Assembly (NCBI GenBank): GCA_020724265.1 | Contig: DYHH01000009.1 | Location: forward strand, 1 to 64,000 | Direction of reading: 5' to 3' | Source of the DNA: Melioribacter roseus | GTDB lineage: Bacteria > Bacteroidota > Ignavibacteria > Ignavibacteriales > Melioribacteraceae | DNA length: 64,000 nucleotides | Shown: in pieces, positions 1 to 64,000 of the stretch | How positions within the stretch are numbered: the first letter of the stretch is position 1 | How the letters are laid out: each line of letters begins with the position of its first letter | Made by a program: the position numbers and the translations under genes | Notes under the pieces: generated by a model | Seen by the model: only the letters and a program-made list of their open reading frames with translations | Database searches by the model: none | What the model was told of the DNA's origin: nothing

Positions 1-108
1 TGGGGATGGACGATAGACGGTAAAGCCCCCGATAATTATGATTTAATCGGAGCCGCAATTTGTATTGTGGGAATTGCAATAATTATGTATGCGCCGAGGA
101 GTGTTTAA
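1..108 (+). CDS. YnfA family small membrane protein, C-terminal end
   Basis: Only the last 35 codons are in the window. The translation reads WGWTIDGKAPDNYDLIGA, then a hydrophobic helix, and ends in YAPRSV. The W-x-D-G..P..YDLIGA..C..GxxIIM pattern is the hallmark of the C-terminus of YnfA/UPF0060 proteins, which are four-helix inner-membrane proteins of about 108 aa, often found beside metal or drug efflux genes. The stop codon touches the ATG of the next gene, so the two are probably co-transcribed. The family's transport role is poorly established; the metal connection here is inferred from the neighbours. Confidence 0.8.
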   Translation, partial: WGWTIDGKAPDNYDLIGAAICIVGIAIIMYAPRSV

Positions 109-318
109 ATGAAAAATATTGTATATGAATCAACTATAAAATGCCCCAACTGCGGATTTGAAAAAATGCTGATAATGCCGGAAGATGCTTGTATGCATTT
201 TTACGAATGCGAAAACTGTAAGCAATTATTGAAACCTTTGAAGGGCGACTGCTGTGTTTTCTGTTCATACGGTTCGGTAGTTTGTCCGCCGAGGCAGAAA
301 GAGGATAAATGTTGTTGA
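109..318 (+). CDS. GDCCVxC-motif small cysteine-rich protein
   Basis: This 69-aa protein begins directly at the stop of the YnfA gene. It has a CPNCG knuckle at about residues 12-16, CENC at 34-37, then the family signature GDCCVFCSYGSVVCPP, and ends in CC. Proteins with the GDCCVxC signature form a small family of probable metal-binding proteins, some members of which are selenoproteins; here all positions are plain cysteine. Eleven cysteines in 69 residues point to zinc or heavy-metal binding. It sits between YnfA and two cation diffusion facilitators, which suggests a metal chaperone or sensor role, but no function is proven for the family. Confidence 0.85.
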   Translation: MKNIVYESTIKCPNCGFEKMLIMPEDACMHFYECENCKQLLKPLKGDCCVFCSYGSVVCPPRQKEDKCC

Positions 319-336
319 AAAAATAAAGAGTACAAA

Positions 337-1233
337 ATGTCACAAAATCATTCACACACGCACGAAGTAAAAGATTTCGGCAAAGCATTCGCAATCGGTA
401 TTGCATTGAATGTTGTTTATATAGTTGTTGAAGTAATATACGGCTTAATAGTAAATTCATTAGCTTTAATTGCCGATGCCGGGCATAACCTTAGCGATGT
501 TCTGGGATTAGTAATTGCTTGGGTAGCGAGTTATCTGGTTAAAAAATCCACAACTGAAAAATATACTTACGGATTAAAAAAATCTTCCGTACTTGCAGCG
601 TTCTTAAACGCAATGATTCTTTTGGTCGCTATCGGAATAATAATTTGGGAAGCAATCGGGAGATTTGCCGAACCACAGCAAATTGAAGGAACCACAATTA
701 TGATAGTTGCCGGAATAGGTGTTGTGATCAATGCAGCAACCGCATTTCTCTTTTTCTCCGGTAGAAAGCAGGACTTAAATATAAAAGGTGCGTTTCTTCA
801 TATGGCTGCCGACGCCGGAATTTCTCTCGGCGTTGTAATAGTGGGAGTTGTGTTAACTTTTACAAATTTGTACTGGCTCGATCCGGTAGTAAGTATTGTA
901 ATAGCATTGATTATATTTTGGGGCACCTGGGATTTACTGAAAGATTCCACAAGCTTAGCGCTCGATGCCGTTCCTAAAGACATAGACAAAGAAGAGGTTG
1001 AAAATTATCTTAATTCTTTACGGGAAGTAGAGAACTTTCACGATCTGCATATTTGGGCAATGAGTACTACTGAAACCGCTCTTACTGTTCACGCAGTAGC
1101 TAAAGAAAACTGTCGCAGCAATGAGCTAATTAACAAAATAAGCGAAGCTCTCAGAGATAAATTCAATATAGTGCATACAACAATTCAAATAGAAGAACCG
1201 GGAGATAAAGATTGCAATCAGAATCATATTTAA
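337..1233 (+). CDS. czcD: Cation diffusion facilitator, CzcD/ZitB-like zinc efflux
   Basis: This 298-aa inner-membrane transporter exports Zn2+ (possibly also Co2+ or Cd2+) in exchange for protons. The N-terminus carries HSHTH, a typical cytoplasmic histidine cluster. Six hydrophobic segments follow. The transport site is visible as DAGHNLSDV (H50, D54) in TM2 and HMAADAG in TM5. The C-terminal cytoplasmic domain (about residues 205-298) contains HDLHIWAMS and a final HTTIQIE strand, as in CzcD. The start ATG lies 18 bases after the GDCCVxC gene behind an AAAGAG site. Its 3' end overlaps the next gene by 22 bases, so the two facilitators are translationally coupled. Confidence 0.93.
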   Translation: MSQNHSHTHEVKDFGKAFAIGIALNVVYIVVEVIYGLIVNSLALIADAGHNLSDVLGLVIAWVASYLVKKSTTEKYTYGLKKSSVLAAFLNAMILLVAIGIIIWEAIGRFAEPQQIEGTTIMIVAGIGVVINAATAFLFFSGRKQDLNIKGAFLHMAADAGISLGVVIVGVVLTFTNLYWLDPVVSIVIALIIFWGTWDLLKDSTSLALDAVPKDIDKEEVENYLNSLREVENFHDLHIWAMSTTETALTVHAVAKENCRSNELINKISEALRDKFNIVHTTIQIEEPGDKDCNQNHI

Positions 1234-2027
1234 CGAAATCGACTTACCGAATTTCAAAAATGGATTGCTCCGCCGAAGAGCAGATGGTAAGAATGAAATT
1301 GGAAAGTTTGAGTAATATCAAAAAATTAGATTTCGATCTTACTAACAGAACTCTATCCGTAGTTCATTCTAATGATAGTGATGAAATTACCGGAAGCATA
1401 GATGAGTTGAACTTGGATTCATCTTTAGTTGAAAGTAAAACAATCAGCGAGTCAATAAGCATTCTCGCCGAAGAATCAAATCAGACCAAACTTCTGTGGA
1501 CTGTTCTGATCATCAACTTTGCATTTTTTGTTATAGAAATGACAACCGGATTGATTTCAAAATCGATGGGACTTGTTGCCGATTCACTCGATATGTTTGC
1601 CGATGCCGCTGTTTACGGGTTGAGCTTATTGGCAGTCGGTAAAGCAATCTCAAGGAAAAAGTTAGTAGCAAAGTTAGCCGGCTATTTTCAATTTACCTTA
1701 GCTGTAATCGGGTTTATCGAAGTTGTGAGGAGATTCATCGGATTTGAAGGTTTGCCCGATTTTCAGACAATGATAATAGTTTCAATCTTTGCATTGATCG
1801 GTAATGTCGCTTCGCTGATAATTCTGCAGAAAACAAAAAGTAAAGAAGCACACGTTCAGGCAAGTATGATTTTCACTTCGAACGATATAATTGTAAACGG
1901 CGGAGTTATTGCAGCCGGTATACTGGTGAGTTTGCTTAATTCAAAAATACCCGATTTAATTATCGGAGCAATTGTTTTTAGTGTTGTTATACGGGGTTCG
2001 TTTAGGATTTTGAAACTCGCCAAATAA
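1212..2027 (+). CDS. Cation diffusion facilitator with N-terminal HMA-like domain
   Basis: This 271-aa protein is a second efflux protein encoded in a different frame at the end of czcD. A TTG start at 1212 with GGGAG upstream is chosen because the HMA-like domain needs its first strand (STYRISKMDC). The HMA-like part (about residues 8-75) has MDCSAEEQ, with one cysteine where heavy-metal-associated domains usually have two. A membrane part with CDF features follows. In TM2 the usual H-x3-D is D-x3-D (DSLDMFAD), and the TM5 site reads SNDIIVNGG without histidine. These changes suggest a different metal from CzcD, perhaps a softer or larger cation; this is inference. The protein lacks a CzcD-type C-terminal cytoplasmic domain. 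Confidence 0.85.
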   Translation: MQSESYLTKSTYRISKMDCSAEEQMVRMKLESLSNIKKLDFDLTNRTLSVVHSNDSDEITGSIDELNLDSSLVESKTISESISILAEESNQTKLLWTVLIINFAFFVIEMTTGLISKSMGLVADSLDMFADAAVYGLSLLAVGKAISRKKLVAKLAGYFQFTLAVIGFIEVVRRFIGFEGLPDFQTMIIVSIFALIGNVASLIILQKTKSKEAHVQASMIFTSNDIIVNGGVIAAGILVSLLNSKIPDLIIGAIVFSVVIRGSFRILKLAK

Positions 2028-2031
2028 TTTT

Positions 2032-2130
2032 CATAAAAAGAATTCTAAGTTAATCGAAAACGCCGAACATAGTAATGTCAAAGAACTTACCGATTTAGCT
2101 ATATCTGCTGATAAAGTTATTACATATTAA
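2032..2130 (+). pseudogene. Short coding-like remnant of unknown gene
   Basis: Directly after the second facilitator a frame reads HKKNSKLIENAEHS.. and ends ..AISADKVITY then TAA. It has no start codon of its own and no Shine-Dalgarno site. The composition looks like protein sequence, and the position between the metal genes and the integrase suits a leftover of a deleted cargo gene. I do not recognise the family, and it may be chance. Confidence 0.25.
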
Positions 2131-2214
2131 AGTAAACACAAGATAACCCGTTCAAAGTATTTGTCGTGTAAGAAATAGGAATATATGCATAGTAGATATT
2201 ATTGCGATATGTGA

Positions 2215-3252
2215 CTATAACAGATTGACTGCTTCTCTTAAGTTATCCTTCTGCAAATGGGAATAAATTTGAGTTGTTTTAATATTTCCGTGGCCTAGTA
2301 ATTCTTTAACCGCATAGAGAGAAATTCCACGTTGAACAAGAGCAGAAGCAAAAGAATGACGGAGTGTATGGAAATGAATTTTATCATTTAGTTTTGCTTC
2401 TCTTACTGCTTTTTTAAATTGTTTGCTTACAAAATCCTCATTTAATTTTATTCCTTCGTAACGACAATAGACAAGAGTATTTTCAAACCTTCCTAATTGA
2501 TAACGAGTTTGCAGAATAGTTTGTACTTTCTGATGAATAGGAATAATTCTTTCACGTTTATTCTTGGAATTAAATTCCCTTGAGTTTTTTATAGTGATTA
2601 TATTTTGTGTGAAGTCAATCCAATTCCATTTCATATTAACTAACTCACCGAGACGCATACCAGTATAAAAGGCAATTGTGAAAATATCTTTCATTAGCTG
2701 CATTTCAGTATTGTTAAGAATTATAATTAGTTCACTTTCCGAAATAAACACAGGAAAGGATTTCGGAACTTTGGGGGCTTTAATTTTATTGAACGGATTG
2801 TCTTCAAGATAATTCCAAACTACAGCTTTATTAAATGCTGCTTTTAATGTGCGGTGGTAAAGTGACGCTGAATGTTTAGAACTTGCTGAGGCTGAGGATA
2901 TAAACTGATCAATTATTCTTGTTGAAATCTGATTAAGCAGCATATCAGGAATATTCTTTTGTAAAGCCATAAAAGATGGTTTTACAGCTTTCTTAAGATA
3001 CTTTTCCGAGTAAGTATTTCTTACATAAGTTTTATATTCTTCAAAAAAGCTACTGAGTTTTATAGATGCTTTTTTCTCTTTTTGTACTTCTCGTTCATTT
3101 CTCTTTTCTTTCGGTGTGGGGACAAAAGATTTAAGGAATTTCTCTGCCTCCTTTTTGTTGGTTGTCTTAGTAGAAATTTTGGTTCTTTTACCGTTAACAA
3201 AATAAACTAACTGATAGTATCGTCTTTTTGAATTAGGCGGTGTAAGAAACAT
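2215..3252 (-). CDS. Tyrosine recombinase (integrase) of the metal-resistance island
   Basis: This 345-aa phage/ICE-type integrase catalyses site-specific strand exchange. The start at 3252 is preferred over the upstream ATG at 3282 because GGAAGGAG lies 8 bases before it. An N-terminal basic arm-binding part and a SAM-like core-binding domain are followed by the catalytic domain with all expected residues: R in TGMRLGELVNMKW, K near NSKNKRERIIPI, HTLRHSFA, LLGHGNIKTT and the nucleophile Y in QIYSHL. The gene starts about 80 bases from a tRNA-Asp 3' fragment, the usual place for an integrase at the end of an integrated element. It is therefore probably the enzyme that placed the metal-resistance cargo to its left. 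No excisionase is visible nearby. Confidence 0.93.
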   Translation of the reverse strand: MFLTPPNSKRRYYQLVYFVNGKRTKISTKTTNKKEAEKFLKSFVPTPKEKRNEREVQKEKKASIKLSSFFEEYKTYVRNTYSEKYLKKAVKPSFMALQKNIPDMLLNQISTRIIDQFISSASASSKHSASLYHRTLKAAFNKAVVWNYLEDNPFNKIKAPKVPKSFPVFISESELIIILNNTEMQLMKDIFTIAFYTGMRLGELVNMKWNWIDFTQNIITIKNSREFNSKNKRERIIPIHQKVQTILQTRYQLGRFENTLVYCRYEGIKLNEDFVSKQFKKAVREAKLNDKIHFHTLRHSFASALVQRGISLYAVKELLGHGNIKTTQIYSHLQKDNLREAVNLL

Positions 3253-3334
3253 TTTGAACACTCCTTCCGGATGTACCCACAAGTGTACCCACTGCCAAAA
3301 AGCTGGGAATTTACAGCATAAATGAAGGAATGCG

Positions 3335-3381
3335 ACTGTCTGTCACGCAGGAGGTCGCGAGTTCGAGTCTCGTCGGCCCCG
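3335..3381 (+). tRNA. 3' fragment of tRNA-Asp (anticodon GTC) at an island junction
   Basis: From 3335 the sequence folds as the 3' part of tRNA-Asp: anticodon stem 3335-3339/3347-3351 (first pair mismatched), loop CTGTCAC with anticodon GTC at 3342-3344, variable bases 3352-3356, T-arm 3357-3373 with loop TTCGAGT, acceptor strand CGGCCCC at 3374-3380 and discriminator G. No complementary GGGGCCG 5' acceptor strand or clear D-arm lies upstream. The 5' half has been separated, as happens when an element integrates inside a tRNA gene. The restored full gene would be at the other end of the island, left of this window. Confidence 0.75.
3354..3381 (+). repeat. 28-bp direct repeat, copy 1 (tRNA T-arm and acceptor end)
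   Basis: Positions 3354-3381 are repeated exactly at 5648-5675. The repeat covers the last variable-loop bases, the T-arm, the 3' acceptor strand and the discriminator base of a tRNA. Conserved tRNA 3' ends are classical attachment cores for tyrosine recombinases, and an integrase gene lies just to the left. Confidence 0.8.
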
Positions 3382-3386
3382 CTCTT

Positions 3387-3419
3387 AAGCCCTTGTAAGT
3401 AAAGCACTTACGAGGGTTT
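3387..3419 (+). terminator. Terminator after the tRNA-Asp 3' end
   Basis: A 14-position stem (3387-3400 with 3406-3419; CCCTTGTAAGT pairing with ACTTACGAGGG) with a 5-base loop is followed by TGTTATTTT. It lies 5 bases after the tRNA fragment and was probably the native terminator of that tRNA gene. Confidence 0.8.
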
Positions 3420-3674
3420 GTTATTTTAAAGGATTTTACTGAAGTAGTTTTGGAAGTAATTGTGAGGTTGGATTCAAAAATTTTATGAACAGCTTTATAG
3501 TTTATTCTAAATTTGTATTTAGTAGCTAAAACCTAATAGATTCACTGATTGGCATTCTCATCTTCTAATTCTACAATCCAATATTATTTTGATAAACCCC
3601 AGCATCTTAAATACCGGAACTTCGTTCCTGTCCACCCTAAGTTTTATACGCTTGGTTGGCAGTTCGCTTTTCTC

Positions 3675-4214
3675 TTATTTTAAGTTCAATTGCCATGAAA
3701 CTCCGAATCGGTCAATAACCCAACCAAATTTTTGGCTGAAGCCATAGTTGGCTAAGGGCATTGCTGCTTCTCCGCCTTCAATAAGTTTCTCATAGAGTTT
3801 TTCTATTTCTTCATCACTTGAACATTCAATATAGTTTGCAATCGCAGGTGTAAAGTCCCAATCGTGTACCGGTGGACTATCGCTGCACATAAATTTAAGT
3901 CCGTTCAGTTCAAAGGTAGCCTGCATAATTGTTCCTTCTTTACCAGGTGCTCCTTTGCCCCAACGATTAATTTCAATAATTTTAGAATTAGGAAACAAGC
4001 TTATGTAGAAGTTCATTGCTTGTTCGGCATCATTCTTTTGAAACGTTAAGAACGGAATAATTTGTTGTTCCGTTGCCATATCATTTTCCGATTGAGTGTT
4101 ATCCATTTTAGGATTGATGAATCCCACTGCAAAAAAACTCAAAATGACAATCGACATAATTTTGAGCTGCCGTATTGACGTTATTTGAAAGGCATCACTT
4201 TTTTGTTTTAACAT
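3675..4214 (-). CDS. PhnB-like VOC-fold protein with N-terminal membrane segment
   Basis: From about residue 46 (MATEQQIIPFLTFQ) the 179-aa protein is a PhnB/'3-demethylubiquinone methyltransferase-like' VOC domain: FLTFQKNDAEQAMNFYISLFP, an IMQATFELNG strand, FMCSDSP and the ending WVIDRFGVSWQLN. Members of the family fold as glyoxalase-type beta-alpha-beta-beta-beta units; the enzymatic role is usually unknown. The 45-residue extension contains a hydrophobic stretch (about 19-33) and is preceded by a strong AAGGAGG, so translation from 4214 is credible and the protein would be membrane-anchored or exported. That is unusual for the family. It is last in the AraC-VOC-VOC minus-strand run. Confidence 0.82.
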   Translation of the reverse strand: MLKQKSDAFQITSIRQLKIMSIVILSFFAVGFINPKMDNTQSENDMATEQQIIPFLTFQKNDAEQAMNFYISLFPNSKIIEINRWGKGAPGKEGTIMQATFELNGLKFMCSDSPPVHDWDFTPAIANYIECSSDEEIEKLYEKLIEGGEAAMPLANYGFSQKFGWVIDRFGVSWQLNLK

Positions 4215-4282
4215 GATTTTATTTTCCTCCTTTATTTCTTTTTATTTCTTCATCCAACAATTAACTAGTTTGTTGTTTTCTC

Positions 4283-4678
4283 TTAAAGCATTTCTACAAT
4301 TTGAATGTTGTTACCACAAGTGTCGTTGAAAACAGCAAATTTGACAGTTCCCATTTCAGTTGGTTTAATGCTAAATTCAACTCCCAGTTTATTTAATTTT
4401 TCATATTCCGCGTCAACATCATCAACATCAAACTGAGTATAGGGAATGCCTGCTTCCATTAACGCATCTTGATATACCTTCGATGGTTCAAAATGGTTTG
4501 GGGCAGGTTCAAGCAAAATTTGCGGTCCGTCTTGTGCTTCTTTAGAGACAAGAGTCAGCCACCTATTTCCTCCGTCCAATGGCGTATCAAGTTTTTTTAT
4601 GAATCCCAATTTTTCTGTATAGAATTTTAATGCTTTCTCTTGGTCTCTGACCGGTATACTAATAAGTGTTACTTTCAT
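4283..4678 (-). CDS. VOC family protein (glyoxalase-like)
   Basis: A single glyoxalase/bleomycin-resistance (VOC) domain of 131 aa: LISIPVRDQEKALKFYTEKL at the start, WLTLVSKE and a later IPYTQFDVDD, ending with FNDTCGNNIQIVE. The start at 4678 (MKVTLIS) is preferred over the ATG at 4705 because AGAAAGGA sits 7 bases before it. Such proteins bind a metal and act on small molecules as lyases, dioxygenases or binding proteins; the substrate cannot be told here. It is 46 bases downstream of the AraC-type regulator and upstream of the PhnB-like gene. Confidence 0.88.
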   Translation of the reverse strand: MKVTLISIPVRDQEKALKFYTEKLGFIKKLDTPLDGGNRWLTLVSKEAQDGPQILLEPAPNHFEPSKVYQDALMEAGIPYTQFDVDDVDAEYEKLNKLGVEFSIKPTEMGTVKFAVFNDTCGNNIQIVEML

Positions 4679-4724
4679 AGTTTTCCTTTCTAGGTTAAAG
4701 TCCAAAAAATATTGAATCAGGTTA

Positions 4725-5114
4725 TTAGCTGCTTCTTGAAAGTTGCTCTTTTTGAAATTGGGCAGGAGACTTTCCGGTTTTTATTTTGAATAGGGCACTG
4801 AATGAACCTACGCTTTCAAATCCAACAGCAAAACAAGTTTCCGTTACCGTCATTCCTTTTTTCAGATTTTCTTTGGATTTCTCAATACGTTTGTCGATTA
4901 AATATTGCCTCGGAGTTAGTCCGTAATACTTCTTGAACAAGCGTAATAAATGATACTTTGAAACAAAACGAGTATACGACAGTACGTTCAAACTGAGATC
5001 ATTATAGAAATTATTATCAATATAATTTTTGGTTTCTATTACTGTCTCCAACTGTTTTTCATTGGAATAACAGATATCACTAATTCGATTTATTTCTTTT
5101 TCGTAGAATGTCAT
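4725..5114 (-). CDS. AraC family transcriptional regulator, short form
   Basis: This 129-aa regulator consists mainly of the two helix-turn-helix motifs of AraC/XylS proteins: NVLSYTRFVSKYHLLRLFKKYYG, then MTVTETCFAVGFESVGSFSALFKIKTGKSPAQF. The N-terminal 25 residues are too short for a ligand domain, so any signal must come from another partner or the protein acts constitutively. It is the first gene of the three-gene minus-strand run with the two VOC genes and probably controls them. Confidence 0.9.
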   Translation of the reverse strand: MTFYEKEINRISDICYSNEKQLETVIETKNYIDNNFYNDLSLNVLSYTRFVSKYHLLRLFKKYYGLTPRQYLIDKRIEKSKENLKKGMTVTETCFAVGFESVGSFSALFKIKTGKSPAQFQKEQLSRSS

Positions 5115-5647
5115 TTCAGCTAAGTCCCAATTACTGCAAAATTGCGGTTAGTTTAGGCAAATAAAATAGTGCATATCAAGACAATAAGTCGCTTTATTGT
5201 GAATTCGGTAATGAAAATAAAATATTATAATTATTGAAGCAACAGGAATTAAGTTGATAGAACCTTGGTGATAATCTCGACAAAAATGGTTTATAATATT
5301 CAAAACTTTTTAAGAGAGCTATTAGTATATATTGGAAAGGGAATTAAACTTATAGAATTGGTAATAAAGTAGTTTTTTTGAAAACCTAAAAAAGGTCACT
5401 TAGTTCAAACTGTCGGTAAAGAAAGAGAGTAATAATTATAGTCGGAGTTATTTGTAAACGTAATCCTTCTCCAGATCTATTCATTAAAATGATGGAGCTT
5501 CATGTCTTTTACTGTAGGAGAAACTGAAGTAGTAAGGAGGTCAAAATAGGTAAAACTAGACTCGAAAGCCTTGAAAATGGCCTAAAAACGCAACATGTGT
5601 GTCTCATTTTGAGCTTTCACGCAAGAGCTTGCACGCCTTTGGTGTGA
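5115..5647. other. Gene-free stretch upstream of the second tRNA-like repeat
   Basis: About 530 bases without a convincing gene. It should hold the promoter of the AraC-VOC operon at its left end. Near the right end are two small inverted repeats, GCAAG-AG-CTTGC at 5621-5632 and CACGCC-TTT-GGTGTG at 5632-5646, immediately before the tRNA-like repeat. The latter could be the variable arm of a class II tRNA remnant, but no anticodon arm could be placed with confidence. Confidence 0.4.
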
Positions 5648-5675
5648 GTCGCGAGTTCGAGTCTCGTCGGCCCCG
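5648..5675 (+). repeat. 28-bp direct repeat, copy 2 (tRNA T-arm and acceptor end)
   Basis: This is an exact copy of 3354-3381: T-stem GCGAG, loop TTCGAGT, CTCGT, acceptor CGGCCCC and G. The bases before it differ from the tRNA-Asp fragment, so only the tRNA 3' end is shared. With copy 1 it brackets a 2.3-kb segment holding the AraC and VOC genes. It is followed at once by a strong terminator, as a real tRNA 3' end would be. Confidence 0.8.
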
Positions 5676-5678
5676 GAT

Positions 5679-5717
5679 AAAAAAAGGAAGTTGCTTTATG
5701 CGACTTCCCTTTTTTTA
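5679..5717 (+). terminator. Strong rho-independent terminator
   Basis: GGAAGTTGC (5686-5694) pairs with GCGACTTCC (5700-5708) around TTTAT. The stem is flanked by A7 on the left and T7 on the right. It lies 3 bases after the second tRNA-like 3' end, so it is probably the native terminator of the tRNA gene whose end is preserved there; the symmetric A/T flanks would let it work in both directions. Confidence 0.88.
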
Positions 5718-5748
5718 TGTAATTGGTTTCGGTATTTTGTCTCGCCTG

Positions 5749-5773
5749 CCCCGATGAGCGAAGTGAATCGGGG
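5749..5773. repeat. Short inverted repeat (CCCCGAT...ATCGGGG)
   Basis: A 7-bp perfect stem with an 11-base loop (GAGCGAAGTGA). It lacks a T-run, so it is a poor terminator. It may be one copy of a genome-wide palindromic element, but no second copy is in this window. Confidence 0.4.
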
Positions 5774-5892
5774 TCTGTCCCGCTATAAAAATTAAGTTAT
5801 TATTGAAAAACCAGCTTTCAAAAAAGTTTGGCTTCTTTACAACATTTCGATTTAATACGTGGAAATGTTAAATTAGTACAGAAGGAATCATT

Positions 5893-6777
5893 ATGTATTA
5901 TAGACGCAAAATACTTCTCTCTATTTTAAATAGTTTTGGAGGCAAACTTGAGAAAATACGACTCCAAAAACTACTCTTTCTATTTTGTCAAGAGCAGCGA
6001 AATCCGGTTTATTATTTTGTGCCTTACAAATTTGGATGTTATTCTTTTCAAGCGAATGCCGATCTTAATACAATGAAAAAGTATGAGCAAGTTGATGAAA
6101 GCAATAAAACTTGGCTCTTAAAATCAACTCATAATTATATTCGTGAAATTAAAGATGATGATAGAATCATTCTTTCTCAATTGAAATCAAAGTTTTGGGA
6201 GATGAGTACAGACGATATAATTAAATATACTTATCGAGAATTTCCATTCTTTGCTATAAATAGTATTGTCGCTTCAGATAAATTATCAAAGGAAGAATAC
6301 AATAAAGTTTTGAATGAAAAACAAATTTCAGAACAAGAAGCCTTGTTCACTATCGGTTATGAAGGAATTTCATTAGAAGAGTACTTGCAAAAACTAATTA
6401 CTAACGATATTAAAGTGCTTTGTGATGTTAGAAATTTTCCACGCAGTATGAAATACGGTTTCTCTAAAAATCAGTTAAAAAACGCTTGCGAAGGGCTGGG
6501 AATCATTTATTTCCATCTTCCGAATTTAGGCATCATTTCAGAGAAACGTAAAGAATTGAATACTCAAAAAGATTATAACGTGTTATTCGATGACTATAGA
6601 AAAACCGTACTGAAGAATAATATGAAAGATCAAATATTTATTCTCGAGTTAATAAAGCAATATAAACGAGTTGCAATAACTTGTTTTGAAAAGAACATTA
6701 AACAATGTCATAGGTCTCATCTTGCTTGTTCTTTGACCAAATTAGATGGATGGAATTACGAAGTAAATCATATTTAA
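5893..6777 (+). CDS. Panacea/SocA-like plus DUF488 fusion protein
   Basis: This 294-aa protein has two parts. Residues 1 to about 110 resemble the DUF4065/Panacea (SocA-like) antitoxin-type domain: LEKIRLQKLLFLFCQ, then YYFVPYKFGCYSF. Residues about 148-294 are a DUF488 domain: FTIGYEGISLEEYL, LCDVRNFPRS, FHLPNLG and a C-terminal CFEKNIKQCHRSHLA, where the Cys..CHR residues are the conserved putative active site. Panacea domains are known as toxin-neutralising modules and DUF488 proteins occur in defence neighbourhoods; neither fact proves a role here. The next gene starts one base after this stop codon, so the two are coupled. The neighbouring restriction enzyme supports a defence function. 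Confidence 0.75.
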   Translation: MYYRRKILLSILNSFGGKLEKIRLQKLLFLFCQEQRNPVYYFVPYKFGCYSFQANADLNTMKKYEQVDESNKTWLLKSTHNYIREIKDDDRIILSQLKSKFWEMSTDDIIKYTYREFPFFAINSIVASDKLSKEEYNKVLNEKQISEQEALFTIGYEGISLEEYLQKLITNDIKVLCDVRNFPRSMKYGFSKNQLKNACEGLGIIYFHLPNLGIISEKRKELNTQKDYNVLFDDYRKTVLKNNMKDQIFILELIKQYKRVAITCFEKNIKQCHRSHLACSLTKLDGWNYEVNHI

Positions 6778-6778
6778 T

Positions 6779-7585
6779 ATGCCGTTGAAGAAGGTTTTAA
6801 TAACTGTTAAAACATATCCAACGATATCAAATAGGTATAAAGAACTCGTTTGCACTGCCGGTTTTCTTGAAGATGGAACGTGGATTAGGTTATACCCGAT
6901 TCCATTTCGAAAACTTGATTATATTAAACAATATAAAAAGTATGATTGGATAGAGATAGATTTAGAGAAAAATAAAAAAGACTTTAGACCTGAAAGTTAC
7001 AGACCGACAAACCTCGATCCAGAAATTAAAATAATTGACCACCTTGACACCGCAAGTAACTGGGCAAAACGCAAAAAGATTGTCCTACAAAAAGTATACA
7101 CAAATCTTTCTAAATTAATTAGTGAAGCAAAGGATAAAAACATTGTAACTTCATTGGCAGTATTTAAGCCAACAGAGATTCTTGATTTTATCATCGAAGA
7201 TGATGAAAGGGAGTGGAGTTCAAAAAAGAAGGCAGCTCTTGACCAATGTTTTCTCTTTGAAGAGGATGATAATTTTGAACTTGTAAAAAAGATACCATAT
7301 AAATTTTATTACCGATTTAAAAATGATGCGGGACAAAAATCTACACTGATGATAGAAGATTGGGAAATTGGGGCGCTTTATTGGAACTGCATGGAAAAAT
7401 ATAACGACGAAATTACTGCTTGTAAAAAAGTTAAAGAAAAATATTATGATGATTTTGCAAAGACAAAAGATCTGTATTTGTTTTTAGGCACAACCCAACA
7501 ATATCATTTTGTAAGTCCAAATCCATTTATTATAATTGGTACTTTTCACCCACCGAAGATAGATCAACAAACTTTGTTTTCTTAA
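6779..7585 (+). CDS. Unnamed partner of the DUF488 fusion protein
   Basis: This 268-aa soluble protein has no domain I can name with certainty. The N-terminus (LITVKTYPTISNRYKELVCT) continues through WIRLYPIPFRKLDYI and KYDWIEIDL to a FRPESYRP segment; the ending is FIIIGTFHPP. These aromatic and basic blocks look strongly conserved, as in an RNA/DNA-binding or nucleotide-processing protein, but this is impression only. There is no signal peptide or membrane helix. The ATG follows the DUF488 stop by one base, and its own TAA directly touches the stop codon of the convergent type IIG gene. The tight coupling suggests that the two plus-strand proteins act together. Confidence 0.7.
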   Translation: MPLKKVLITVKTYPTISNRYKELVCTAGFLEDGTWIRLYPIPFRKLDYIKQYKKYDWIEIDLEKNKKDFRPESYRPTNLDPEIKIIDHLDTASNWAKRKKIVLQKVYTNLSKLISEAKDKNIVTSLAVFKPTEILDFIIEDDEREWSSKKKAALDQCFLFEEDDNFELVKKIPYKFYYRFKNDAGQKSTLMIEDWEIGALYWNCMEKYNDEITACKKVKEKYYDDFAKTKDLYLFLGTTQQYHFVSPNPFIIIGTFHPPKIDQQTLFS

Positions 7586-10500
7586 TTACCCTATCAACTT
7601 CTTTACAATTCTATCAATCTCTTTCATTTCTTTGGAAAGGTGTTTTTTAATTTCTACGCGTAGTCGTCCTAAGCGGTTTGCCGTTAAACTATTTTTGGGT
7701 GGATTTGCTTCTAGATATTTTTTCGCTTTTTGATGCGCTTGCTTACTTAATTCAGCAAGCTGTAAATGCTGTTCGTCGTTTTCATCAAATTTCGGGAAGT
7801 AAATATCGAGGATTTTTTTGTGAATATTTCTTGCCCCGAATAATCCAGAGGATTGAAATTCTTTCATAATTAGATTCGGCATTTCTGAACTAAGGAATGT
7901 TGATATGTAATGAGCCTCAGATAAATTTTCAAAATCAAGAAGGTAAATTGCATGGTCAACTATTAATTCCAAATCTAATTCACTTCGTTTAATAACTACA
8001 GAACAAGCATCCGATCCTCGTCCATTATATAACACAACATAAGGTGCATCAAGATTTTGAGAAGTAAGACCACGTTGATAGTTTAATCTTCCATTTGCAG
8101 TTAGATTTTTCGACTTTTCAGTTTTATGAATCTCCCAAATTCTTTCAGCATTCTTAAACCACTTTGCGGCTTTAAGATAACCTTCGCTCATCAGTTCATC
8201 GGCGGTTTTAAGTATAATTTCTTTTTTCTCTTCATCATTTCTTTTAATTATTATCGGCAGAACAACTAAATCCGGTTTGTAAAGGACAAAAGGCAGTATA
8301 CTTTTTGAGAGAGCGGTTCTAAAAAGAAAACGGCTCTCAATTCTGTCTTCAAACTCAATCCCTTTCCAAGGCATTTTACCGTCTCGTTTAACTTCCTCGG
8401 ATGTCTTAATATTGATTATTCTATCGACAAAATCTTTCGGTTCTTCCTGTGCAATTTGAACGAAGTAAAATGAGCGGGGAACAATTGTTGCTCCTTGTCT
8501 GAATCTATCTTTATAAGGATTTACCCCGGTTTGAGATTTATATTTTCTTGTAGTGATGGCAGATGACTTACCTTGCTTTGCATAATATAATTTTGATTCA
8601 GAAATAGATAGATGATCTTTTGCAACCTTCAAATTGCAGTTATGCCGCGGTAACTTTCCTTTTAAGATCAGTCCGTTAACCCCAGACGCGGACGGCTTCC
8701 TGTTTGAATTATCTTTTGCTTTTTCAGTAAAGAATACTGATGAAGGGATTCTAAAAAGCGGAGATACATCGTTCAAATCCCACATCTCTTTTATCTTAAA
8801 TCCTTTTGCATTTCCGCTTCTTGAATTATCGTGATGATCGGCGCTGAATAAACTTCTCGGCAGTACAAAAGCTAATTGAGCATTGTCTTTTAAGAAATAA
8901 CTGCTGCAGTAAGCTAAAAATATTGCCGCAATTTCAAGATGAGGAAAGTTAGCCACGCGTTCCGGCTTTACCTCATATTTTTCTGCAAGTTCATTCAGCG
9001 TATTTTGATATTCTTCATTTTTTATCGAACTATAAGTAAACCACGGCGGGTTCCCTATTACGTAATCAAATTTGTTTGAAAGAAAATAAGGTTTGTAAAG
9101 ATTCTGTACGATAAATTTCCAAATGCTGTCCCGTCCGTGCTGTTTAACTTTTCTGAGACTTTGGTATATCTTATAAAAACTTTCGATTACCTGTTTATTA
9201 AAGCCGCCATTCTTAATTTGCTTTCTTAAAACATTTCCAAAGGTTTCGAGAGTAGCAGGTTTACCGCCAAATGTTTGCTCTGCTAATTCTTCACAAACTT
9301 CTAAGGATGAATCAAAAACTTTTACGTCTTCCAAAATCTGAGAACTTAATTCAAGTATTTCTTTATCAATAGTCATCCTAAAATTTTTCCCGAATAAATC
9401 TTCAACTCCATCGGGTGCAAGAAGAGTATTTGCTAAAATGATTTTAAGATGAACCGGGTTCTTTGATTTTACTACATCGTTGCCGAGTGCAAGCAGCATA
9501 TTAGTTTTTGCAATTTGAACCGAGAGCGGGTGAATGTCGATTCCGTAGATTGAACTGTTGATTTCTTCAACCGTGATTCCCGGGTTTAATTCTCTGAATC
9601 TATGAACTGCGGCTATAAGAAACGAACCGCTTCCGCAAGCCGGATCTAAAATTCTATCCCCTTGCTTAAATTCAAACTCACTAACTATTCTCTCACAGAG
9701 CCAATCGGGTGTATAATATTCACCTAGCGTATGCCGTGTATCAAGATCGATTAATTCTTGATAAACCCCTTTGAGAATATCTTCATCAACATTGTGGAAA
9801 TCGAAAGTTGAAACTTCCTGTGCAATAACTCTAAACATATTCTTCAGCGCAATAAAATCACGTTCGTTCTTAACCCAATGAAAGAAATCCTCATCTACAA
9901 AATTTCTGATATTATATTTATTAAATATTGTGCCGTCTATAATTCCTTTCAATTCGGCATCATCAATATAATCATCATTACTAACCACGGCGTAAGCTAA
10001 CAGCTTAGAAAAAACACTTAGATAAGTGTGAATTAAGAAATTGTTTTCGGTTGCATCAAAAGAGCCGTAGGCAATACTTAAGAATTTACGCCATTGTTCA
10101 TATGCAACCTGTACTTCACCGTATTTCTTAGCACTTTTAAAATGAGAAGATAGAATTCTGAAAGATTCGATAAAAACATTACTTTGATATCCGAAAGCTT
10201 CTTCAATTCTGCTTAATGTTGCTTTAACTTTTTCTTCTTTAAAGAGAAAGCGGTCAATCCAATAATAAAAATCATCTGCATTCTTCTCGGTAAGCGTAAA
10301 GGAAGTGCTTTTTACCTCGTTTAAAATTAGTTCGTGTTCCTGCAGATGTTCGATGTTTTCGATGCAGTCAATATCGGGGGCAAAAACTTTCCAATTAATA
10401 AAATCGGATGCAATAAGCGTGAAGTTATAACCCTCACCGCTTTTCATTAATCCGAGCAAATACCCGGCAAGCTGTTCTTTAGCGTGATTTAATGTAAGCT

Positions 10501-10753
10501 TTAGATCATTTTCGAATTCGATTAGAACTCGATTGTAAAGAGTGTCGGCACTTCCTCTATGTAATTTATCCGCACGAGGAATGTTCACAATTGTTTTTTC
10601 TGCACCGAGTGTGATTTTATCGACTTCACTTAAAATTTCTTTATCATTTGCGTAAAGTCTGTTTAGCAAATCTTTGAAAGCTTCTTTCTTTGTAGATTCC
10701 TTGTTGGCGGATTTAACTTTTTGAAGATATTCTTGAATAAGTTTTGTTTTCAT
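7586..10753 (-). CDS. Type IIG restriction-modification enzyme (N6-adenine methyltransferase/nuclease)
   Basis: This 1055-aa single-chain enzyme is expected to cut DNA and methylate adenine at the same recognition site. An N-terminal nuclease-like region includes SADTLYNRVLIEFENDLK (about residues 68-85), where a PD-(D/E)xK site is expected. A helical connector leads to the methyltransferase core with DTRHTLGEYYTPDW, motif I DPACGSGSFL (about residue 370) and catalytic motif IV NPPW (about residue 570). The C-terminal third should be the target-recognition domain; its sequence specificity cannot be read by eye. The gene is intact and ends exactly at the stop of the opposite-strand partner gene. 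No separate specificity or nuclease subunit is nearby. Confidence 0.9.
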   Translation of the reverse strand: MKTKLIQEYLQKVKSANKESTKKEAFKDLLNRLYANDKEILSEVDKITLGAEKTIVNIPRADKLHRGSADTLYNRVLIEFENDLKLTLNHAKEQLAGYLLGLMKSGEGYNFTLIASDFINWKVFAPDIDCIENIEHLQEHELILNEVKSTSFTLTEKNADDFYYWIDRFLFKEEKVKATLSRIEEAFGYQSNVFIESFRILSSHFKSAKKYGEVQVAYEQWRKFLSIAYGSFDATENNFLIHTYLSVFSKLLAYAVVSNDDYIDDAELKGIIDGTIFNKYNIRNFVDEDFFHWVKNERDFIALKNMFRVIAQEVSTFDFHNVDEDILKGVYQELIDLDTRHTLGEYYTPDWLCERIVSEFEFKQGDRILDPACGSGSFLIAAVHRFRELNPGITVEEINSSIYGIDIHPLSVQIAKTNMLLALGNDVVKSKNPVHLKIILANTLLAPDGVEDLFGKNFRMTIDKEILELSSQILEDVKVFDSSLEVCEELAEQTFGGKPATLETFGNVLRKQIKNGGFNKQVIESFYKIYQSLRKVKQHGRDSIWKFIVQNLYKPYFLSNKFDYVIGNPPWFTYSSIKNEEYQNTLNELAEKYEVKPERVANFPHLEIAAIFLAYCSSYFLKDNAQLAFVLPRSLFSADHHDNSRSGNAKGFKIKEMWDLNDVSPLFRIPSSVFFTEKAKDNSNRKPSASGVNGLILKGKLPRHNCNLKVAKDHLSISESKLYYAKQGKSSAITTRKYKSQTGVNPYKDRFRQGATIVPRSFYFVQIAQEEPKDFVDRIINIKTSEEVKRDGKMPWKGIEFEDRIESRFLFRTALSKSILPFVLYKPDLVVLPIIIKRNDEEKKEIILKTADELMSEGYLKAAKWFKNAERIWEIHKTEKSKNLTANGRLNYQRGLTSQNLDAPYVVLYNGRGSDACSVVIKRSELDLELIVDHAIYLLDFENLSEAHYISTFLSSEMPNLIMKEFQSSGLFGARNIHKKILDIYFPKFDENDEQHLQLAELSKQAHQKAKKYLEANPPKNSLTANRLGRLRVEIKKHLSKEMKEIDRIVKKLIG

Positions 10754-11124
10754 AAAAGATTAAAACCCGTGAATAAGAGTGCAAATTAATTTGACTTCAT
10801 AAATATATAAAATGTTTAGAATTATTATCGTTGTTAATCAATTGTCACCTGCTGATGTACGATATGGTCAGATGAACTCTATTGAAATTATCTATCGCCT
10901 TCTTTCGTTGGGTCCGCCAAGGTCGTAATAAAATAGAGGACGCCTTGTAATTCAATGAGTTACGTGGCTTATTAGTTTTAATAAAAATAGACTGTACTCA
11001 ATAAATCTAAGACTCCTCATTAAATTCAACTTATTTCTAACTAATGTCTTAATAAGGTTTTTGTTTTTTGTTGGTTTATATAATAAGTTACGGAGGTATT
11101 ATTGAAATACTCATAGGTGAATCT
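10754..11124. other. Gene-free stretch between restriction enzyme and DUF6064 gene
   Basis: About 370 bases. It contains the promoter region of the type IIG gene on its left. A short minus-strand frame (about 10,890-10,950) reads LQGVLYFITTLADPTKEGDR before a stop; I cannot assign it and it has no start codon context. No tRNA, hairpin terminator or repeat stands out. Confidence 0.4.
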
Positions 11125-11772
11125 ATGGAAGTTCCATTCACAACAAAAGAATTCCTAGATACTCTAAAAGCTTACAACGAATCAGTATTTCCGCTTCAAA
11201 TATTTTTCAATCTCATCGCTTTTTATTCTATTTATTTGATTTTCAAGCCGAAACCCTATTCCGGCAAATTTATTTCCGGTACTTTAGCTTTCTTGTGGTT
11301 ATGGATCGGTATCGTCTATCATCTTATATTTTTCACCGTAATCAATAAGGCTGCTTATTTCTTTGGAGCAATATTCATTGTTCAAGGAATATTGTTTTTT
11401 ATTTTCGGCTTGCTCAAAAATCGCTTCCCATTTTCTTATCAAAAAGATTTATATGGAATAACGGGTTTGGTATTCTTTACATATGCGCTCATCATTTATC
11501 CGATTCTCGGTCATCTGCTCGGACATCAATACCCTTACTCACCAACCTTCGGTCTGCCTTGTCCAACTACAATTTTTACCTTCGGCGTACTTCTCTTATC
11601 CGTAAAACGAATTCCGTTTTACATTATTCTGATACCTTTGATTTGGTCGATTATCGGTTTCGGTGCAGCGTTGAACTTTTCTATTTATGAGGATTTCGGA
11701 TTACTAGTTGCGGGTATCATAGGAACAATTTTGATAGTGATGAAAAATAGAAAGCTTCTGAAAAACAAATAG
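11125..11772 (+). CDS. DUF6064 family membrane protein
   Basis: This 215-aa integral membrane protein has about six to seven hydrophobic segments. The start at 11125 (MEVPFTTKEFLD) is preferred over 11068 because family members begin with a '(M)xFTTxxFL' segment and AGGTGA lies 5 bases upstream. The conserved block LPCPTTIFTFGVLLL (about residue 150) is characteristic. The function of the family is unknown; members often lie near metal resistance genes, and here the metal efflux operon begins 76 bases downstream on the same strand. Transport or sensing of metal is only a guess. Confidence 0.8.
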   Translation: MEVPFTTKEFLDTLKAYNESVFPLQIFFNLIAFYSIYLIFKPKPYSGKFISGTLAFLWLWIGIVYHLIFFTVINKAAYFFGAIFIVQGILFFIFGLLKNRFPFSYQKDLYGITGLVFFTYALIIYPILGHLLGHQYPYSPTFGLPCPTTIFTFGVLLLSVKRIPFYIILIPLIWSIIGFGAALNFSIYEDFGLLVAGIIGTILIVMKNRKLLKNK

Positions 11773-11847
11773 CTCTAAATGAATAGAGCAAGTGTAATTT
11801 TTTAGATGGTAAGTCTTATTTTATTGCGACTACTGAAATAAGTTTTT

Positions 11848-12291
11848 ATGTTTGCACATCAATCAATGGCAAGAAGAACCAAAACATATCGTTATTTAGT
11901 TTATCTGCTTCCGGTGATATACGTATTTTCATTTTTACTGAGTCCTTATTTTCATCACCACGCAGAAGAATTACTGCATAACGATCATCACAAATTTCAC
12001 TCACACTTATTTGAAAACTCTCACGACGATCATTCAAATGAAGAGAATCATTCTCATAACTTTGATGAATCGTCGCAGCAGCACTTTCATTTTGTGAAGT
12101 TGAGTAACTCCACCACAATTACTACCAAAAGAGCTGCCGAAATATTTCTATCGGTCACCCTGTTAGATTTCACATTATCAAACGAAAAATCAACTTACTA
12201 CAATTACACTTTAGAGAAGAAGCCCAAAAATTTCATTCAACTGGATAGGTGCGTCCAAACCGCAGCTAATGTTTCTCCACCGCTTGCTTAA
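11848..12291 (+). CDS. Histidine-rich exported protein at the head of the RND efflux operon
   Basis: This 147-aa protein has one N-terminal hydrophobic segment (YLVYLLPVIYVFSFLLSP), which is a signal anchor or peptide. It is followed by a histidine-rich stretch of about 55 residues (FHHHAEELLHNDHHKFHSH, DDHSNEENHSH, QQHFHF). The C-terminus QTAANVSPPLA resembles the ends of small CzcI-like proteins found before czcCBA genes. It probably binds divalent metal in the periplasm and passes it to the efflux pump or senses it. No strong Shine-Dalgarno site is seen before 11848; an ATG at 11866 is an alternative start. Confidence 0.75.
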   Translation: MFAHQSMARRTKTYRYLVYLLPVIYVFSFLLSPYFHHHAEELLHNDHHKFHSHLFENSHDDHSNEENHSHNFDESSQQHFHFVKLSNSTTITTKRAAEIFLSVTLLDFTLSNEKSTYYNYTLEKKPKNFIQLDRCVQTAANVSPPLA

Positions 12292-12338
12292 GCAAATCTT
12301 ATTTATCTGATTAATTAAAAATTTATTACGGAGGAATC

Positions 12339-13559
12339 GTGAGACAATTTAGTCTCTTGATTGTGCTGTTGTTTATTGCAATTACAACTTCGGCACAAAA
12401 TAGATTAACAGTTGAGGATGCACTGAAACTCGCATTCGAAAATAATATTGAACTTCAAAAACAATCGGCAAAACTAAACAGAGCCGAAACAGAAATTGGT
12501 GAATCGGCACGGCTGCCGAATCCGACTTTTTCTTATTCGAGGGAGGATCTTGAATCGGGAAATTTATCATATAACGAATGGATAGCCTCCGGCACACTGC
12601 CTCTTAATTTTCTATGGAATAGATGGAGCCGGATTAACTCAAAGGAAAAAGCAAAAGAAGTCGAGCAGCTTTTGTACGATCGTCTAAAATCGCAAATAGC
12701 CGCCGATGTCCGCTCTGAGTACTTAGCTTACCATCTCTATTCTAAATTGACATCGGAGTTTAAAAACTTTCTTGGACGACTAGATGAACTTGCACGGATT
12801 TCAGAAAACCGCTTAAACGAAGGCGACATTTCCGATTACGAGCACAGAAGAATCTTAGTAGAGATTAATAAGATCAAATCAATAGTCACTGAAGTAGAAC
12901 TTAAGAGAAACAAGTATTTCAACAACTTGAGTTTATTGATACGTTTGAGTGATAACGAAAAAGTTAAATTAGTTTCCTTCGATTATTCACTTCAACTTGA
13001 AACTGAGCTTAATCAATTGTCTTCAACCGCACTCGAAAACAGGAAAGATCTGCTTGCTTATAAAATGATGATCGAAAGTGAAGAATCCGCTCTCTCATAT
13101 AATAAAATGCAGATAATACCGGATATGTCTTTCAGTGCCGGTTATAAAGAACAGGCTGATAATTTCAACGGAACAGTTCTTCAATTCAATATTGCTGTTC
13201 CTTTATTCGAAAGAAACCAAACGGGTATTGAAAAATCGGAAATTCAACTTGATCTGCTGAACAAGGAACTACTTTTCCTCAAAGAAAAGATAAAGCGCGA
13301 AGTTTCCGAAGCTTACAATCGATTCGCTTCACAGAAAAGGATTTATGATTCTACAAAAGAGAATAATCTTGAATCAATCTTTTCAACCGCAGCTTATTCT
13401 TACGAGCAAGGTGAAATTCCGCTGGTTGATTTCATTGACGGAATGAATGCTTACGTGGATGGTTTGATTCTTCAAACGGAATTGGAAATTGAAGTCTACT
13501 CAAACTTTTTCCGTCTCGAAGAAGCAATTGGAAAAGAAATAACAAAAATTGGACAATAA
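12339..13559 (+). CDS. czcC: TolC-family outer-membrane channel of a metal efflux pump (CzcC/CusC-like)
   Basis: This 406-aa outer-membrane protein begins with GTG at 12339 after GGAGGA. A signal peptide (FSLLIVLLFIAITTSA) precedes the mature AQNRLTVEDALKLAFENN, the standard first helix of TolC-type proteins. Two repeated helical halves follow, ending in the conserved AYSYEQGEIPLVDFIDGMNAY region. It should form the trimeric exit duct for the pump made by the next two genes. The low similarity to named CzcC proteins prevents a firm substrate call; the operon with a histidine-rich protein suggests zinc, cobalt, nickel or cadmium. Confidence 0.9.
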   Translation: MRQFSLLIVLLFIAITTSAQNRLTVEDALKLAFENNIELQKQSAKLNRAETEIGESARLPNPTFSYSREDLESGNLSYNEWIASGTLPLNFLWNRWSRINSKEKAKEVEQLLYDRLKSQIAADVRSEYLAYHLYSKLTSEFKNFLGRLDELARISENRLNEGDISDYEHRRILVEINKIKSIVTEVELKRNKYFNNLSLLIRLSDNEKVKLVSFDYSLQLETELNQLSSTALENRKDLLAYKMMIESEESALSYNKMQIIPDMSFSAGYKEQADNFNGTVLQFNIAVPLFERNQTGIEKSEIQLDLLNKELLFLKEKIKREVSEAYNRFASQKRIYDSTKENNLESIFSTAAYSYEQGEIPLVDFIDGMNAYVDGLILQTELEIEVYSNFFRLEEAIGKEITKIGQ

Positions 13560-13579
13560 AAAGGAGCACTGTAAATAAA

Positions 13580-15085
13580 ATGTTAAGACTAACAAAAATT
13601 ATTTTGCTTTCGGCAGTATTGACTCTCCTCGCTTCGTGCGCTCACGACCACAATCACGAGACCGAAGAAGAAGGTCACGAGCACGGAGCAATTTCAGTGA
13701 CACAATACACAGATTCAACTGAAATATTTATGGAATATTCGCCTCTGCTCGTTAATCAGGAAGCGGAGTTTTTAATTCATCTTACCGATTTGAAAAACTT
13801 CAAAGCAGTAAACGAGGGTAAGTTGACCGCTGAGTTTGTTAATGAAAACGGAAACAAAGTAACTGTTACAGAAAACGAACCGGCAAGAGACGGAATTTAT
13901 ATTCCTTCGGTAGTGTTTGACAACGCCGGAAATTATAGAATGACTATCACATTGAAAGGTGAACAAGTCTCGGATGTAATTGTTGTTGATGATGTTAAAG
14001 TTTATGCAAACTCATCCGAACTTCCTCACATACACGAAGAGGAGTCATCCGATATTTCATTTCTTAAAGAACAGCAATGGAAAATTGAATTTGCAAACGC
14101 ACCGGTGCGGAAAAGAATGATGCAGAAATCCGTCCTTGCAACAGGTGAAGTAAAACCGAAACCGGAAAATTATGCAAAGGTTACTGCCCCGGTTGGCGGA
14201 ATTGTTTTATCGAAAAACAATACAACTCTGAAATCAGTCGGCGATTATGTTAAAAGCGGTGAAGTATTATTAACAATTTCACCATCGGCTGATGCAAGCA
14301 TCAACATTCAGCAAATTAAAAATCAATTTTTGCTTGCGAAAGCTGAATATGAAAGAGTTCAAAATCTTTTTGAAAGAAAAGCAGTACCTCAAAAACGCTT
14401 GGATGAAGCACGGTCTGATTTCGAAGCAAAAAGAGCCAGTTACAATTCGATAAGCGATCAAATAAAAATTACCAACACCGGTTATGAAATTCTTTCGCCA
14501 ATCAGCGGATACGTTGAAACGCTCAACTTTAGTCTAGGCGAAAATCTTAAATCGGGCGACGAGTTATTTACAATTGTAAATCCCAAAAGATTAATACTGC
14601 AGGCAAATGTACCTTCTGCTCACAGTGAAAATGTTATGACTTCCGAGGATGCTTCATTCCGCATTGAAGGATTTGGTAAAGAGTATTCTATAGAAGAATT
14701 GAACGGAAGAAAAATAGCCGTTGCCGCCGGACTTAATCAAACTAATAGAACTATTCCGGTTTATTACGAATTCAACAATCCTCAAAATAAAATTAAGATC
14801 GGAATGTTTGCGGAAGTATTTGTGAAGATCGGCGTAGCTGAAGAATCGTTAGCCATCCCCGAGAGTGCCGTCGTAAATGAAGACGGACTTCATACTGCTT
14901 ATGTCCAGTTGGAAGGTGAAGCTTTTGAAAAGAGAATCTTGAAAACCGGTATTATCGATCAAGGTTATGTTCAAGTTCTCGAAGGTTTATATGAAGGAGA
15001 GCGGGTTGTTACAAAGGGAGCGTACCAGGTAAGACTCGCTGCGTTATCACCGGAATCTGCAATCGGACACGGACACGTTCACTAA
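13580..15085 (+). CDS. czcB: RND efflux periplasmic adaptor lipoprotein (CzcB-like)
   Basis: This 501-aa membrane-fusion protein has lipobox LLASC at about residues 17-21 and then a histidine/acidic run (AHDHNHETEEEGHEHG) for metal capture. Residues about 40-140 form an Ig-like domain seen in Bacteroidetes CzcB proteins. The usual adaptor parts follow: the lipoyl halves (ATGEVKPKPENYAKVTAPVGG ... ILSPISGYVETL) around a short coiled-coil hairpin, then a beta-barrel domain and a membrane-proximal domain ending GIIDQGYVQVLEGLYEGE. The adaptor links the inner-membrane pump to the outer-membrane channel. It lies 20 bases after czcC and 17 bases before czcA. Confidence 0.92.
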   Translation: MLRLTKIILLSAVLTLLASCAHDHNHETEEEGHEHGAISVTQYTDSTEIFMEYSPLLVNQEAEFLIHLTDLKNFKAVNEGKLTAEFVNENGNKVTVTENEPARDGIYIPSVVFDNAGNYRMTITLKGEQVSDVIVVDDVKVYANSSELPHIHEEESSDISFLKEQQWKIEFANAPVRKRMMQKSVLATGEVKPKPENYAKVTAPVGGIVLSKNNTTLKSVGDYVKSGEVLLTISPSADASINIQQIKNQFLLAKAEYERVQNLFERKAVPQKRLDEARSDFEAKRASYNSISDQIKITNTGYEILSPISGYVETLNFSLGENLKSGDELFTIVNPKRLILQANVPSAHSENVMTSEDASFRIEGFGKEYSIEELNGRKIAVAAGLNQTNRTIPVYYEFNNPQNKIKIGMFAEVFVKIGVAEESLAIPESAVVNEDGLHTAYVQLEGEAFEKRILKTGIIDQGYVQVLEGLYEGERVVTKGAYQVRLAALSPESAIGHGHVH

Positions 15086-15102
15086 AAGTTTGAGGAAAAA
15101 TT

Positions 15103-18100
15103 ATGCTTGATAAATTAATAAAAATTGCTCTTCAGAGAAGATTGGTGGTTCTCGTAACCGCAATTCTTCTACTGATATTCGGAACATACATTACGCTTGA
15201 TCTCCCGGTTGATGTCTTTCCGGATCTCACTGCACCGACTGTTACAGTTTTAACCGAAGCACACGGAATGGCAGCCGAGGAAGTTGAGATGCTCGTTACA
15301 TTTCCGATCGAAACTTCGGTTAACGGTGCAACCGACGTACGACGCGTTCGTTCATCAAGTGCAGCAGGCATTTCAATCGTCTGGGTTGAGTTTGATTGGG
15401 GGACCGATATTTATACAGCAAGACAAATTGTTAACGAAAAACTGCAGACTGCTTCAACAGCGTTGCCCGAAGATGTTGATAAACCGGTACTTGCACCGAT
15501 CTCGTCTATTATGGGTGAGATTATGCTTATTAGTGTGAGTATTGATGAATCTCAGAATACCGAAAACTTAACCGAGATGGATTTGCGCACAATAGCCGAT
15601 TTCGATATTCGAAGAAGGTTATTATCGATAAACGGCGTCTCGCAAGTAATTCCAATAGGCGGTGCGGTAAAGCAATATCAAATATTAGTGTCACCGGAAA
15701 AACTTTCATCTTATAACTTAACACTGAACGAAGTCTTACACGCAGCCGAAGAAGCAAACGAAAATTCATCCGGCGGTGCTTATATGGATTCCGGCAGCGA
15801 ATATTTAATTAGAGGAATCGGGCGGGTGCAGAATCTTGAAGATATCAAGAACAGTGTTGTTGCAATCAAAGACGGCGTTCCGATTCTATTACAAGATGTT
15901 GCCGAAGTTCAAATCGGACCGGCAACAAAAATCGGCGACGGTTCTGCGAATGCAACACCGGCAGTTATTTTAACTGTTCAAAAGCAGCCGCAGACAAACA
16001 CAATCGAGTTAACGGAGAAGATAGAAACTACTATAGACGAAATTCAAGCAAGTCTGCCTCCCGGGGTTACAATAGATACTGAAATTTTCAAGCAGTCCGA
16101 TTTTATTCAAACTGCTATCAGCAACGTAATTGATGCGCTACGCGACGGTGCGCTTTTGGTCACGATAGTAATCTTCATGTTCTTGTGGAATTTCAGAACT
16201 ACATTTATCTCTGTTCTTGCAATTCCGATATCAATCATCATAACAATTTTTGTTTTTCAGCTTTTCGATATAATGATAAACACGATGACGCTCGGAGGTA
16301 TTGCAATTGCTATCGGGGCATTGGTGGATGATGCAATTATCGATGTGGAAAATGTTTTCCGGCGGCTTAAATTAAACAGACAGCTTCCGAAAGATGAAAG
16401 AGAAAACTCAATAACCGTGATTTATGAAGCTTCGAGAGAGATCAGAGCTCCGATGGTGAATGCAACACTAATTATAGTAGTTGTGTTTTTACCGCTCTTC
16501 TTTTTAAGCGGTGTCGAAGGAAGACTACTCAGACCGATGGGTTACGCTTACATAACTTCAATTTTTGCATCGTTATTTGTCGCACTTACTGTCACTCCCG
16601 TTTTATCGTATTACTTACTTTCAAAAAGTAAATCGATGAACGAAGGAAATGATTCATGGATAGTACGTAAACTCAAACATCATTATGAGAAGACTCTCAA
16701 CTTTACATTGGAGCATCCGAAGACTATTGCTGCTTCATCAATCGTAGCTCTAGTGATAACACTACTTGTTGTGCCATTTTTAGGTAGATCGTTTTTGCCA
16801 GAGTTTAATGAAGGATCGCTTACGTTAAGCATTGTTACTTTACCCGGAACTTCTTTAGATGAATCAAATAAGATCGGTCAGTTAGCCGAAGAAATTATTC
16901 TCTCATTTCCGGAAGTGCAATCAACCGCTCGCAGAACCGGAAGAGCAGAACTTGACGAACACGCGCAGGGTGTAAACGGCGCAGAACTCGATGTTCGTTT
17001 TGAATTGGAAGATAGAAGCAAAAAAGAATTTATAAATGAACTTAGAAATGCTCTATCTGTTTTACCTGGTACTAACGTAACTATCGGTCAGCCAATCGGA
17101 CATAGAATTGACCATATGCTTTCCGGTACGAGAGCAAACATCGCAGTAAAGATATTTGGTCAAAACTTGCCGCAGCTTAGATCAATTGCAGCGAGTGTCA
17201 AAGACGAAATGACAAAAGTAGAAGGCGCGGTTGATGTTGCTGTCGATCAAGAAGTTGAGGTGCCGCAAACGAAAATCAAATTCAACAGAACCGCAATGGC
17301 GCAGTACGGAGTTACGGTCGGGCAGCTTGCCGATGCAATCGATATTGCATTCAACGGCGAAGTTGCTTCCGAGATTAGAGAAGGTCAAAAGTCATTCGAC
17401 TTAATTGTTAGATTTAGTGAGAACAATCGCGGCAATATTCACAAAATTGAAAGCGCGTTGTTCGATACACCGATCGGAGCAAAAGTACCCCTTTCGCAAT
17501 TAGCGGAAGTTGTAAATGAAAAAGGACCGAATCGTATCAGCCGTGAAAATGTACAGCGAAAAATTGTGGTACAGTCAAACGTTTCGGGAAGAGATTTACG
17601 AAGTGTAGTTGACGAAATGCGGGCAAACATTGAATCGAATATCGAGCTTCCGCAAGGTTACTTTGTTGAGTTCGGCGGACAATTTGAAAGCGAGCAGGAA
17701 GCAACAAGAATTATTACTTTGCTCAGTTTGGTTTCAATCGGATTTATATTTCTCATTCTTTATTTACAGTTCGGCAATATCAAATATTCTTTATTCATTT
17801 TAGTCAATTTGCCCCTTGCGTTAATAGGTGGAGTTTGGGCAGTCTATTTCAGCGACGGCGTAATCAGCGTTGCATCATTAGTTGGATTTATTACTTTATT
17901 CGGTATTGCAACGCGTAACGGTATTTTGATGATAGCTCATTACAAACATCTGCTCGAAGAAGGCAAAGAATTTTCACAGGCTGTGATTCAAGGTTCGCTC
18001 GAGAGATTGAATCCTATTTTGATGACCGCTATTACAGCCGGACTCGCACTGGTGCCGCTTGCTCTCGGGGCAGGCGATCCGGGCAAGGAAATCGAAGCGC

Positions 18101-18204
18101 CGATGGCAATTGTAATTCTCGGCGGCTTATTTACATCCACCACTCTGAATATGATAGTAGTACCAAGTTTGTTTCATAAATTCGGCAGGGTAAAAGAATT
18201 ATGA
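15103..18204 (+). CDS. czcA: RND heavy-metal efflux pump (CzcA/CusA family)
   Basis: This 1033-aa proton-driven inner-membrane pump has the normal RND layout: TM1, a large periplasmic loop starting DLPVDVFPDLTAPTVTVLTEA, TM2-6, a second loop and TM8-12. The TM4 signature is GALVDDAIIDVENVFRRL, which carries the proton-relay aspartates. This form differs from the CzcA (VDGAVV) and CusA (VDAAIV) versions and resembles the HME5 subgroup as I remember it, so the metal cannot be assigned. Full length and intact. GAGGAAAAATT precedes the ATG. Its stop overlaps the next gene start (ATGA), indicating coupling. Confidence 0.93.
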   Translation: MLDKLIKIALQRRLVVLVTAILLLIFGTYITLDLPVDVFPDLTAPTVTVLTEAHGMAAEEVEMLVTFPIETSVNGATDVRRVRSSSAAGISIVWVEFDWGTDIYTARQIVNEKLQTASTALPEDVDKPVLAPISSIMGEIMLISVSIDESQNTENLTEMDLRTIADFDIRRRLLSINGVSQVIPIGGAVKQYQILVSPEKLSSYNLTLNEVLHAAEEANENSSGGAYMDSGSEYLIRGIGRVQNLEDIKNSVVAIKDGVPILLQDVAEVQIGPATKIGDGSANATPAVILTVQKQPQTNTIELTEKIETTIDEIQASLPPGVTIDTEIFKQSDFIQTAISNVIDALRDGALLVTIVIFMFLWNFRTTFISVLAIPISIIITIFVFQLFDIMINTMTLGGIAIAIGALVDDAIIDVENVFRRLKLNRQLPKDERENSITVIYEASREIRAPMVNATLIIVVVFLPLFFLSGVEGRLLRPMGYAYITSIFASLFVALTVTPVLSYYLLSKSKSMNEGNDSWIVRKLKHHYEKTLNFTLEHPKTIAASSIVALVITLLVVPFLGRSFLPEFNEGSLTLSIVTLPGTSLDESNKIGQLAEEIILSFPEVQSTARRTGRAELDEHAQGVNGAELDVRFELEDRSKKEFINELRNALSVLPGTNVTIGQPIGHRIDHMLSGTRANIAVKIFGQNLPQLRSIAASVKDEMTKVEGAVDVAVDQEVEVPQTKIKFNRTAMAQYGVTVGQLADAIDIAFNGEVASEIREGQKSFDLIVRFSENNRGNIHKIESALFDTPIGAKVPLSQLAEVVNEKGPNRISRENVQRKIVVQSNVSGRDLRSVVDEMRANIESNIELPQGYFVEFGGQFESEQEATRIITLLSLVSIGFIFLILYLQFGNIKYSLFILVNLPLALIGGVWAVYFSDGVISVASLVGFITLFGIATRNGILMIAHYKHLLEEGKEFSQAVIQGSLERLNPILMTAITAGLALVPLALGAGDPGKEIEAPMAIVILGGLFTSTTLNMIVVPSLFHKFGRVKEL

Positions 18205-18548
18205 TTTACTACATAATCAAAGTTGCTATTTCGGCTACATTAATTGTAGCCATTTCCGAAGTTTCGAAAAAGAGTTCATTGATCGGGGGCATACTTGCCT
18301 CCGTTCCTCTTGTCTCGGTACTTGGAATGATATGGCTTTACATCGACACACAGAGTGCGGAAAAAGTATCGCAATTTTCTACGAGTGTTTTTTGGTTGGT
18401 TATTCCATCACTTTCTTTATTTATAGTTCTTCCAATTCTTCTGAAGAAGATGAGTTTTTATTTTGCCCTTCCAATCTCACTTGTGGTGATGATTGTATTT
18501 TACTACTTGATGATATTTGTTTTGGGGAAGATTGGGATTGAGTTATGA
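18201..18548 (+). CDS. DUF3147 family small membrane protein
   Basis: This 115-aa protein has four predicted membrane helices, with the family core SSLIGGILASVPLVSVLGMIW and the WLYIDT motif. It overlaps the end of czcA by four bases and is the last gene of the efflux operon. DUF3147 proteins are often encoded beside RND or metal genes, but no activity is established. A diverged copy that lacks the first 14 or so codons lies at 21184-21488. Confidence 0.85.
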   Translation: MIYYIIKVAISATLIVAISEVSKKSSLIGGILASVPLVSVLGMIWLYIDTQSAEKVSQFSTSVFWLVIPSLSLFIVLPILLKKMSFYFALPISLVVMIVFYYLMIFVLGKIGIEL

Positions 18549-18589
18549 AATAGTTGCGTACTAAATATGGTGTTTTTATTGAAGTAGTG

Positions 18590-18621
18590 TAATAAGCCGA
18601 AGTTTTCACATCGGCTTATTA
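18590..18621. terminator. Hairpin between convergent genes
   Basis: TAATAAGCCGA pairs with TCGGCTTATTA around a 10-base loop. Neither side has a long T-run, but its place between the end of the efflux operon and the end of the convergent T9SS gene suits a shared terminator. Confidence 0.6.
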
Positions 18622-18640
18622 TAATAAATAATGGTTTATA

Positions 18641-20950
18641 CTATTTTATCATGCTCATCTTTTTTATTTCAGTATAATTGCCTGCTTCTATTTTGTAGAA
18701 ATAGATTCCGGTAGATAATCCGGACGCATCAAAATTAACCGAATGTAAACCTAATTGCATTTCCCTATTAATTAATTCTGCTACTTCTCTTCCTAATACA
18801 TCATACACCTTTAATGAGACGTGTGATTGTTTTGGAATTGAGAATTCAATTTTTGTACTCGGATTAAACGGATTAGGATAATTCTGCAACAAGGAAAAAT
18901 CTGTAGGTATACTTTCATCTTCATCCTCAACAGAAGTAATCACATTCGGAGGAGCAACATTTCCAAAATAAAAGTCATCAATATACATTTCATCCGAAGC
19001 ATTTCCCCAAAAATCGATTCCGGCTAACTGCATTGTGGCGTTACGCGAGGAAGTCCAAGGGCCTTCATAAATCTGGTTTAGTAATAGTAAATTACCAAAA
19101 TAAAACTCCATATTGTTATTATCTAAATCCACAACTAGAAGAACCTGATTCCATGTATTCTTATTATAGGGAAATGTCTTTGTTGAATTACTAGGTGTTA
19201 CAAGCCTTACGGTTTCATTTGATAAAAAATCACCTGAGATTCCAAATTCATTTAGAACATTCGGTTCAAACTGGGACATAAAACCAAAGGAACCGCCTGT
19301 ACTCCCGGAAGAATAATTACCGTTTGAAGGTATGAAAACTTTAAAATTAATATACCACTTTCCACTTTTCTTGTTAAATAGATCTCTTACGACATCATCA
19401 TTTTCCAGAATCAACAGGCTCTGGGATCCGCTACTTGAAAAATCATTCGTTATTAATCCATCTTGCCCTGAGCACGGCTGGTTTTCCCATGTGTTCCAGA
19501 GTGGAACTGCCAATTCCTGAGAATTACATGCAACTCCTGTTCCGTTGAAGTAGTTCGAACTTGCCTCAAAATTGTTGGTCTGTACACTTGGCATATAAGC
19601 AGCAAGAGCGATGTCGGTTGGACCGTAAGAACCCGAAACGTAAAAATAATCTTCATCTAGAAGTTGAAATGTTGGCCTGTTGCCAAAACCTCCACCCTCC
19701 CCTAAATTTAAACGACTAACCCATTCCTCATTACCATCAGTATCATATTTAACAACTGCTAAATCATATTTTTGGTCAAAGCCTTGGCTGTATCCCGTAA
19801 CATATACGTTATTATTTAGATCTAATTTTATTTGTCTTGCATCATCAAGGCTGCCAAAAGGACTTGGCGGATCATATCTTTTTACCCAAAGTAAGTCGCC
19901 CGCTGAATTATACTTCACGGTTGCAAAATCATCTGAACTATCTCCGGTAATTAGGATATCGCCATTCCGATCAACTACTAAATCCCATGCTCTACTATCT
20001 TTCCCATTATTATTAGGATCATAATATCGTCTAACCCATTCTTCAGCTCCTGTATTTGCATTATATTTAATAGTGGTAAAATCATCTATGCCGCCACCAC
20101 CGCGGCTATAACCGGTCACATAGACTTCTCCATTTATTCCAACTCCAAGTCCGGTAGCTACGTCATCACCGCCGCCTGTTCCCCCATATCTACTAACCCA
20201 TACCTCATTCCCATCCTGATCATACTTAATGGTAATGTAATCAACCACTCCTCCGGTTCCCATACTCCAACCAGTGACTATTGTATTCCCAAAGCGATCA
20301 ACTAATATTTTTGTTGGGCGATCTTCACCATTACCGGTGCCGTTATAAATATTTACCCATGATCTATTACCACCGAAACCGAGCCTTTCAGTATAAATTT
20401 GATCTCCCTCATCATAGCTGGAACCGTCGACATATCCCGTTATAAAAATTGGATCTTGACCAGTTGGTCCAATAACTACATCTATTAAGGACTGACGACC
20501 TCCAACTCCACCTATGGCGTCGTGGCGCCATTGCTCGACACCATCAGAATTAAATTTTATGATTGTCTTGGCAGCTTCAAAGAAGTTTTCACCAAGTCTT
20601 CCTACTGCGATTATATTATCTTGACTATCAACCACTATTTTTTCAAGATGATCATCAAATCCGTTTTTATCGATTAACTTTGACCATAAAACCTCACCCT
20701 TAGAACTATACTTTATAATGATCCAGTCAGACCAATCATTTTGAATGTCGGGATATATCCCTCTGCCACCGACAATAATATTGCCCTCGCTATCTACTGC
20801 CATTGTAGTTGGATAACTGGTGCTCCCGGTTGGGGTGCTAAATACTTGATCCCATCTTTCGGTAACTTGTGCTGATAATGAAACCGTAATAATTAAAAAT
20901 AATAAATATTTAAAAACTGATATGGTATTTGGCTTGTTAAGAATCTGCAT
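18641..20950 (-). CDS. Secreted beta-propeller (SBBP repeat) protein with T9SS sorting domain
   Basis: This 769-aa protein has a signal peptide (YLLFLIITVSLSAQ). Residues about 30-430 hold at least seven repeats of the form 'D..GN..V.G.S......D..T.KY...G...W..RY', the SBBP beta-propeller pattern (for example GGGIDDFTTIKYNANTGAEEW). A lectin/laminin-G-like beta region follows (about 460-670: WYINFKVFIPSNG, MQLAGIDFWG). The C-terminal 80 residues are the type IX sorting domain (NYPNPFNPSTKIEFSIP ... GIYFYKIEAGN). It is expected at the cell surface or released. AAAGGAGA precedes the ATG. The gene lies between two copies of the DUF3147 gene. Confidence 0.88.
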   Translation of the reverse strand: MQILNKPNTISVFKYLLFLIITVSLSAQVTERWDQVFSTPTGSTSYPTTMAVDSEGNIIVGGRGIYPDIQNDWSDWIIIKYSSKGEVLWSKLIDKNGFDDHLEKIVVDSQDNIIAVGRLGENFFEAAKTIIKFNSDGVEQWRHDAIGGVGGRQSLIDVVIGPTGQDPIFITGYVDGSSYDEGDQIYTERLGFGGNRSWVNIYNGTGNGEDRPTKILVDRFGNTIVTGWSMGTGGVVDYITIKYDQDGNEVWVSRYGGTGGGDDVATGLGVGINGEVYVTGYSRGGGGIDDFTTIKYNANTGAEEWVRRYYDPNNNGKDSRAWDLVVDRNGDILITGDSSDDFATVKYNSAGDLLWVKRYDPPSPFGSLDDARQIKLDLNNNVYVTGYSQGFDQKYDLAVVKYDTDGNEEWVSRLNLGEGGGFGNRPTFQLLDEDYFYVSGSYGPTDIALAAYMPSVQTNNFEASSNYFNGTGVACNSQELAVPLWNTWENQPCSGQDGLITNDFSSSGSQSLLILENDDVVRDLFNKKSGKWYINFKVFIPSNGNYSSGSTGGSFGFMSQFEPNVLNEFGISGDFLSNETVRLVTPSNSTKTFPYNKNTWNQVLLVVDLDNNNMEFYFGNLLLLNQIYEGPWTSSRNATMQLAGIDFWGNASDEMYIDDFYFGNVAPPNVITSVEDEDESIPTDFSLLQNYPNPFNPSTKIEFSIPKQSHVSLKVYDVLGREVAELINREMQLGLHSVNFDASGLSTGIYFYKIEAGNYTEIKKMSMIK

Positions 20951-21183
20951 TCTTATCTCCTTTAGTTTATGAAAGAATTTTCATTGAAGTATTTTGATTC
21001 TTACCTAGTGAAGCAATTTGGGCAAGATTATGGTATGAATAGAAAAGCAATAAAATAAGATATATGATCTATTTTCTATTAACCACCATTTAAGATAAAC
21101 ACTCTTTTGATGATATCAAACATTAAAATTTACTAAATAAATAGACTTTCTCAGCTTTATTTCCCTTTATCTGAGAAAATTCA

Positions 21184-21488
21184 TTGTTGCCATTTCCGAA
21201 ATTTCAAAAAAGAGTTCATTGATCGGGGGCATACTTGCCTCCGTTCCGCTTGTTTCGGTTCTTGGAATGATTTGGCTTTACATCGACACACAGAGTGCGG
21301 AAAAAGTAGCGCAATTTTCAACGAGTGTTTTTTGGCTGGTTATTCCTTCGCTTTCATTATTTATAGTTCTTCCGATACTTCTGAAGAAAATGAGTTTTTA
21401 TTTTGCGCTTCCCATATCCCTCGTAGTAATGATAATATTTTATTACTTGATGATATTAATTTTGGGAAAGTTTGGGATTGAGCTTTAA
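21184..21488 (+). pseudogene. 5'-truncated duplicate of the DUF3147 gene
   Basis: From the codons for IVAISEISKKSSLIGG to the stop this segment matches the DUF3147 gene at 18244-18548, with only a handful of amino-acid changes but many silent base changes. The first helix and start codon are missing; upstream bases are unrelated and an in-frame TAA lies about 50 bases before the homology. A TTG at 21219 could start a shortened 89-aa product but has no clear ribosome site. The high ratio of silent changes shows that the copy was under protein-level selection or came from a related strain before it was cut. Confidence 0.75.
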
Positions 21489-21645
21489 ATAGTATATTAA
21501 GACGAATTGTTACTAACTAAAGTATTTTCTGAAATAGTCAGAGTATAAGAAGAGATAATTACAGATGAATATTCTTTGAGTATAATCATTCACAATTATC
21601 TCCAACCTGAAAGCATTAATAAATAACATTATGTAAGATCGATAA

Positions 21646-22503
21646 TTATTTTTTTATTGTAAGACAATAAATTGCATCTCCGGAAGTAATATAAAGCACC
21701 TTTCCATCCGGGCCCCAATTACAATTTGTAGTTTGACCCGGAACATCTATTCTTTCAATTACTTGGCCATCAAGATTTAATATCCAGATACCCCCGGGAC
21801 CGGCTGAATAGATCAGACCGTCTTCACCCATTTTCAAGCCATCGGTCGTTCCTTCAAGTGATTTGTCCATTTCAATTAGAATGCGCTTATTTGTTATGGT
21901 CGAATCATTTACTATATCCCAAACAAATAATTTCTTTTCTTGTGAGTCAGATACTATCAATTTTTTTTCATCTAGTGATAAGATAATTCCGTTTGGTCTT
22001 ATTAAACTGCTATCCAATAAATAAAGATTTCCTTCGGTTGTGAGTTTAAATATCCCATAAAACCCTAACTCTTCTTGTTCCGGGTTAATGCCGTATGGCG
22101 GATCGGTAAAATAAATTGATCCTTTTGAATCAATAGTAAGATCATTAGGACTATTGAACGATTTCCCTTTGTAATTATCAACAAGCGGAATTTCTTCATT
22201 ATCGTTAGTCAATCTTGCAACTCTTCTTTTGCCGTGCTGGGCAAGCACCAAATTACCTTCACTATCGAGTGCAAGACCGTTTGAATTTCCTGAGGGTTTA
22301 TAATAAACTTTTGTGCCTGTGTCTTTTGACCATGCGTAGATAATATTTTCAGGTATGTCACTAAAAAGTAGTTTACCGTCTACCCAGACAGGTCCCTCTA
22401 CAAAAGTAAAACCATCAGCTAATTTTTCAAGATTGTAATTACTTTGACCACTAATGCCCAAAAGCAGAGTGAATAACGAAATGATACTGAATACTTTTTT
22501 CAA
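21646..22503 (-). CDS. SMP-30/gluconolactonase-like secreted beta-propeller
   Basis: This 285-aa protein begins with TTG behind AGGAGGAG. A signal peptide (IISLFTLLLGISGQ) is followed by the SMP-30 fold: EGPVWVDGKLLFSDIP (metal-binding Glu), NGLALDSEGNLV, FNSPNDLTIDSKGSIYFTDPPYG (Asn and Asp ligands) and SSLIRPNGIILS. Family members hydrolyse sugar lactones with a divalent cation. The presence of the signal peptide places it in the periplasm. It is divergent from the aldo/keto reductase-epimerase genes, which fits a shared sugar or sugar-acid pathway. Confidence 0.9.
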   Translation of the reverse strand: MKKVFSIISLFTLLLGISGQSNYNLEKLADGFTFVEGPVWVDGKLLFSDIPENIIYAWSKDTGTKVYYKPSGNSNGLALDSEGNLVLAQHGKRRVARLTNDNEEIPLVDNYKGKSFNSPNDLTIDSKGSIYFTDPPYGINPEQEELGFYGIFKLTTEGNLYLLDSSLIRPNGIILSLDEKKLIVSDSQEKKLFVWDIVNDSTITNKRILIEMDKSLEGTTDGLKMGEDGLIYSAGPGGIWILNLDGQVIERIDVPGQTTNCNWGPDGKVLYITSGDAIYCLTIKK

Positions 22504-22712
22504 TTTAATTCTCCTCCTAAAAAGTTCTATAATATACGGAGTGCTTATTACAAAATTATTATGGATTAACTTACTAAAGAAATTTTTACAAATATAATTT
22601 TAGTTCATGGAAAAATATCACAGATACACTTAACTTGCTTATATATATAACTTGTATTTTCAAATAAATCTGCGAATCAAAAGAAATTTGTTCATTAATA
22701 AGCGGAGTAAAA

Positions 22713-23696
22713 ATGAATTATAGAAAATTAGGGAAAACCGGTTGGGAAGTCTCGGAAATCAGTTTCGGAGCATGGGCTATCGGAGGAACATGGGGAAAAG
22801 TTAATGATGAAGAATCATTAAAAGCACTTAATAAAGCTGTCGATTTGGGGATCAACTTTTTTGATACAGCTGATGTTTATGGTGATGGAAGAAGTGAAAG
22901 ACTTTTAGCGCAATTACGAATGGATAGATCAGAAGAAATTTATATTGCCACTAAAGCCGGCAGAAAATTAAATCCTCATACTGCCGAAGGTTACAATAAG
23001 GAAAATCTAACTTCCTTTATCGAAACAAGTTTACGCAACTTAAATACCGATTCTATTGATTTACTTCAGCTTCACTGTCCGCCAACTGAAGTATACTATA
23101 TGCCGGAGGTCTTTGGATATTTAGATGATCTGGTAACCGAGGGAAAATTAAAATTCTACGGTGTGAGTGTCGAGAAAGTTGAAGAAGCTCTAAAAGCCGT
23201 GGAGTTTCCAAACGTTCAGTCTGTTCAGATAATATTCAATATGTTCAGACAAAGACCTGGAGAGTTATTTTTTGACAGGGCGAAGAAAAAAAATGTCGGT
23301 ATATTGACGAGAGTTCCTCTTGCCTCAGGTATGCTTACAGGAAAGTTATCAAAAAAATCTGACTTCGAATCAGATGACCACCGTAATTTTAACAGGAATG
23401 GAGAGATGTTTGATAAAGGAGAAACTTTCTCCGGCGTTGATTATGACTTAAGTCTTCAAGCAGTTGAAAAACTAAAAGTGATCTGTCCTTCGGATATAAG
23501 TATGGTACAATTTGCATTAAAATGGATATTGATGCACGATGCTGTTACTTGCGCTATTCCCGGCGCTAGAAATGTAGATCAAGTTGAGCAAAACAGTTCT
23601 GCTTCGGAGATAAGCGAAATACCGGCTGATATTATGGATGAGGTGAAAAATATCTATAATACTTACATAAAAGATAGTGTTCATCAGTTGTGGTAA
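22713..23696 (+). CDS. Aldo/keto reductase
   Basis: This 327-aa cytoplasmic (beta/alpha)8 NADPH-dependent oxidoreductase has the family signatures: NYRKLGKTGWEVSEISFG, the catalytic aspartate and tyrosine in GINFFDTADVYGDGRSE, lysine in IYIATKAG, and LQLHC. The C-terminal AIPGARNVDQVEQN binds the cofactor. GCGGAG lies before the ATG. It is followed 35 bases later by a Tat-exported TIM-barrel gene and then an SDR gene, all in one direction, so it probably reduces or oxidises a sugar or keto-sugar in that pathway. The substrate is unknown. Confidence 0.93.
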   Translation: MNYRKLGKTGWEVSEISFGAWAIGGTWGKVNDEESLKALNKAVDLGINFFDTADVYGDGRSERLLAQLRMDRSEEIYIATKAGRKLNPHTAEGYNKENLTSFIETSLRNLNTDSIDLLQLHCPPTEVYYMPEVFGYLDDLVTEGKLKFYGVSVEKVEEALKAVEFPNVQSVQIIFNMFRQRPGELFFDRAKKKNVGILTRVPLASGMLTGKLSKKSDFESDDHRNFNRNGEMFDKGETFSGVDYDLSLQAVEKLKVICPSDISMVQFALKWILMHDAVTCAIPGARNVDQVEQNSSASEISEIPADIMDEVKNIYNTYIKDSVHQLW

Positions 23697-23731
23697 CATT
23701 ATAGAATTCAAGTGCAACATTAGAGGTAATA

Positions 23732-24595
23732 ATGCAAAGTAGAAGAAATTTTCTCAAAACAATTGGTTTGGGAACCGCGGTTATGGCATTACCAAAATTT
23801 AGTTTATTTGCTTCCGGTTTACAGCGGCCCAATCTCGGTATACAGCTTTATACCGTTAGATATGAAATTGAAAAGGATTTTGAAAATGCTGTTCAAAAAA
23901 TTGCAGAGATTGGCTACAAGGGAATTGAATCTTATCCTTTACCGGAAAACCTAACTTTAGAACACGCCGCAAAAGTATTTAAAGAAAGCGAATTGGAAGT
24001 CTTCAGTATTCACAGCGAACTTCCGGTAGGAACTGATCTCGATAACACTTTAAGAACTGTCGAAGCATACAATTCCAAGTTGGTTGTTTATCACGGCTGG
24101 CCCGAAGATAATAAATACAAAAATGAAGACAAGTTAAAAGCTACAGTTGAGTTATATAACCACATCGGTGATAAACTAAAATCTTACGGATTACAATTCG
24201 GCTTGCATAATCATTGGTGGGAGTTTGAAGATTACAATGGTATAGTGCCATTTAATTACTTATTAGAAAATTTGAATAAAGATATTTTCTTTGAGATCGA
24301 TACTTATTGGGTAAAGACCGGTGGAATGAATCCCGCTAAAGTAATTAATGATTTCGGCGACCGCGCAAAGCTGCTTCACATAAAAGATGGTCCTGCTGTT
24401 AAGGGTGATTCAATGTATGCGCAGCTCCCGGTCGGGCAAGGCAAAGTAAATTACCAAGCTGTTTACGATGCATGCAAAAATCACACCGTTTGGATGATAG
24501 TTGAATTCGATGAATATGAAGGAAATATTTTTGAGGGAATTGCAGAGAGCTACAATTACTTGACTAGCAATAATTTTGCAAAAGGAAATAAGTAA
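23732..24595 (+). CDS. Tat-exported sugar phosphate isomerase/epimerase-like TIM barrel
   Basis: This 287-aa protein starts with a twin-arginine signal (SRRNFLKTIGLGTAVMALP) and then an AP-endonuclease-2/xylose-isomerase-like barrel: LGIQLYTVRYEIEKDF, IGYKGIESY, GLHNHWWEFE and FFEIDTYWVKTGG with a run of His/Glu/Asp metal ligands, ending IVEFDEYEG. Export means the substrate is probably a free sugar derivative in the periplasm rather than a phosphate. AGAGGT is before the ATG. It lies between an aldo/keto reductase and an SDR gene, 11 bases ahead of the latter. Confidence 0.9.
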   Translation: MQSRRNFLKTIGLGTAVMALPKFSLFASGLQRPNLGIQLYTVRYEIEKDFENAVQKIAEIGYKGIESYPLPENLTLEHAAKVFKESELEVFSIHSELPVGTDLDNTLRTVEAYNSKLVVYHGWPEDNKYKNEDKLKATVELYNHIGDKLKSYGLQFGLHNHWWEFEDYNGIVPFNYLLENLNKDIFFEIDTYWVKTGGMNPAKVINDFGDRAKLLHIKDGPAVKGDSMYAQLPVGQGKVNYQAVYDACKNHTVWMIVEFDEYEGNIFEGIAESYNYLTSNNFAKGNK

Positions 24596-24606
24596 AAGGA
24601 TTTCAA

Positions 24607-25590
24607 ATGAAAGCACTCTTTATCGGCGGAACTGGAAATATAAGCGCATCGGTGAGCAGATTATGTGTGGAGAAAGGAATAGAATTATACCTGCTCAATC
24701 GAGGTATTTCTCAAGTAGTGATTCCCGGCGCAAATATTATCACCGGTGATATCAATGATACGGAATCAATAAAAGAGAAATTGAAAGATCATAAATGGGA
24801 TGTTGTTGTTAATTGGATCGCTTTTACGGAAGATGACATAATTCATGACTTCAATTTATTTAAAGATAAATCCACGCAGTATATTTTTATAAGTTCTGCG
24901 TCGGCTTATCAGAAACCGCTGCAGAATCCGATCATAACCGAATCGACACTGCTCGAAAATCCTTTCTGGGAATACTCAAGAAATAAAATCGTTTGCGAAA
25001 GAAAATTAAACGAACTTTATCAACAAAGTAATTTCCCAATAACAATCGTCCGTCCTTCATTAACTTACGATACCGTTATCCCGGTTGCGATTGGTGGTTG
25101 GACAGAATACACAATAATCGATAGAATTAAGAAAGGTAAAAAGATAATTGTGCACGGCGACGGAACCTCGCTTTGGACAATCACTCACGCAAAGGATTTT
25201 GCAAAGGGATTTATTGGATTATTGGGGAATATCAAAGCAATCGGTGAAGCTTACCATATCACTTCAGATGAAATTTTAACTTGGGATCAAATCTATACTT
25301 ATGTTGCAAATGCAGTTGATGCCGAGCCGAATATTATCCATATCGCTTCCGATTTTATCTGCACGATTGAAGAATCATTAACCGGAACATTGAAAGGCGA
25401 TAAAGCTATAAGCGCAATCTTTGACAACTCAAAAATAAAATCTATTGTACCGGAATTTCGTGCTTTAATTCCTTTCAAGGAAGGTATTAAAGAAACGATA
25501 AAATGGTTCGAAGCAGATACGAAGCGAATGGTAGTTGATAATGAAACGGATCAAATGATTGATCGAATAATTTCAGCTTATGAGCGATAA
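24607..25590 (+). CDS. NAD-dependent epimerase/dehydratase (extended SDR)
   Basis: This 327-aa protein has a Rossmann start ALFIGGTGNISASVSRLC, where the glycine motif is GGxGxIS, followed by LLNRG and ITGDINDTES. The catalytic region shows YIFISSASAY and YSRNKIVCE (YxxxK). It resembles the family of atypical SDRs related to UDP-glucose epimerases that act on isoflavone- or sugar-type substrates. It is the last gene of the 22.7-25.6 kb run and should work in the cytoplasm with the aldo/keto reductase. No terminator is evident after it. Confidence 0.9.
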   Translation: MKALFIGGTGNISASVSRLCVEKGIELYLLNRGISQVVIPGANIITGDINDTESIKEKLKDHKWDVVVNWIAFTEDDIIHDFNLFKDKSTQYIFISSASAYQKPLQNPIITESTLLENPFWEYSRNKIVCERKLNELYQQSNFPITIVRPSLTYDTVIPVAIGGWTEYTIIDRIKKGKKIIVHGDGTSLWTITHAKDFAKGFIGLLGNIKAIGEAYHITSDEILTWDQIYTYVANAVDAEPNIIHIASDFICTIEESLTGTLKGDKAISAIFDNSKIKSIVPEFRALIPFKEGIKETIKWFEADTKRMVVDNETDQMIDRIISAYER

Positions 25591-25635
25591 ACTTTTTCGG
25601 AAATTTAGCATATTAAATTTGATGGGTTTCTAAAA

Positions 25636-27123
25636 TTAAATTGGAAGCTTAACGATAAACTCAGACCCAACTCCTAATTTTGAATTAACATTGATTTCAC
25701 CATTACATTTCTTAATAAATTCACATGCCGTAGGCAAACCTAATCCGGTTCCAATTTCTTGATCGGTGCCCTTTGTTGTTGTCACCTTATCAATTTTAAA
25801 TAGATCGTTTATTTTTTCTTTGGGTATTCCAACTCCGGTATCTTGAACTGATATGTAATGATGTTTATGATCTGTACTATAAGAAATAATAATTTTTCCA
25901 TCCTTTTCTGTAAACTTAATTGCGTTACTTATTAAGTTTCTTAACACGGTGTTTAACATATTTTCATCAGAGTAAATTACAGCCTCACAATTACTAATAT
26001 CAATCGTAATATTTTTTTCTGAAGCTGTTGGTAAAAACAATTCTTTTATTTTTCCGACAAGATTAGGCAGATTTATTTTTGTTTTTGTTATCTCAATTAA
26101 CCCGCGAGAAATTCTTCCCCAGTTTAATAAATCGAGTAATAATTCTGTAAGCCGTTTACTCGCATCATAGGAATATTTAATGTACAACTTCTTCTCTTCT
26201 TCACTCATTTCCTCGTAATCACTTATAAGCAACTCCAAAAAATTACTTACTGACCCGGCCGGATTTTTTAAATCATGAGCAATAATAGAATAAAATTTAT
26301 CTTTCTCGGCATTTAGTTTTGAAAGCTGCTTATTTCTTTTATCAATTTTTTCTTTCGCCAGTATTCTGTCTGTGATATCATGACCAATGCCTACAAGGCC
26401 GACAATAACACCATTAGTATCTCGGAGGGGTATTTTAGAAGTAAGCAGCCACTTTTTTTGTCCATTTTTATCAATGAAATACTCCTCTCTATTTAGTACC
26501 GGCTTGCCGGTTTTAATCACGATGTTATCATCAGCCGTAAATTTTTCTGCGATTTCTTTTGGATAAAAATCAAAGTCGGTTTTCCCTAAAAGTTCTTTTT
26601 CCGAGTTTACTCCGGTGTATTCTAGCTCTTTCAGGTTAGCAAGAAACTTACGTCCGGATGTATCTTTGCAGTAAATTGAGTGGGGAATGTTGTCTATAAC
26701 TGTTCTCAGAAGAAGTCGTTCATTTTGCAGGTCCTCTTCGGAAACCGTCTCTAGTGTACTGTCTTTAACCTGAAAAACAAAAAAGTCGTCTAAACCATTC
26801 TCATTTTTAGCCATGGAGATACCTAAAGCGGCTAATATTGAATCCCCCTGTTTGTGTATCAGTCTCAATTTAATTGAAACTGTGTTAATCTTGTTTGCAG
26901 TAAGATTGGATAAATAAAGATTCAGTTTACCGATATCTTCCGGATGAATTACTTCTTCAAGCGTAAGATGAGATAATTTTTTCTCAGAATAACCTAGTAG
27001 TGCTGCTATTTTAGAATTGACAGTCAAGAACTTACCATCGGTTGATACTATAGCCATTCCGATAGGAGATGATTCAAAAATATCTTTGAATACTACAAGA
27101 GTATTAGTCAACACTATTATCAC
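25636..27123 (-). CDS. PAS-domain sensor histidine kinase (soluble)
   Basis: This 495-aa kinase lacks a membrane helix. Two PAS domains are visible: residues about 10-130 (FESSPIGMAIVSTDGKFLTVN) and about 145-260 (IDNIPHSIYCKDTSGRKFLANL, with a C-terminal PAC part GLVGIGHDITDR). A coiled linker leads to HisKA (FYSIIAHDLKNPAGSV, phospho-accepting His) and the ATPase domain with NLISNAIKFT (N box), DTGVGIP and GTGLGLPTACEFI. It should sense an internal signal and phosphorylate a response regulator that is not nearby. GTG at 27123 is the likely start but has a weak ribosome site. Confidence 0.92.
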   Translation of the reverse strand: MIIVLTNTLVVFKDIFESSPIGMAIVSTDGKFLTVNSKIAALLGYSEKKLSHLTLEEVIHPEDIGKLNLYLSNLTANKINTVSIKLRLIHKQGDSILAALGISMAKNENGLDDFFVFQVKDSTLETVSEEDLQNERLLLRTVIDNIPHSIYCKDTSGRKFLANLKELEYTGVNSEKELLGKTDFDFYPKEIAEKFTADDNIVIKTGKPVLNREEYFIDKNGQKKWLLTSKIPLRDTNGVIVGLVGIGHDITDRILAKEKIDKRNKQLSKLNAEKDKFYSIIAHDLKNPAGSVSNFLELLISDYEEMSEEEKKLYIKYSYDASKRLTELLLDLLNWGRISRGLIEITKTKINLPNLVGKIKELFLPTASEKNITIDISNCEAVIYSDENMLNTVLRNLISNAIKFTEKDGKIIISYSTDHKHHYISVQDTGVGIPKEKINDLFKIDKVTTTKGTDQEIGTGLGLPTACEFIKKCNGEINVNSKLGVGSEFIVKLPI

Positions 27124-27370
27124 CCGTTATGATGTGATGTTTCAGATTCAACAGCGTATTCATTACATCCATAAAAAGAAATTATCATTAGTTGTAAATT
27201 AAAGAACTTAATATATACTTGAAACAAAAATAGATATCAATATTAGTAGCTTCGGAAGATCACCACACACATAAGAGAATCGGAAATGCTAAAGCGTTCC
27301 AACTTTATAATTAACTTAACTTATAATACAGCCTAAAGTTATTTTGCATATTCTAAAAAGTGTCTCGATA

Positions 27371-29761
27371 CTATTTCAGCAAAGTCATCTTCTTTACTTC
27401 AACAAAACTTCCGGCTTCGATTTTATAAAAATAAATTCCTGTAGATAGTCCTGAAGCATTAAAACTAACTGTATGCACTCCGGCTTGCATTTCGTTATGA
27501 ATTAATTGAGATACTTCTCTTCCCAACACATCATATACTTTTAATGATATATAAGAATGCTGTGGAATTGAAAATTCAATTTTTGTACTTGGGTTAAACG
27601 GGTTTGGATAATTTTGTTCCAATTTAAATGCAAGCGGCATCTCTTCGGTTTGTTCAATACCGGTCTCGACAAAATTTATTTCCCAAACATGAATAATAAT
27701 ATTGCCGAATAATTCCGGTATGAATTCGGTTATAAATAATAGACTATTATATGAATCATAAGCAGCTGAAGAGATTTGAGCAGATTCGCCGAAGAACAAG
27801 TCTTTATCTAACCTTAATGCAGCATAAGGCTGTGGATCATATGAGTCTAATATTCCGGCAGCAACATCTGCAATATCAGCCGGATCATAAAACAAAATTA
27901 TCGGTACATTATTATATGCTTTCCAACCTTTACCGTTCGGATCAGTTTCGAAAAACTCAGGGTATGGCAAATCGGCGATTACCCAATCGTGGCGCATTCG
28001 TTCACCGATATAACCATAATAATTATGTCCTAAACCTTTATTCCCGATAATAACAACTGCATTTTGTTGATCAACTGAAATCCAATCAGCATCTTTCAGC
28101 CAATCGGCGTGATTATAATCATTAAGAGAATTTGGGAAATTATAATTATCTGTTCCTTCAACCGGACCATATTGAAGTAAAGTTGTAAAATCGGTCTCTG
28201 CATTTGCAGCAGGGGGTTCAGCCGAAGCCAAATATGTTGAATATAAAGTAGGACCTAAACCGCTTAATCCTCCTTCTCTATATCTACCGTTTATTAAAGT
28301 TTGTCCTTCCGTGTTACTATCTGCCCAATCCTGCGGTACTATAAATAAATAATCGTTTAGATAAGGATCATTCGGTATAATTGATTGGTCGCTGCTTCCA
28401 AGGAACCATGCACCGTATTTGATTCCGCCGGCTAAGTCATCTGCATCAACACAGCTAATCGATGCGGTTTTGTCAAAAATTACATCGTAATAAATTGCCC
28501 AAGAACTATAGAGCCGATCTTCTTCTTCAACATATTCTAAACCGGTTATCCATACGTCAACATAATCCCAGCTATTTACATTTTCCGGTCGAATATTTAC
28601 GGGTGGTTGAAGAATTACGGCTTGGTTTAATTCATCCAAATTTTTTGTTGATGTTAATAAGGGTTCCGGGAAGGAAACTTCACCCACAAAACCTCTTTCG
28701 GGTTGATTGATATCAGAAACAAAAAATGATCCGGGGAATCCATCGGATGCACCGCTGCCGGTTTGTCCACCATCTCCGTTTGGATTATATGCTAAACCAT
28801 CTGCCCCGTAAGCAAAATCTTCCGGGAGTCTTATTGCACCAAGATACTCAAAACCAGAGGGGTTAATAATATCTGCTGAAGCAGTGAAATTGTAAGTTTT
28901 GACTGAAATAGCATCGGAGTGTTCGCTTTCATTTCCAATCATATCTAGTGCTGTTACGCTAAATGAATACTCTGTATTTTGATTGAGATGATATACAATG
29001 AAATTCATCTCGCGGGAATAACCTTCAATTTCATCTCCCCTGTAAATAATATACTCAACCGGATCAAGATCATCGCACGGGTAATTCCATTCTAGTTGAA
29101 TTTCAAACGGAGAAACATTTACGGCTGTTAATTCGTTAGGAGTACAAGGCGGTGATATGTCAGCATCATTCCATAACTCGATTTTATCGCAGATAAGAAA
29201 TTGTTTCATTAAAGAATTGAACCACTCTATATTAAGACTAATATTGACCAGTGAATAAACCGAATCCGTTTTGTGTATGCCATTATCCGTAATATTGAAA
29301 ACTGTTTTGGCAGTATCATAAGGCTGTATCGCTTGATAAGTAATTCTATAATCATCAAACGAGCGCATTGTGTACCATTTACCATCGGGTAATTCGGATG
29401 GATTATCATCATCGGTGAAACTAACTCTTGAAGTAAAATAAATTATATCATTCGAAGTATTATACCAAGTAACAACAATTCTTTCACCAATTGAGAATTC
29501 TCTATCCATACCGCTAACCCCCATAAAGTCGGAAAAGATATCTAAGTTAGTTTGAAGAGTAACGCCTCCGGGTCCTTCCGAAGAGTAGCTCATATCATCA
29601 GCAAGTAATAAGTTATTCCACCCATCTAATCCGAATGAATTGCTTGAAACATCCGTTCCGAAATCTACCAATGTAATTTTCTGTGCATTTGTTTGAATAG
29701 CTAATAGTAAGATTATCGTAAGTAGTAGGACAAAAAAACGGGGAGTATGATTTGCAAACAT
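27371..29761 (-). CDS. Large secreted protein with fibronectin type III and T9SS sorting domain
   Basis: This 796-aa protein has a signal peptide (FFVLLLTIILLLAIQTNA). Residues about 25-200 form a beta-rich N-terminal region, and a fibronectin type III domain follows (CTPNELTAVNVSPFEIQLEW ... YSFSVTALDMIGNESEHS). The central 430 residues (ADIINPSGFEYLGAIRLPE ... FFVSDINQPERG ... VWEINFVE) look like a propeller or phytase-like region that I cannot assign. The C-terminus is the YPNPFNPSTKIEFSIP sorting domain. GGAGGAATT precedes the ATG. It is probably a surface protein; substrate unknown. Confidence 0.85.
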   Translation of the reverse strand: MFANHTPRFFVLLLTIILLLAIQTNAQKITLVDFGTDVSSNSFGLDGWNNLLLADDMSYSSEGPGGVTLQTNLDIFSDFMGVSGMDREFSIGERIVVTWYNTSNDIIYFTSRVSFTDDDNPSELPDGKWYTMRSFDDYRITYQAIQPYDTAKTVFNITDNGIHKTDSVYSLVNISLNIEWFNSLMKQFLICDKIELWNDADISPPCTPNELTAVNVSPFEIQLEWNYPCDDLDPVEYIIYRGDEIEGYSREMNFIVYHLNQNTEYSFSVTALDMIGNESEHSDAISVKTYNFTASADIINPSGFEYLGAIRLPEDFAYGADGLAYNPNGDGGQTGSGASDGFPGSFFVSDINQPERGFVGEVSFPEPLLTSTKNLDELNQAVILQPPVNIRPENVNSWDYVDVWITGLEYVEEEDRLYSSWAIYYDVIFDKTASISCVDADDLAGGIKYGAWFLGSSDQSIIPNDPYLNDYLFIVPQDWADSNTEGQTLINGRYREGGLSGLGPTLYSTYLASAEPPAANAETDFTTLLQYGPVEGTDNYNFPNSLNDYNHADWLKDADWISVDQQNAVVIIGNKGLGHNYYGYIGERMRHDWVIADLPYPEFFETDPNGKGWKAYNNVPIILFYDPADIADVAAGILDSYDPQPYAALRLDKDLFFGESAQISSAAYDSYNSLLFITEFIPELFGNIIIHVWEINFVETGIEQTEEMPLAFKLEQNYPNPFNPSTKIEFSIPQHSYISLKVYDVLGREVSQLIHNEMQAGVHTVSFNASGLSTGIYFYKIEAGSFVEVKKMTLLK

Positions 29762-29827
29762 AATTCCTCCGTATTGCCGATTTAGTTTATTAATTAATGC
29801 AATATAAGTGGTACATATATTACCAAC

Positions 29828-29992
29828 TTATTTACATATTTGGATTTCTCCTAGCCGAATTGCGAGTGTAATGTTTTCTATGCTATTTACATCGATATAA
29901 AGTTCTTTGAGTTTATTAATGGTAACCCGAAAGTTGGTTTGAGCGAGCGATTGTAGATACTTATTGAGAACTGATTTTTGGTATAGCGCCAT
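29828..29992 (-). pseudogene. N-terminal remnant resembling a type IIG/N6-methyltransferase gene
   Basis: A 54-codon frame begins MALYQKSVLNKYLQSLAQTN and runs to TAA at 29828. The start resembles the conserved N-terminus of a family of type IIG restriction-methylation enzymes ('xxFQxSVLNKYLKSL'). An AGAAAGG site is near the ATG. The rest of such a gene is missing: the following sequence is intergenic and the plus strand of 30,000-30,210 contains only short frames. I read it as the scar of a deleted restriction-modification gene; it might also be a separate small protein. Confidence 0.4.
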
Positions 29993-30215
29993 AACCTTTC
30001 TACTTGGTGAAAGAGTTATGCCAATTTACAACAAAAGAAATAAACTATAAAGATTTGAAGCTGGTTATTCCTATTATAATTGATAAAAGAAAATGTGTAC
30101 CGCAAAAATATTAAGAACCGACAAATCTTTGGTTACAGTTAAGAGAAAAGCAACCGGTAAAGAATAATTGTTAGGCGTATAAAAAATTAGTGAAAATTAT
30201 TATGTCTCGTAAATG

Positions 30216-30584
30216 TCATTCGGTTAAATAAATCATTGCTTTTTCAACCGAAGAAAACATCTCAACTTCAAAATCCAAACTTAAAGCAAGAGTATGAAGA
30301 AAATCGTATGAATAATTAGCGCGGTCAATTACAACAGCAATTTTTGTATCATCAGCTATCTCAATCTTGCTCGAAATTTCTTCATATAAAAATTTAGTAT
30401 TACTCTCTGATGTATTAATATTATAAGAATTAGTCAGGTTAAATAAATAGCGGTTATAACCAATCTTCATCCCAAGTTTAAAAGCTTTCAAAAATTCATT
30501 AGCAAAATTAGTTTTATCGGTTTGACCGGTAAGTTTTAGAATAATTATCTTATTCTCCTTATCAAAATCTAATTCATGTGTCAT
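30216..30584 (-). CDS. STAS/SpoIIAA-like small cytoplasmic protein
   Basis: This 122-aa protein alternates strands and helices in the STAS/SpoIIAA-like order: HELDFDKENKIIILKLTGQ, a helix with FANEFLKAFKLG, YLFNLTNSYNI, IEIADDTKIAVVIDR, ending FSSVEKAMIYL. Related stand-alone proteins in Bacteroidetes and Ignavibacteria are uncharacterised. No conserved phospho-serine could be identified. It is separate from trkH by 73 bases on the same strand and may be transcribed from it. Confidence 0.6.
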   Translation of the reverse strand: MTHELDFDKENKIIILKLTGQTDKTNFANEFLKAFKLGMKIGYNRYLFNLTNSYNINTSESNTKFLYEEISSKIEIADDTKIAVVIDRANYSYDFLHTLALSLDFEVEMFSSVEKAMIYLTE

Positions 30585-30657
30585 GTTAACCTCAATTACT
30601 TGTTAAGATAAAATTACTCTCAAAAAAAATTTAGCACAATAACCAAAGATATAATTC

Positions 30658-32109
30658 TTACTCTTTCTTTAACCGCCATGATTGCGGTAAGAAAAAAAGA
30701 ATAACTCCGTAAATTTCAAGTCGACCCAAAAGCATAACCACAGTTAAGATCCACTTTCCAACATCAGGAATTAAACTGAAATTCCCTGTAGAGCCGACCT
30801 CACCTAAACCGGGACCAACATTTCCGGCGGCAGCAATTGTGCCGGTAAAAGCTTCTAAAGGGTCTACGTTGATTGCAACTAATAATAATCCGCCGATAAA
30901 TACAATTAATAAATAAACAACAATGTATAATATTCCTAAAAATGAATCTTCGTCTTTAATATTCTTCTCACCTATTTTTATACTAATAACAGCGCGGGGA
31001 TGGCGGAGTAATTTAAGTTGTTTTCCAAGTGATTTAAATAACATAACAAATCTATCTGCTTTAATACCTCCCGAAGTAGAACCCGCAGTTGCACATTGAA
31101 GAGCAAAAAACATTAAAAGTATTTGAGACAAGGCAGGATATAAATTTGAATTTGTTGTAGCAAAACCGGTTGAAGTACCTAAAGAAATAACTTGAAAAGC
31201 TGAGTATCGAAGTGCATCTCCGATATTATCGTAATTACTTCCATAAGTACTTGCTGTTACAATAGCCGTACCGGCTATCATTAAAAAAATATAGTATCGG
31301 ACAATTGTTGATTTGAAAATGTTTAACGAACCTTCAAAAAAGGTTGAAAAAAGTAATCCGAAATGTAAACCGGATAATATCATAAAAACGATTATAACTA
31401 TTTCAATTGCCAAATTATCAAAATAGGCAACGCTTGTATTTTTTGGTGAGAAGCCGCCCGTGGCTATTGTTGCAAATGAATGAGTAACTGCATCAAATAT
31501 ATTCATACCGAATATCATTAGTATAATAGTTTCGACAAAAGTTAAACCTACATACACCAATAATACGATTCGAAGAGTTTTCTTTGCAGTTTGTTTAAAA
31601 TTGTCTTGAGCAACAGATGACATTTCTGTTCGATACAGAATCATACTTGCAGAGCCTAAAGAAGGAAGAATAGCGAGAACAAACATAATAATACCCATTC
31701 CACCGAGCCAATGTGTAGTGCTTCGCCAGAATAATAAACCATACGGTAATTTCTCTATATCATTTAATATGGATGAACCTGTAGTAGTAAATCCGGAAAC
31801 ACTTTCAAACCATGCATTAGTAAAGGTAAACTCTCCACCCCACATAACATATGGAAGCATACCAACAACACAAGTGAGAATCCAACCGGTAACTACAATA
31901 AATAGTCCTTCAGTTTGGGTTATCTTGTCGGCGGGCGGAACAAAAATAATTGGAAAGATTCCGAAAAGAGCTGTTACAACAGCACTATAGAATAAAACTC
32001 CGAAAGAATTATCTCCATAAGCTAAACCCACAAAAGCAGAAATAAATAGGAATAGTGAATCGATAAGTAATACTAATCCTACATACCTTAAAACAAAATA
32101 GAGTCTCAT
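30658..32109 (-). CDS. trkH: TrkH-family potassium uptake protein
   Basis: This 483-aa membrane protein moves K+ into the cell. The repeated M1-P-M2 units are visible, with filter-loop sequences SVSGFTTTGSSIL, SFATIATGGFSPKN, LGTSTGFATTN and IAAAGNVGPGLGEVG. The family needs a TrkA/KtrA regulator, and none is encoded in the window. The ATG overlaps the stop of the upstream HAMP-protein gene by four bases, which suggests co-expression and perhaps control of the channel by that protein. Confidence 0.93.
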   Translation of the reverse strand: MRLYFVLRYVGLVLLIDSLFLFISAFVGLAYGDNSFGVLFYSAVVTALFGIFPIIFVPPADKITQTEGLFIVVTGWILTCVVGMLPYVMWGGEFTFTNAWFESVSGFTTTGSSILNDIEKLPYGLLFWRSTTHWLGGMGIIMFVLAILPSLGSASMILYRTEMSSVAQDNFKQTAKKTLRIVLLVYVGLTFVETIILMIFGMNIFDAVTHSFATIATGGFSPKNTSVAYFDNLAIEIVIIVFMILSGLHFGLLFSTFFEGSLNIFKSTIVRYYIFLMIAGTAIVTASTYGSNYDNIGDALRYSAFQVISLGTSTGFATTNSNLYPALSQILLMFFALQCATAGSTSGGIKADRFVMLFKSLGKQLKLLRHPRAVISIKIGEKNIKDEDSFLGILYIVVYLLIVFIGGLLLVAINVDPLEAFTGTIAAAGNVGPGLGEVGSTGNFSLIPDVGKWILTVVMLLGRLEIYGVILFFLPQSWRLKKE

Positions 32110-32870
32110 TTTATATCTCTATTTGCTTCTGATAATGAACAAAGAGTGCTTATTGATCTGTTTAATGATGTCAATTCATCTTTTGATTCGATCTCAACGG
32201 AATACGGTTTTTTCTTTTCAATATATTCTACTACGCCGTTCTTAATTTTCATTATAGGATTAACGAAATAGTAATTGACGAAATAATTGAATAATAATGA
32301 AAAGACTAATGCCGAGATAATTGCAATAATAGCCGGCATGAGAGCCCGGTTAGCTTGTTCACGCAAACTTGAAGCAGTTGAAAACATTGTACGGTCGTTA
32401 ATACTCATTAATTCATTAACTGAAAACTTAACATCTAAAAAGGCTTGGTGAGCATTTTCAAAGTACCAATTAATGTCACCTTCTTTTGAAGTGCCAACAA
32501 TTGGTTTTTCCCAGATTTCCTTAAAGACGATATAATCTTCTCTTATCTTCTTTATATAATCGCCTTCTCCTTCAATCGTCAAATTATTAGAAGCAATATT
32601 GAATGCATGTTGAAATTGCTTATCTGCTTCATCAATAATTTTTCTGCCCTCTTCCCATTTCCCTAAAATAAGAAGTAGAACACCGCTGTCTTCTCTTTCC
32701 AGTGCTTCGATCATTGTTTTAGATGCATCAATACTTTTGTAATTGTCTTCCAATAAATCGTTGACGGAAAACCCAATAGATTTTAATTCATAAATTGACC
32801 AAGCAGCAGCGGCGGCAAGCATTACTACAAGAATGAGAAACCCGGATAGGATTTTTAATCGCAGTTTCAT
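32106..32870 (-). CDS. Membrane sensor with four-helix periplasmic and HAMP domains, no kinase
   Basis: This 254-aa protein from the start at 32870 (GAGGTTAAA before ATG) has TM1 (LKILSGFLILVVMLAAAAAW), a helical periplasmic region of about 150 residues, TM2 (PAIIAIISALVFSLLFNYFV) and a HAMP-like cytoplasmic stretch ending SKDELTSLNRSI. It resembles the sensory half of histidine kinases of the NtrY/KapB type but stops after HAMP. The ATGA overlap with trkH suggests that it acts on K+ uptake, or that it is a kinase shortened by deletion. The upstream ATG at 32993 would add 41 unlikely residues. Confidence 0.75.
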   Translation of the reverse strand: MKLRLKILSGFLILVVMLAAAAAWSIYELKSIGFSVNDLLEDNYKSIDASKTMIEALEREDSGVLLLILGKWEEGRKIIDEADKQFQHAFNIASNNLTIEGEGDYIKKIREDYIVFKEIWEKPIVGTSKEGDINWYFENAHQAFLDVKFSVNELMSINDRTMFSTASSLREQANRALMPAIIAIISALVFSLLFNYFVNYYFVNPIMKIKNGVVEYIEKKKPYSVEIESKDELTSLNRSISTLCSLSEANRDIK

Positions 32871-33103
32871 TTTAACCTCGTTATACAATATTCTTTTGTA
32901 TAAAGAAAAACTACAAGTAAACTTAATCAAATCAGTTATTGATATAAAATTATTTTTTTGTAGTGATTTAAGTGCGGAGGAGATAAAGATCAAGAGTAAG
33001 ATTAAGAGTATGAATATGAGAAAAACTCTGTAAGCTTTAAGCTTCCGAACATTGAATAAGCAAGAAGTCTAAATAGAATATAACTATTACAAAGAAACTT
33101 GTC

Positions 33104-33376
33104 TCAGTCATGAAGAAAAAGTTTTTCGTGCGGACCGCACCACCCGCAAATTCGATCCATAACTGCCATAACAATGTCTTCCTCCGAGTTTCTTCCGGCA
33201 ATACGAAGTTCGGAACGAAACGAATCGAAGATTTGAAGAATTTCAGCTTGGTTATAATTAATAGAAGATAACTCGACTGCAAAAGATGCAAGTCTTTCTT
33301 GCGGATCGGAACTTTTTAATGCAGATTCGAAATAATAATTATAATTATTTTGTTTTTTTAATTTATCTTCACTCAA
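33104..33376 (-). CDS. Small hypothetical protein
   Basis: This 90-aa protein is not recognised. It starts with TTG (SEDKLKKQNN) 9 bases after AGGAG. The sequence is helical and acidic, with VELSSINYNQAEIL and a C-terminal DRICGWCGPHEKL containing a CGWCGPH pair of cysteines that might bind metal or form a disulfide. It is the last gene of a minus-strand run from 37.7 kb. Confidence 0.6.
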   Translation of the reverse strand: MSEDKLKKQNNYNYYFESALKSSDPQERLASFAVELSSINYNQAEILQIFDSFRSELRIAGRNSEEDIVMAVMDRICGWCGPHEKLFLHD

Positions 33377-33440
33377 AATTTTAATCTCCTGTAATCATGC
33401 TTAATTGTCAAATTTGTAAATCATGTATAGTGTCCTTTCT

Positions 33441-34019
33441 TTAAATTGGATAGAATCTTTTTCGAAGATCGTCTATTACTTTTTGAGTTAATGAATGCGG
33501 ATCTTCTGCATCAAAGATTAGTTCACCTGCATCATCTTCCAATTCAACTTTACAAATATATTTTCCTTCTTCTTCGGAAAATTTCGGCGGATATTTAATG
33601 GGTGCCCTGCTATCGCCATAACGCCATTCAATTTTTGCAAGCAGCTCTTCAATAAATTTAAGGATAATAATCTTTTCATCTTCCAAAAGAGGGTTAAGTA
33701 ATTCTTCATTTAACCAATTACTCTTTTCCGATATGGTTCTTTCGGAAATAACTTCATTATGGTCATTAATTATAATTTCTTTTTCATATTCTGTTTGCAT
33801 AGGCGGATTATCAGGTTCATAAGTAAATTCGGTTTCAATGGAAAGAATATATTTAAAGATTACTTTCCAATGTTTGGCGGGTAAGTGTTCAAATTTAAAA
33901 TCGAGAAGATTGTATCCGATGTAACCGAGATGTCCGCTGCCGCCGATTTGTTCGCCCAGAGTTTCTGTTTTTTCTATATAAGACCTAATTAATTTTTCAA
34001 CTTCATTTTTTGTTAACAA
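33441..34019 (-). CDS. Hypothetical cytoplasmic protein
   Basis: This 192-aa protein starts with TTG 8 bases after AAGGAG. It has a central beta region rich in Glu and Tyr (KHWKVIFKYILSIETEF), a helix EKIIILKFIEELLAKIEW and a final strand-helix KYICKVELEDDAGELIFDAE. No signal peptide or membrane helix is present and I do not recognise a family. Some immunity proteins of contact-dependent systems have such small alpha-beta folds, which is only a suggestion from its companions. Confidence 0.65.
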   Translation of the reverse strand: MLTKNEVEKLIRSYIEKTETLGEQIGGSGHLGYIGYNLLDFKFEHLPAKHWKVIFKYILSIETEFTYEPDNPPMQTEYEKEIIINDHNEVISERTISEKSNWLNEELLNPLLEDEKIIILKFIEELLAKIEWRYGDSRAPIKYPPKFSEEEGKYICKVELEDDAGELIFDAEDPHSLTQKVIDDLRKRFYPI

Positions 34020-34030
34020 AGCGAAACTCC

Positions 34031-34255
34031 TTAATTATAATCTTTTCCAGCTGCCGGTATCTTTGCTTTTCTTATTATAAATAATACAGATGTTATAATG
34101 GTAACTATAACAAATAAGGCAGTTCGAATTAGCCAGTATTCGAAATTATTTTGTTCGACGAATATCATTACCAATGAGTATAAGGAACCAATTACAGACA
34201 AGTAAATAATCACTTTAGAAATGACATATAATATTAAGCGTATTTTATAATTCAT
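34031..34255 (-). CDS. Small two-helix membrane protein
   Basis: This 74-aa protein has two hydrophobic helices (LILYVISKVIIYLSVIGSLYSL and WLIRTALFVIVTIITSVLFII) and a short basic tail. Its ATG shares a base with the stop of the WG-repeat gene (TAATG), so the two are coupled. Function unknown. Confidence 0.7.
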   Translation of the reverse strand: MNYKIRLILYVISKVIIYLSVIGSLYSLVMIFVEQNNFEYWLIRTALFVIVTIITSVLFIIRKAKIPAAGKDYN

Positions 34256-36132
34256 TATTCTTCTTGAAATAATTTTATGGTATCAATTTCATCAACATAA
34301 AAAAATCGTCCCGAACCCATTACATCAACGTGTATAAATGAAAAATCCTTGTACTCAAATTTATTCAGGTCAACACTCAGCTCTTTTAACAGATCGTGTA
34401 ATTCATTTTTTGAAATTTGTTTCGTCAACTTTCTTAACCTATTTCCTACTTCGGCTAATAATAACTCATCTCTCGACGGTTTATATTCTTTGGGATTTGC
34501 ACCAAGGATTAAGTTTCCTTCTTCCCATTTTCCCGGATCGATGGTAGAATTTTCCATATAATACTCAAACAGTTTGATAAGCTCGGATAAATTTTTCATA
34601 TCGGAATCAGGAAGTTTTTCGAAGACTTCATTTAATTCAGGCATATAATCAAGCATTGTGTCCGGAGTTTGTTTTGGCTGGTAATCCTCAAAAATATTTT
34701 CTTCGTAATCATATTGTTTTTCATTAAACGTTTCATCAACAAACAACCATTTCCCAAGTCTTTCTTCATACTTATCATAAAGAAAATTAACATAACTATT
34801 GGCAGCTGAAAACAACTCTCTTATTTTTGATTTAGTATTGATAAATACTTCGTTTCTTTTTCCGGGAAAATCATAGACTTCTTTAAGTGCTTCTTCAAAA
34901 TACTTTAGAAGATCATCCTCAACAGATGTATAATAAGTATCTATTGGCATATCGTCTGTTTTAATCCATCTTTTCTTTATAACACCGATATCAGGAACAA
35001 ACTGCAGATATATCATTTTACCAATTGTAATCTTTCTCCACTCTGATTCCTTTGGTAAAACCGTGCCGGATTCAGCTACCTGTAAATCGGCATAATGGCG
35101 ATAAAGTTTTTTTGAAATGAATTGTACATTTCCCGGGAATGTGATGTTATAATCATGTATTTCTTGATTAAAATTCTTTTCAATAACTGTTTCAAAAAGT
35201 TTATTAAAGTTTTCTATTAAAATGATATCGCTATTATTCTTTTCTCTTGGTTTTATAGTTAAATACACTACTGCATAATCTGTAACTGTGCTTAGTTCGG
35301 TAAGTGAAATCAAAATTTCATTTTCATGTTTAACGGAAAAACTTTGCAATGGGATAATGTCGTATTCAAGTAATTCTCTTCCTTCATTATTCAGAATGTT
35401 AATTTGCAGATATTCCGAAATTTCGTTTGCACTAAAAACATACTTATCATTATTCAACCAATTCATTTTTACGGCAACTTTGTTTTCAAAAAATAATTTT
35501 GCGATTAGTTCTGCTGTAATTCCAAGGAGATTAATCCATTCGTTGTATTTCATATTATCCATTTTTACCTGTTCACCTTTTTTATTAATAAGAATAACAT
35601 TTCCCCTATATTCAACTTGAGCAATTCCATAATCAAATTGTTCAATTACCTGATCATACTTTGCATGTATTTTTATTTCACCGGCTTTATTTATAAAACC
35701 CCATTTACCCCCTTCCCAGCTTTTGTGTTCGCCATATATTCTTTCGGAACAACCCTCACAGTAAGCTGCCATTCCATTTATAAACGGAAGTGCCGCATCA
35801 AACTGAGGAAAGATTATAATCCTTCCTTGTAAATCGGCATAACCGATTTTTCCTTTTTCAATTATTCTGAACATTCCTTCCGAAGGGTAATCGGGACCAT
35901 TATCAAACGGGAACACTTCAAACAATGCATTTTCATTTTTATCAACAGCAACAAAACCGACTCCTTCTTTATAAACGATGTCTTTAATTTTCGAAGAATC
36001 CAATTGTAAATTATGTTGGTTTATTACGGTGCTTGAAAGTTGATTGATAGAATCTTTTGCACCATTACAAAAATTCTTACCACTTGAAACCATAAGAAGA
36101 ATTAAAACGACAATATACATCTGTTTTTTCAT
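34255..36132 (-). CDS. Exported WG-repeat protein
   Basis: This 625-aa protein has a signal peptide (YIVVLILLMVSSG) and, in residues about 75-170, WG/KWG repeats (EGMFRIIEKGKIGYADLQGR, GGKWGFINKAGEIKIHAKYD). These are 20-residue beta units found in secreted or surface proteins of Bacteroidetes and Leptospira. The remaining 440 residues are unassigned: two beta-helical segments and a C-terminal helix-rich part with DELLLAEVGNRLRKLTKQ. It probably lies in the periplasm. It is flanked by a zinc-ribbon gene and a small membrane protein, and its function is unknown. Confidence 0.75.
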   Translation of the reverse strand: MKKQMYIVVLILLMVSSGKNFCNGAKDSINQLSSTVINQHNLQLDSSKIKDIVYKEGVGFVAVDKNENALFEVFPFDNGPDYPSEGMFRIIEKGKIGYADLQGRIIIFPQFDAALPFINGMAAYCEGCSERIYGEHKSWEGGKWGFINKAGEIKIHAKYDQVIEQFDYGIAQVEYRGNVILINKKGEQVKMDNMKYNEWINLLGITAELIAKLFFENKVAVKMNWLNNDKYVFSANEISEYLQINILNNEGRELLEYDIIPLQSFSVKHENEILISLTELSTVTDYAVVYLTIKPREKNNSDIILIENFNKLFETVIEKNFNQEIHDYNITFPGNVQFISKKLYRHYADLQVAESGTVLPKESEWRKITIGKMIYLQFVPDIGVIKKRWIKTDDMPIDTYYTSVEDDLLKYFEEALKEVYDFPGKRNEVFINTKSKIRELFSAANSYVNFLYDKYEERLGKWLFVDETFNEKQYDYEENIFEDYQPKQTPDTMLDYMPELNEVFEKLPDSDMKNLSELIKLFEYYMENSTIDPGKWEEGNLILGANPKEYKPSRDELLLAEVGNRLRKLTKQISKNELHDLLKELSVDLNKFEYKDFSFIHVDVMGSGRFFYVDEIDTIKLFQEE

Positions 36133-36157
36133 TAGCTTTATCTTAGATGAATGTTTA

Positions 36158-36469
36158 TCATTTTTCTTCCAAATATATTTCGCATGTGTAACCTGTATAC
36201 TCAGACTTAACGATTAAGTTAGATTTACAGTGGGGACAAATTAAATTGAACTTATTATTACCAGTTAAAAATTTATCATGGATTAATCTGATTGGTTCAA
36301 AACATGAGGGACAATCTTCATGCTTAAGGGCAATGTGGGATGGAATTTTAATACTCTTGTCAATTTGTTTCCAATTTTCTTCTAAAGAAGCGATATCAGC
36401 AAACTCCTGTAAATTGTCAGGTGATTGAAGAAGATTTATTACTCTTTCATTTAATTCATCTGCAGTCAT
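36158..36469 (-). CDS. Zinc-ribbon protein
   Basis: This 103-aa cytoplasmic protein has an N-terminal helix (TADELNERVINLLQSPDN) and two CxxC knuckles: CPSCFEPIRL at about residue 53 and CPHCKSNLI at about 80. A short C-terminal YTGYTCEIYLEE follows. It starts one base after the stop of the papain-like lipoprotein gene. No enzymatic motif is visible. Confidence 0.75.
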   Translation of the reverse strand: MTADELNERVINLLQSPDNLQEFADIASLEENWKQIDKSIKIPSHIALKHEDCPSCFEPIRLIHDKFLTGNNKFNLICPHCKSNLIVKSEYTGYTCEIYLEEK

Positions 36470-36470
36470 T

Positions 36471-37727
36471 TTAGTCTGCTTGTATTATTGCTACAAAGTA
36501 AAAATATTCAAAGGGTCCATCTCCAGCAATATTATCAGATTTATTAAAATGCCTTCCAAGTACCGAGTTTGAATCTAACATGCGTAAATCTAATTCGTTT
36601 TTGTCCGGGTCATAATATATCCACGTCACCGCATCATAATCGACAATTTGTAAGCTATTCTGCCCTCCAACAAAATCAATATCAACCCAGTGACCAAACT
36701 CTGGATAATCATAAATAAGAAGTTTTAGATTGTGTCGAGATTCAAAATGAGTTAATAAATCTTCTTGCGTTACATTTTGTTGAAGTAGTTTAGCAAAGTA
36801 ATGTTTGTTATTTAGAACATATTCAGTTGATCGATAGAAATTTTTGTCAATATTACTAATAAGTTTTGCTGCACGAGTACCGAATATATTAGAGTGATTA
36901 AGCGCTTCGCCTATCAAGTCCCACTCGTAGGCGTTAATAGTTACATAGGGAGAAAGTGCATCCGGAAATGTTGTCTGCATACATCTAACAAAAGCACTAA
37001 TACCACAATAATTATCATTATGCATAGCACCTTTGGGTGCAGACGCTCCATATATAAAATCTTCACTCTTACTGTTCGATATAACCAGTGGAAGTTCATT
37101 CTCCATTAGATAAACTAAGTAATTGATTCCCGATTTGTAATCATAAGAATAATTATTAATTACAAAATTGTTAAAAGCAGATTTCCCATCTCCCAAATCA
37201 ATTACCTCAATTCCTGATGGAAATTCGAGTACAGGAGAAAATATTTTTTTTTGATTGATTTGTGATACATTATACACTTCTTCCGGATTAATAAATTTCA
37301 ATTGCATTTCAATTTCTATTTCATCGTATGCATTTCCTTTTCTTGTAATTTCAACAAAGAATAGTTTTGATGACTTTTGAAATTCAACAGCATCCACCTC
37401 AAGATTTCCTTCAAAATTCTTAATGAAGGTTATTGAATCTTGTAGAGGTATTGCGCTGTCCTTTTCATATACAGCAAAAGCTAAATTGGAATTTGATGAA
37501 TGTACGAGGTATCCCGGTTCCGGTATTTCTAACCATAGTATTTTTCTTTGTTCATTAGGTTTTAAGATAACATCCGGTTTGATCAGATATGCAAAATCGT
37601 TGTGCTTAGGAGTATCCTCATTTTCAAGAAGATCGCAAGAGATGATAGATAAAGACAGAATTACTAAGGTAAAAGTGAAAAGGAAAATTATATTGATATG
37701 ATTATAGGAACGTTCCCCGGAAGACAT
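36471..37727 (-). CDS. Lipoprotein with papain-like cysteine protease-type domain
   Basis: This 418-aa protein starts at 37727; GGAGG lies 5 bases before this ATG and overlaps the alternative ATG at 37739. The signal sequence ends with lipobox SIISC, so it is anchored in a membrane. The first 180 mature residues are beta-rich. From about residue 235 a sequence DNYCGISAFVRCMQ resembles the Cys-helix start of papain-like or C39-like peptidases, followed about 115 residues later by FGHWVDIDFVG and VDYDAVTWIYYD, which fit the catalytic His and Asp strands. The substrate and even activity are unproven. It heads the minus-strand run to 33.1 kb. Confidence 0.65.
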   Translation of the reverse strand: MSSGERSYNHINIIFLFTFTLVILSLSIISCDLLENEDTPKHNDFAYLIKPDVILKPNEQRKILWLEIPEPGYLVHSSNSNLAFAVYEKDSAIPLQDSITFIKNFEGNLEVDAVEFQKSSKLFFVEITRKGNAYDEIEIEMQLKFINPEEVYNVSQINQKKIFSPVLEFPSGIEVIDLGDGKSAFNNFVINNYSYDYKSGINYLVYLMENELPLVISNSKSEDFIYGASAPKGAMHNDNYCGISAFVRCMQTTFPDALSPYVTINAYEWDLIGEALNHSNIFGTRAAKLISNIDKNFYRSTEYVLNNKHYFAKLLQQNVTQEDLLTHFESRHNLKLLIYDYPEFGHWVDIDFVGGQNSLQIVDYDAVTWIYYDPDKNELDLRMLDSNSVLGRHFNKSDNIAGDGPFEYFYFVAIIQAD

Positions 37728-37876
37728 GGTAGCCTCCATTGCCTTGTAGGTTAAAATAATAAATAATACATAAAAGAAGAACTAATCCGGATAGTAGCTC
37801 TTATATTAACGTGAAACTTTAGAATGGCATTGAAAAGAATATCTAATTTTTATAAAAGTAAAATTGTTTCCGATAA

Positions 37877-38830
37877 TCAATCTTTAATACACCTAATACA
37901 AAAGCCATCGCTTTTGTCGCTTACATAAAACGTAACATTACTTTTGTCTGCAAGCAATGCAATATTATACGCAGTTTGATTATTGTATTCATCCGAACTC
38001 CAGAAGCTGGCATTATTATTTATCAGAAAAAAATTGCCAAGATAGCGGTACCCCGAAAGAATAGCTGAAAATCCACTTGTGTTTGTTCCGGCTCCGGGTC
38101 CAGTTCCTTCTCCCAATGCTTTGAGGGCATTACCGTCGTAATTAACATTTGCTAATAGAATCATAAATTCATCAGCTGTAGGAATATGCCACCCCGGAGG
38201 ACACAAACCTTGTGTCTCTCTTTCTTGAGCATATTGCATTGCTTCATCCCATTGATAAAGTCCTCCGTTAGAATCGCAATTAACTTCGTTGTTGTCATAG
38301 CAATACTTTTCAATAATACCATTGTTCGTCTGATCTTCATCACCGTTAATCATAACTCCTATATTCAAATTTTCTTTTAACCAGCATTGATCTGCAATGC
38401 GAATTGTTTGATAAGCTTTACCTCCGTATGTAATAAATGGAGGACAAATATCCGAACTATCATCTTCGACATAAACAACAACAGTTGCTTCAACAAAATC
38501 AATTCCGTCGCTTACAGTTGCGACTATTAAATACGAGCCGCTATTGATCGGGGCAATCCATTTAACAGATGAACCATTATTTCCTAATGGGAATGTTCCT
38601 TCATCTGCTTCCCATTCAATGGATAAAACATCTCCATCCGGATCGCTTGCAGTACAAATTAGTGTTGTTTCTTCGTTAATTATTATTGTTTCAGGATTAG
38701 CAGTAATGTTATGAATTATTGGTTTTCTGTTTACAGGTTCGCTAACATCATCAGTACAGCTAACATTAATTAGTGTGATAATAAGTGCAAGAATAAAAAA
38801 ATAAGGTGGATAAAAAGGTGATTTCTTCAT
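37877..38830 (-). CDS. FISUMP-domain lipoprotein
   Basis: This 317-aa exported lipoprotein (ALIITLINVSC lipobox) has an Ig/PKD-like domain (SDPDGDVLSIEWEADEGTF) followed by the 'Fibrobacter succinogenes major paralogous' domain at about residues 140-316: GKAYQTIRIADQCWLKENL, a GGLYQWDEAM helix and QGLCPPGWHIPTADEF, with WSSDEYNN and FCIRCIKD at the end. Such proteins are surface-exposed in Fibrobacter and Bacteroidetes and probably mediate binding. Start at 38830 is chosen because the longer frame would put polar residues before the signal. Confidence 0.87.
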   Translation of the reverse strand: MKKSPFYPPYFFILALIITLINVSCTDDVSEPVNRKPIIHNITANPETIIINEETTLICTASDPDGDVLSIEWEADEGTFPLGNNGSSVKWIAPINSGSYLIVATVSDGIDFVEATVVVYVEDDSSDICPPFITYGGKAYQTIRIADQCWLKENLNIGVMINGDEDQTNNGIIEKYCYDNNEVNCDSNGGLYQWDEAMQYAQERETQGLCPPGWHIPTADEFMILLANVNYDGNALKALGEGTGPGAGTNTSGFSAILSGYRYLGNFFLINNNASFWSSDEYNNQTAYNIALLADKSNVTFYVSDKSDGFCIRCIKD

Positions 38831-38922
38831 AACACACCCGAATGACCAAATAAACATTCTTCAGTAGAAAACTTTCTAAGTGAATGTAGCTATAATCTAA
38901 TAATCAAACAATTCCATTATTT

Positions 38923-39888
38923 CTAAATCAATTCGAGCATCCTGAGTATAAACAAACCCAAAGTCATGGTTAGAAGTGATCCGAGAGTGGAAATTATAAC
39001 AATGTTACCGGCAAGTTTAACATTGCCTTTCATACCTGCCGCCATAATAAAACTCGCAATAGCGGTTGGACATGCGAATACTATAAAGAGAATCCCCAAA
39101 TCTTCTCCCCGTATGTTTAGGAAATAAGCAGGAATGATTACAATTAAAGGAGCAATTATATTCTTAATTACTGAAGACCCGAATGCTAATCCCGATGCAT
39201 TTTTAATCGACTGAACATTCATTGAACCGCCAATACTTATTAGAGCAAGCGGCAATGCTATATCGGCTAAATAATTTCCCGTTGTTTCTATTGAGGATGG
39301 AATACCAATTTTAAAAATTGAAAACGGTATCGCTGCAATAACAGAAAGAATAAGAGGATTCAACATTATTTCTTTTGTAAGATTAACGTAATTAATCTTT
39401 GAACTTTGATTGTGAGGTAAAGTTAGCGCAACTACTCCATACAAGTTATAAATCGGCAGAGCGAATAATAAAAGAAAACTTGCCTTTGCTACTGCATCAA
39501 GCCCGAACATTCTCAAAATAATTGCAAGTCCGACAATTGCATAATTACTTCTAAACGCTCCTTGAATATAAACTCCCTCGTCTTCCGGTTTCAGTTTCAT
39601 GTACTTTGCAATAATCTTAGCAACATAATAAACGGCAATTGTTCCGAGAATTATTAATAACATTAAATCAACATTGATAGTCCTCTCAAGATCGACGTCA
39701 TATAATTTTAGGAAAATTAAAGCCGGAAGAGAAACTTTATATACAAAGTTGGAGGTAATTCTTACAAATTGTTCGTCAACAATTTTAATTAAACGAAGTA
39801 CAATCCCAACAAATACCAGAAGGAACACAGGAAGTACAACATTGATAATAAATAACAAATCTTGAAATAAGTCTTGATTCATCTGCAT
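38923..39888 (-). CDS. AEC (auxin efflux carrier) family transporter
   Basis: This 321-aa integral membrane protein has ten hydrophobic segments in two repeats of the BART fold: FIINVVLPVFLLVFVGIVL at the start, SLPALIFLKLY and GAFRSNYAIVGLAIIL, and later PLALISIGGSMNV and FACPTAIASFIMAAGM. AEC proteins export organic anions such as malonate or malate. The region just upstream of this gene (39836-39921) is repeated at 47246-47331, and it marks one edge of a hotspot that ends at xth. Confidence 0.9.
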   Translation of the reverse strand: MQMNQDLFQDLLFIINVVLPVFLLVFVGIVLRLIKIVDEQFVRITSNFVYKVSLPALIFLKLYDVDLERTINVDLMLLIILGTIAVYYVAKIIAKYMKLKPEDEGVYIQGAFRSNYAIVGLAIILRMFGLDAVAKASFLLLFALPIYNLYGVVALTLPHNQSSKINYVNLTKEIMLNPLILSVIAAIPFSIFKIGIPSSIETTGNYLADIALPLALISIGGSMNVQSIKNASGLAFGSSVIKNIIAPLIVIIPAYFLNIRGEDLGILFIVFACPTAIASFIMAAGMKGNVKLAGNIVIISTLGSLLTMTLGLFILRMLELI

Positions 39889-39921
39889 AACTTGTTAAGT
39901 GTTATGCAAAACTACGAATTT
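39836..39921. repeat. Repeat A, copy 1 (start of the AEC gene and its upstream region)
   Basis: 86 bp covering the first codons of the AEC gene plus 33 bases upstream. It reappears at 47246-47331 in the same orientation with two substitutions (84/86 by eye). The distance between the copies is 7410 bp. Confidence 0.9.
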
Positions 39922-39977
39922 TATTATTTATTAAGTTGATTAGACTTTTCTCATTCTAAATTACTATGAAATATTCT

Positions 39978-41141
39978 CTAATTACCGCTTATAATTTGAC
40001 TCCTTAAATTCGGTTCATCAAGAACGAGTCTAAACCCGACTACTTTACCGGGACCAGTTTTCATGTGTTTAACTGCTAATGAACCTCGCCAAAAAACGGA
40101 ACATTCTTTTTTAGATAAAAGATATGAACCCCCTCTAATAACTTTATGCTCGCCATCAGCCGCATAAATATCTTCACATATTTCCGCAACATTTCCTGCC
40201 ATATCATAAATTGGCAAATATTTTTGTGCTTGGTAACTTCCTACAGTTTCATATTTATAACGATTTTTGTCATCGACACATTCATTACTACCAGTTTCGT
40301 CTCTTCCAAAACAAGCCTCATCACACAAGATATCATTTCTTCCGTTTGGGTAATCAAAATATTTACCTTCTCCCCTTGCTGCATATTCCCACTCGGCTTC
40401 TCTTGGTAATCGAAATTTTCGCCCCGTTAGTTTATTTAACTCCTTAATAAAAACATGTATTTCATCCCATGTCATATTTGTGATAGGATAATTGTCTCGA
40501 AAATAATTCTTGCTCCAATCCGGCAGTACATCCATCCAGTTTGAATGTGTTACTTCATACATACCAATCCAAAATGTTTTCAAAGTTTTTTCATGTCTTC
40601 CAAACCTAAACGGGTCAGATCCGGGACAGTCGCCCTGTGTAAATATTCCTTTCGTAACCTCGACAAATTTCATCCCTGTAATTGGTTCAGTATAAACATA
40701 GGATGAAAACTGTTCGGTCTCTGATGTTACCGGATCAATATATGTATACGGTATAAGTTCTATCTTTTCTTCGGGCTTGTTGAAAAGGACGAAATATGCT
40801 ACGAAAATTGCAATCACTGCAATACCAGAAATACTAATTAAAATCTTTTTGTAATTATTTTTTATTTCATTTGAACTTTCTTTTAGTAATTCATCTTTTT
40901 CTTCAGCTTCGGATATTATTTTTTCTTCAGTCACAATTTGCTTTTTGCTACTATCCAACACACTACTAACTGTTAAAGATTCACCGCACTCTTTACAAAA
41001 TTCCTTATCGCTTGGGTATTCAATTTGGCAATTTTTACAAATCTTTTTTGGTGATACTTCCTCTAGTTTTGCACCGCATTCTTTACAAAACTGCTTATCC
41101 TCTTGATATTCAATTCCACATATTTTGCATAGTTTCATCAT
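39978..41141 (-). CDS. Double zinc-ribbon membrane protein with SUMF1/FGE-like domain
   Basis: This 387-aa protein begins with two zinc ribbons (LCKICGIEYQEDKQFCKECG and ICKNCQIEYPSDKEFCKECG), then an acidic linker and one transmembrane helix (ILISISGIAVIAIFVAYFVLF). From about residue 160 a formylglycine-generating-enzyme-like (SUMF1) domain follows: GMKFVEVTKGIFTQGD, YEVTHSNW, YPITNMTWDE, FRLPREAEWEYAARG and VIRGGSYL. Many bacterial SUMF1 domains bind partners or form signalling scaffolds rather than make formylglycine, and the copper-binding cysteine pair is not clear. The zinc ribbons would be cytoplasmic and SUMF1 external. Coupled to the smaller zinc-ribbon gene upstream by ATGA-type overlap. 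Confidence 0.8.
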   Translation of the reverse strand: MMKLCKICGIEYQEDKQFCKECGAKLEEVSPKKICKNCQIEYPSDKEFCKECGESLTVSSVLDSSKKQIVTEEKIISEAEEKDELLKESSNEIKNNYKKILISISGIAVIAIFVAYFVLFNKPEEKIELIPYTYIDPVTSETEQFSSYVYTEPITGMKFVEVTKGIFTQGDCPGSDPFRFGRHEKTLKTFWIGMYEVTHSNWMDVLPDWSKNYFRDNYPITNMTWDEIHVFIKELNKLTGRKFRLPREAEWEYAARGEGKYFDYPNGRNDILCDEACFGRDETGSNECVDDKNRYKYETVGSYQAQKYLPIYDMAGNVAEICEDIYAADGEHKVIRGGSYLLSKKECSVFWRGSLAVKHMKTGPGKVVGFRLVLDEPNLRSQIISGN

Positions 41142-41473
41142 CTCACCTTTTTATTTCTTGATGATTGATAGAACACAATCACGGCAGCTATAACAATAAG
41201 TATAATTATGAATGATGGGCGTAAATAAAAAATGAACCTTGCAGCTAAAATGATTACCAATGCAATAATGATCGTTAAGTTTACACGGCGTTTCTTTTGG
41301 GGAAGATTATTCTTTAAGCTATTTTGATTAGTCTCTTCAACCGGCGATTTGGGGGGAATTACTGTTTTTGTGTCAAATTTCTCTTCGGTTAGAGGAATTA
41401 ATTCTTTACCGCATTCAATACAATAGTTTTTACTATCATCAAATTTGAGATTGCAGCTTGTGCAGGTCTTCAT
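41138..41473 (-). CDS. Zinc-ribbon membrane protein
   Basis: This 111-aa protein starts with CTSCNLKFDDSKNYCIECG, a zinc ribbon, then a linker with proline, and two closely spaced hydrophobic helices (VNLTIIIALVIILAARFIFYL and FIIILIVIAAVIVFYQSS). Its 3' end overlaps the start of the SUMF1 gene, indicating co-translation. The shared ribbon type suggests that the two form a complex; function unknown. Confidence 0.75.
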   Translation of the reverse strand: MKTCTSCNLKFDDSKNYCIECGKELIPLTEEKFDTKTVIPPKSPVEETNQNSLKNNLPQKKRRVNLTIIIALVIILAARFIFYLRPSFIIILIVIAAVIVFYQSSRNKKVR

Positions 41474-41610
41474 TGATGCCCTCTGCTAATGTTTGTTAAA
41501 TAAGATTTTCCCTCCTAAAAACTTCATTAATATCGACAATAAAAGAATTGCTCCTCATAAAAATAATGATTAATTTGAAAATAGTATATTGAGGTCTGGA
41601 AATATCTCTA

Positions 41611-42285
41611 ATGTTTCTAAGAGCCGTCATAAAACCAAAACTGTTATTTCTCCTCTTTTTAGTTTTTACAATCATTTTAGTATTACTAACAATTTTTCCT
41701 CTAAGTACGTTTATAAAAATTTTCAGCATAGCCAGTAGTTTTGCTTCTTTTGTAATGATTTATTTTATTATTAAGACTTATCGCAAAGAAAGAGAATATA
41801 AAAAGAAGAGTTATCTCATCACCTTATACACATGTTTGTTTACACTTGCTGCTTATGCATTTTACTATAATGAAAATTACAGAATCTATTTTATTATCGC
41901 CTTAATCTCATTTTTTATTGGTGTATTATTTGGTGCTCAGTGGAGTAAATCAACCAAATTATATTTGAAGAGTAATCGTGTATTCGGACAAAATTCGGGC
42001 TTGTGGTTAATTTTTTGGGTTCTGTCGTTTGGGATAACACAAACCTTAAGCCAACTTGCCAAAAGTGAAAGTTTTTATTTGACTATAATATTAATAGCAT
42101 TTTCCTCAGGCAACTCGATAGGCTTTTCTTCAGGCATCATAAAAGATATCAAAGAAGTGCTTGCAACAGGTAAACTTGAGCGCAAAGTAATTGTAAATAC
42201 AAAAAATTTATTCTGTCCTTACTGTAAATCACCTCTTGGTTATACGGACAAACACTGCAGCCACTGCGGGAAACCAATTAGTTGA
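41611..42285 (+). CDS. Membrane protein with C-terminal zinc ribbon
   Basis: This 224-aa protein has about six hydrophobic segments (LLFLLFLVFTIILVLLTIF, FASFVMIYFIIK, IYFIIALISFFIGVLFGA, LWLIFWVLSFGITQ and others) and ends with a zinc ribbon, FCPYCKSPLGYTDKHCSHCG. It is divergently transcribed from the other ribbon genes and lies 7 bases before the 1180-aa gene, with which it probably shares a transcript. No known transporter signature was recognised. Confidence 0.75.
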   Translation: MFLRAVIKPKLLFLLFLVFTIILVLLTIFPLSTFIKIFSIASSFASFVMIYFIIKTYRKEREYKKKSYLITLYTCLFTLAAYAFYYNENYRIYFIIALISFFIGVLFGAQWSKSTKLYLKSNRVFGQNSGLWLIFWVLSFGITQTLSQLAKSESFYLTIILIAFSSGNSIGFSSGIIKDIKEVLATGKLERKVIVNTKNLFCPYCKSPLGYTDKHCSHCGKPIS

Positions 42286-42292
42286 TATATAA

Positions 42293-45200
42293 ATGAAACG
42301 CTTCCTATTTTCTTTATGGATAATTTGCTTTAGTTGTATCTCGGCATTTGCGCAAGTAGACGTTGACGATATTAATAAAAAGTTGTCAAGAATCGACTTC
42401 TTTGGTGATCTGCCATCTGGATGGAAATATAAGTACGACCCGGATAATTTTAGTCTATACATGGGTACTTATCAATATACTGTCCAAGACCCGCAGGGAA
42501 ATAAATACAAAATATATATTAGCCCAAAACTTGAAAATGTTTTTAATATACCGGAGCTAAGTGAAGCTGCAATTGGTACAGTTGAAGGCCCTACTGGTAA
42601 TTATAGTCCATACCAAAGTTCCACATCAACAGGGGTTATTGCGAAATATATTCATTTTGCACATCGATTCTTTAATAATACCGGAGTTAAAATTGATATA
42701 AATGTTGATGTTTCTAAAAATTCTTATGATGTGTCTGCTAATATTAAATATCTTGCAAGACATATTGACGATAAACTTCTATATCTGATACAAGCCGAGA
42801 ATATAGAACATTCTATGTATGAATTAATTGCGCCGTTACTTGCCGGTATGATAGCGTTGGCTGGTTTAGGAGGAATTGGTGCATCAATGGGTGCATTTGC
42901 AAACATTGGTGGATTACTGAACTTAGTTTCCCCACATACAAAAACCGATTCGCTCAAAAGTAAGTCCCAAGAAAGTCTAAAAGATTTTAAATCAAGTGAG
43001 ATTGATTCAATTAAGAATCTTGCTGATAAATGTTATTCAAAAGGAGCGGGCATTGTTGAATCAAGCAAAGCTTTTATAAATGGATTGCACACTGAGTTGA
43101 CAAAAATTAATAAAGATATTTCAAGAGTTGATGATGAGATAAGTCAAATAAATGCTAACAATCCGGATGTAATTCTTAATCCAAGTTATTGGGAATTGTA
43201 TGATAGTTGTAATAAAACAAGTATTAATTGTTCTATCCATTGGCAGGAAATGAATCGTAAGTATTCTTCTTTCTGGCATGATGGTTATGAAGGAGATGAC
43301 AGAGAAAAAGAATTATCTTTTTTAGATAGTCCTAATGCAGTTATAAAAGGAATGGAAAAGACAATCGACTATAAAAATTCTTTGATTAATTCTTTGAAAG
43401 AAAAATTAAGTAATACAGAAAGCCTTTTGCAGATAGAAGAAATAAATTCAGAGATAAAAAAATATAATGATGAAATTAACAATATCCTCGATGCAAAAAT
43501 GAGTTACGAGAGTGATCTTAACAAACTTAAAGAGAAAACCTCTTTAAAGAACAATTTGCAGCAGCAACTTGACTCAATCATTAAAAAGAAAAAATCTGCC
43601 GAACAAGATATTCAGGAAATAAAAAACAATGCGGGATATTCTGAACTTCTTTCAAAACAAAAAGAAATAGAGAAACAGATTAATTCCATAAACAAATCCA
43701 AAGCCCAAAGTGAAGCGGATTGGCTCCATGAAGTAAAACAAGATTATGAGAATAGACTTGCAAAACTAAATGACTTCATTAAAAATAATTCACCTCAGAG
43801 CAAGAATTACGAGTCCGATTTAGCTGACTTAATAATCGATCTGCAAAAAGCACAAAAAAGAATTTGTCAAGCAGTCGATTATCAGGGAGTTGCAAATGAT
43901 GAAACTCTGAAAGAAATAAAGTATAACCCGCCTTACGAATCATATGAAGATGATGTACAAGATTTAACATTTGCCCGGGAAAATCTTCATAAGTTCGAAA
44001 AGGATTTGAAGTCATACCAAACAGTATATAAGCCGGGAGACCCGGGATATAGTAAAGAAATTATTGATAATATGAAAAAGGATATTGAAAATTGGAAAAA
44101 AAGAGCTAATGAAGTTGCTAACACAATAAAAAATAATAATGGGAAAATACCTAAAGATGATTATGTAGATAGCGGACTAAGTCCATACGGCGGCGTTGGT
44201 AAAGAGGTTGCCTCAGAGATGAAGAACTTAAATGATTTTCGTGCATATCAAGATGATTTATCCCGAAAAGTTGAAAACTTCCTAAATAGCCATCCCGAAT
44301 ACGGCAGACTTAGAGATAACTTATATGATGAAAACGGATATGTAAATAAAGACCTTGCAAATAAAATGATGGAACATCATAAGAGGAATATGAATAATGT
44401 TAGTAATCTTGATGTTATAAATTCAGATGCATATTACTTATCACTGTTCGCTCACAACACATCAAAAGAATTATTTACAGGATTGAAATCAGACGGAACA
44501 ACTTCATATTTAGCTGCCGGGTTCAAGACACTTGTAAATATCTCAACAGGCGGTACTTCTGAAATACTTTTGGAAACTGCAAATGCATTTTATCAAATGA
44601 GTGATTCGGCAATGCAAGGAAAAACAACATGGCAATCATTCTCCGGTGCAGTTTCTAATCTTTTATTTGACGAAATGACTTCTAACCTATTACAGAAACC
44701 AACATTGATGTTAGGTGAGGCAATACAAAAGACATTTCCCAAAACAACTAACACAATTATGAATTTTCTTCAAAAGGATGTGAAGGATGTTCTGGGAGGA
44801 AATAATATAAAACCTTCACCGGTAAGTTCAAATGCATTAGCAACGAAAAATGCAATGAAGAATGCTTTAAAATCGGGGAATGAAGATGATCTGCTTAACC
44901 TATATAAAAACAACGGAATGAAAAATTTAGCAGAGCTTGAAGCAAACGGTCATATAACAATTGAAGAAGCAAAAAAATTGAACGATTTTATAACGAAACA
45001 AGCAAACGAAAGTATTAACAAAGGGACAATATCAACTATTGATGATTTCCAAAGAAGCAATAACATAAAAATCAAAGAAGTACTTGTAGGTGACAGCGGT
45101 TCAAGTGCAAAGGGAGGCGGAATAAGATCAGTTAATACCGACGCCGATAGGACAACTCTTGTTGTTTTTGATAAAGACTCACTTGATAAATATGCTTACA

Positions 45201-45835
45201 GAAATAATATTTCGGTTGAGGAAGCGTATGAAAATCTATCTCATAAATTTGCTTCCTCTCACGATAGCCATGTCTCTGATCACCTTGCTAAAAAAGGATT
45301 AACAAATAATGATATTGACTTCGGAACTTATGACAGAATAATGAAAGGTCATGCAGGAGGACCCGCAGATACATATCCTACCGGATTCACAGCTGCGCGT
45401 CAGAGTATAAGCGGAACAACAACCGTATATACGACGGATGAATTAGGAAATTTAAAATCAACATATAAAACTTCAGGCGATGCTCTGGTTGATCAAAATA
45501 TTCTGATGAAGACAGACTATGGAACAAAAGGAGTCTTGGAAGATCCACTCAAAATATCATCCGATGAATTAAAACCATTATTTGAACAACAAAAAATTGC
45601 AATCAATAAATACACTGATCCAAAATCTGTTGCAAAAGGATTAAACCGCGCAAATTATTGTACGGGCAGAACAGGTGATATATTCCCAGATCCAAAACTT
45701 ATGAGCGTTGCAACTGAAATTGCAAAGAATCCACAAAAGATAAATGAGATTTTACAAAGCAATGGTTACAGCATTAAATCATTTGTCAATCAATCAAAAA
45801 ATATTATGCAAAACTTTTCGCCTAATTTTGGCTGA
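42293..45835 (+). CDS. 1180-aa secreted coiled-coil protein with novel C-terminal domain
   Basis: A signal peptide (FLFSLWIICFSCISAFAQ) precedes a beta-rich domain (about 20-165). A long hydrophobic, glycine-rich segment (about 178-212: APLLAGMIALAGLGGIGASM) could be a membrane insertion element. Residues about 270-660 are heptad-rich coiled coil (LNKLKEKTSLKNNLQQQLDS). The later part has helical repeats and, at about 915-1040, a conserved-looking unit: GDSGSSAKGGGIRS, then TDADRTTLVVFD, SHDSHVSDHL and GHAGGPADTYPTGF. I know no family for this tail. The overall build (export, hydrophobic hinge, coiled coil, compact tail) is that of a large effector or structural protein. It is followed 12 bases later by a double zinc-ribbon gene. 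Confidence 0.75.
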   Translation: MKRFLFSLWIICFSCISAFAQVDVDDINKKLSRIDFFGDLPSGWKYKYDPDNFSLYMGTYQYTVQDPQGNKYKIYISPKLENVFNIPELSEAAIGTVEGPTGNYSPYQSSTSTGVIAKYIHFAHRFFNNTGVKIDINVDVSKNSYDVSANIKYLARHIDDKLLYLIQAENIEHSMYELIAPLLAGMIALAGLGGIGASMGAFANIGGLLNLVSPHTKTDSLKSKSQESLKDFKSSEIDSIKNLADKCYSKGAGIVESSKAFINGLHTELTKINKDISRVDDEISQINANNPDVILNPSYWELYDSCNKTSINCSIHWQEMNRKYSSFWHDGYEGDDREKELSFLDSPNAVIKGMEKTIDYKNSLINSLKEKLSNTESLLQIEEINSEIKKYNDEINNILDAKMSYESDLNKLKEKTSLKNNLQQQLDSIIKKKKSAEQDIQEIKNNAGYSELLSKQKEIEKQINSINKSKAQSEADWLHEVKQDYENRLAKLNDFIKNNSPQSKNYESDLADLIIDLQKAQKRICQAVDYQGVANDETLKEIKYNPPYESYEDDVQDLTFARENLHKFEKDLKSYQTVYKPGDPGYSKEIIDNMKKDIENWKKRANEVANTIKNNNGKIPKDDYVDSGLSPYGGVGKEVASEMKNLNDFRAYQDDLSRKVENFLNSHPEYGRLRDNLYDENGYVNKDLANKMMEHHKRNMNNVSNLDVINSDAYYLSLFAHNTSKELFTGLKSDGTTSYLAAGFKTLVNISTGGTSEILLETANAFYQMSDSAMQGKTTWQSFSGAVSNLLFDEMTSNLLQKPTLMLGEAIQKTFPKTTNTIMNFLQKDVKDVLGGNNIKPSPVSSNALATKNAMKNALKSGNEDDLLNLYKNNGMKNLAELEANGHITIEEAKKLNDFITKQANESINKGTISTIDDFQRSNNIKIKEVLVGDSGSSAKGGGIRSVNTDADRTTLVVFDKDSLDKYAYRNNISVEEAYENLSHKFASSHDSHVSDHLAKKGLTNNDIDFGTYDRIMKGHAGGPADTYPTGFTAARQSISGTTTVYTTDELGNLKSTYKTSGDALVDQNILMKTDYGTKGVLEDPLKISSDELKPLFEQQKIAINKYTDPKSVAKGLNRANYCTGRTGDIFPDPKLMSVATEIAKNPQKINEILQSNGYSIKSFVNQSKNIMQNFSPNFG

Positions 45836-45847
45836 TAGGAAAATAAA

Positions 45848-47002
45848 ATGGAATCAACTAACAATTCACTAATTTTAAGCGAGTATGAATTACACTTTAT
45901 AATTCAACATTATAATTTCCGGATTAACAAGCTCGCACAACTGCCAACTTCAGTAATTAGGCTTAGAGATGACCAGAGAGAACTAAAAGCAAGTGAACGT
46001 TTAAACAAATTATCAAATACCGATAAAGCTTTTTTACAAAAAGCAGTTTATAATATTACATCCCCAGTTAAAATTCTTAGAGCTCATTTTTGTGTTGGTG
46101 ACACTTCAATTACGCGTTCCTTATTTTCAATTGGTATTGATAATCAGATAATTAGAACAACAAAAATCGGTGATAATCGAAATTTGGATTTATTAGACGA
46201 AACGATTTTTTTAACAACTTTCAAAAAGTATCTTGGAAATTCAAAAATTACAAAGCTCCCGATAAGTATTGAATTATCTACTCAAACAATTTTAGTATTA
46301 CTTGCAATAACAGATCAAATAAAACACATAAGGTTATTTGCTACTTTGTCGAAAACTCCGTCTATTGAAATTTTTGATCCGGCATCAATACAAGAAAGAT
46401 TAAATGAAGCCGAGAAGGAGGATTTTAATTGGTTAATTCTCTTTCTTGAAAAAGTATTTCCATTAAGAATTGCAAATTCCTTTGGAGAAAAAGATATCAT
46501 AACATCATTCCTTGAATTGGAAACAAAAGGTTTTATCGAGAAAGATTTTGATAATTATTATTCCTTAACAGCAAATGGACAAATAATAGTTGAAGCCTTG
46601 CTTGAAAATATTTCTAAAATAGCTGTTGGAATTTCTGAGAATATACAGGATGATACCATTGGGCATGAAGTCGTATTAATTATCAGAAGTATAAATCATT
46701 TACTGATGTTTGATATATCTGGTAAAGATGGCGTATTTGCATATATCTCTTTTGATGATTTGGATCTAATATTAAAGAGAATGCTGACAAAGACTGAAAA
46801 CAATAAAGTACAACCAGCTAAAAAACCAATTAGAAATTTATGTCCTTCGTGTAATAAACCAATTGAGCATGGACAAAAATTTTGTGATTCTTGCGGATAT
46901 AAATTAGCAAATGCACAAAATTTAATATGCCCCTCATGCAAAAATCCATTAGTAATTGGAAGTAAGTTTTGCGATAAATGCGGAGCAAAATTGATCAGTT
47001 AA
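45848..47002 (+). CDS. Cytoplasmic protein with two C-terminal zinc ribbons
   Basis: This 384-aa protein lacks a signal peptide. Residues 1 to about 310 form an alpha/beta region (LSEYELHFIIQHYNFRINKL, then ERLNKLSNTDKAFLQKAVYN) and contain a winged-helix-like unit near 205-250 (ELETKGFIEKDFDNYYSLT). Two zinc ribbons end it: LCPSCNKPIEHGQKFCDSCG and ICPSCKNPLVIGSKFCDKCG. The N-terminal layout faintly recalls EspG-type chaperones of type VII secretion, but I cannot support that by eye. Its position right after the 1180-aa secreted protein suggests a dedicated chaperone or regulator. Confidence 0.65.
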   Translation: MESTNNSLILSEYELHFIIQHYNFRINKLAQLPTSVIRLRDDQRELKASERLNKLSNTDKAFLQKAVYNITSPVKILRAHFCVGDTSITRSLFSIGIDNQIIRTTKIGDNRNLDLLDETIFLTTFKKYLGNSKITKLPISIELSTQTILVLLAITDQIKHIRLFATLSKTPSIEIFDPASIQERLNEAEKEDFNWLILFLEKVFPLRIANSFGEKDIITSFLELETKGFIEKDFDNYYSLTANGQIIVEALLENISKIAVGISENIQDDTIGHEVVLIIRSINHLLMFDISGKDGVFAYISFDDLDLILKRMLTKTENNKVQPAKKPIRNLCPSCNKPIEHGQKFCDSCGYKLANAQNLICPSCKNPLVIGSKFCDKCGAKLIS

Positions 47003-47114
47003 TAAAAGTATAAGACCCTCGATTAGTTTCACCATTCATAATTTTCAAATTATTCCTCGAATATCTTTTTATATATTTTTTTATCTTGTTCAAACAAATA
47101 ATTGAAAGCGGTTA

Positions 47115-47255
47115 ATGAAAAATCTAAAATTACTCTCCTGGAACGTAAACGGTATAAGAGCAGTTGCCAAAAAAGGTTTTCTTGAATGGTTTAAAAGCGA
47201 AAACCCCGATATACTTTGTCTTCAGGAAACAAAAGCATTTGAAGAACAACATTGA
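47115..47255 (+). pseudogene. Truncated start of xth (exonuclease III)
   Basis: 46 codons from ATG, encoding a near copy of the exonuclease III start ([16 protein letters not shown] ... [14 protein letters not shown]), then TGA created at the fusion point. Bases 47127-47236 match the functional xth at 53555-53664 exactly. The bases before 47127 differ from those before the intact gene, so the copy comes from a different upstream context. It lacks all catalytic residues except the LQETK motif and is non-functional. Confidence 0.9.
47127..47236. repeat. Repeat B, copy 1 (start of xth)
   Basis: 110 bp identical to 53555-53664 in the same orientation, 6428 bp apart. It is joined at 47237-47250 to repeat A copy 2. 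Confidence 0.95.
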
Positions 47256-47331
47256 TAATAAAAAACAAATCTTGAAATAAGTCTTGATTCATCTGCATAG
47301 CTTGTTAAGTGTTATGCAAAACTACGAATTT
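47246..47331. repeat. Repeat A, copy 2 (start of AEC gene)
   Basis: 86 bp matching 39836-39921 with two substitutions. The junction with the xth fragment falls in GAAGAACAAC, which resembles both parents (GAAGTACAAC in the AEC gene, CAAGAGCAAC in xth), so joining at microhomology is likely. The remaining bases to 47359 look non-coding. Confidence 0.92.
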
Positions 47332-47359
47332 GATTTTTATCAATGGGGATTAGAAAAAG

Positions 47360-47385
47360 CCCAACCCCGATTATTTGGGGTTGGG
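47360..47385 (-). terminator. Terminator after the minus-strand lipoprotein gene
   Basis: CCCAACCCC pairs with GGGGTTGGG over 9 bp around an 8-base loop. Read on the minus strand the hairpin is followed by CTTTTTCT. It lies 17 bases beyond the stop of the lipoprotein gene. Confidence 0.85.
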
Positions 47386-47401
47386 AACCAAGTCTAAATA
47401 A

Positions 47402-47935
47402 TTATTTAAACGTAATTACACGCGGTTCAAAATCACCATAAACAACATTAATTAAAATTTCGTTTTCTGGAATAACAACCAGAAATTTTTCGACTAATTT
47501 TTCTTCCGGTTTTATTACTTCTGTATAAACAACTTTCGATTGCAGCGGAAAATATCCCTCCTTACCTTTTTCACCGGTTAAGTCTTCGGGATAAAAAACA
47601 TAAGCTTCCATGTTTTCTTTCTTTTGGTTTTGGAAATAAAGTTCAGAGAAATTTATTTCTGCATCAGAAGAACCAGGATTATAAAACTCCATTTCAATTA
47701 AGGCAAAATTAAAACCTGCCTCCGGTTCAATATCATAGAGCAAATTAGTTGTTTTAGCTTTTCCAATATTCCCGCGTGCATCAGTTTCAAAACCGACAAC
47801 TCTGATATCCAAAAAAGATTGTGAAGATTTCGTGAGTTCATATTTAACTGTTGTAAAATTGATACTGCTACATGATGTAAAAACCAACATCATAAAAATC
47901 AAATACAACTTTAATAGTGATTTTTCCATAACCAC
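47402..47935 (-). CDS. Lipoprotein of unknown function
   Basis: This 177-aa protein has a lipobox (LVFTSC) after a hydrophobic signal. The mature part is a single beta-sandwich-like domain (LDIRVVGFETDARGN, FALIEMEFYNPGSSDAEI, VVIPENEILINVVYGDFEP), similar in style to DUF4352-type extracellular immunoglobulin-like domains. No active site is seen. It begins a minus-strand run with the ankyrin and HEAT genes further right, though gaps of over 100 bases separate them. Confidence 0.7.
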   Translation of the reverse strand: MVMEKSLLKLYLIFMMLVFTSCSSINFTTVKYELTKSSQSFLDIRVVGFETDARGNIGKAKTTNLLYDIEPEAGFNFALIEMEFYNPGSSDAEINFSELYFQNQKKENMEAYVFYPEDLTGEKGKEGYFPLQSKVVYTEVIKPEEKLVEKFLVVIPENEILINVVYGDFEPRVITFK

Positions 47936-48057
47936 TTCTTTTTAAAAGTTATTTACGTTGTTTTAAAATATTTCAATTAGATAATGCCGGTTTCATTTTT
48001 GAAATCACATTAAGCTTGACATCTAATGAGCTTCTTAAATTAATTTTTCCTCTGAGT

Positions 48058-49323
48058 TCAGTACTCAAGTTTTTTAATACTCTTTATGAAATCGATAGCA
48101 TTTGGTATTTCGTTTTGTCCCCAGAAAGCAGTATCATTTTTAAATTTTGCCTTGTACGGTATAATTAGTTTATGCATACAGCAATCTTCACATGCTAATC
48201 TATTTCGGTAAAGAAAAGTCGTGTCCATCTTATAAACTGATGTATTGCAATAATCGCATAAGAAGTTATCGGAGCTTTGTTTTTCCCACCATTCTTTTGA
48301 TCTATATTTCCAATAGAAATATAGTGCCAGTGCAAACCTTGTGGTTCTATTTGAACTTTTTTGTGCTAAGGTCAATAATGTATTTCCATCACTGTCGATT
48401 TTTTCTAATGGTTCTTTTTTGCCCAAAAAGTGAAACATTATTTCTATCAGCTCCCATTTAAAAGATAAAATTAGTGGAGATACGATACCTAAATGTTTTA
48501 TTCTAGTCATAACATATTCTAGATAAGATTGATTATATTCCGGCCGGTTATAGTATTTTAAATAAATATGATAAACTTTCACTAGCTCTCTATAGTCTGC
48601 CCCTGCTTTAATAAGCCTTTCTGCTATATCAATACTTCCGCTTTCCATTGTAAAGAATAATGGAGTACGATTCTCATCATCCATTACATCTACTTCAGCT
48701 CCCTTTTCGAGTAAAAGATTTACTGCTTCTAGTTTTCCTATTTTAACTGCTCGGTGGAGCGGCGTTTGTCCGAATTGTGTTTTTGCGTGAATATCAGCAC
48801 CCGCTTCAATTAATATCCTCAATATTTCGAAATTATAGTTGGCGGAATACTCCAGGGCTACGTGCAAAGGTGAATAAGAACCTATGTTTAAATTTACATC
48901 AGCTCCGCTTGCTAATAGCAACCTTACCAAGTCTATATCAAAATTTTTTACAGCTGTTATTAACGGAGTGGTTTCCTGACCAAGAAGAGTTTCATATTGA
49001 ATATTGAGATTGCATCCGATAGAAATTAGTAACTTAAATAAATCTTTTGATCTTATATCTAAGTAATTTCCTGGTACGATTGTATAAATATCTTGATCTA
49101 TCTGTTTGGATAAGCTCTCTCGACGTAAGTCCGCATAGCCGAATAAATTAGTAGTCTTCTCACTTTTAGGGTAGTTCTTTTTCAGTTCCTCAATGTTTCT
49201 ATATTTTGGGAAAAAAAGATCTTTAAGGTGCGGATTCTTTTTTAGGATTATTTCGATTGCTTTTAAATTTTTCTCAAAACAGTGAATTAGTAATTTTTCC
49301 TCTACAGATTTGAAAAATCCCAT
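48058..49323 (-). CDS. Ankyrin-repeat protein with C-terminal zinc-finger-like domain
   Basis: This 421-aa cytoplasmic protein has an N-terminal helical part, then ankyrin repeats at about residues 105-255 (TTPLITAVKNFDIDLVRLLLASGADVNLN, GQTPLHRAVKIGKLEAVNLLLEKGAEV, RTPLFFTMESGSIDIAERLIKAGADY). Near the end, LCDYCNTSVYKM and LACEDCCMH give four cysteines that could hold zinc. Ankyrin repeats mediate protein binding. No enzyme domain is visible. Confidence 0.8.
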   Translation of the reverse strand: MGFFKSVEEKLLIHCFEKNLKAIEIILKKNPHLKDLFFPKYRNIEELKKNYPKSEKTTNLFGYADLRRESLSKQIDQDIYTIVPGNYLDIRSKDLFKLLISIGCNLNIQYETLLGQETTPLITAVKNFDIDLVRLLLASGADVNLNIGSYSPLHVALEYSANYNFEILRILIEAGADIHAKTQFGQTPLHRAVKIGKLEAVNLLLEKGAEVDVMDDENRTPLFFTMESGSIDIAERLIKAGADYRELVKVYHIYLKYYNRPEYNQSYLEYVMTRIKHLGIVSPLILSFKWELIEIMFHFLGKKEPLEKIDSDGNTLLTLAQKSSNRTTRFALALYFYWKYRSKEWWEKQSSDNFLCDYCNTSVYKMDTTFLYRNRLACEDCCMHKLIIPYKAKFKNDTAFWGQNEIPNAIDFIKSIKKLEY

Positions 49324-49352
49324 TACTTCCTCTCTTAATAATTTTTACACTG

Positions 49353-50543
49353 TTATTTAGTTTCAATTTTATTATGGAACCCGCATTTGCAGGTTAAGTT
49401 CATAAACGGCTTTACATTTACTTTTTTGATTTTTAGTTCCCTGCCGCAGTTTTTACAATATCCGACAATTATTTTTTCCAGAGGTAGAATTTGGGGAGGA
49501 GAGATTCGGTCAATTGATTTCTTAAGCAAAGAAGCGAAATGAAATGCATCCTCTCCGAACATTGCTCCAACTTGAAACTCTTCGTTTAATTCAATTTCCC
49601 GATCTCGTCCGACTAAAAAGGTTTTTCCATTTTTCTTGACAGTTTGCAGAAAAGTAAGCAGATGTGGATGGAAAAATTGATATATAAATTTATTCATTTC
49701 GTCGTATAGATCTTCCATTGGTTTAAGAGACGGGTTGCCAATTTTTTCAAGCGCATCCAATGCCATCAAATATTCTTTTTCTTCAACAAGTAAGTTTGTC
49801 CGTTTGTAAAATTTATTTCTAAGGAAATCAATGAGATACGGAACAGCAATATCACTTTTCAATTCTGACAGCCTTTTTTATGCTCTATCTCTTTCATTAC
49901 AGGCAGACTCATAAGGATCATAAGGTTTATCACGCATATAAAGCTGATAGGATAATTTTATATTATATTTTTCTTCCCAATCCATCTGCTTTTCAATTTG
50001 CTTGTTTCTGTCTTTATAATATTTATCAAGTTCTGTCTGCGTTTCTTCATCACTTGAAACTTTGGGATCTAATTTTTTAACTAAAACATCAACTGTTTCA
50101 TAAGTGCTTCTTGGATAAATTATTCCTTCTATCAAGCTGCGCTTGTTTTCCGGTAATTCGGAATTCAATAATTTCTGCCCAATAATTCTCGCTGTTTCGT
50201 AATTTTTATCTCTATCGATTAGTTGATATAAAAAATTTGTTATTGCATCAATTGCCGATTTATCATTTAATCTTATCAGAGCCGAGAGAGCATCATTACC
50301 GCATTCATTTTCAGAGGTATCGGAAGAATTGATATAATCAAGCAAGCCGGCAAGCGAACTTATATTCCGTTGTTCTTCTAATTTTTTAGTGTTTGGTAAA
50401 AATATTTTTTTAATTAAGCTCATCAAGAAATTCCTCGCAAGATAGTCCAACGGTGCCGGTTCCGGATGAAATTTGATAAGTTCTTCTGCAATATTTCTGC
50501 AGCACCCGAATAAATTTTCTTCATTATCATTATTTAGAATTAC
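49353..50543 (-). pseudogene. Broken HEAT-repeat gene with C-terminal zinc ribbon
   Basis: One frame runs from 50543 to 49353 and is interrupted only by TAA at 49878-49880. The stop falls inside a HEAT repeat: ACNERDRA is followed after the stop by KRLSELKSDIAVPYLIDFL, which together make a canonical repeat. The 3' part ends in a zinc ribbon (YCKNCGREL ... LTCKCGFHN). At the 5' end the frame lacks an ATG, but ATGs at 50530 and 50524 behind AGGT are one base out of phase; adding a single A to the A-run at about 50516-50519 would restore MIMKKNLFGCC.. The gene is either degraded or mis-sequenced at two A-runs. Alternative reading: two separate proteins (190 and 169 aa) from TTG starts at 50450 and 49862. 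Confidence 0.7.
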
Positions 50544-50551
50544 CTATGTAT

Positions 50552-52657
50552 CTATTTTATTCGCTTTGTTTTTTCGACATATCTTATTATTGGTTTAAGT
50601 AATACTCTTGTTGAAAATTTCCGCCTTTCCGATTTATTTATCCATCCGGCAAAAGAAGGGGAAATTTTATAATAGCATTTAATGAACAATCTGCCGATGA
50701 AGTATTTTTGAAGAACATTATCACGGAAACTGCGTAAAGTATTTACCTCGATTGCATTTGCAGAAAATGCTGCGGTAGCGATAAAGCATCCGGCATTCGT
50801 CTGCTGCCCCACAAATGTTGTAGATGAGGATTTGAAGTATTCCCCTGTCGGTAACAAATAACGAAATTCTAGTTTAATATTCTGCGCTAAGGAACTCGAA
50901 AGCAAGTACAAAAAAGTTTCTTCAAAACTCTCACCGGGACATAAAAGCCATTCCATAAAAGAGTTTTGTGATGCTAATCCTCCAAATATTCTTGTAGTAA
51001 GATTTCCATTCTCATCATTTTGATTTGAAAAAAATGATGTTATAGACCCGCTTTTCACAACAGAATTACCGGCACCGTAAAAATCGGCATCAATTTTTTT
51101 CCCCGATTCGTCAACAAGTGCAAAATTTGAAGTTGATATTCTTACCCATCTGTTCGAGTTATTAACGAACTTCACTTTTGATGTTAGGAATATATATCCG
51201 GATGAAGAAGTTAACTCCATATCGGTATCATCTTTTTTGAATAGATAGCGGGATGTGGTTGATAACGGTTCAAAGGTTATTTGTAAAGAATGACTCTCAA
51301 CAGGATGATCAAAATTCTCGAGTTCAAGTTGTAGGTATTCCTTGTTGTCGTCCACTTCAAAAATAAATGTATCTTCATACTTTTGATTTGGCCAAATATG
51401 CCATTCAACGAATGACAGATATTCGCTGAGAACACCCTCAAATTGACATATCTTTTTATTATTCTCACCGTTAATTGTGTTTTTTATGAGATGTGTTGTT
51501 CCGCCCTCAATTACTGAGTTTCCGGAACCGCAAAATTTGGGATAAGCCAATTGGTTTGAATTATCTTTAATGTTCAACTGATTTGAAGAAAAAGTTACAT
51601 GTTGAGGTGTGGGATTATCAATAGTTACTTTTGCCACAAATAACTTTTTAAATGCAGATGCCGTAAAAATTTTTACTGAGGAATTATACTTGTATTGATA
51701 TGTCTTTGTAGTTTTAAAGGAGTTTACAATGAACTGAAGACCCTTTCCGGAAACTCCCGGAATTTCTTCTAACGCTTTTGAATTGAGGCTCTCATTTGCT
51801 TTAAAATGTTGTTGAGATGTTTTCAAATCATCATTCTTATTGTTCGCAAAATCGGCAGACACATCAACAGATTCAATCCCAGCTTTAAGATATTCAGTGT
51901 TTTGTGAATTATCTTGAAGAACATTCGATTTTTCTTTTTGGATTTCTGCTCTTATGGGAACCCTGCTGTTTAATTTAAAGTTTGTGAAAAAGCCATCCAG
52001 CGTTGTCTCGCCCCTATAATTTGAGTCCCAAGTGGAATAAAGATATAATTCTTTATCAAAAATATTTTTGTATGCCCAATCAGTGAATTCATAATCTGTT
52101 ATCCCAGGGGACAATTTATATACTATTCCTAACACAGCACTTCCGCATAAATCGTCATATCCGGAAATAAATTCTTTTATAAGCTTGCTGTATTTATTAT
52201 TGCTAGGGTCTTCATAAATAAATTTCATTCTGATTTCGAGTAAATGCTGGGCATTTTCTATTGTAATTTTTCGCATATCCCACAAAGAAGGTTTTGTTTC
52301 ACGGTAGACAACATATTCTTGATCATAATCTGCTTCCTCCAATTCTTCGTCTTCAGGTTCTTCAATTGCACCTAAAGATCTCAAGTATGCAATTGTTCCT
52401 AAATTAGCTTTGTAAGTCGGTTGCTTTATCCAGTCTAATAAAGTTTTGTCACTGACCTTAACATTGAAATCAGCCCCGTAATTGACTAATGCTCTGGTGA
52501 TATCCAGTCTTGCATCTCCCATACAAGCTGACATAATAATCATCGGTTCACCACTCGGTGTTGTATCATTGGCATTTAATGCGCCAGTTGCAAGAAGCAT
52601 TTCCAATTGGGAAGTATTGCCCCTTGAGATCATCGAATAAATTTGTTCTTTGTCCAT
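50552..52657 (-). CDS. Ankyrin-type and CFI-box protein
   Basis: This 701-aa protein has no signal peptide. Residues about 1-100 contain ankyrin-like units (TSQLEMLLATGALNANDTTP, DITRALVNYGADFNVK). A middle helical domain (about 140-220) is followed by two repeated beta-sandwich domains (about 320-460 and 475-620) with a shared pattern (FSSNQLNIKDNSNQLAYPKF.GSGNSVIEGG and STSNFALVDESGKKIDADFY.AGNSVVKSG). The C-terminal 75 residues are the CFI-box: CFIATAAFSANAIEVNTLRSFRD, then GRLFIKCYYKISPSFAGWI. This C-terminal module is widespread but of unknown function. The ATG follows AAGGGA. Confidence 0.78.
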   Translation of the reverse strand: MDKEQIYSMISRGNTSQLEMLLATGALNANDTTPSGEPMIIMSACMGDARLDITRALVNYGADFNVKVSDKTLLDWIKQPTYKANLGTIAYLRSLGAIEEPEDEELEEADYDQEYVVYRETKPSLWDMRKITIENAQHLLEIRMKFIYEDPSNNKYSKLIKEFISGYDDLCGSAVLGIVYKLSPGITDYEFTDWAYKNIFDKELYLYSTWDSNYRGETTLDGFFTNFKLNSRVPIRAEIQKEKSNVLQDNSQNTEYLKAGIESVDVSADFANNKNDDLKTSQQHFKANESLNSKALEEIPGVSGKGLQFIVNSFKTTKTYQYKYNSSVKIFTASAFKKLFVAKVTIDNPTPQHVTFSSNQLNIKDNSNQLAYPKFCGSGNSVIEGGTTHLIKNTINGENNKKICQFEGVLSEYLSFVEWHIWPNQKYEDTFIFEVDDNKEYLQLELENFDHPVESHSLQITFEPLSTTSRYLFKKDDTDMELTSSSGYIFLTSKVKFVNNSNRWVRISTSNFALVDESGKKIDADFYGAGNSVVKSGSITSFFSNQNDENGNLTTRIFGGLASQNSFMEWLLCPGESFEETFLYLLSSSLAQNIKLEFRYLLPTGEYFKSSSTTFVGQQTNAGCFIATAAFSANAIEVNTLRSFRDNVLQKYFIGRLFIKCYYKISPSFAGWINKSERRKFSTRVLLKPIIRYVEKTKRIK

Positions 52658-52841
52658 GCTAATGTCCCTTAGTTAACTTTTATATTTAATAAGCATATAA
52701 TCATAATGACACATTTATATAATTAGAGAATGAGCATTCTTTTATAATTCTACAAATCCAATATTAGACTGCTTTGAAACATAAAACCAAACTCCATATC
52801 AAACTTTTAGCGTCAATTACCTCAATTAAATAGCTCCGGTT

Positions 52842-53246
52842 TTATTCTTTTGCAACAAGTACAAATCGCTTAGCTCCTACCAAGCCTTTTTCATAAGTAT
52901 TCCATGTTATATATACTTTCGGTTTTTTATCTCCGGCGTCGTTATATGCTCCGTCTCCCATCAATCTTAAACCTTCTTTGGGAATTTCTAAAATGAGCAA
53001 AAGTGAATCCATGTTAGTGAACAATTCCATCCCCCAGCATGCAAAATCTTCTTTGGTCAAACCATCTAGTGTTGTGATTGGGTCGTCGGCAGGCATAAAC
53101 AGGTAAACATTTTTGTCCCAAGTATTAACATATTCAACCGCTTCTTTTGTTGTTTTTACTTCAGGCATCGAGTTGTCGGATTCCTGAGCACATGTCGAAA
53201 AAAAGCACACTACTACAAGCAAAAGCAAAAACCTTAATGCTTTCAT
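52842..53246 (-). CDS. Small lipoprotein
   Basis: This 134-aa protein has a signal sequence (FLLLLVVVCFFSTC) with a cysteine suited to lipidation, and a mature part of about 115 residues (EAVEYVNTWDKNVYLFMPADDP, FACWGMELFTNMDSLLLI). No family is recognised. It lies alone between the CFI-box gene and the divergent xth gene; the 296 bases upstream hold both promoters and nothing else visible. Confidence 0.65.
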   Translation of the reverse strand: MKALRFLLLLVVVCFFSTCAQESDNSMPEVKTTKEAVEYVNTWDKNVYLFMPADDPITTLDGLTKEDFACWGMELFTNMDSLLLILEIPKEGLRLMGDGAYNDAGDKKPKVYITWNTYEKGLVGAKRFVLVAKE

Positions 53247-53542
53247 AACGGCTCCTTGATTAAACTAATTAATGTTGAGAATCCTGCTTCGGGAGAGAAT
53301 GTTCTTTATGTGGCAAGAAAATTTTCCGTTGAGTAATCTATATTCTTACTCTCTCGGAGTAGTGAAAATTTACGACACTATTATCCGAACATTTTTTTAT
53401 ATTGTCAATATCCCACAAAAAGATATACCAAACTTTACGAGTTGAATTTTATTGTTAATAAAGATTTTTGATAATTTTCATGTGTTGAATATAAAACCCG
53501 CTAAGTGAGGATATTTTATTATTTTGTAATAAAAGGGAAAAA

Positions 53543-54316
53543 ATGAAATCATATAAATTACTCTCCTGGAACGTAAACGGTATAAGAGCAGTTGCCAAAA
53601 AAGGTTTTCTTGAATGGTTTAAAAGCGAAAACCCCGATATACTTTGTCTTCAGGAAACAAAAGCTTGGCAAGAGCAACTTGATGAATCATTAACAAACGT
53701 AAATGGCTATCATGCTTACTTTTCGCAAGCATATAAGAAAGGTTATAGCGGAGTCGTTACTTATACTAAAGAAGAACCTATTAATGTTTATAAAGGATTC
53801 GGCATTGAAGAATTTGACAGCGAAGGAAGAATTGTAATTACCGAGTTTAAGAAGTTTACTTTATTCAATATCTATTTCCCTAATGGAAAACAGAGCAAAG
53901 AAAGATTACAATATAAATTGAATTTTTATGAAGCTTTTCAGAATTATGTAGTCGATCTTCTTAAGCAAGGAAAGAAAATTATTGTCTGCGGAGATGTTAA
54001 CACCGCACACAAAGAAATTGATTTAGCAAGACCTAAAGCAAACGAAACTGTATCCGGATTTCTACCCGAAGAAAGATCTTGGATGGATAGATTTTTCGAT
54101 GCCGGTTTTATTGATACACTAAGAATTTTTAACGACAAACCGGAAGTTTATACCTGGTGGGATGTTATTACTCGTTCCCGCGAACGAAATGTCGGCTGGA
54201 GAATTGATTACTTTATTATAAGTGAAAACTTAAAAAAGAATATCACCGATGCATTCACAATGCCGGATGTAATGGGTTCTGATCATTGTCCGGTGGGTAT
54301 AAATATAGAAATATAA
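53543..54316 (+). CDS. xth: Exodeoxyribonuclease III / AP endonuclease
   Basis: This 257-aa Mg2+-dependent DNA repair nuclease cuts at abasic sites and removes 3' blocks. All family motifs are present: [20 protein letters not shown] (Mg-binding Glu), YSGVVTYTK, CGDVNTAHKEIDLARPK (catalytic Asp and Asn), YTWWD, NVGWRIDYFIIS and the final GSDHCPVGI (catalytic His). Length is normal. A 110-bp part of its 5' end is duplicated exactly at 47127-47236, and the gene marks the right edge of the accessory interval that begins after the AEC gene. Confidence 0.96.
   Translation: MKSYKLLSWNVNGIRAVAKKGFLEWFKSENPDILCLQETKAWQEQLDESLTNVNGYHAYFSQAYKKGYSGVVTYTKEEPINVYKGFGIEEFDSEGRIVITEFKKFTLFNIYFPNGKQSKERLQYKLNFYEAFQNYVVDLLKQGKKIIVCGDVNTAHKEIDLARPKANETVSGFLPEERSWMDRFFDAGFIDTLRIFNDKPEVYTWWDVITRSRERNVGWRIDYFIISENLKKNITDAFTMPDVMGSDHCPVGINIEI
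53555..53664. repeat. Repeat B, copy 2 (inside intact xth)
   Basis: Exact 110-bp match to 47127-47236, direct orientation. Confidence 0.95.
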
Positions 54317-54379
54317 TCTTTACGTCCTCAACCGGTTTGTTCAAAATCCCACAATAAGAGTAAACAAACTAATAATAAT

Positions 54380-55825
54380 CTATGTTAAAGTAGATTCGGA
54401 TTTTGATTTAATATCATTTATCATTCCGCCGAAAACTAATTTATGAACAAAATAAATTGAGTACCAGTAAATAACCCCGAATAATCCTTTTGGTTCAAAA
54501 AATGCTATTTGTGTTAAGATTGATTTACCCGGGTCAATTTGCCTTAACGAAAATTGCAGCCAAGCTCTACCCGGCAGTTTCATTTCTGCTCTTAACCTAA
54601 TTAATTTATTTGTTTCAACAGCTTCAACACGCCAAAAATCCAGCGGATCTCCGATCATTAATTTATCAGCATCTCTCCTTCCACGCCGCATCCCGACTCC
54701 ACCGAATATTCTGTCTAAAATTCCGCGAGCTTGCCAAAGCCAATTCGCATACCAACCATTTTTACCACCTAGTTTTGATACAATTTCAAATACTCTATGA
54801 GTCGATGCATTAATTATTCTCTCTCGTTTTTCTATAATCATTCCTTCACTATGCAGCAAATCGAGATTTATAACATTACTGGTATTTATACTTGAAATAG
54901 AGCCTGACCAAATTGTTTCGACATTTCCTTTTTTCTGTCTTTGTAAAGCAAAATTGACGGCATCCTCATAACCAATTGGTTCGAAAGCGAAAATTCTTCT
55001 TGCTCTATCATCAGTGCAAACCGACTCGTTTTTTAGTCCTTCGATAATCGGTCTCGCTATATTGCTAGGAATCGGTGTAACTAAATCTACCCAATAGGAT
55101 GATAGTCTAGGTGTAAGAAAAGGTACGTTAATCATGTGCCTTTTTAATCCGCGGATTTTTGCATATGTCAGCATCAAATCTGCATATGTTAGAATATCCG
55201 GACTCCCGATTTCAAGAATCATGTTTTCGGTTTCCGGTTTTTCAATCGTATCAATTAAATAACGAAGAACATCTCTAATTGCAATCGGTTGAGTTTTTGT
55301 ACTTACCCATTTAGGGCAAATCATAATTGGTACTCTTTCGGTTAAGTATCTCACCATTTCAAAAGATAGACTACCGGAACCTACAATCATACCGGCACGA
55401 AATTCAGTTACTGAAATCCCAGAGCTTTTTAATTTTTCACCTGTGGTTTGTCTGCTTCTCAAATGTGGTGAAAGTTTTTCTTTGTTCGAACCAAGACCAC
55501 CTAAATAAATTATTCTCTTCACTCCGGCAGCTTTGGCTTTTAAAGAAAAATTCTCTGCAGCCTTTTCATCCATCTTTTCAAAATCATGTTCACCGGCGGA
55601 CATAGAATGAATTAAATAGTAAGCAATGTCAACATTTTTAAGAGTTTCGTCTATCGAATCAAATTTGTGAATATCACCTTCGACAATTTTGGCTTTAGGC
55701 CATCTTCCGGAAACTCTGCTTTTATCTCTTACTAAACAAGTTACGTTATATCCCTTTTCAATAAGCCTTGGGATCAACCTTCCACCTATATAACCTGTCG
55801 CACCGGTGACTAAAATGTTTTTCAT
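54380..55825 (-). CDS. NAD(P)-binding SDR fused to DUF2867
   Basis: This 481-aa cytoplasmic protein has an N-terminal Rossmann domain (ILVTGATGYIGGRLIPRLIEKGY, LVRDKSR, IVEGDIHKFDS, AYYLIHSMSAGEHDF) of the atypical SDR type, to about residue 290, followed by the DUF2867 domain (residues about 330-475: RVFEIVSKLGGKNGWYANWLWQARGILDRIFGG, then GDPLDFWRVEAVE and PGRAWLQFSL). The DUF2867 part is related to lipid-binding START-like folds. Such fusions are common in bacteria but uncharacterised. It is convergent with xth. Confidence 0.9.
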   Translation of the reverse strand: MKNILVTGATGYIGGRLIPRLIEKGYNVTCLVRDKSRVSGRWPKAKIVEGDIHKFDSIDETLKNVDIAYYLIHSMSAGEHDFEKMDEKAAENFSLKAKAAGVKRIIYLGGLGSNKEKLSPHLRSRQTTGEKLKSSGISVTEFRAGMIVGSGSLSFEMVRYLTERVPIMICPKWVSTKTQPIAIRDVLRYLIDTIEKPETENMILEIGSPDILTYADLMLTYAKIRGLKRHMINVPFLTPRLSSYWVDLVTPIPSNIARPIIEGLKNESVCTDDRARRIFAFEPIGYEDAVNFALQRQKKGNVETIWSGSISSINTSNVINLDLLHSEGMIIEKRERIINASTHRVFEIVSKLGGKNGWYANWLWQARGILDRIFGGVGMRRGRRDADKLMIGDPLDFWRVEAVETNKLIRLRAEMKLPGRAWLQFSLRQIDPGKSILTQIAFFEPKGLFGVIYWYSIYFVHKLVFGGMINDIKSKSESTLT

Positions 55826-55948
55826 CGTTTTCTCTATTTAAATAACTGTAACAATAAAGTTCTCTTTAAAGTTTATAATCTGCTAAACTTTGTATTCATT
55901 TGTAAGTAAGTAAATAAACTTAACACGTTTTTTTACGATAATTTATAT

Positions 55949-57088
55949 ATGAAAATTATGTTTAAAGTGAATATACTGCATTTTCTCAGTGTAACTTTTC
56001 TTTTTATTTGGAGCTGCGAACCACTCAATAGACCTCTCGATGTAACAATTGCCGAAAGGAACCATGATCTTATCACGAATATTTTTTTGGATTCAGTTCA
56101 TTCACATAATATTCCCGGAGCTATATTGTTTGTTAAATTCAAGGATGGGTCTCATTTTAAAGAAGCAATAGGTTATTCTAATATCAGTGACTCATCCAAA
56201 ATGGAAACCAACAACCAATTCCGTATAGGCAGCGTAACTAAAACAATGATTGGAACCGGTATATTACTTCTGGTTCAAAAGGATATAATACAATTAGACA
56301 ATACAATAGAAGAATTACTGCCCGGGCTTTTAAGTTATGGAAATATTATTACGCTTGAAATGTTATTGAATCATAGCTCGGCTATTCCAGATTACACATC
56401 TTATGACAGTTTCCTCGATATTTATTCTACCGACCCTACATATGAATGGACACCGGATATGATTTGCAACCTTTTTAAAGATGAAGAATTAATAGATACT
56501 CCGGGCAAAAAAAGTTATTACAGTAATTCAAATTATTATTTACTTGGATTAATAATTGAAAGATATTCAAATAAATCACTTTCAAACTTTCTTCATTATG
56601 AAATTTTTCTTCCCTTAGGAATGTATAATACATATCTACCAACCATGAACAATCTGCAAGGAAATTATTCTCACGGATATTTGGACTTAAACCAAGACGG
56701 TAATTTTTCGGTAGATGAAGATTTTACTTCGCAAAATCCTTATTCAATTTGGGCAGCAGGCGGTGTTGTGTCAACTGTGGATGATTTGCTAATATGGATA
56801 GATGAACTTATAGCCGGATCATTGTTAAATGAGGAAATTCAAAATAGAAGATTGGAAATAAAAGTGCCGGTTAACGGTGCACCGGAGGGTGTTTATTATG
56901 GATTAGGTATTTCCGATATATTCGGAGCGGTTGGTCATACAGGTGCTGTAGCAGGATATTCAACTATTTTATTCAATTATAAAAACACTACTTTTATTGC
57001 ATTTGGTAATGGATACGAGACTGTAAATAATGACGGCTTGATTGCCGAAGTTTTATTCGAAAAACTAAAAACTGCATTGTTCAATTAA
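55949..57088 (+). CDS. Serine hydrolase, beta-lactamase class C family (lipoprotein)
   Basis: This 379-aa protein has a lipid-attachment signal (FLFIWSC). The beta-lactamase/D-alanyl-D-alanine-peptidase fold is seen from FRIGSVTKTM (nucleophile Ser and Lys, SxxK) through YYSNSNYYLLGLIIE (YxN motif) to VGHTGAVAGY (HTG, third motif). Family members hydrolyse peptides, esters or lactams; true beta-lactamase activity is not implied. An EF-hand-like LDLNQDGNFSVDED insert near residue 250 is unusual and may bind Ca2+. It stands alone between the SDR gene and a terminator. Confidence 0.9.
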   Translation: MKIMFKVNILHFLSVTFLFIWSCEPLNRPLDVTIAERNHDLITNIFLDSVHSHNIPGAILFVKFKDGSHFKEAIGYSNISDSSKMETNNQFRIGSVTKTMIGTGILLLVQKDIIQLDNTIEELLPGLLSYGNIITLEMLLNHSSAIPDYTSYDSFLDIYSTDPTYEWTPDMICNLFKDEELIDTPGKKSYYSNSNYYLLGLIIERYSNKSLSNFLHYEIFLPLGMYNTYLPTMNNLQGNYSHGYLDLNQDGNFSVDEDFTSQNPYSIWAAGGVVSTVDDLLIWIDELIAGSLLNEEIQNRRLEIKVPVNGAPEGVYYGLGISDIFGAVGHTGAVAGYSTILFNYKNTTFIAFGNGYETVNNDGLIAEVLFEKLKTALFN

Positions 57089-57121
57089 TTTTTGATAGGT
57101 GAACTCTCATTTACAAATAAA

Positions 57122-57154
57122 AAGCCGCTACAAGAAATTTCTCGTAAGCGGCTT
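57122..57154 (-). terminator. Terminator of the subtilisin gene
   Basis: AAGCCGCT pairs with AGCGGCTT and the stem continues with a one-base bulge. On the minus strand the hairpin is followed by TTTTTATTTG. It lies 21 bases beyond the stop of the minus-strand protease gene. Confidence 0.82.
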
Positions 57155-57174
57155 CAAATAGAATACTATTAAGA

Positions 57175-60012
57175 TTACTTCAGCATCATAACTTTCATAG
57201 ATGATAGAATTTTATCCGTTTCCAACCTTATTATGTAAATACCGCTGCTTAATCTATTTCCAAAGTCATTTGTTCCATCCCAAATTGATCGGTACTTTCC
57301 TGCCTCTTTTATTTCGCTTACAAGAGTTTTTATTTTTCGTCCTAATACATCGTAAACGATTAATTTCAGTAACGTTTGTGTAGGAACATCATATTCAATT
57401 GTAGTGGATGGATTAAATGGATTAGGATAATTTTGGTATAAAGAAAATACTTTTGGGATTTCATCATCCGGATACTTAACATCAGTTGCACCTTGAGTTG
57501 TAGTTACACGGACACCGTCAACCCCGACATAATCGCCGTCATTACCCAAATATCTCCAAGCAAGTTTAACGGATTGATTGTTATATGCTGATAAATCTAT
57601 CGATCTGTTTCTCCAACCCCAGGGCTGACCGTCATTTTCAGCAGTCCACAATTGTGTATAATTAACTCCATCGGTTGAAATAAGTAAACTAATCGTGGCT
57701 GCCGACAGCCAATCCGTGCTATATCCCGCATAAAATTCTACTGAGCTGTTCGTGCCCAGAGAAAGCGATGGAGTAATTAACCATTCATTCTGGTTTTCGG
57801 CAACCCATGGACATAATGCAGATGCTGTACTTGCCGGATCAATCGTATTAAAATTATGATTTGTTACATTACCCTGCAGCCATGTATTGTTTGTATTAGT
57901 GATTGTTCTTTGCCACCCCGACGGCGGAAATTGCCCGTCAAATCCTTCTTGCAAAAGTGTTACTTGAGTTCCACCACCTCCTCCGCCTGTTGTATTTTGA
58001 ACAGATGCAAGTGCATCAATCTTACCGTAACCGTATGTGTTATTAGAACTACTCCCGGTGTAACTATCTCTTCTTGCTGTTGATGTTAAGGTAGAAAACA
58101 CTTGGTTATAATCAAGAGTGCTATTCCGCTGAAGCATTAATGCAACAACACCGGTGACATGTGGAGTCGCCATACTTGTTCCCTGCATTTTCTGATGTTT
58201 GCCGCCAAGGATAATGTTGCTGCGCGGTGTTCCACCCGAACCAATTGTTAAATCGTTTGAAAAAGCTGCAACAATTACTTCGCCCGGAGCAGTAATATCC
58301 GGCTTTAACCTTCCATCTCTCGATGGTCCGATACTGCTGAAGGAAGAAATTGCATTAAGAGTGGGACTTCCGCCCTGTATTCTTGTTACACCGTCAATAT
58401 CAACCCATTGAGTTTTTGTAACATAAGACCCAACGCATATTAATTTTTGAGCGGTCGACGGCATACCTATTGACCTGTTGTTATCACCGGGATAAATACC
58501 GTTTACAGGATAATCATCTGTTGTAAAATATCCACCAGTTGCAATCCATGCATCAAAAGTACCGGAACCGAATGTATATAGACTCCAGTAAACAGCGCCA
58601 AGATCATAAAGTCCGTTTCCATCTTCAATAAGAAATACGACTCTTCGTGAACCGTTGTTCGGATCCGAAGTTGTGGTTGCATCAATAGTTACTATTGCGT
58701 ATGTGGTACCATTAACGGTAAATGATAAATCCTCTACTTTGTTACCCGGTGATATTGGAGAAGTAGCACCAATAAAGTTCAAGCTTTTGTCGTATGCTGC
58801 AATACCGACACTAATACTGCCGGAATTATACCACATGTCAACTAACGATATTGATCTATCTGAAGGAATAATCCAGTAAGTTTGATTTGCTTCATTAATT
58901 GATGAACCACTTGTTGTATATCTAAGATGTATAAAATCATTACCTTCATTTCCAGCAGCCGCTACAATTATTTTACCTTGACCGGTAAGTGCACTTAGTG
59001 ATTGTTCGTAAAGACTTGTTCCGTCATGTGGTCCGAAATGTCCTCCGAGACTTAAATTAATTACCGCAGGTTTACCGGCGGCTTGTGCTTTTGTAAATAT
59101 ATAATTGCACCCGTTAATGACATCAGTGTCATAAAATCCAGGTCCATCTCGAAAACCTTTAACAAAGATAATATCCGATTTGGGTGCAATACCGGTATAG
59201 GTTACACTAGCCCCGCCATTACCGGCAGCAGTTGAAGAAACGTGTGTACCGTGTCCCCCGCCGTCGTTCCCATCAATTTGAAAACATTGTCCGGCATCAA
59301 TTTGTGCTTTTGTATATTCTCTACCGTAATTATATCCGGAAGGGGGATTTGAACTTCCCGACATATCCCACAAATACTGAATTCTGCTTCCTTGAGAATT
59401 ATAAAAATCTGGATGTTCCCAATCAATTCCGGAATCCACAACCCCCACAATAACTCCGTCTCCTTGATACGATTGAGATAATCCGTTACCGCTATGAACT
59501 TGATTTGCTTTAATTTCAGTTCGGCTTACATCAAGTAATGGATAACTTATAGAACTTGCTTCTATATATTCAACTTCATCGAAGAGTGCTAATTCAGGAA
59601 TTGAAAAAATATCCAATTCTGCCGTAATAATATTTCCAATATTTGATTGAATACTTCCCCCGGTTTCGCTAATTAAAAAATCAATTTTGTACAGGTCCGT
59701 TGTCTTTATAAAAACCGGAATAGTAATATTATTCTCAACCGTTTTTATAAGTGGAATATTTTTGTGTCTCTTTATAAAAGACTCTTCATTAAATGATTGA
59801 AAACTTCTTTCATTAATAGCTTTATTTACAATTATTCTTAAATCAGGGGATACTTTTTTCTCCCAATCTAGAGATACGCTTTTTGTAAACTCGATAATCT
59901 TTGATTCATCAACGGCTAAGCGATCATTAATGCCGATTTTTTCAACCCGTTGACCAAAAATTACCGATAATGATATAACTACAGTAAATAACAGTTTTGT
60001 TATTGTACTCAT
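57175..60012 (-). CDS. Secreted subtilisin-like serine protease (S8) with T9SS sorting domain
   Basis: This 945-aa protein starts at 60012, where AAGGTGA sits ahead of the ATG; a GTG at 60021 is less likely. Signal peptide LFTVVISLSVIFG. A propeptide-like region reaches about residue 175, then the catalytic triad follows in order: Asp in VVDSGIDWEHPDF, His in GGHGTHVSSTAAGN and Ser in GTSMATPHV. A long insert of about 250 residues separates His and Ser, including a PA-like beta region. A MAM/jelly-roll type domain (GFDGQFPPSGW) and a C-terminal sorting domain (NYPNPFNPSTTIEYDVP) complete it. It should act outside the cell. Confidence 0.93.
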   Translation of the reverse strand: MSTITKLLFTVVISLSVIFGQRVEKIGINDRLAVDESKIIEFTKSVSLDWEKKVSPDLRIIVNKAINERSFQSFNEESFIKRHKNIPLIKTVENNITIPVFIKTTDLYKIDFLISETGGSIQSNIGNIITAELDIFSIPELALFDEVEYIEASSISYPLLDVSRTEIKANQVHSGNGLSQSYQGDGVIVGVVDSGIDWEHPDFYNSQGSRIQYLWDMSGSSNPPSGYNYGREYTKAQIDAGQCFQIDGNDGGGHGTHVSSTAAGNGGASVTYTGIAPKSDIIFVKGFRDGPGFYDTDVINGCNYIFTKAQAAGKPAVINLSLGGHFGPHDGTSLYEQSLSALTGQGKIIVAAAGNEGNDFIHLRYTTSGSSINEANQTYWIIPSDRSISLVDMWYNSGSISVGIAAYDKSLNFIGATSPISPGNKVEDLSFTVNGTTYAIVTIDATTTSDPNNGSRRVVFLIEDGNGLYDLGAVYWSLYTFGSGTFDAWIATGGYFTTDDYPVNGIYPGDNNRSIGMPSTAQKLICVGSYVTKTQWVDIDGVTRIQGGSPTLNAISSFSSIGPSRDGRLKPDITAPGEVIVAAFSNDLTIGSGGTPRSNIILGGKHQKMQGTSMATPHVTGVVALMLQRNSTLDYNQVFSTLTSTARRDSYTGSSSNNTYGYGKIDALASVQNTTGGGGGGTQVTLLQEGFDGQFPPSGWQRTITNTNNTWLQGNVTNHNFNTIDPASTASALCPWVAENQNEWLITPSLSLGTNSSVEFYAGYSTDWLSAATISLLISTDGVNYTQLWTAENDGQPWGWRNRSIDLSAYNNQSVKLAWRYLGNDGDYVGVDGVRVTTTQGATDVKYPDDEIPKVFSLYQNYPNPFNPSTTIEYDVPTQTLLKLIVYDVLGRKIKTLVSEIKEAGKYRSIWDGTNDFGNRLSSGIYIIRLETDKILSSMKVMMLK

Positions 60013-60041
60013 ATTTATCACCTTTTAACTTAAGTTGTTAA

Positions 60042-60377
60042 TTAAAATGGTTTACGTTCGACAGAAAGTTCTAAGCTAACAATATATTCAAGACGGGTTA
60101 GTTCTTTTATTTGAACGGCATTACCCGAAGCAGTAAATATGTCACCAATAACCGTCTGAATTTCAATTCCGAGATTTTCAATTTCCGATCTAACTTCTTG
60201 ATCTATTGGAATATTACATTTACCAATAAAATCAGTTCTTTCGGAAGGAGATTCTTTCATAAGTAAGTTTACTTTTTGACGAAGTAAAGTATCCATTTTC
60301 TCTTCATTGATATTATTTGACGAGCATGATAACATTAATAAGCTAATAGTGAAAAGAAGCATAATAGAATTGTACAT
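60042..60377 (-). CDS. Small lipoprotein, putative propeptide-type protease inhibitor
   Basis: This 111-aa protein has a lipobox (LLMLSC) and a mature region of about 90 residues with a beta-alpha-beta pattern: VNLLMKESPSERTDFIGK, EIENLGIEIQTVIGDIFTAS and VQIKELTRLEYIVSLELS. The strand-helix order and the 'eyI..lEl' ending resemble subtilisin propeptides (I9-like). It is immediately upstream of the subtilisin gene and GGAGGGT precedes its ATG, so it probably is co-expressed and may inhibit or chaperone that protease. This role is inferred. Confidence 0.65.
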   Translation of the reverse strand: MYNSIMLLFTISLLMLSCSSNNINEEKMDTLLRQKVNLLMKESPSERTDFIGKCNIPIDQEVRSEIENLGIEIQTVIGDIFTASGNAVQIKELTRLEYIVSLELSVERKPF

Positions 60378-60674
60378 ATACCCTCCGCAGAATAAGTCAA
60401 TAACTTTTTTATTATTCTCTGCTTCAAAGTTGTATGGGAAACAATATTTTTATAGAGTTACTATCTATAAGAGAAATCTATCAAAAGAAACAATTCCTTC
60501 AAAGAAGTATTTTTTGTAAGTGAGGAAAAGCACCGAGTTTAGATTACTTCCGTAATATATTATTTGATTATTATTAAAAAATATTACCGGCATATAATTG
60601 CCTTGATTTATAAAATCCTACAAAATTTTATATAAATTATACGGAAAGAAATTTTAATTATTTCCGAGGTGTTT

Positions 60675-61772
60675 ATGAATCCAAATAGAAGAGATTTTAT
60701 AAAAAAAACCGCATTAGCCGGAACCGGTGCTTTGCTGTTTGGCTGTACCGATAATGAAAAAATAGAATCTGCAAATGTTGATTTCAATAAATCATATAAC
60801 TGGAGAATGGTAACGGCATGGTCTCCGCATTTTCCATTGCTTGGTGAAGGTGCCGAAGATTTAGCAAAAAACATCGAGACAATGTCCGGAGGTAGAATTA
60901 AAATTAAAGTTTATGGTGGCGGTGAATTAGTTCCCCCGTTGGAAACATTTGATGCGGTAAGTCAAGGAGTAGCAGAGCTGGGTCATTCTGCTTCTTACTA
61001 TTGGGCAGGAAAAACACCAGCCGCACAATTTTTTACGAGTCTACCTTTTGGTATGAATACATCACAAATGAATGCATGGTTATACTACGGCGGCGGGATT
61101 GACCTTTGGCATGAAGTATACCGGCAATTTAACTTAGTAGCTTTTCCTTGCGGAAACACTGGTGCTCAGATGGGAGGTTGGTTTAATAAAGAAATAAATT
61201 CCATCAATGATGTGAAAGGATTAAAGATAAGATTTCCCGGAATCGGCGGCAAAGTTATAAATAAAGCCGGCGGGTCTGCCGTACTTTCCGCAGGTAGTGA
61301 AATTTATACAAACCTTGAAAGAGGTGTAATTGATGCAACCGATTGGATCGGTCCTTATCACGATTATTTAATGGGGTTTCATGAAATTGCTAAATATTAT
61401 TATTACCCAAGCTGGGCTGAACCAACAGGAGTTATTGAATTATTAATAAACAAATCCGCATATGAATCGCTTCCTATTGACTTGCAATCAATTGTTAAAG
61501 AAGCTGCGTCAATTCAAAATGCTAAACTGACCGGTTTATTTAAAAAGAGGAATGCTGAATATTACAATAAATTAAAGAATGAAACTAAAGTAGAGTTTAG
61601 AAAATTCCCTGACGATGTGTTAAATAGTTTCAAAAAATTTTCAAAAGAAGCAATTGATGAAATTGTTCAGAGCGATTCGATGAGTTATAAAGTTTTTGAA
61701 TCTTACAAAAAATATCACGAGTTGTTTTACAGTTGGGATGACATAGTTGAACCGAACTATCAACCGTTATAA
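60675..61772 (+). CDS. dctP: TRAP transporter substrate-binding protein (DctP family)
   Basis: This 365-aa periplasmic binding protein starts at 60675 with GAGGTG upstream. The signal has both a twin-arginine motif (NRRDFIKKTALAG) and a lipobox-like ending (LLFGC). The mature protein has WRMVTAWSPHFPLLGEGAE, GGRIKIKVYGGGELVPP, LKIRFPGIGGKV (with the invariant Arg that binds carboxylates) and WAEPTGVIELLIN. It resembles the group of DctP proteins that bind 2-oxo acids or lactate. It is convergent with its permease genes and their stop codons touch. Confidence 0.93.
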   Translation: MNPNRRDFIKKTALAGTGALLFGCTDNEKIESANVDFNKSYNWRMVTAWSPHFPLLGEGAEDLAKNIETMSGGRIKIKVYGGGELVPPLETFDAVSQGVAELGHSASYYWAGKTPAAQFFTSLPFGMNTSQMNAWLYYGGGIDLWHEVYRQFNLVAFPCGNTGAQMGGWFNKEINSINDVKGLKIRFPGIGGKVINKAGGSAVLSAGSEIYTNLERGVIDATDWIGPYHDYLMGFHEIAKYYYYPSWAEPTGVIELLINKSAYESLPIDLQSIVKEAASIQNAKLTGLFKKRNAEYYNKLKNETKVEFRKFPDDVLNSFKKFSKEAIDEIVQSDSMSYKVFESYKKYHELFYSWDDIVEPNYQPL

Positions 61773-63083
61773 TTATTGTTTAAGAAAATTCGGAAACCAT
61801 AAAGCTATTTCGGGGAATAGAATTATTAAAAAAAGTGCAAACAGCTGAATAGCAACGTAAGGCATAATCCCTTTATAAATATGGGAAGTTTTAACCGAAG
61901 GGGGAGCAACTCCTTTCAGGTAAAAAAGGGCAAACCCGAATGGTGGGGTTAAAAAGGATGTCTGAAGATTTATTGCAATCAATATACCAACCCACAACAA
62001 GTCAATACCTAGATGAACAAAGATTGGGGCAACAACCGGAACAATTATAAATGTTATCTCGATAAAATCTATAAAGAAACCTGCGATAAAAATTATTAGC
62101 ATAACTATCAAAAGAAAATGATGCGGTTCAATTTCTGAAATTAGTTCCGTTAAGTATCTATCACCACCCATCCCTCTGAAGACAAGTCCAAATGCAGAGG
62201 CGCCGACAAGAATTAAGAATGCCATGCTTGTTAAACGAGTTGTTTGTACCATAACTTCGTTTAGAGTTTTCAAAGAAAATTTCTTTCTGAACAATGTAAG
62301 GACAGTAGCACCAAGTGCGCCGATAGCTGCGGCTTCTGTTGGGGATGCAACCCCCGCAAATATTGACCCTAATACCGCAATGATTAATACAACCGGGGCA
62401 ATAAATGCACCTGCAATTTTTTTATACATATTTCTCGTTCTAAAAATTTCAAGTTCTTCCTTTGGCATTGCAGGTAGATTTTGGGGATTTAAAAATGTTG
62501 TCAAAATTATCCATCCCAAATAAAGAGCTACAAGAATAAAACCGGGAATAACAGCCGCCATAAATAAATCACCAACAGAAATATTTAAAACACTTCCTAG
62601 AAGAACCAGAACTATGCTTGGAGGTATGATTTGACCTAATGTACCCGAAGCGGATATTATACCACATGCACTTTTCGGATTATATCCGCGTTTAAGCATA
62701 GTAGGTAAACTCAAAACTCCCATAGTCACAACAGTTGCACCAACTATCCCGGTTGCTGCAGCAAGCATTGCACCAACAATAAGAACCGAAATCGCTAATC
62801 CCCCTTTTAATTTTCCGAAAAGTAAAGCCATCGTTTCTAATAGATCTTCAGCTAAGCCGGATTTTTCAAACATAACGCCCATGAAAATAAATAAAGGTAC
62901 CGCGATCAAAATATAATTATTCATTATTCCCCAAATTCGAAGGGGAAGAAGATTGAAAAATTCTATTCCGAATGTAAACAGCCCGAATATTATTGAAGCT
63001 CCGCCCAATGTAAAGGCAACAGGGTATCCTGTCAGAAGCAGAAGTAATACAACAATAAAGAATATTATAGGGAAAGCATCCAA
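61773..63083 (-). CDS. dctM: TRAP transporter large permease (DctM)
   Basis: This 436-aa protein has about twelve membrane helices and is the main sodium-driven carrier. Signatures include VAFTLGGASIIFG, LFIFMGVMFEKSGLAEDLLE, GAMLAAATGIVGATVVTMG, ASGTLGQIIPPSIVLVLLG and LQTSFLTPPFGFALFYL. It lies 2 bases downstream of the small permease gene, so they are one operon. Its TAA directly abuts the TAA of the dctP gene on the other strand. Confidence 0.95.
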   Translation of the reverse strand: MDAFPIIFFIVVLLLLLTGYPVAFTLGGASIIFGLFTFGIEFFNLLPLRIWGIMNNYILIAVPLFIFMGVMFEKSGLAEDLLETMALLFGKLKGGLAISVLIVGAMLAAATGIVGATVVTMGVLSLPTMLKRGYNPKSACGIISASGTLGQIIPPSIVLVLLGSVLNISVGDLFMAAVIPGFILVALYLGWIILTTFLNPQNLPAMPKEELEIFRTRNMYKKIAGAFIAPVVLIIAVLGSIFAGVASPTEAAAIGALGATVLTLFRKKFSLKTLNEVMVQTTRLTSMAFLILVGASAFGLVFRGMGGDRYLTELISEIEPHHFLLIVMLIIFIAGFFIDFIEITFIIVPVVAPIFVHLGIDLLWVGILIAINLQTSFLTPPFGFALFYLKGVAPPSVKTSHIYKGIMPYVAIQLFALFLIILFPEIALWFPNFLKQ

Positions 63084-63085
63084 AA

Positions 63086-63601
63086 TTATTTCTCTCTCCT
63101 GCTTAACATTTTTATTTTTACAATTGACCTAAGAATTAAAGAGATTCCCTGAAGCAATACAAAGAAAAAAGATATGGGGAGAACAGCTTTTAAAACATAC
63201 CGAGCCGGCAATCCGCCCGGATCGGGAGAGGTTTCGCCAATTTGGAATGAAGTAAATACAAAATATCTTGATGCATATATAATGATTAAGCAAAACGGAA
63301 GTAAAAAAACAATAGTACCTACAAGATCAATTATTGCACGAGATTTTCCTGAGAGTTTTGAATAAATAACATCTACTCTAACATGCTCGTCATATTTCAA
63401 TGTATAAGCAGCAGCCATTAAAAAGATAATTGCAAATAAATGCCATTGAAGCTCCTGCACCGCAACACTGCTGGACTTAAATACATAACGAGTGATTACA
63501 TCATAACATACCAAAATAACTAAGATAATCGTCAGCCAAGAAATATTTTTGCCTATCTTTTCATTAAGTCTGTCTATTTTGAAAGATATCTTTTCTAGCA
63601 T
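63086..63601 (-). CDS. dctQ: TRAP transporter small permease (DctQ)
   Basis: This 171-aa membrane protein has four helices: WLTIILVILVCYDVITRYVF, LQWHLFAIIFLMAAAYTL, IDLVGTIVFLLPFCLIIIYAS and ISFFFVLLQGISLILRS. The VQELQWHLF motif is typical. It pairs with DctM as the carrier of the transporter and precedes it in the same operon. The 160 bases upstream, towards the divergent galactokinase-like gene, must contain both promoters. Confidence 0.93.
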   Translation of the reverse strand: MLEKISFKIDRLNEKIGKNISWLTIILVILVCYDVITRYVFKSSSVAVQELQWHLFAIIFLMAAAYTLKYDEHVRVDVIYSKLSGKSRAIIDLVGTIVFLLPFCLIIIYASRYFVFTSFQIGETSPDPGGLPARYVLKAVLPISFFFVLLQGISLILRSIVKIKMLSRREK

Positions 63602-63761
63602 AAATGAACGATTAGTGGCTTTATTTTCTTAAAATAAGTATAAAAACTTAGACATTTTAGTGCAAATATTATATATTGCTATATAAGATAAAGAGCTCTT
63701 ATAAACGATTTTCTAAGATTAACTATCATTAGGATATTCTAATTGATATTATGGATTATAG

Positions 63762-64000
63762 ATGTCACCTAAAAAAAAATATGGAAGTGAAATTCAAAAT
63801 CTTCTTCAAAATGGTTTCCTCGATAATTTTGGTGATATTGACAATGTTAAATTTCTACTTAGTCCTTCCAGTATAATCCTTTTAGGTGATCATACTCAAT
63901 ACAATGACGGGATACTAATCTCATCAGCTGTAAACAGTTATGTCGGGATTGCCTACAGAAAAGTTAAAAATAGCTATACAATAATTTACGACGGTAAAGT
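63762..64000 (+). CDS. Galactokinase-like GHMP kinase, 5' end only
   Basis: The first 79 codons are in the window and run off its edge. The start reads SPKKKYGSEIQNLLQNGFLD and then VKFLLSPSSIILLGDHTQYNDG, the equivalent of the galactokinase signature (GRVNLIGEHTDYNGG). Residues that hold the sugar are changed: the signature Arg-x-Asn becomes Ser-x-Ile and the Asp of HTDY becomes Gln. It may be a sugar kinase of different specificity or a non-catalytic homologue. The ATP-binding motif lies beyond the window. Confidence 0.75.
   Translation, partial: MSPKKKYGSEIQNLLQNGFLDNFGDIDNVKFLLSPSSIILLGDHTQYNDGILISSAVNSYVGIAYRKVKNSYTIIYDGK

Follow-up and report, generated by a model that had tools for sequence, protein, structure and literature searches.

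The window analysed here is a stretch of 64,000 nucleotides from a Melioribacter roseus contig (GenBank assembly GCA_020724265.1, contig DYHH01000009.1, positions 1 to 64,000). It contains two adjacent genes, hereafter A and B, in which the stop codon of A and the ATG of B are separated by a single base (Table 1). Protein A carries an N-terminal domain with a putative Panacea/DarG-type fold joined to a DUF488 domain, and protein B is a predicted dual-OB protein. The PADLOC models PDC-M19A and PDC-M19B covered the two proteins from end to end, and since both matches were full-length, we assigned the pair by its sequence profiles to the catalogued phage-defence candidate PDC-M19 and not to a new system. 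The PADLOC-DB entry for PDC-M19 is a name without a description, and no paper naming PDC-M19 was found in our literature search. According to a 2026 survey of archaeal immunity, PDCs derive from a "guilt-by-embedding" approach, and experimental validation is pending for most of them (PMC12988326). That the pair is a candidate anti-virus system was already known from PADLOC. New in this study are the assignment of B to the DuOB type, the exchangeability of the Panacea-like part of A, the union of PDC-M19 with a second candidate, PDC-M45, and the one-sided decay of B.

Table 1 Features of the gene pair and its surroundings in the window.
Feature	Position	Strand	Evidence
Tyrosine integrase, beside the left tRNA-derived repeat	2215..3282	-	Pfam Phage_integrase 7e-35
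att-like direct repeat, copy 1, 3' end of tRNA-Asp(gtc)	3354..3381	+	Repeat and genome match
att-like direct repeat, copy 2, 3' end of tRNA-Asp(gtc), 217 bp before gene A	5648..5675	+	Repeat and genome match
Weak terminator-like hairpin upstream of A, near the level expected by chance	5686..5708	+	
Gene A (PDC-M19A), putative Panacea/DarG-type and DUF488 fusion, 294 aa	5893..6777	+	PADLOC 1-294/294, 8e-120; AF2 pLDDT 97.0
N-terminal domain of A, residues 1-138, putative divergent Panacea/DarG-type fold	5893..6306	+	hhalign, structural match
DUF488 domain of A, residues 148-294, conserved D178/R180 and C264-x-E266-x5-C272-H273-R274	6334..6774	+	Pfam PF04343 2.4e-25
Gene B (PDC-M19B), predicted dual-OB (DuOB-type) protein, 268 aa	6779..7585	+	PADLOC 1-269/269, 1.4e-126; AF2 pLDDT 93.8
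Type IIG restriction enzyme, neighbour, outside the module	7586..10753	-	PADLOC 5.9e-82

The pair lies next to signs of integration. The direct repeat, 28 bp long, corresponds to the 3' end of a tRNA-Asp(gtc) gene that is intact and located elsewhere in the same genome, and ARAGORN found no intact tRNA within the window. The initial annotation had taken such tRNA-linked scars, together with the neighbouring restriction enzyme, as support for a defence island. The scars proved real, given the tRNA match and the adjacent tyrosine integrase. The type IIG enzyme did not stand as a conserved partner: a related gene was found near the pair in only 2 of the 33 other loci, within the stretch examined. 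A functional link between the two was dropped for this reason, and the enzyme is probably an independent neighbour. In the window, the type IIG gene runs convergent to B, and the stop codons of the two abut at 7585 and 7586 with no base in between.

On a larger scale, the pair is located between cation-diffusion-facilitator-like genes (337-2027) and a CzcCBA-like heavy-metal efflux operon (12339-18204), both named by eye. On Massilia and Pseudomonas plasmids, too, the pair has heavy-metal or copper genes at its flanks.

Domain composition of proteins A and B

The N-terminus of A had been described as Panacea/SocA-like, a claim that stood as a remote relation and not as a Pfam assignment. Pfam Panacea (PF13274) gave no match to this region even at an E value of 5. 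A profile of 21 A relatives aligned with one of 19 Panacea proteins at 96.6% probability (hhalign, E = 6e-10), compared with at most 0.5% for control pairings of the same profiles. The modelled domain found its best structural match in the toxin-antitoxin complex DarTG of M. tuberculosis (chain 7yk3_B; Z 12.3, 3.2 Å over 135 residues). Profile and predicted fold together suggest that the A N-terminus is a distant relative of Panacea (DUF4065, SocA) lying below Pfam detection.

Panacea domains are known antitoxin modules, and their signature motif GPV is reported to be critical for neutralisation by a PanA antitoxin (PMC8832971). At the GPV position the window's A reads G-C-Y-S. Among 74 A relatives, the reading was GC[YF]S in 57, and the GP of the motif was kept in only nine and lost in 65. 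The A N-terminus further differs from Panacea and PanAT proteins in its fusion to DUF488 and in being swappable for other domains. With DarTG, only the fold of one chain is common: the NCBIfam DarG score of 14.3 bits was far below the cut-off of 250, A has no macrodomain, and B had no DarT match in Pfam, NCBIfam or PADLOC. In both DarTG and A, a bipartite protein could link a partner-binding domain to an enzyme.

The remainder of A had been read as a DUF488 domain with an intact Cys..CHR site, and the profile search bore this out. Pfam PF04343 matched residues 161-279 with a score of 90 bits against a curated cut-off of 22.2, and residues D178, R180, G213, C264, E266, C272, H273, and R274 were invariant across 77 relatives. 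The invariant D..R and C-x-E..C-H-R residues suggest that the domain is catalytic. Fold comparison ended in a tie between tetrapyrrole methylases (CobF/CbiL, Z about 9-10) and cysteine phosphatases (Z 8-9), and calling the domain "cysteine phosphatase-like" is only a guess. Sequence searches of the PDB with A, B, and their profiles returned nothing useful.

The literature on DUF488 yielded one relevant paper, in which an archaeal DUF488-HTH fusion of the ParB-CTPase fold bound CTP (PMC12704722). The A protein of a Saccharolobus plasmid, with its ParB-HTH-DUF488 architecture, resembles this protein, whereas the window's A has no ParB domain.

Protein B by itself had no Pfam, NCBIfam, or PDB match, and the initial annotation described it as a protein without a named domain but with conserved blocks. 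The blocks were confirmed: relatives of B share strongly conserved stretches, and P14, E22, C25, A27, R37, P40, D68, R70, E72, R98, D194, E196, and G237 were invariant across 71 sequences. The apparent want of relatives was not. Pfam DuOB (PF22557) matched 3 of 31 B relatives, with a best E value of 4.6e-4, and the window's B fell below detection. A profile of B aligned with a profile of typical DuOB proteins at 72.9% probability (hhalign, E = 3e-5), compared with at most 0.1% for unrelated controls.

Predicted structure pointed in the same direction. The neighbours of the B model in Foldseek and VIA-align 2 were tandem-OB DNA-binding proteins with Z scores of about 7-8, including RPA, telomere-end binders, the HIN-200 domains of IFI16, p202, and p204, and others. 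HIN-200 and RPA tandem-OB chains aligned over B residues 1-258, which would correspond to two OB folds. Z scores in this range are middling by the tool's scale, so they back the fold and do not show DNA binding. Taken by profile and model, B appears to belong to the DuOB (dual OB) type as a divergent member whose predicted fold resembles HIN-200 and RPA domains, and it may bind nucleic acid. It differs from typical DuOB proteins in lying below Pfam detection and in having D-x-R-x-E-S and D-W-E motifs of its own. Our literature search found no papers on the Pfam DuOB family.

In the B proteins of four other loci (L051, L055, L058, and L059), a zinc-knuckle-like C-x4-C-[RK]-x-H stretch precedes the D-W-E motif; the window's B does not have it.

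Pairing of the dual-OB protein with DUF488

We collected relatives of B from a set of 84,980 species genomes, which yielded 33 loci, from IMG/VR, which yielded 67, and from plasmids, phages, and 296 genomes belonging to the phylum of the window. Pairing was counted over the 121 loci whose B sequences were distinct; bacteria, archaea, plasmids, and phage contigs are all represented among them. A DUF488 gene adjoined B in 117 of these loci, and the other four were cut by contig ends. Pairwise divergences of A and B were strongly correlated (Mantel r = 0.87, a value reached by none of 2000 permutations), and r remained about 0.85 within each main gene order. Given this recurrence and correlated divergence, the adjacency of A and B is not due to chance. 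The coupled two-gene unit proposed from the window alone is thus a recurrent and co-inherited one. One exception came from outside the 121-locus set: the Sulfolobus islandicus plasmid pSOG2 has B, with DUF488 nowhere on the plasmid.

Three gene orders were found. DUF488 preceded B in 76 loci, B preceded DUF488 in 4, and the two genes were convergent in 37. The order in the window, co-directional and abutting as in type II toxin-antitoxin pairs, belongs to the first of these. In the convergent loci, about a third of all loci, DUF488 stands alone. Among the convergent loci (L057, L061, L063, and L094-L131), most pairs overlap tail to tail by 28-62 bases, most commonly by 44, 29, or 47 bases, a conserved antisense overlap. 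Two representative convergent pairs left no trace at the DNA level in the E. coli genome collection.

The N-terminus of A was Panacea-like in 75 sequences. Elsewhere it gave way to an XRE-type HTH on a Streptomyces plasmid, to ParB_N plus HTH_ParB on a Saccharolobus plasmid, and to HTH_59 on a viral contig, or was missing altogether. The constant partner of B is therefore DUF488 and not the Panacea-like domain. The initial annotation had used the Panacea domain as a marker of a toxin-antitoxin system, a use that is hard to maintain given the standalone DUF488 genes, the other N-terminal domains, and the rarity of the GP residues. A classical PanAT pair, in which A would neutralise a toxin B through its Panacea domain, is consistent with the Panacea-like fold found by profile and structure, with the A-first order of the majority of loci, and with the decay of B alone described below. 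Since the Panacea-like part is exchangeable or absent, a pure "Panacea antitoxin plus toxin" scheme is too narrow to be general, and neutralisation by Panacea cannot be the general mechanism. With the signature motif mostly lost and convergent orders common as well, we consider this explanation very improbable.

The association is one-way: B is accompanied by DUF488, but DUF488 genes of more distant kinds (L175-L182) were found with no dual-OB gene in the surrounding 1.5 kb or so. Sulfolobales plasmids carry a third small gene after B (L059:8861-9349; L189:5849-6352). The product of the L059 gene had no Pfam match, and an E-x-D...E-x-K pattern like that of PD-(D/E)XK nucleases was seen in it by eye.

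The same partnership was found in a second PADLOC candidate. Typical DuOB proteins of the same phylum adjoined DUF488 genes in 5 of 6 loci, forming DuOB-DUF488-DUF488 operons in which the DUF488 genes are PADLOC PDC-M45B and PDC-M45C. The PDC-M45A model had no match in 198 genomes of this phylum. PDC-M45 is thus the same DuOB and DUF488 partnership as PDC-M19, differing in its two separate DUF488 genes, its typical DuOB protein, and the lack of a Panacea-like domain. These operons were found independently of the assignment of B and therefore support B as a DuOB-type protein. Typical and divergent members of the dual-OB family alike are accompanied by DUF488.

Around the 33 loci, near neighbours (132 genes) matched 268 PADLOC families, compared with 53 for genes more than 5.5 kb away (128 genes), a tally of families and not of genes, in which one methyltransferase can match many. 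Restriction-modification and other PADLOC families were better represented among near neighbours than among far genes. Together with the PDC-M19 assignment, this is in line with the candidate defence role first proposed for the pair. The mobile setting was also borne out beyond the integrase and repeats of the window: the pair was found on conjugative plasmids, on IMG/VR contigs, and in Gordonia phages, and many copies were chromosomal. Its distribution was patchy: it was present in 20 of the 296 phylum genomes and absent from the sister species examined.

In the Gordonia phages, the pair belongs to the lysogeny region, where an HTH "immunity repressor" flanks it on one side and the integrase on the other. 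The repressor in one of them (gene 44, L055:5018-5968) stands directly before B and has a weak HTH match and no DUF488; the DUF488 protein of this phage is encoded by the convergent gene 42.

The many plasmid and prophage loci would also suit a cargo that helps plasmids, islands, and prophages to replicate, partition, or remain stable and has no part in defence. The ParB-HTH fusion on an archaeal plasmid and the single-stranded-DNA-binding proteins encoded a few genes away on two plasmids fit such a role in element maintenance or DNA metabolism. It is improbable in our estimate, as many copies of the pair are chromosomal and PADLOC families are enriched near the pair over genes at least 5.5 kb away.

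Decay of the dual-OB gene and candidate roles of the pair

In 10 loci, B was broken and DUF488 was intact. The lesions were nonsense codons, frameshifts, and one IS insertion. There was no locus in which A alone was broken, and both genes were broken in two. If either gene were equally likely to break, 10 one-sided breaks out of 10 would have a probability of about 0.001 (one-sided), or about 0.01 when scaled for the shorter standalone DUF488. Draft metagenome assemblies account for some of the broken B genes. Because B served as the search query, a bias against finding broken B genes is expected. The one-sided decay suggests that B is the component that is costly or can be dispensed with.

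In the IS case, a Rhizobium phaseoli plasmid (L193), B is split into two parts (1896-2168 and 7980-8609) by an insertion with IS66-type genes, next to an intact DUF488 gene. Four loci of the first count of broken genes were dropped, because the frame was intact (L045), the gene ran into a contig end (L025), the case was marginal (L032), or DUF488 was intact (L118).

We tentatively favour, at somewhat below even chances, the reading of the pair as a mobile two-protein conflict module, most likely anti-phage, with B as the costly nucleic-acid-directed component and A as its DUF488 controller. A would hold B in check, with the D..R and C-x-E..C-H-R site as the catalytic or control part, and the exchangeable N-terminus of A may bind B or an operator or tune the trigger. 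Upon infection or entry of an element, A would loosen its control, or B would encounter the nucleic acid it targets, and the outcome would be a block of growth or of foreign DNA. The logic would be toxin-antitoxin-like and the outcome anti-phage activity. Several results count against this reading. The convergent order in about a third of loci means that expression is not coupled as it is in most toxin-antitoxin operons, and pSOG2 indicates that B alone is tolerable unless the host supplies the partner. The breaks seen in draft assemblies, the PADLOC tally by families, and the absence of GPV from most relatives weigh in the same direction.

A rival reading does away with the toxin-antitoxin logic. 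In a sensor-effector defence, B would sense foreign, single-stranded, or modified nucleic acid in a HIN-200-like manner and activate DUF488 as the effector enzyme, and the N-terminus of A would only regulate expression. The predicted likeness of B to tandem-OB DNA-binding proteins, DNA-sensing HIN domains among them, would suit this scheme, as would the enzyme-like invariant site of DUF488; convergent gene orders need no operon coupling, and PDC-M45 carries two DUF488 genes per DuOB. However, OB-fold matches at Z 7-8 may reflect nothing beyond a shared arrangement, a caution given by the tool itself, and the loss of B with DUF488 intact is the reverse of what would be expected of a toxic DUF488 effector. 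On folds alone, a sensor-effector system is nearly as likely as the conflict module with B as the costly component, and it fits the one-sided loss of B less well; overall, we hold it possible but rather unlikely.

The placement of B in the DuOB superfamily, the constancy of DUF488, and the tie to PDC-M45 turn two anonymous candidates into one testable two-part design. A bolder proposal, which we regard as unlikely at present, is that DuOB-DUF488 systems, comprising PDC-M19 and PDC-M45, form a distinct class of prokaryotic immune or abortive systems spanning bacteria, archaea, plasmids, and phages. In such a class, a HIN-200-like dual-OB protein would attack or sense nucleic acid, DUF488 would be the cysteine-dependent enzyme that reverses or controls this action, and a DarG/Panacea-type docking domain would have been added in the Bacteroidota branch. 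If the two-part design works as proposed, a share of the DUF488 family, which still bears the label "of unknown function", would gain a function, and HIN-200-like dual-OB folds would be in use in prokaryotic immunity.

Follow-up and report, generated by a model that had tools for sequence, protein, structure and literature searches.

Six neighbouring genes, named A to F here, were taken as a single unit in a first-pass annotation of this DNA, which raises the question of whether they belong together and what such a unit could do. In the window (the whole stretch of DNA analysed, 64,000 nt), we confirmed all six from the ORF list as minus-strand genes, as had been claimed:

36471..37739, minus strand: gene A, lipoprotein of 422 aa, an orphan; candidate Cys-His-Asp protease-like C-terminal half
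36158..36469, minus strand: gene B, cytosolic zinc-ribbon protein of 103 aa, first cassette gene, as also in three relatives
34255..36132, minus strand: gene C, WG-repeat protein of 625 aa, cassette core, with a signal-peptide-like start
34031..34255, minus strand: gene D, 74 aa, two hydrophobic segments
33441..34019, minus strand: gene E, two-domain protein of 192 aa, TTG start, without a hydrophobic segment
33104..33376, minus strand: gene F, 90 aa, TTG start, an orphan outside the conserved cassette

Gene A starts at 37739, and position 37727, where the locus had earlier been taken to end, is the next in-frame ATG. Single-base gaps or overlaps, also claimed earlier, hold for A/B (1 bp) and C/D (1-bp overlap) and do not extend to B/C (25 bp), D/E (11 bp) or E/F (64 bp). 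The shared strand of A to F is no evidence in itself, because each of 14 consecutive genes that we picked in the ORF list, from 27371 to 41473, lies on the minus strand.

Genes B to E form a recurring cassette

We find B-C-D-E or C-D-E again in four relatives, and records of Bacteroidetes, Chlorobiota and KSB1 also contain C-(D)-E. Loci were sought with two motif patterns, and from the best 80 of 137 we define 15 C loci, namely the one in the window and 14 others whose ORF includes both the middle region and C-terminal domain of C. Counted among them are L038, L042, L043 and L046, which have no WG part, and L047, where the WG part lies upstream in another frame; a decayed copy (L044) and a locus at which the contig ends (L048) were left out, and the remaining loci of these 80 hold the C-terminal domain only or WG-type matches only. 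In this set, the N-terminal domain of E (E-N) directly follows C at 12 of the 15 C loci, D lies between the two at 9 of these 12 and is absent from the other three (L036, L037 and L045), and the genes on either side are mostly different.

Of 116 genomes, the source included, five have a near-full-length C, and precisely these five also have a near-full-length E (hypergeometric P = 6e-9, relatedness ignored), and both of the genomes with E-N among 282 genomes of the phylum carry C; in the genomes of L043 and L046, C is present with no E match anywhere. Protein distances of C correlate with those of E-N (r = 0.54, P = 0.0001, n = 13) and of D (r = 0.57, P = 0.0037, n = 10), a correlation that plain vertical inheritance is also expected to give. 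Gene B was found in 4 of the 116 genomes, its own included, and has tblastn matches at three of the 14 other C loci (from the best 80 of 137); its zinc-ribbon label fits two CPxC knuckles that are invariant in all five aligned B sequences.

The claim of a single six-gene unit therefore narrows to B, C, D and E, which recur together, while genome searches and tblastn at the 14 other C loci leave A and F as orphans. B-C-D-E, with C-(D)-E as its core, is a compact, patchily distributed cassette in mostly unrelated neighbourhoods, a rare but recurring gene set, and for its main parts we found no match to a named family.

Genes A and F as local neighbours

The lipoprotein label of A is borne out by a lipobox (...LSIISC35) read from its sequence. 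The label "papain-like" fares only partly as well: a cysteine, a histidine and an aspartate do follow one another in the expected order, a motif impression, but no Pfam or NCBIfam family matches.

37005..37007, minus strand: codon of the candidate nucleophile Cys245 of A (NYCGIS), from motif only
36690-36692, minus strand: codon of the candidate His350 of A, from motif only
36639-36641, minus strand: codon of the candidate Asp367 of A, from motif only

Order and spacing of these residues resemble what we take to be the C39 motif, and the order is plausible for a candidate protease, seen in one sequence only. Whole A matched 0 families at E 1 and its C-terminal half gave 0 profile matches at E 10 (Pfam and NCBIfam in both cases), and a PDB sequence search returned one chance-level match (E 3.4). 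Among 146 genomes A finds only itself. Its putative catalytic half, searched against 395 genomes, finds itself and three weak matches (E 0.002 to 0.009) that we judge spurious: two fall in the ORFs of what we take to be a methyltransferase (L113) and a phosphoesterase (L114), and the third (L115) has stops inside.

No tblastn match to A was found at E 1 beside the 14 other C loci (from the best 80 of 137), and A is therefore a local neighbour, despite its stop lying 1 bp from the start of B. As a core gene it was rejected, with no credible homologue in relatives, viral contigs, plasmids or the phylum sample. Gene F finds only itself among the 116 genomes and among the 282 phylum genomes and likewise has no tblastn match at E 1 beside the same 14 loci; it was set aside as a cassette part, having no homologue in the genome or plasmid searches or at other C loci.

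Gene C carries a conserved, unnamed C-terminal domain

Gene C has three parts (WG-repeat region, middle region, C-terminal domain), and its structure is predicted with a pLDDT of 85.9 as an N-terminal helix and a disordered stretch ahead of the rest.

35563..35991, minus strand: WG-repeat, propeller-like region of C (residues 48-190), from Pfam PF14903 and the structure model
34270..34710, minus strand: unnamed C-terminal domain of C (residues 475-621), from an alignment (A5) of 28 sequences with 18 invariant columns
34306..34332, minus strand: HxDVMGSGR motif of C (residues 601-609), invariant except x in the 28 aligned sequences

The WG-repeat label given earlier stands well above the Pfam cut-off (PF14903, E 1.7e-11, 44.4 bits against 25.6). 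VIA rows for the C model fall mainly on residues 48-190 (Z up to 6.7), and Foldseek returned nothing at E 0.001 or better. C matched 23 genomes, in 18 of which the match is limited to the repeat part. The claim that C is exported is partly backed by its signal-peptide-like start, and several homologues begin like signal peptides or lipoproteins in our own reading, but the hydrophobic N-terminus of C is short, with no 19-residue window above 1.6 (Kyte-Doolittle).

The C-terminal domain, about 150 residues with the pattern DYxPK...HxDVMGSGRFFY, keeps its 18 invariant columns across bacteria and archaea and stands last in all 28 aligned sequences, after varied N-terminal parts. Searches of Pfam, NCBIfam, PHROGs and PDB sequences gave it no significant match. 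In Loki- and Sigynarchaeota it is a stand-alone protein without a signal peptide, and in Myxococcales, Spirochaetales and Alphaproteobacteria records it closes what we read as lipoprotein-like sequences. Two divergent Asgard copies (HVDVVGSGR and YVDVVGTGR) both lack the DYxPK start and carry C-terminal extensions; since in one of them Tyr replaces His601 and Thr replaces Ser607, these two residues are disfavoured as catalytic. Literature searches returned nothing on GSGRFF in Lokiarchaeota, on four motif strings or on Asgard/Bacteroidetes transfer.

Gene D and the two domains of gene E

Gene D combines its two hydrophobic segments with a conserved tail, RKxx(F/W/Y/I)PxxGxDY. The TTG start of E matches the starts of its homologues, and its predicted structure (pLDDT 89.2) shows, in the N-terminal part, the elements H4-18, E22-25, E31-46, E50-63, E74-84 and E90-100.

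34037..34072, minus strand: conserved C-terminal tail of D (residues 62-73), from the alignment
33735..34019, minus strand: E-N domain (residues 1-95), predicted helix and four long strands, NTF2/VirB8-like
33450..33692, minus strand: C-terminal domain of E (E-C, residues 110-190), predicted alpha-beta-beta-beta-alpha

E is two separable domains without a name in the libraries searched. Both relatives and Asgard archaea have E-N as a protein of its own; loci L036, L038, L039, L040 and L045 have no E-C directly behind E-N (L045 ends 211 bp later), and E-C lies apart in two genomes (G527 and G530, those of C loci L040 and L048). Our first reading of E as broken in G026 and G030 was dropped, as the two domains look separable instead; G030 has an in-frame stop between them, and its E is possibly a decayed copy. 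By sequence, E-N matches nothing significantly in Pfam, NCBIfam or PDB (best E 0.027) or in PHROGs, the best Foldseek E value for the E model is 5.1e-3, and a viral-structure search with this model gave nothing at E 0.001.

Among 195 Asgard genomes, 17 carry the C-terminal domain of C, 9 carry E-N and 4 carry both (P = 0.004, relatedness ignored). This co-occurrence is weak, because relatedness is ignored, because two of the double-positive genomes (G502 and G512) supplied rows of the E-N profile and because the E-N of a third (G505) has an in-frame stop.

Mobile elements and defence families

A mobile origin was considered and rejected: searches of plasmids with E, A, F and the C-terminal domain found nothing, nor did those of phages with the C-terminal domain or of viral contigs with A, C, E-N and the C-terminal domain, and the 5 plasmid records matched by C are reached via its WG part only. 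An interbacterial role, as suggested earlier, is possible, but no toxin, immunity or defence family scored above cut-off in Pfam, PADLOC or NCBIfam for the six proteins, with PADLOC returning chance-level pairs only (D with ThsA, E 0.085; E with PDC-S05, E 0.052), and no trafficking domain was matched in Pfam.

Possible roles of the cassette

We tentatively favour, as a possibility short of a probable one, an envelope-spanning module made of an exported C, a membrane hairpin D and a cytosolic E, drawn from the predicted topology of these three proteins. C would be exported by Sec and act in the envelope, where its C-terminal domain would bind or process a ligand via a conserved Lys/Asp/Glu/His/Ser/Arg set; D would be an inner-membrane hairpin with its conserved tail toward the cytosol; E would be the cytosolic partner, receiving a signal or passing it on via D; and A and F would be bystanders, next to the cassette by chance in this genome. 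We count against this module the short hydrophobic N-terminus of C, the two genomes (L043 and L046) with C and no E match, the departures from the motif in the two divergent Asgard copies, the absence of D from 3 of the 12 C-E loci, since C outside and E inside could meet only through D, and the Asgard C-terminal domain, which has no signal peptide and so differs in compartment.

A toxin-immunity cassette would have C as an exported toxin, its C-terminal domain as the active part and D and/or E as immunity. This would suit a shared domain that is C-terminal behind different N-terminal parts in 28 aligned sequences, with a two-TM D and a small E (predicted NTF2-like fold) directly downstream, and also the displaced set in G044 (a second B, a fragment that matches residues 541-621 of C and has a stop, D and E); immunity proteins with an NTF2 fold or two TM are described in PMC3482391. 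We nevertheless consider it unlikely. The domain is conserved, not polymorphic, and stand-alone copies without a signal peptide or E weaken the case: Asgard archaea carry the domain alone (two copies with C-terminal extensions), E-N was not found in 13 of the 17 domain-bearing Asgard genomes (incomplete assemblies may hide some) or in any of six domain-only genomes (Myxococcales, Deltaproteobacteria and Alphaproteobacteria records), and no toxin or immunity family matched above cut-off. Doubtful too is an envelope housekeeping or cargo role, in which C serves envelope assembly as a periplasmic scaffold or enzyme, with D and E acting as assembly factors or chaperones instead of transducing signals; the lipoprotein-like sequences that end in the C-terminal domain and the likeness of the E-N model to VirB8/TraM-type domains (Z up to 8.8) speak for it, whereas the patchy distribution (C in 5 of 116 genomes) and a VirB8-like match at common-fold level only speak against it.

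The six-gene cell-surface system led by A as a papain-like lipoprotein protease can point to the 1-bp A/B gap, the lipobox and the C39-like order of Cys245, His350 and Asp367, but becomes very improbable with A and F lacking both tblastn matches at the other C loci and credible homologues in the genomes searched. That all genes are chance neighbours with no common function is scarcely tenable: the picked genes do share one strand, but C-E adjacency at 12 of 15 loci (from the best 80 of 137), across several phyla and with mostly different flanks, is far beyond chance. A chance neighbourhood stands for A and F, but for C, D and E it has already been contradicted.

Beyond the envelope-spanning module, we venture a broader and rather doubtful proposal, that the C-terminal domain and E-N are old, functionally linked, unnamed families common to Bacteroidota-group bacteria and Asgard archaea, free of signal peptides in archaea and split across the membrane in bacteria via export of C and the hairpin D, and that they form a new pair of enzyme or receptor and partner. 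If right, at least two conserved domain families without a name in the libraries searched would be added, one of them with striking conserved polar residues kept from Bacteroidota to Lokiarchaeota, and the bacterial cassette supplies E as a partner and D as a membrane link for testing the role of both domains. Conservation within the locus is lowest for F and for the eye-catching protease-like A.

Comparison with known systems

A shares with C39-type papain-fold peptidases, presumably, C-G-I-S at the Cys, then GHW and VDYD, with a His-Asp spacing of 17, and differs in being an orphan whose C-terminal half has no profile match even at E 10. C resembles WG_beta_rep proteins (PF14903) over residues about 48-190, with repeats and propeller-like blades in the model, and goes beyond these with its middle region and unnamed C-terminal domain. 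Polymorphic toxin-immunity loci (Imm-NTF2 and two-TM immunity proteins; PMC3482391) are similar in having a shared C-terminal domain and small genes downstream. Such systems place variable C-terminal toxin domains on a shared N-terminal part, whereas here it is the C-terminal domain that all members have in common. The E-N model aligns to the VirB8 homologue CagV (6iqt_A; Z 8.8, rmsd 2.9, 92 residues) and, at Z 7-8, to NTF2, CaMKII hub and ketosteroid isomerase structures, a modelled resemblance that is at common-fold level. Compared with the VirB8/TraM branch of the NTF2-like superfamily, E has no TM anchor, and E-N carries its own conserved motifs, GGSGHLGYVSY and ETEFTYxPDNPPYEY.

Gene order in the window and in related genomes

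The first-pass annotation had described a six-gene operon led by a papain-like lipoprotein, and six ORFs are indeed present on one strand, in the order A-B-C-D-E-F, with the following features in and beside them:

33104-37739, minus strand: lipoprotein A; zinc-ribbon protein B, with two CPxC knuckles; C, 625 aa, with WG repeats (Pfam PF14903, E 1.7e-11); D, 74 aa, with two hydrophobic segments; E (192 aa) and F (90 aa), with none
37877-38857, minus strand, 137 bp upstream of A: Fib_succ_major protein (99.2 bits), Ig/PKD-like matches below cut-off
30658-32993: TrkH-like transporter ORF (by reading) overlapping the end of a membrane protein, which has a four-helix-bundle sensor match below cut-off and no kinase match

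Intergenic gaps are 1 (A/B), 25 (B/C), -1 (C/D), 11 (D/E) and 64 bp (E/F). The common orientation of A to F means little, since all of 14 consecutive genes selected from 27371-41473 lie on the minus strand. A, D, E and F gave nothing better than chance in Pfam, PADLOC, NCBIfam and PHROGs.

Among 116 genomes, the source and its relatives, C matches in 23, with the match confined to the repeat part in 18 of these. Near-full-length C occurs in the source, G012, G026, G030 and G044, exactly the five genomes that carry E; B is present in four of them. G012 and G030 each show the order B-C-D-E; G026 has C-D-E, and both it and G030 encode E on two ORFs. The G044 set is divided: one part is B-C beside a transposase-like gene, and the other, about 2.8 kb off, comprises a further B, a stop-containing fragment of C's end, and D and E. 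The gene 5' of the cassette, read by eye, is unlike in each relative (M23-peptidase-like, RNA-methyltransferase-like, NFACT-like, DUF4340-like). In two relatives E is divided between its domains E-N and E-C (L031 6900-6907, L032 7377-7387): one changes frame there and has overlapping ORFs, the other has an in-frame stop.

The anticipated clustering elsewhere thus holds in relatives for B, C, D and E, and fails for A and F, which matched only themselves (A in 1 of 146 genomes of the source and its relatives; F in 1 of 116 of these and 1 of 282 phylum genomes); tblastn at E 1 found neither in the 14 other C loci. A, with a lipobox read at Cys35, may by its motif be a C39-like protease but is an orphan; what ties it to the cassette is a gap of 1 bp, in a single genome.

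Distribution of the cassette

The C alignment was scanned once against a collection of 84,980 species with two motif patterns; keeping the best 80 of 137 confirmed matches yielded 79 loci. C loci were those with an ORF that profile matching assigned to C over both its middle region and its C-terminal domain; a decayed copy (L044) and one cut by its contig (L048) were left out. Within these best 80 of 137, there are 14 C loci besides the window's (L033-L043, L045-L047; L033, L034, L035 and L041 are G044, G012, G030 and G026 again), E-N lies directly 3' of C in 12 of the 15 (window, L034-L042, L045, L047; not the split set L033, L043 or L046), D separates C from E in 9 of these 12 (absent from L036, L037, L045), and 4 of the 15 have B upstream of C. 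The WG part is absent in L038, L042, L043 and L046, and in L047 lies upstream in another frame. Flanks are otherwise mostly unlike; exceptions include the closely related L036/L037 and L039/L040/L045. Distances of C correlate with those of E-N (r 0.54, p 0.0001, n=13) and D (r 0.57, p 0.0037, n=10), as is expected if the genes are inherited jointly. The Spirochaetales MAG locus L046 (8272-9687) encodes, by reading, a C-like lipoprotein with two proteins of 225-230 aa behind it, which resemble each other and have an SH3-like start.

The C-terminal domain of C

The model of C (28 sequences; mean pLDDT 85.9, pTM 0.60) starts with a signal-peptide-like N-terminal helix and disorder, followed by a WG region that looks propeller-like, a middle region of mixed structure, a helical stretch and a C-terminal domain ending as a hairpin with an HxDVMGSGR motif at the turn; Foldseek gave no solved structure at E 0.001. 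The domain (residues 475-621) had no significant match in Pfam, NCBIfam, PHROGs or PDB sequences (PDB best E 0.13). Its alignment has 18 invariant columns over 28 sequences, including Lys487, Asp491, Asp495, Glu556, His601, Asp603, Ser607 and Arg609. Strict conservation of the motif in these sequences is countered by two divergent Asgard copies found later (L129 3612-4391, L130 1286-1921), which read HVDVVGSGR and YVDVVGTGR, lack the DYxPK start and carry C-terminal extensions.

The domain also occurs apart from C, with signals judged by reading: in Lokiarchaeota/Sigynarchaeota it makes up a whole protein of some 150-170 aa that lacks a signal peptide, and in Myxococcales/Alphaproteobacteria records exported or lipoprotein-like sequences end in it. 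By reading, alphaproteobacterial forms (L076 6101-7501, L089 6239-7453, L090 5927-7447) join it to an 'LRRASDV' region at the N terminus and to a peptidoglycan-binding-like stretch. Contamination is an unlikely source of the archaeal domain, because 17 of the 195 genomes sampled from the phylum to which a Lokiarchaeota record belongs contain it, and the same small GTPase, transporter-like and acyl-CoA-synthetase-like ORFs adjoin it in L071, L080 and L087. The stand-alone gene (L071 5596-6057; L087/L080 6995-7456) is oriented divergently to the adjoining small Ras-like GTPase gene, whose L087 product matches TIGR00231 (E 1e-19).

Two separable domains in E

In the AlphaFold model of E (14 sequences; mean pLDDT 89.2, pTM 0.55), E-N (residues 1-95) forms one helix and four long strands, and E-C (110-190) is alpha-beta-beta-beta-alpha. 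VIA-align placed VirB8 homologues and NTF2-like folds on top, mainly over residues 1-102, with Z 7.2 to 8.8 among the matches listed, close to what the tool rates as common; Foldseek gave no match at E 0.001. The domains are separate ORFs in L035 and L041, and E-C lies apart from E-N in G527 (which holds L040) and G530 (which holds L048). E-C was not seen directly 3' of E-N in L036, L038, L039, L040 and L045; in L037 an assembly gap hides that region. Free-standing E-C of 96-100 aa occurs in two Bacteroidales (L121 5540-5842, L120 5534-5824), in each case near a TrkA-C-like ORF (by reading) that is similar in the two.

E-N occurs in 2 of the 282 phylum genomes, each of which also has C, and in 4 of 12 archaeal genomes selected because they have the C-terminal domain. 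It is present in 9 of the 195 sampled archaeal genomes, 4 of which also have that domain (co-occurrence p 0.004, relatedness not corrected for). In two Sigynarchaeota E-N directly follows a 267-278 aa gene without family name (L118 4968-6114, L116 6330-7454). E gave no match in the genomes of L043, L044 and L046, or in six bacterial genomes with the C-terminal domain only (one Myxococcales, one Deltaproteobacteria, four taken as Alphaproteobacteria from titles).

Interpretation and comparison with known systems

C would lie outside the cell membrane, D in the membrane, where the positive-inside rule predicts its tail, RKxx(F/W/Y/I)PxxGxDY, to be inside, and E probably in the cytosol. These putative localisations favour an envelope-spanning C-D-E module, our leading if tentative reading, with C as receptor or enzyme, D as link and E as cytosolic partner. 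The position of the domain at the C terminus and the small genes downstream would also be accounted for by a toxin-immunity cassette; set against stand-alone copies of the domain without a partner, and against its strong conservation, this alternative appears rather improbable to us.

For the C-terminal domain, the D family, E-N, E-C and their combination, no significant match was obtained in the libraries searched and no paper was found in open-access text. Repeat proteins and NTF2-like folds are already known, and with its role still putative we do not class the cassette as a categorically new system.
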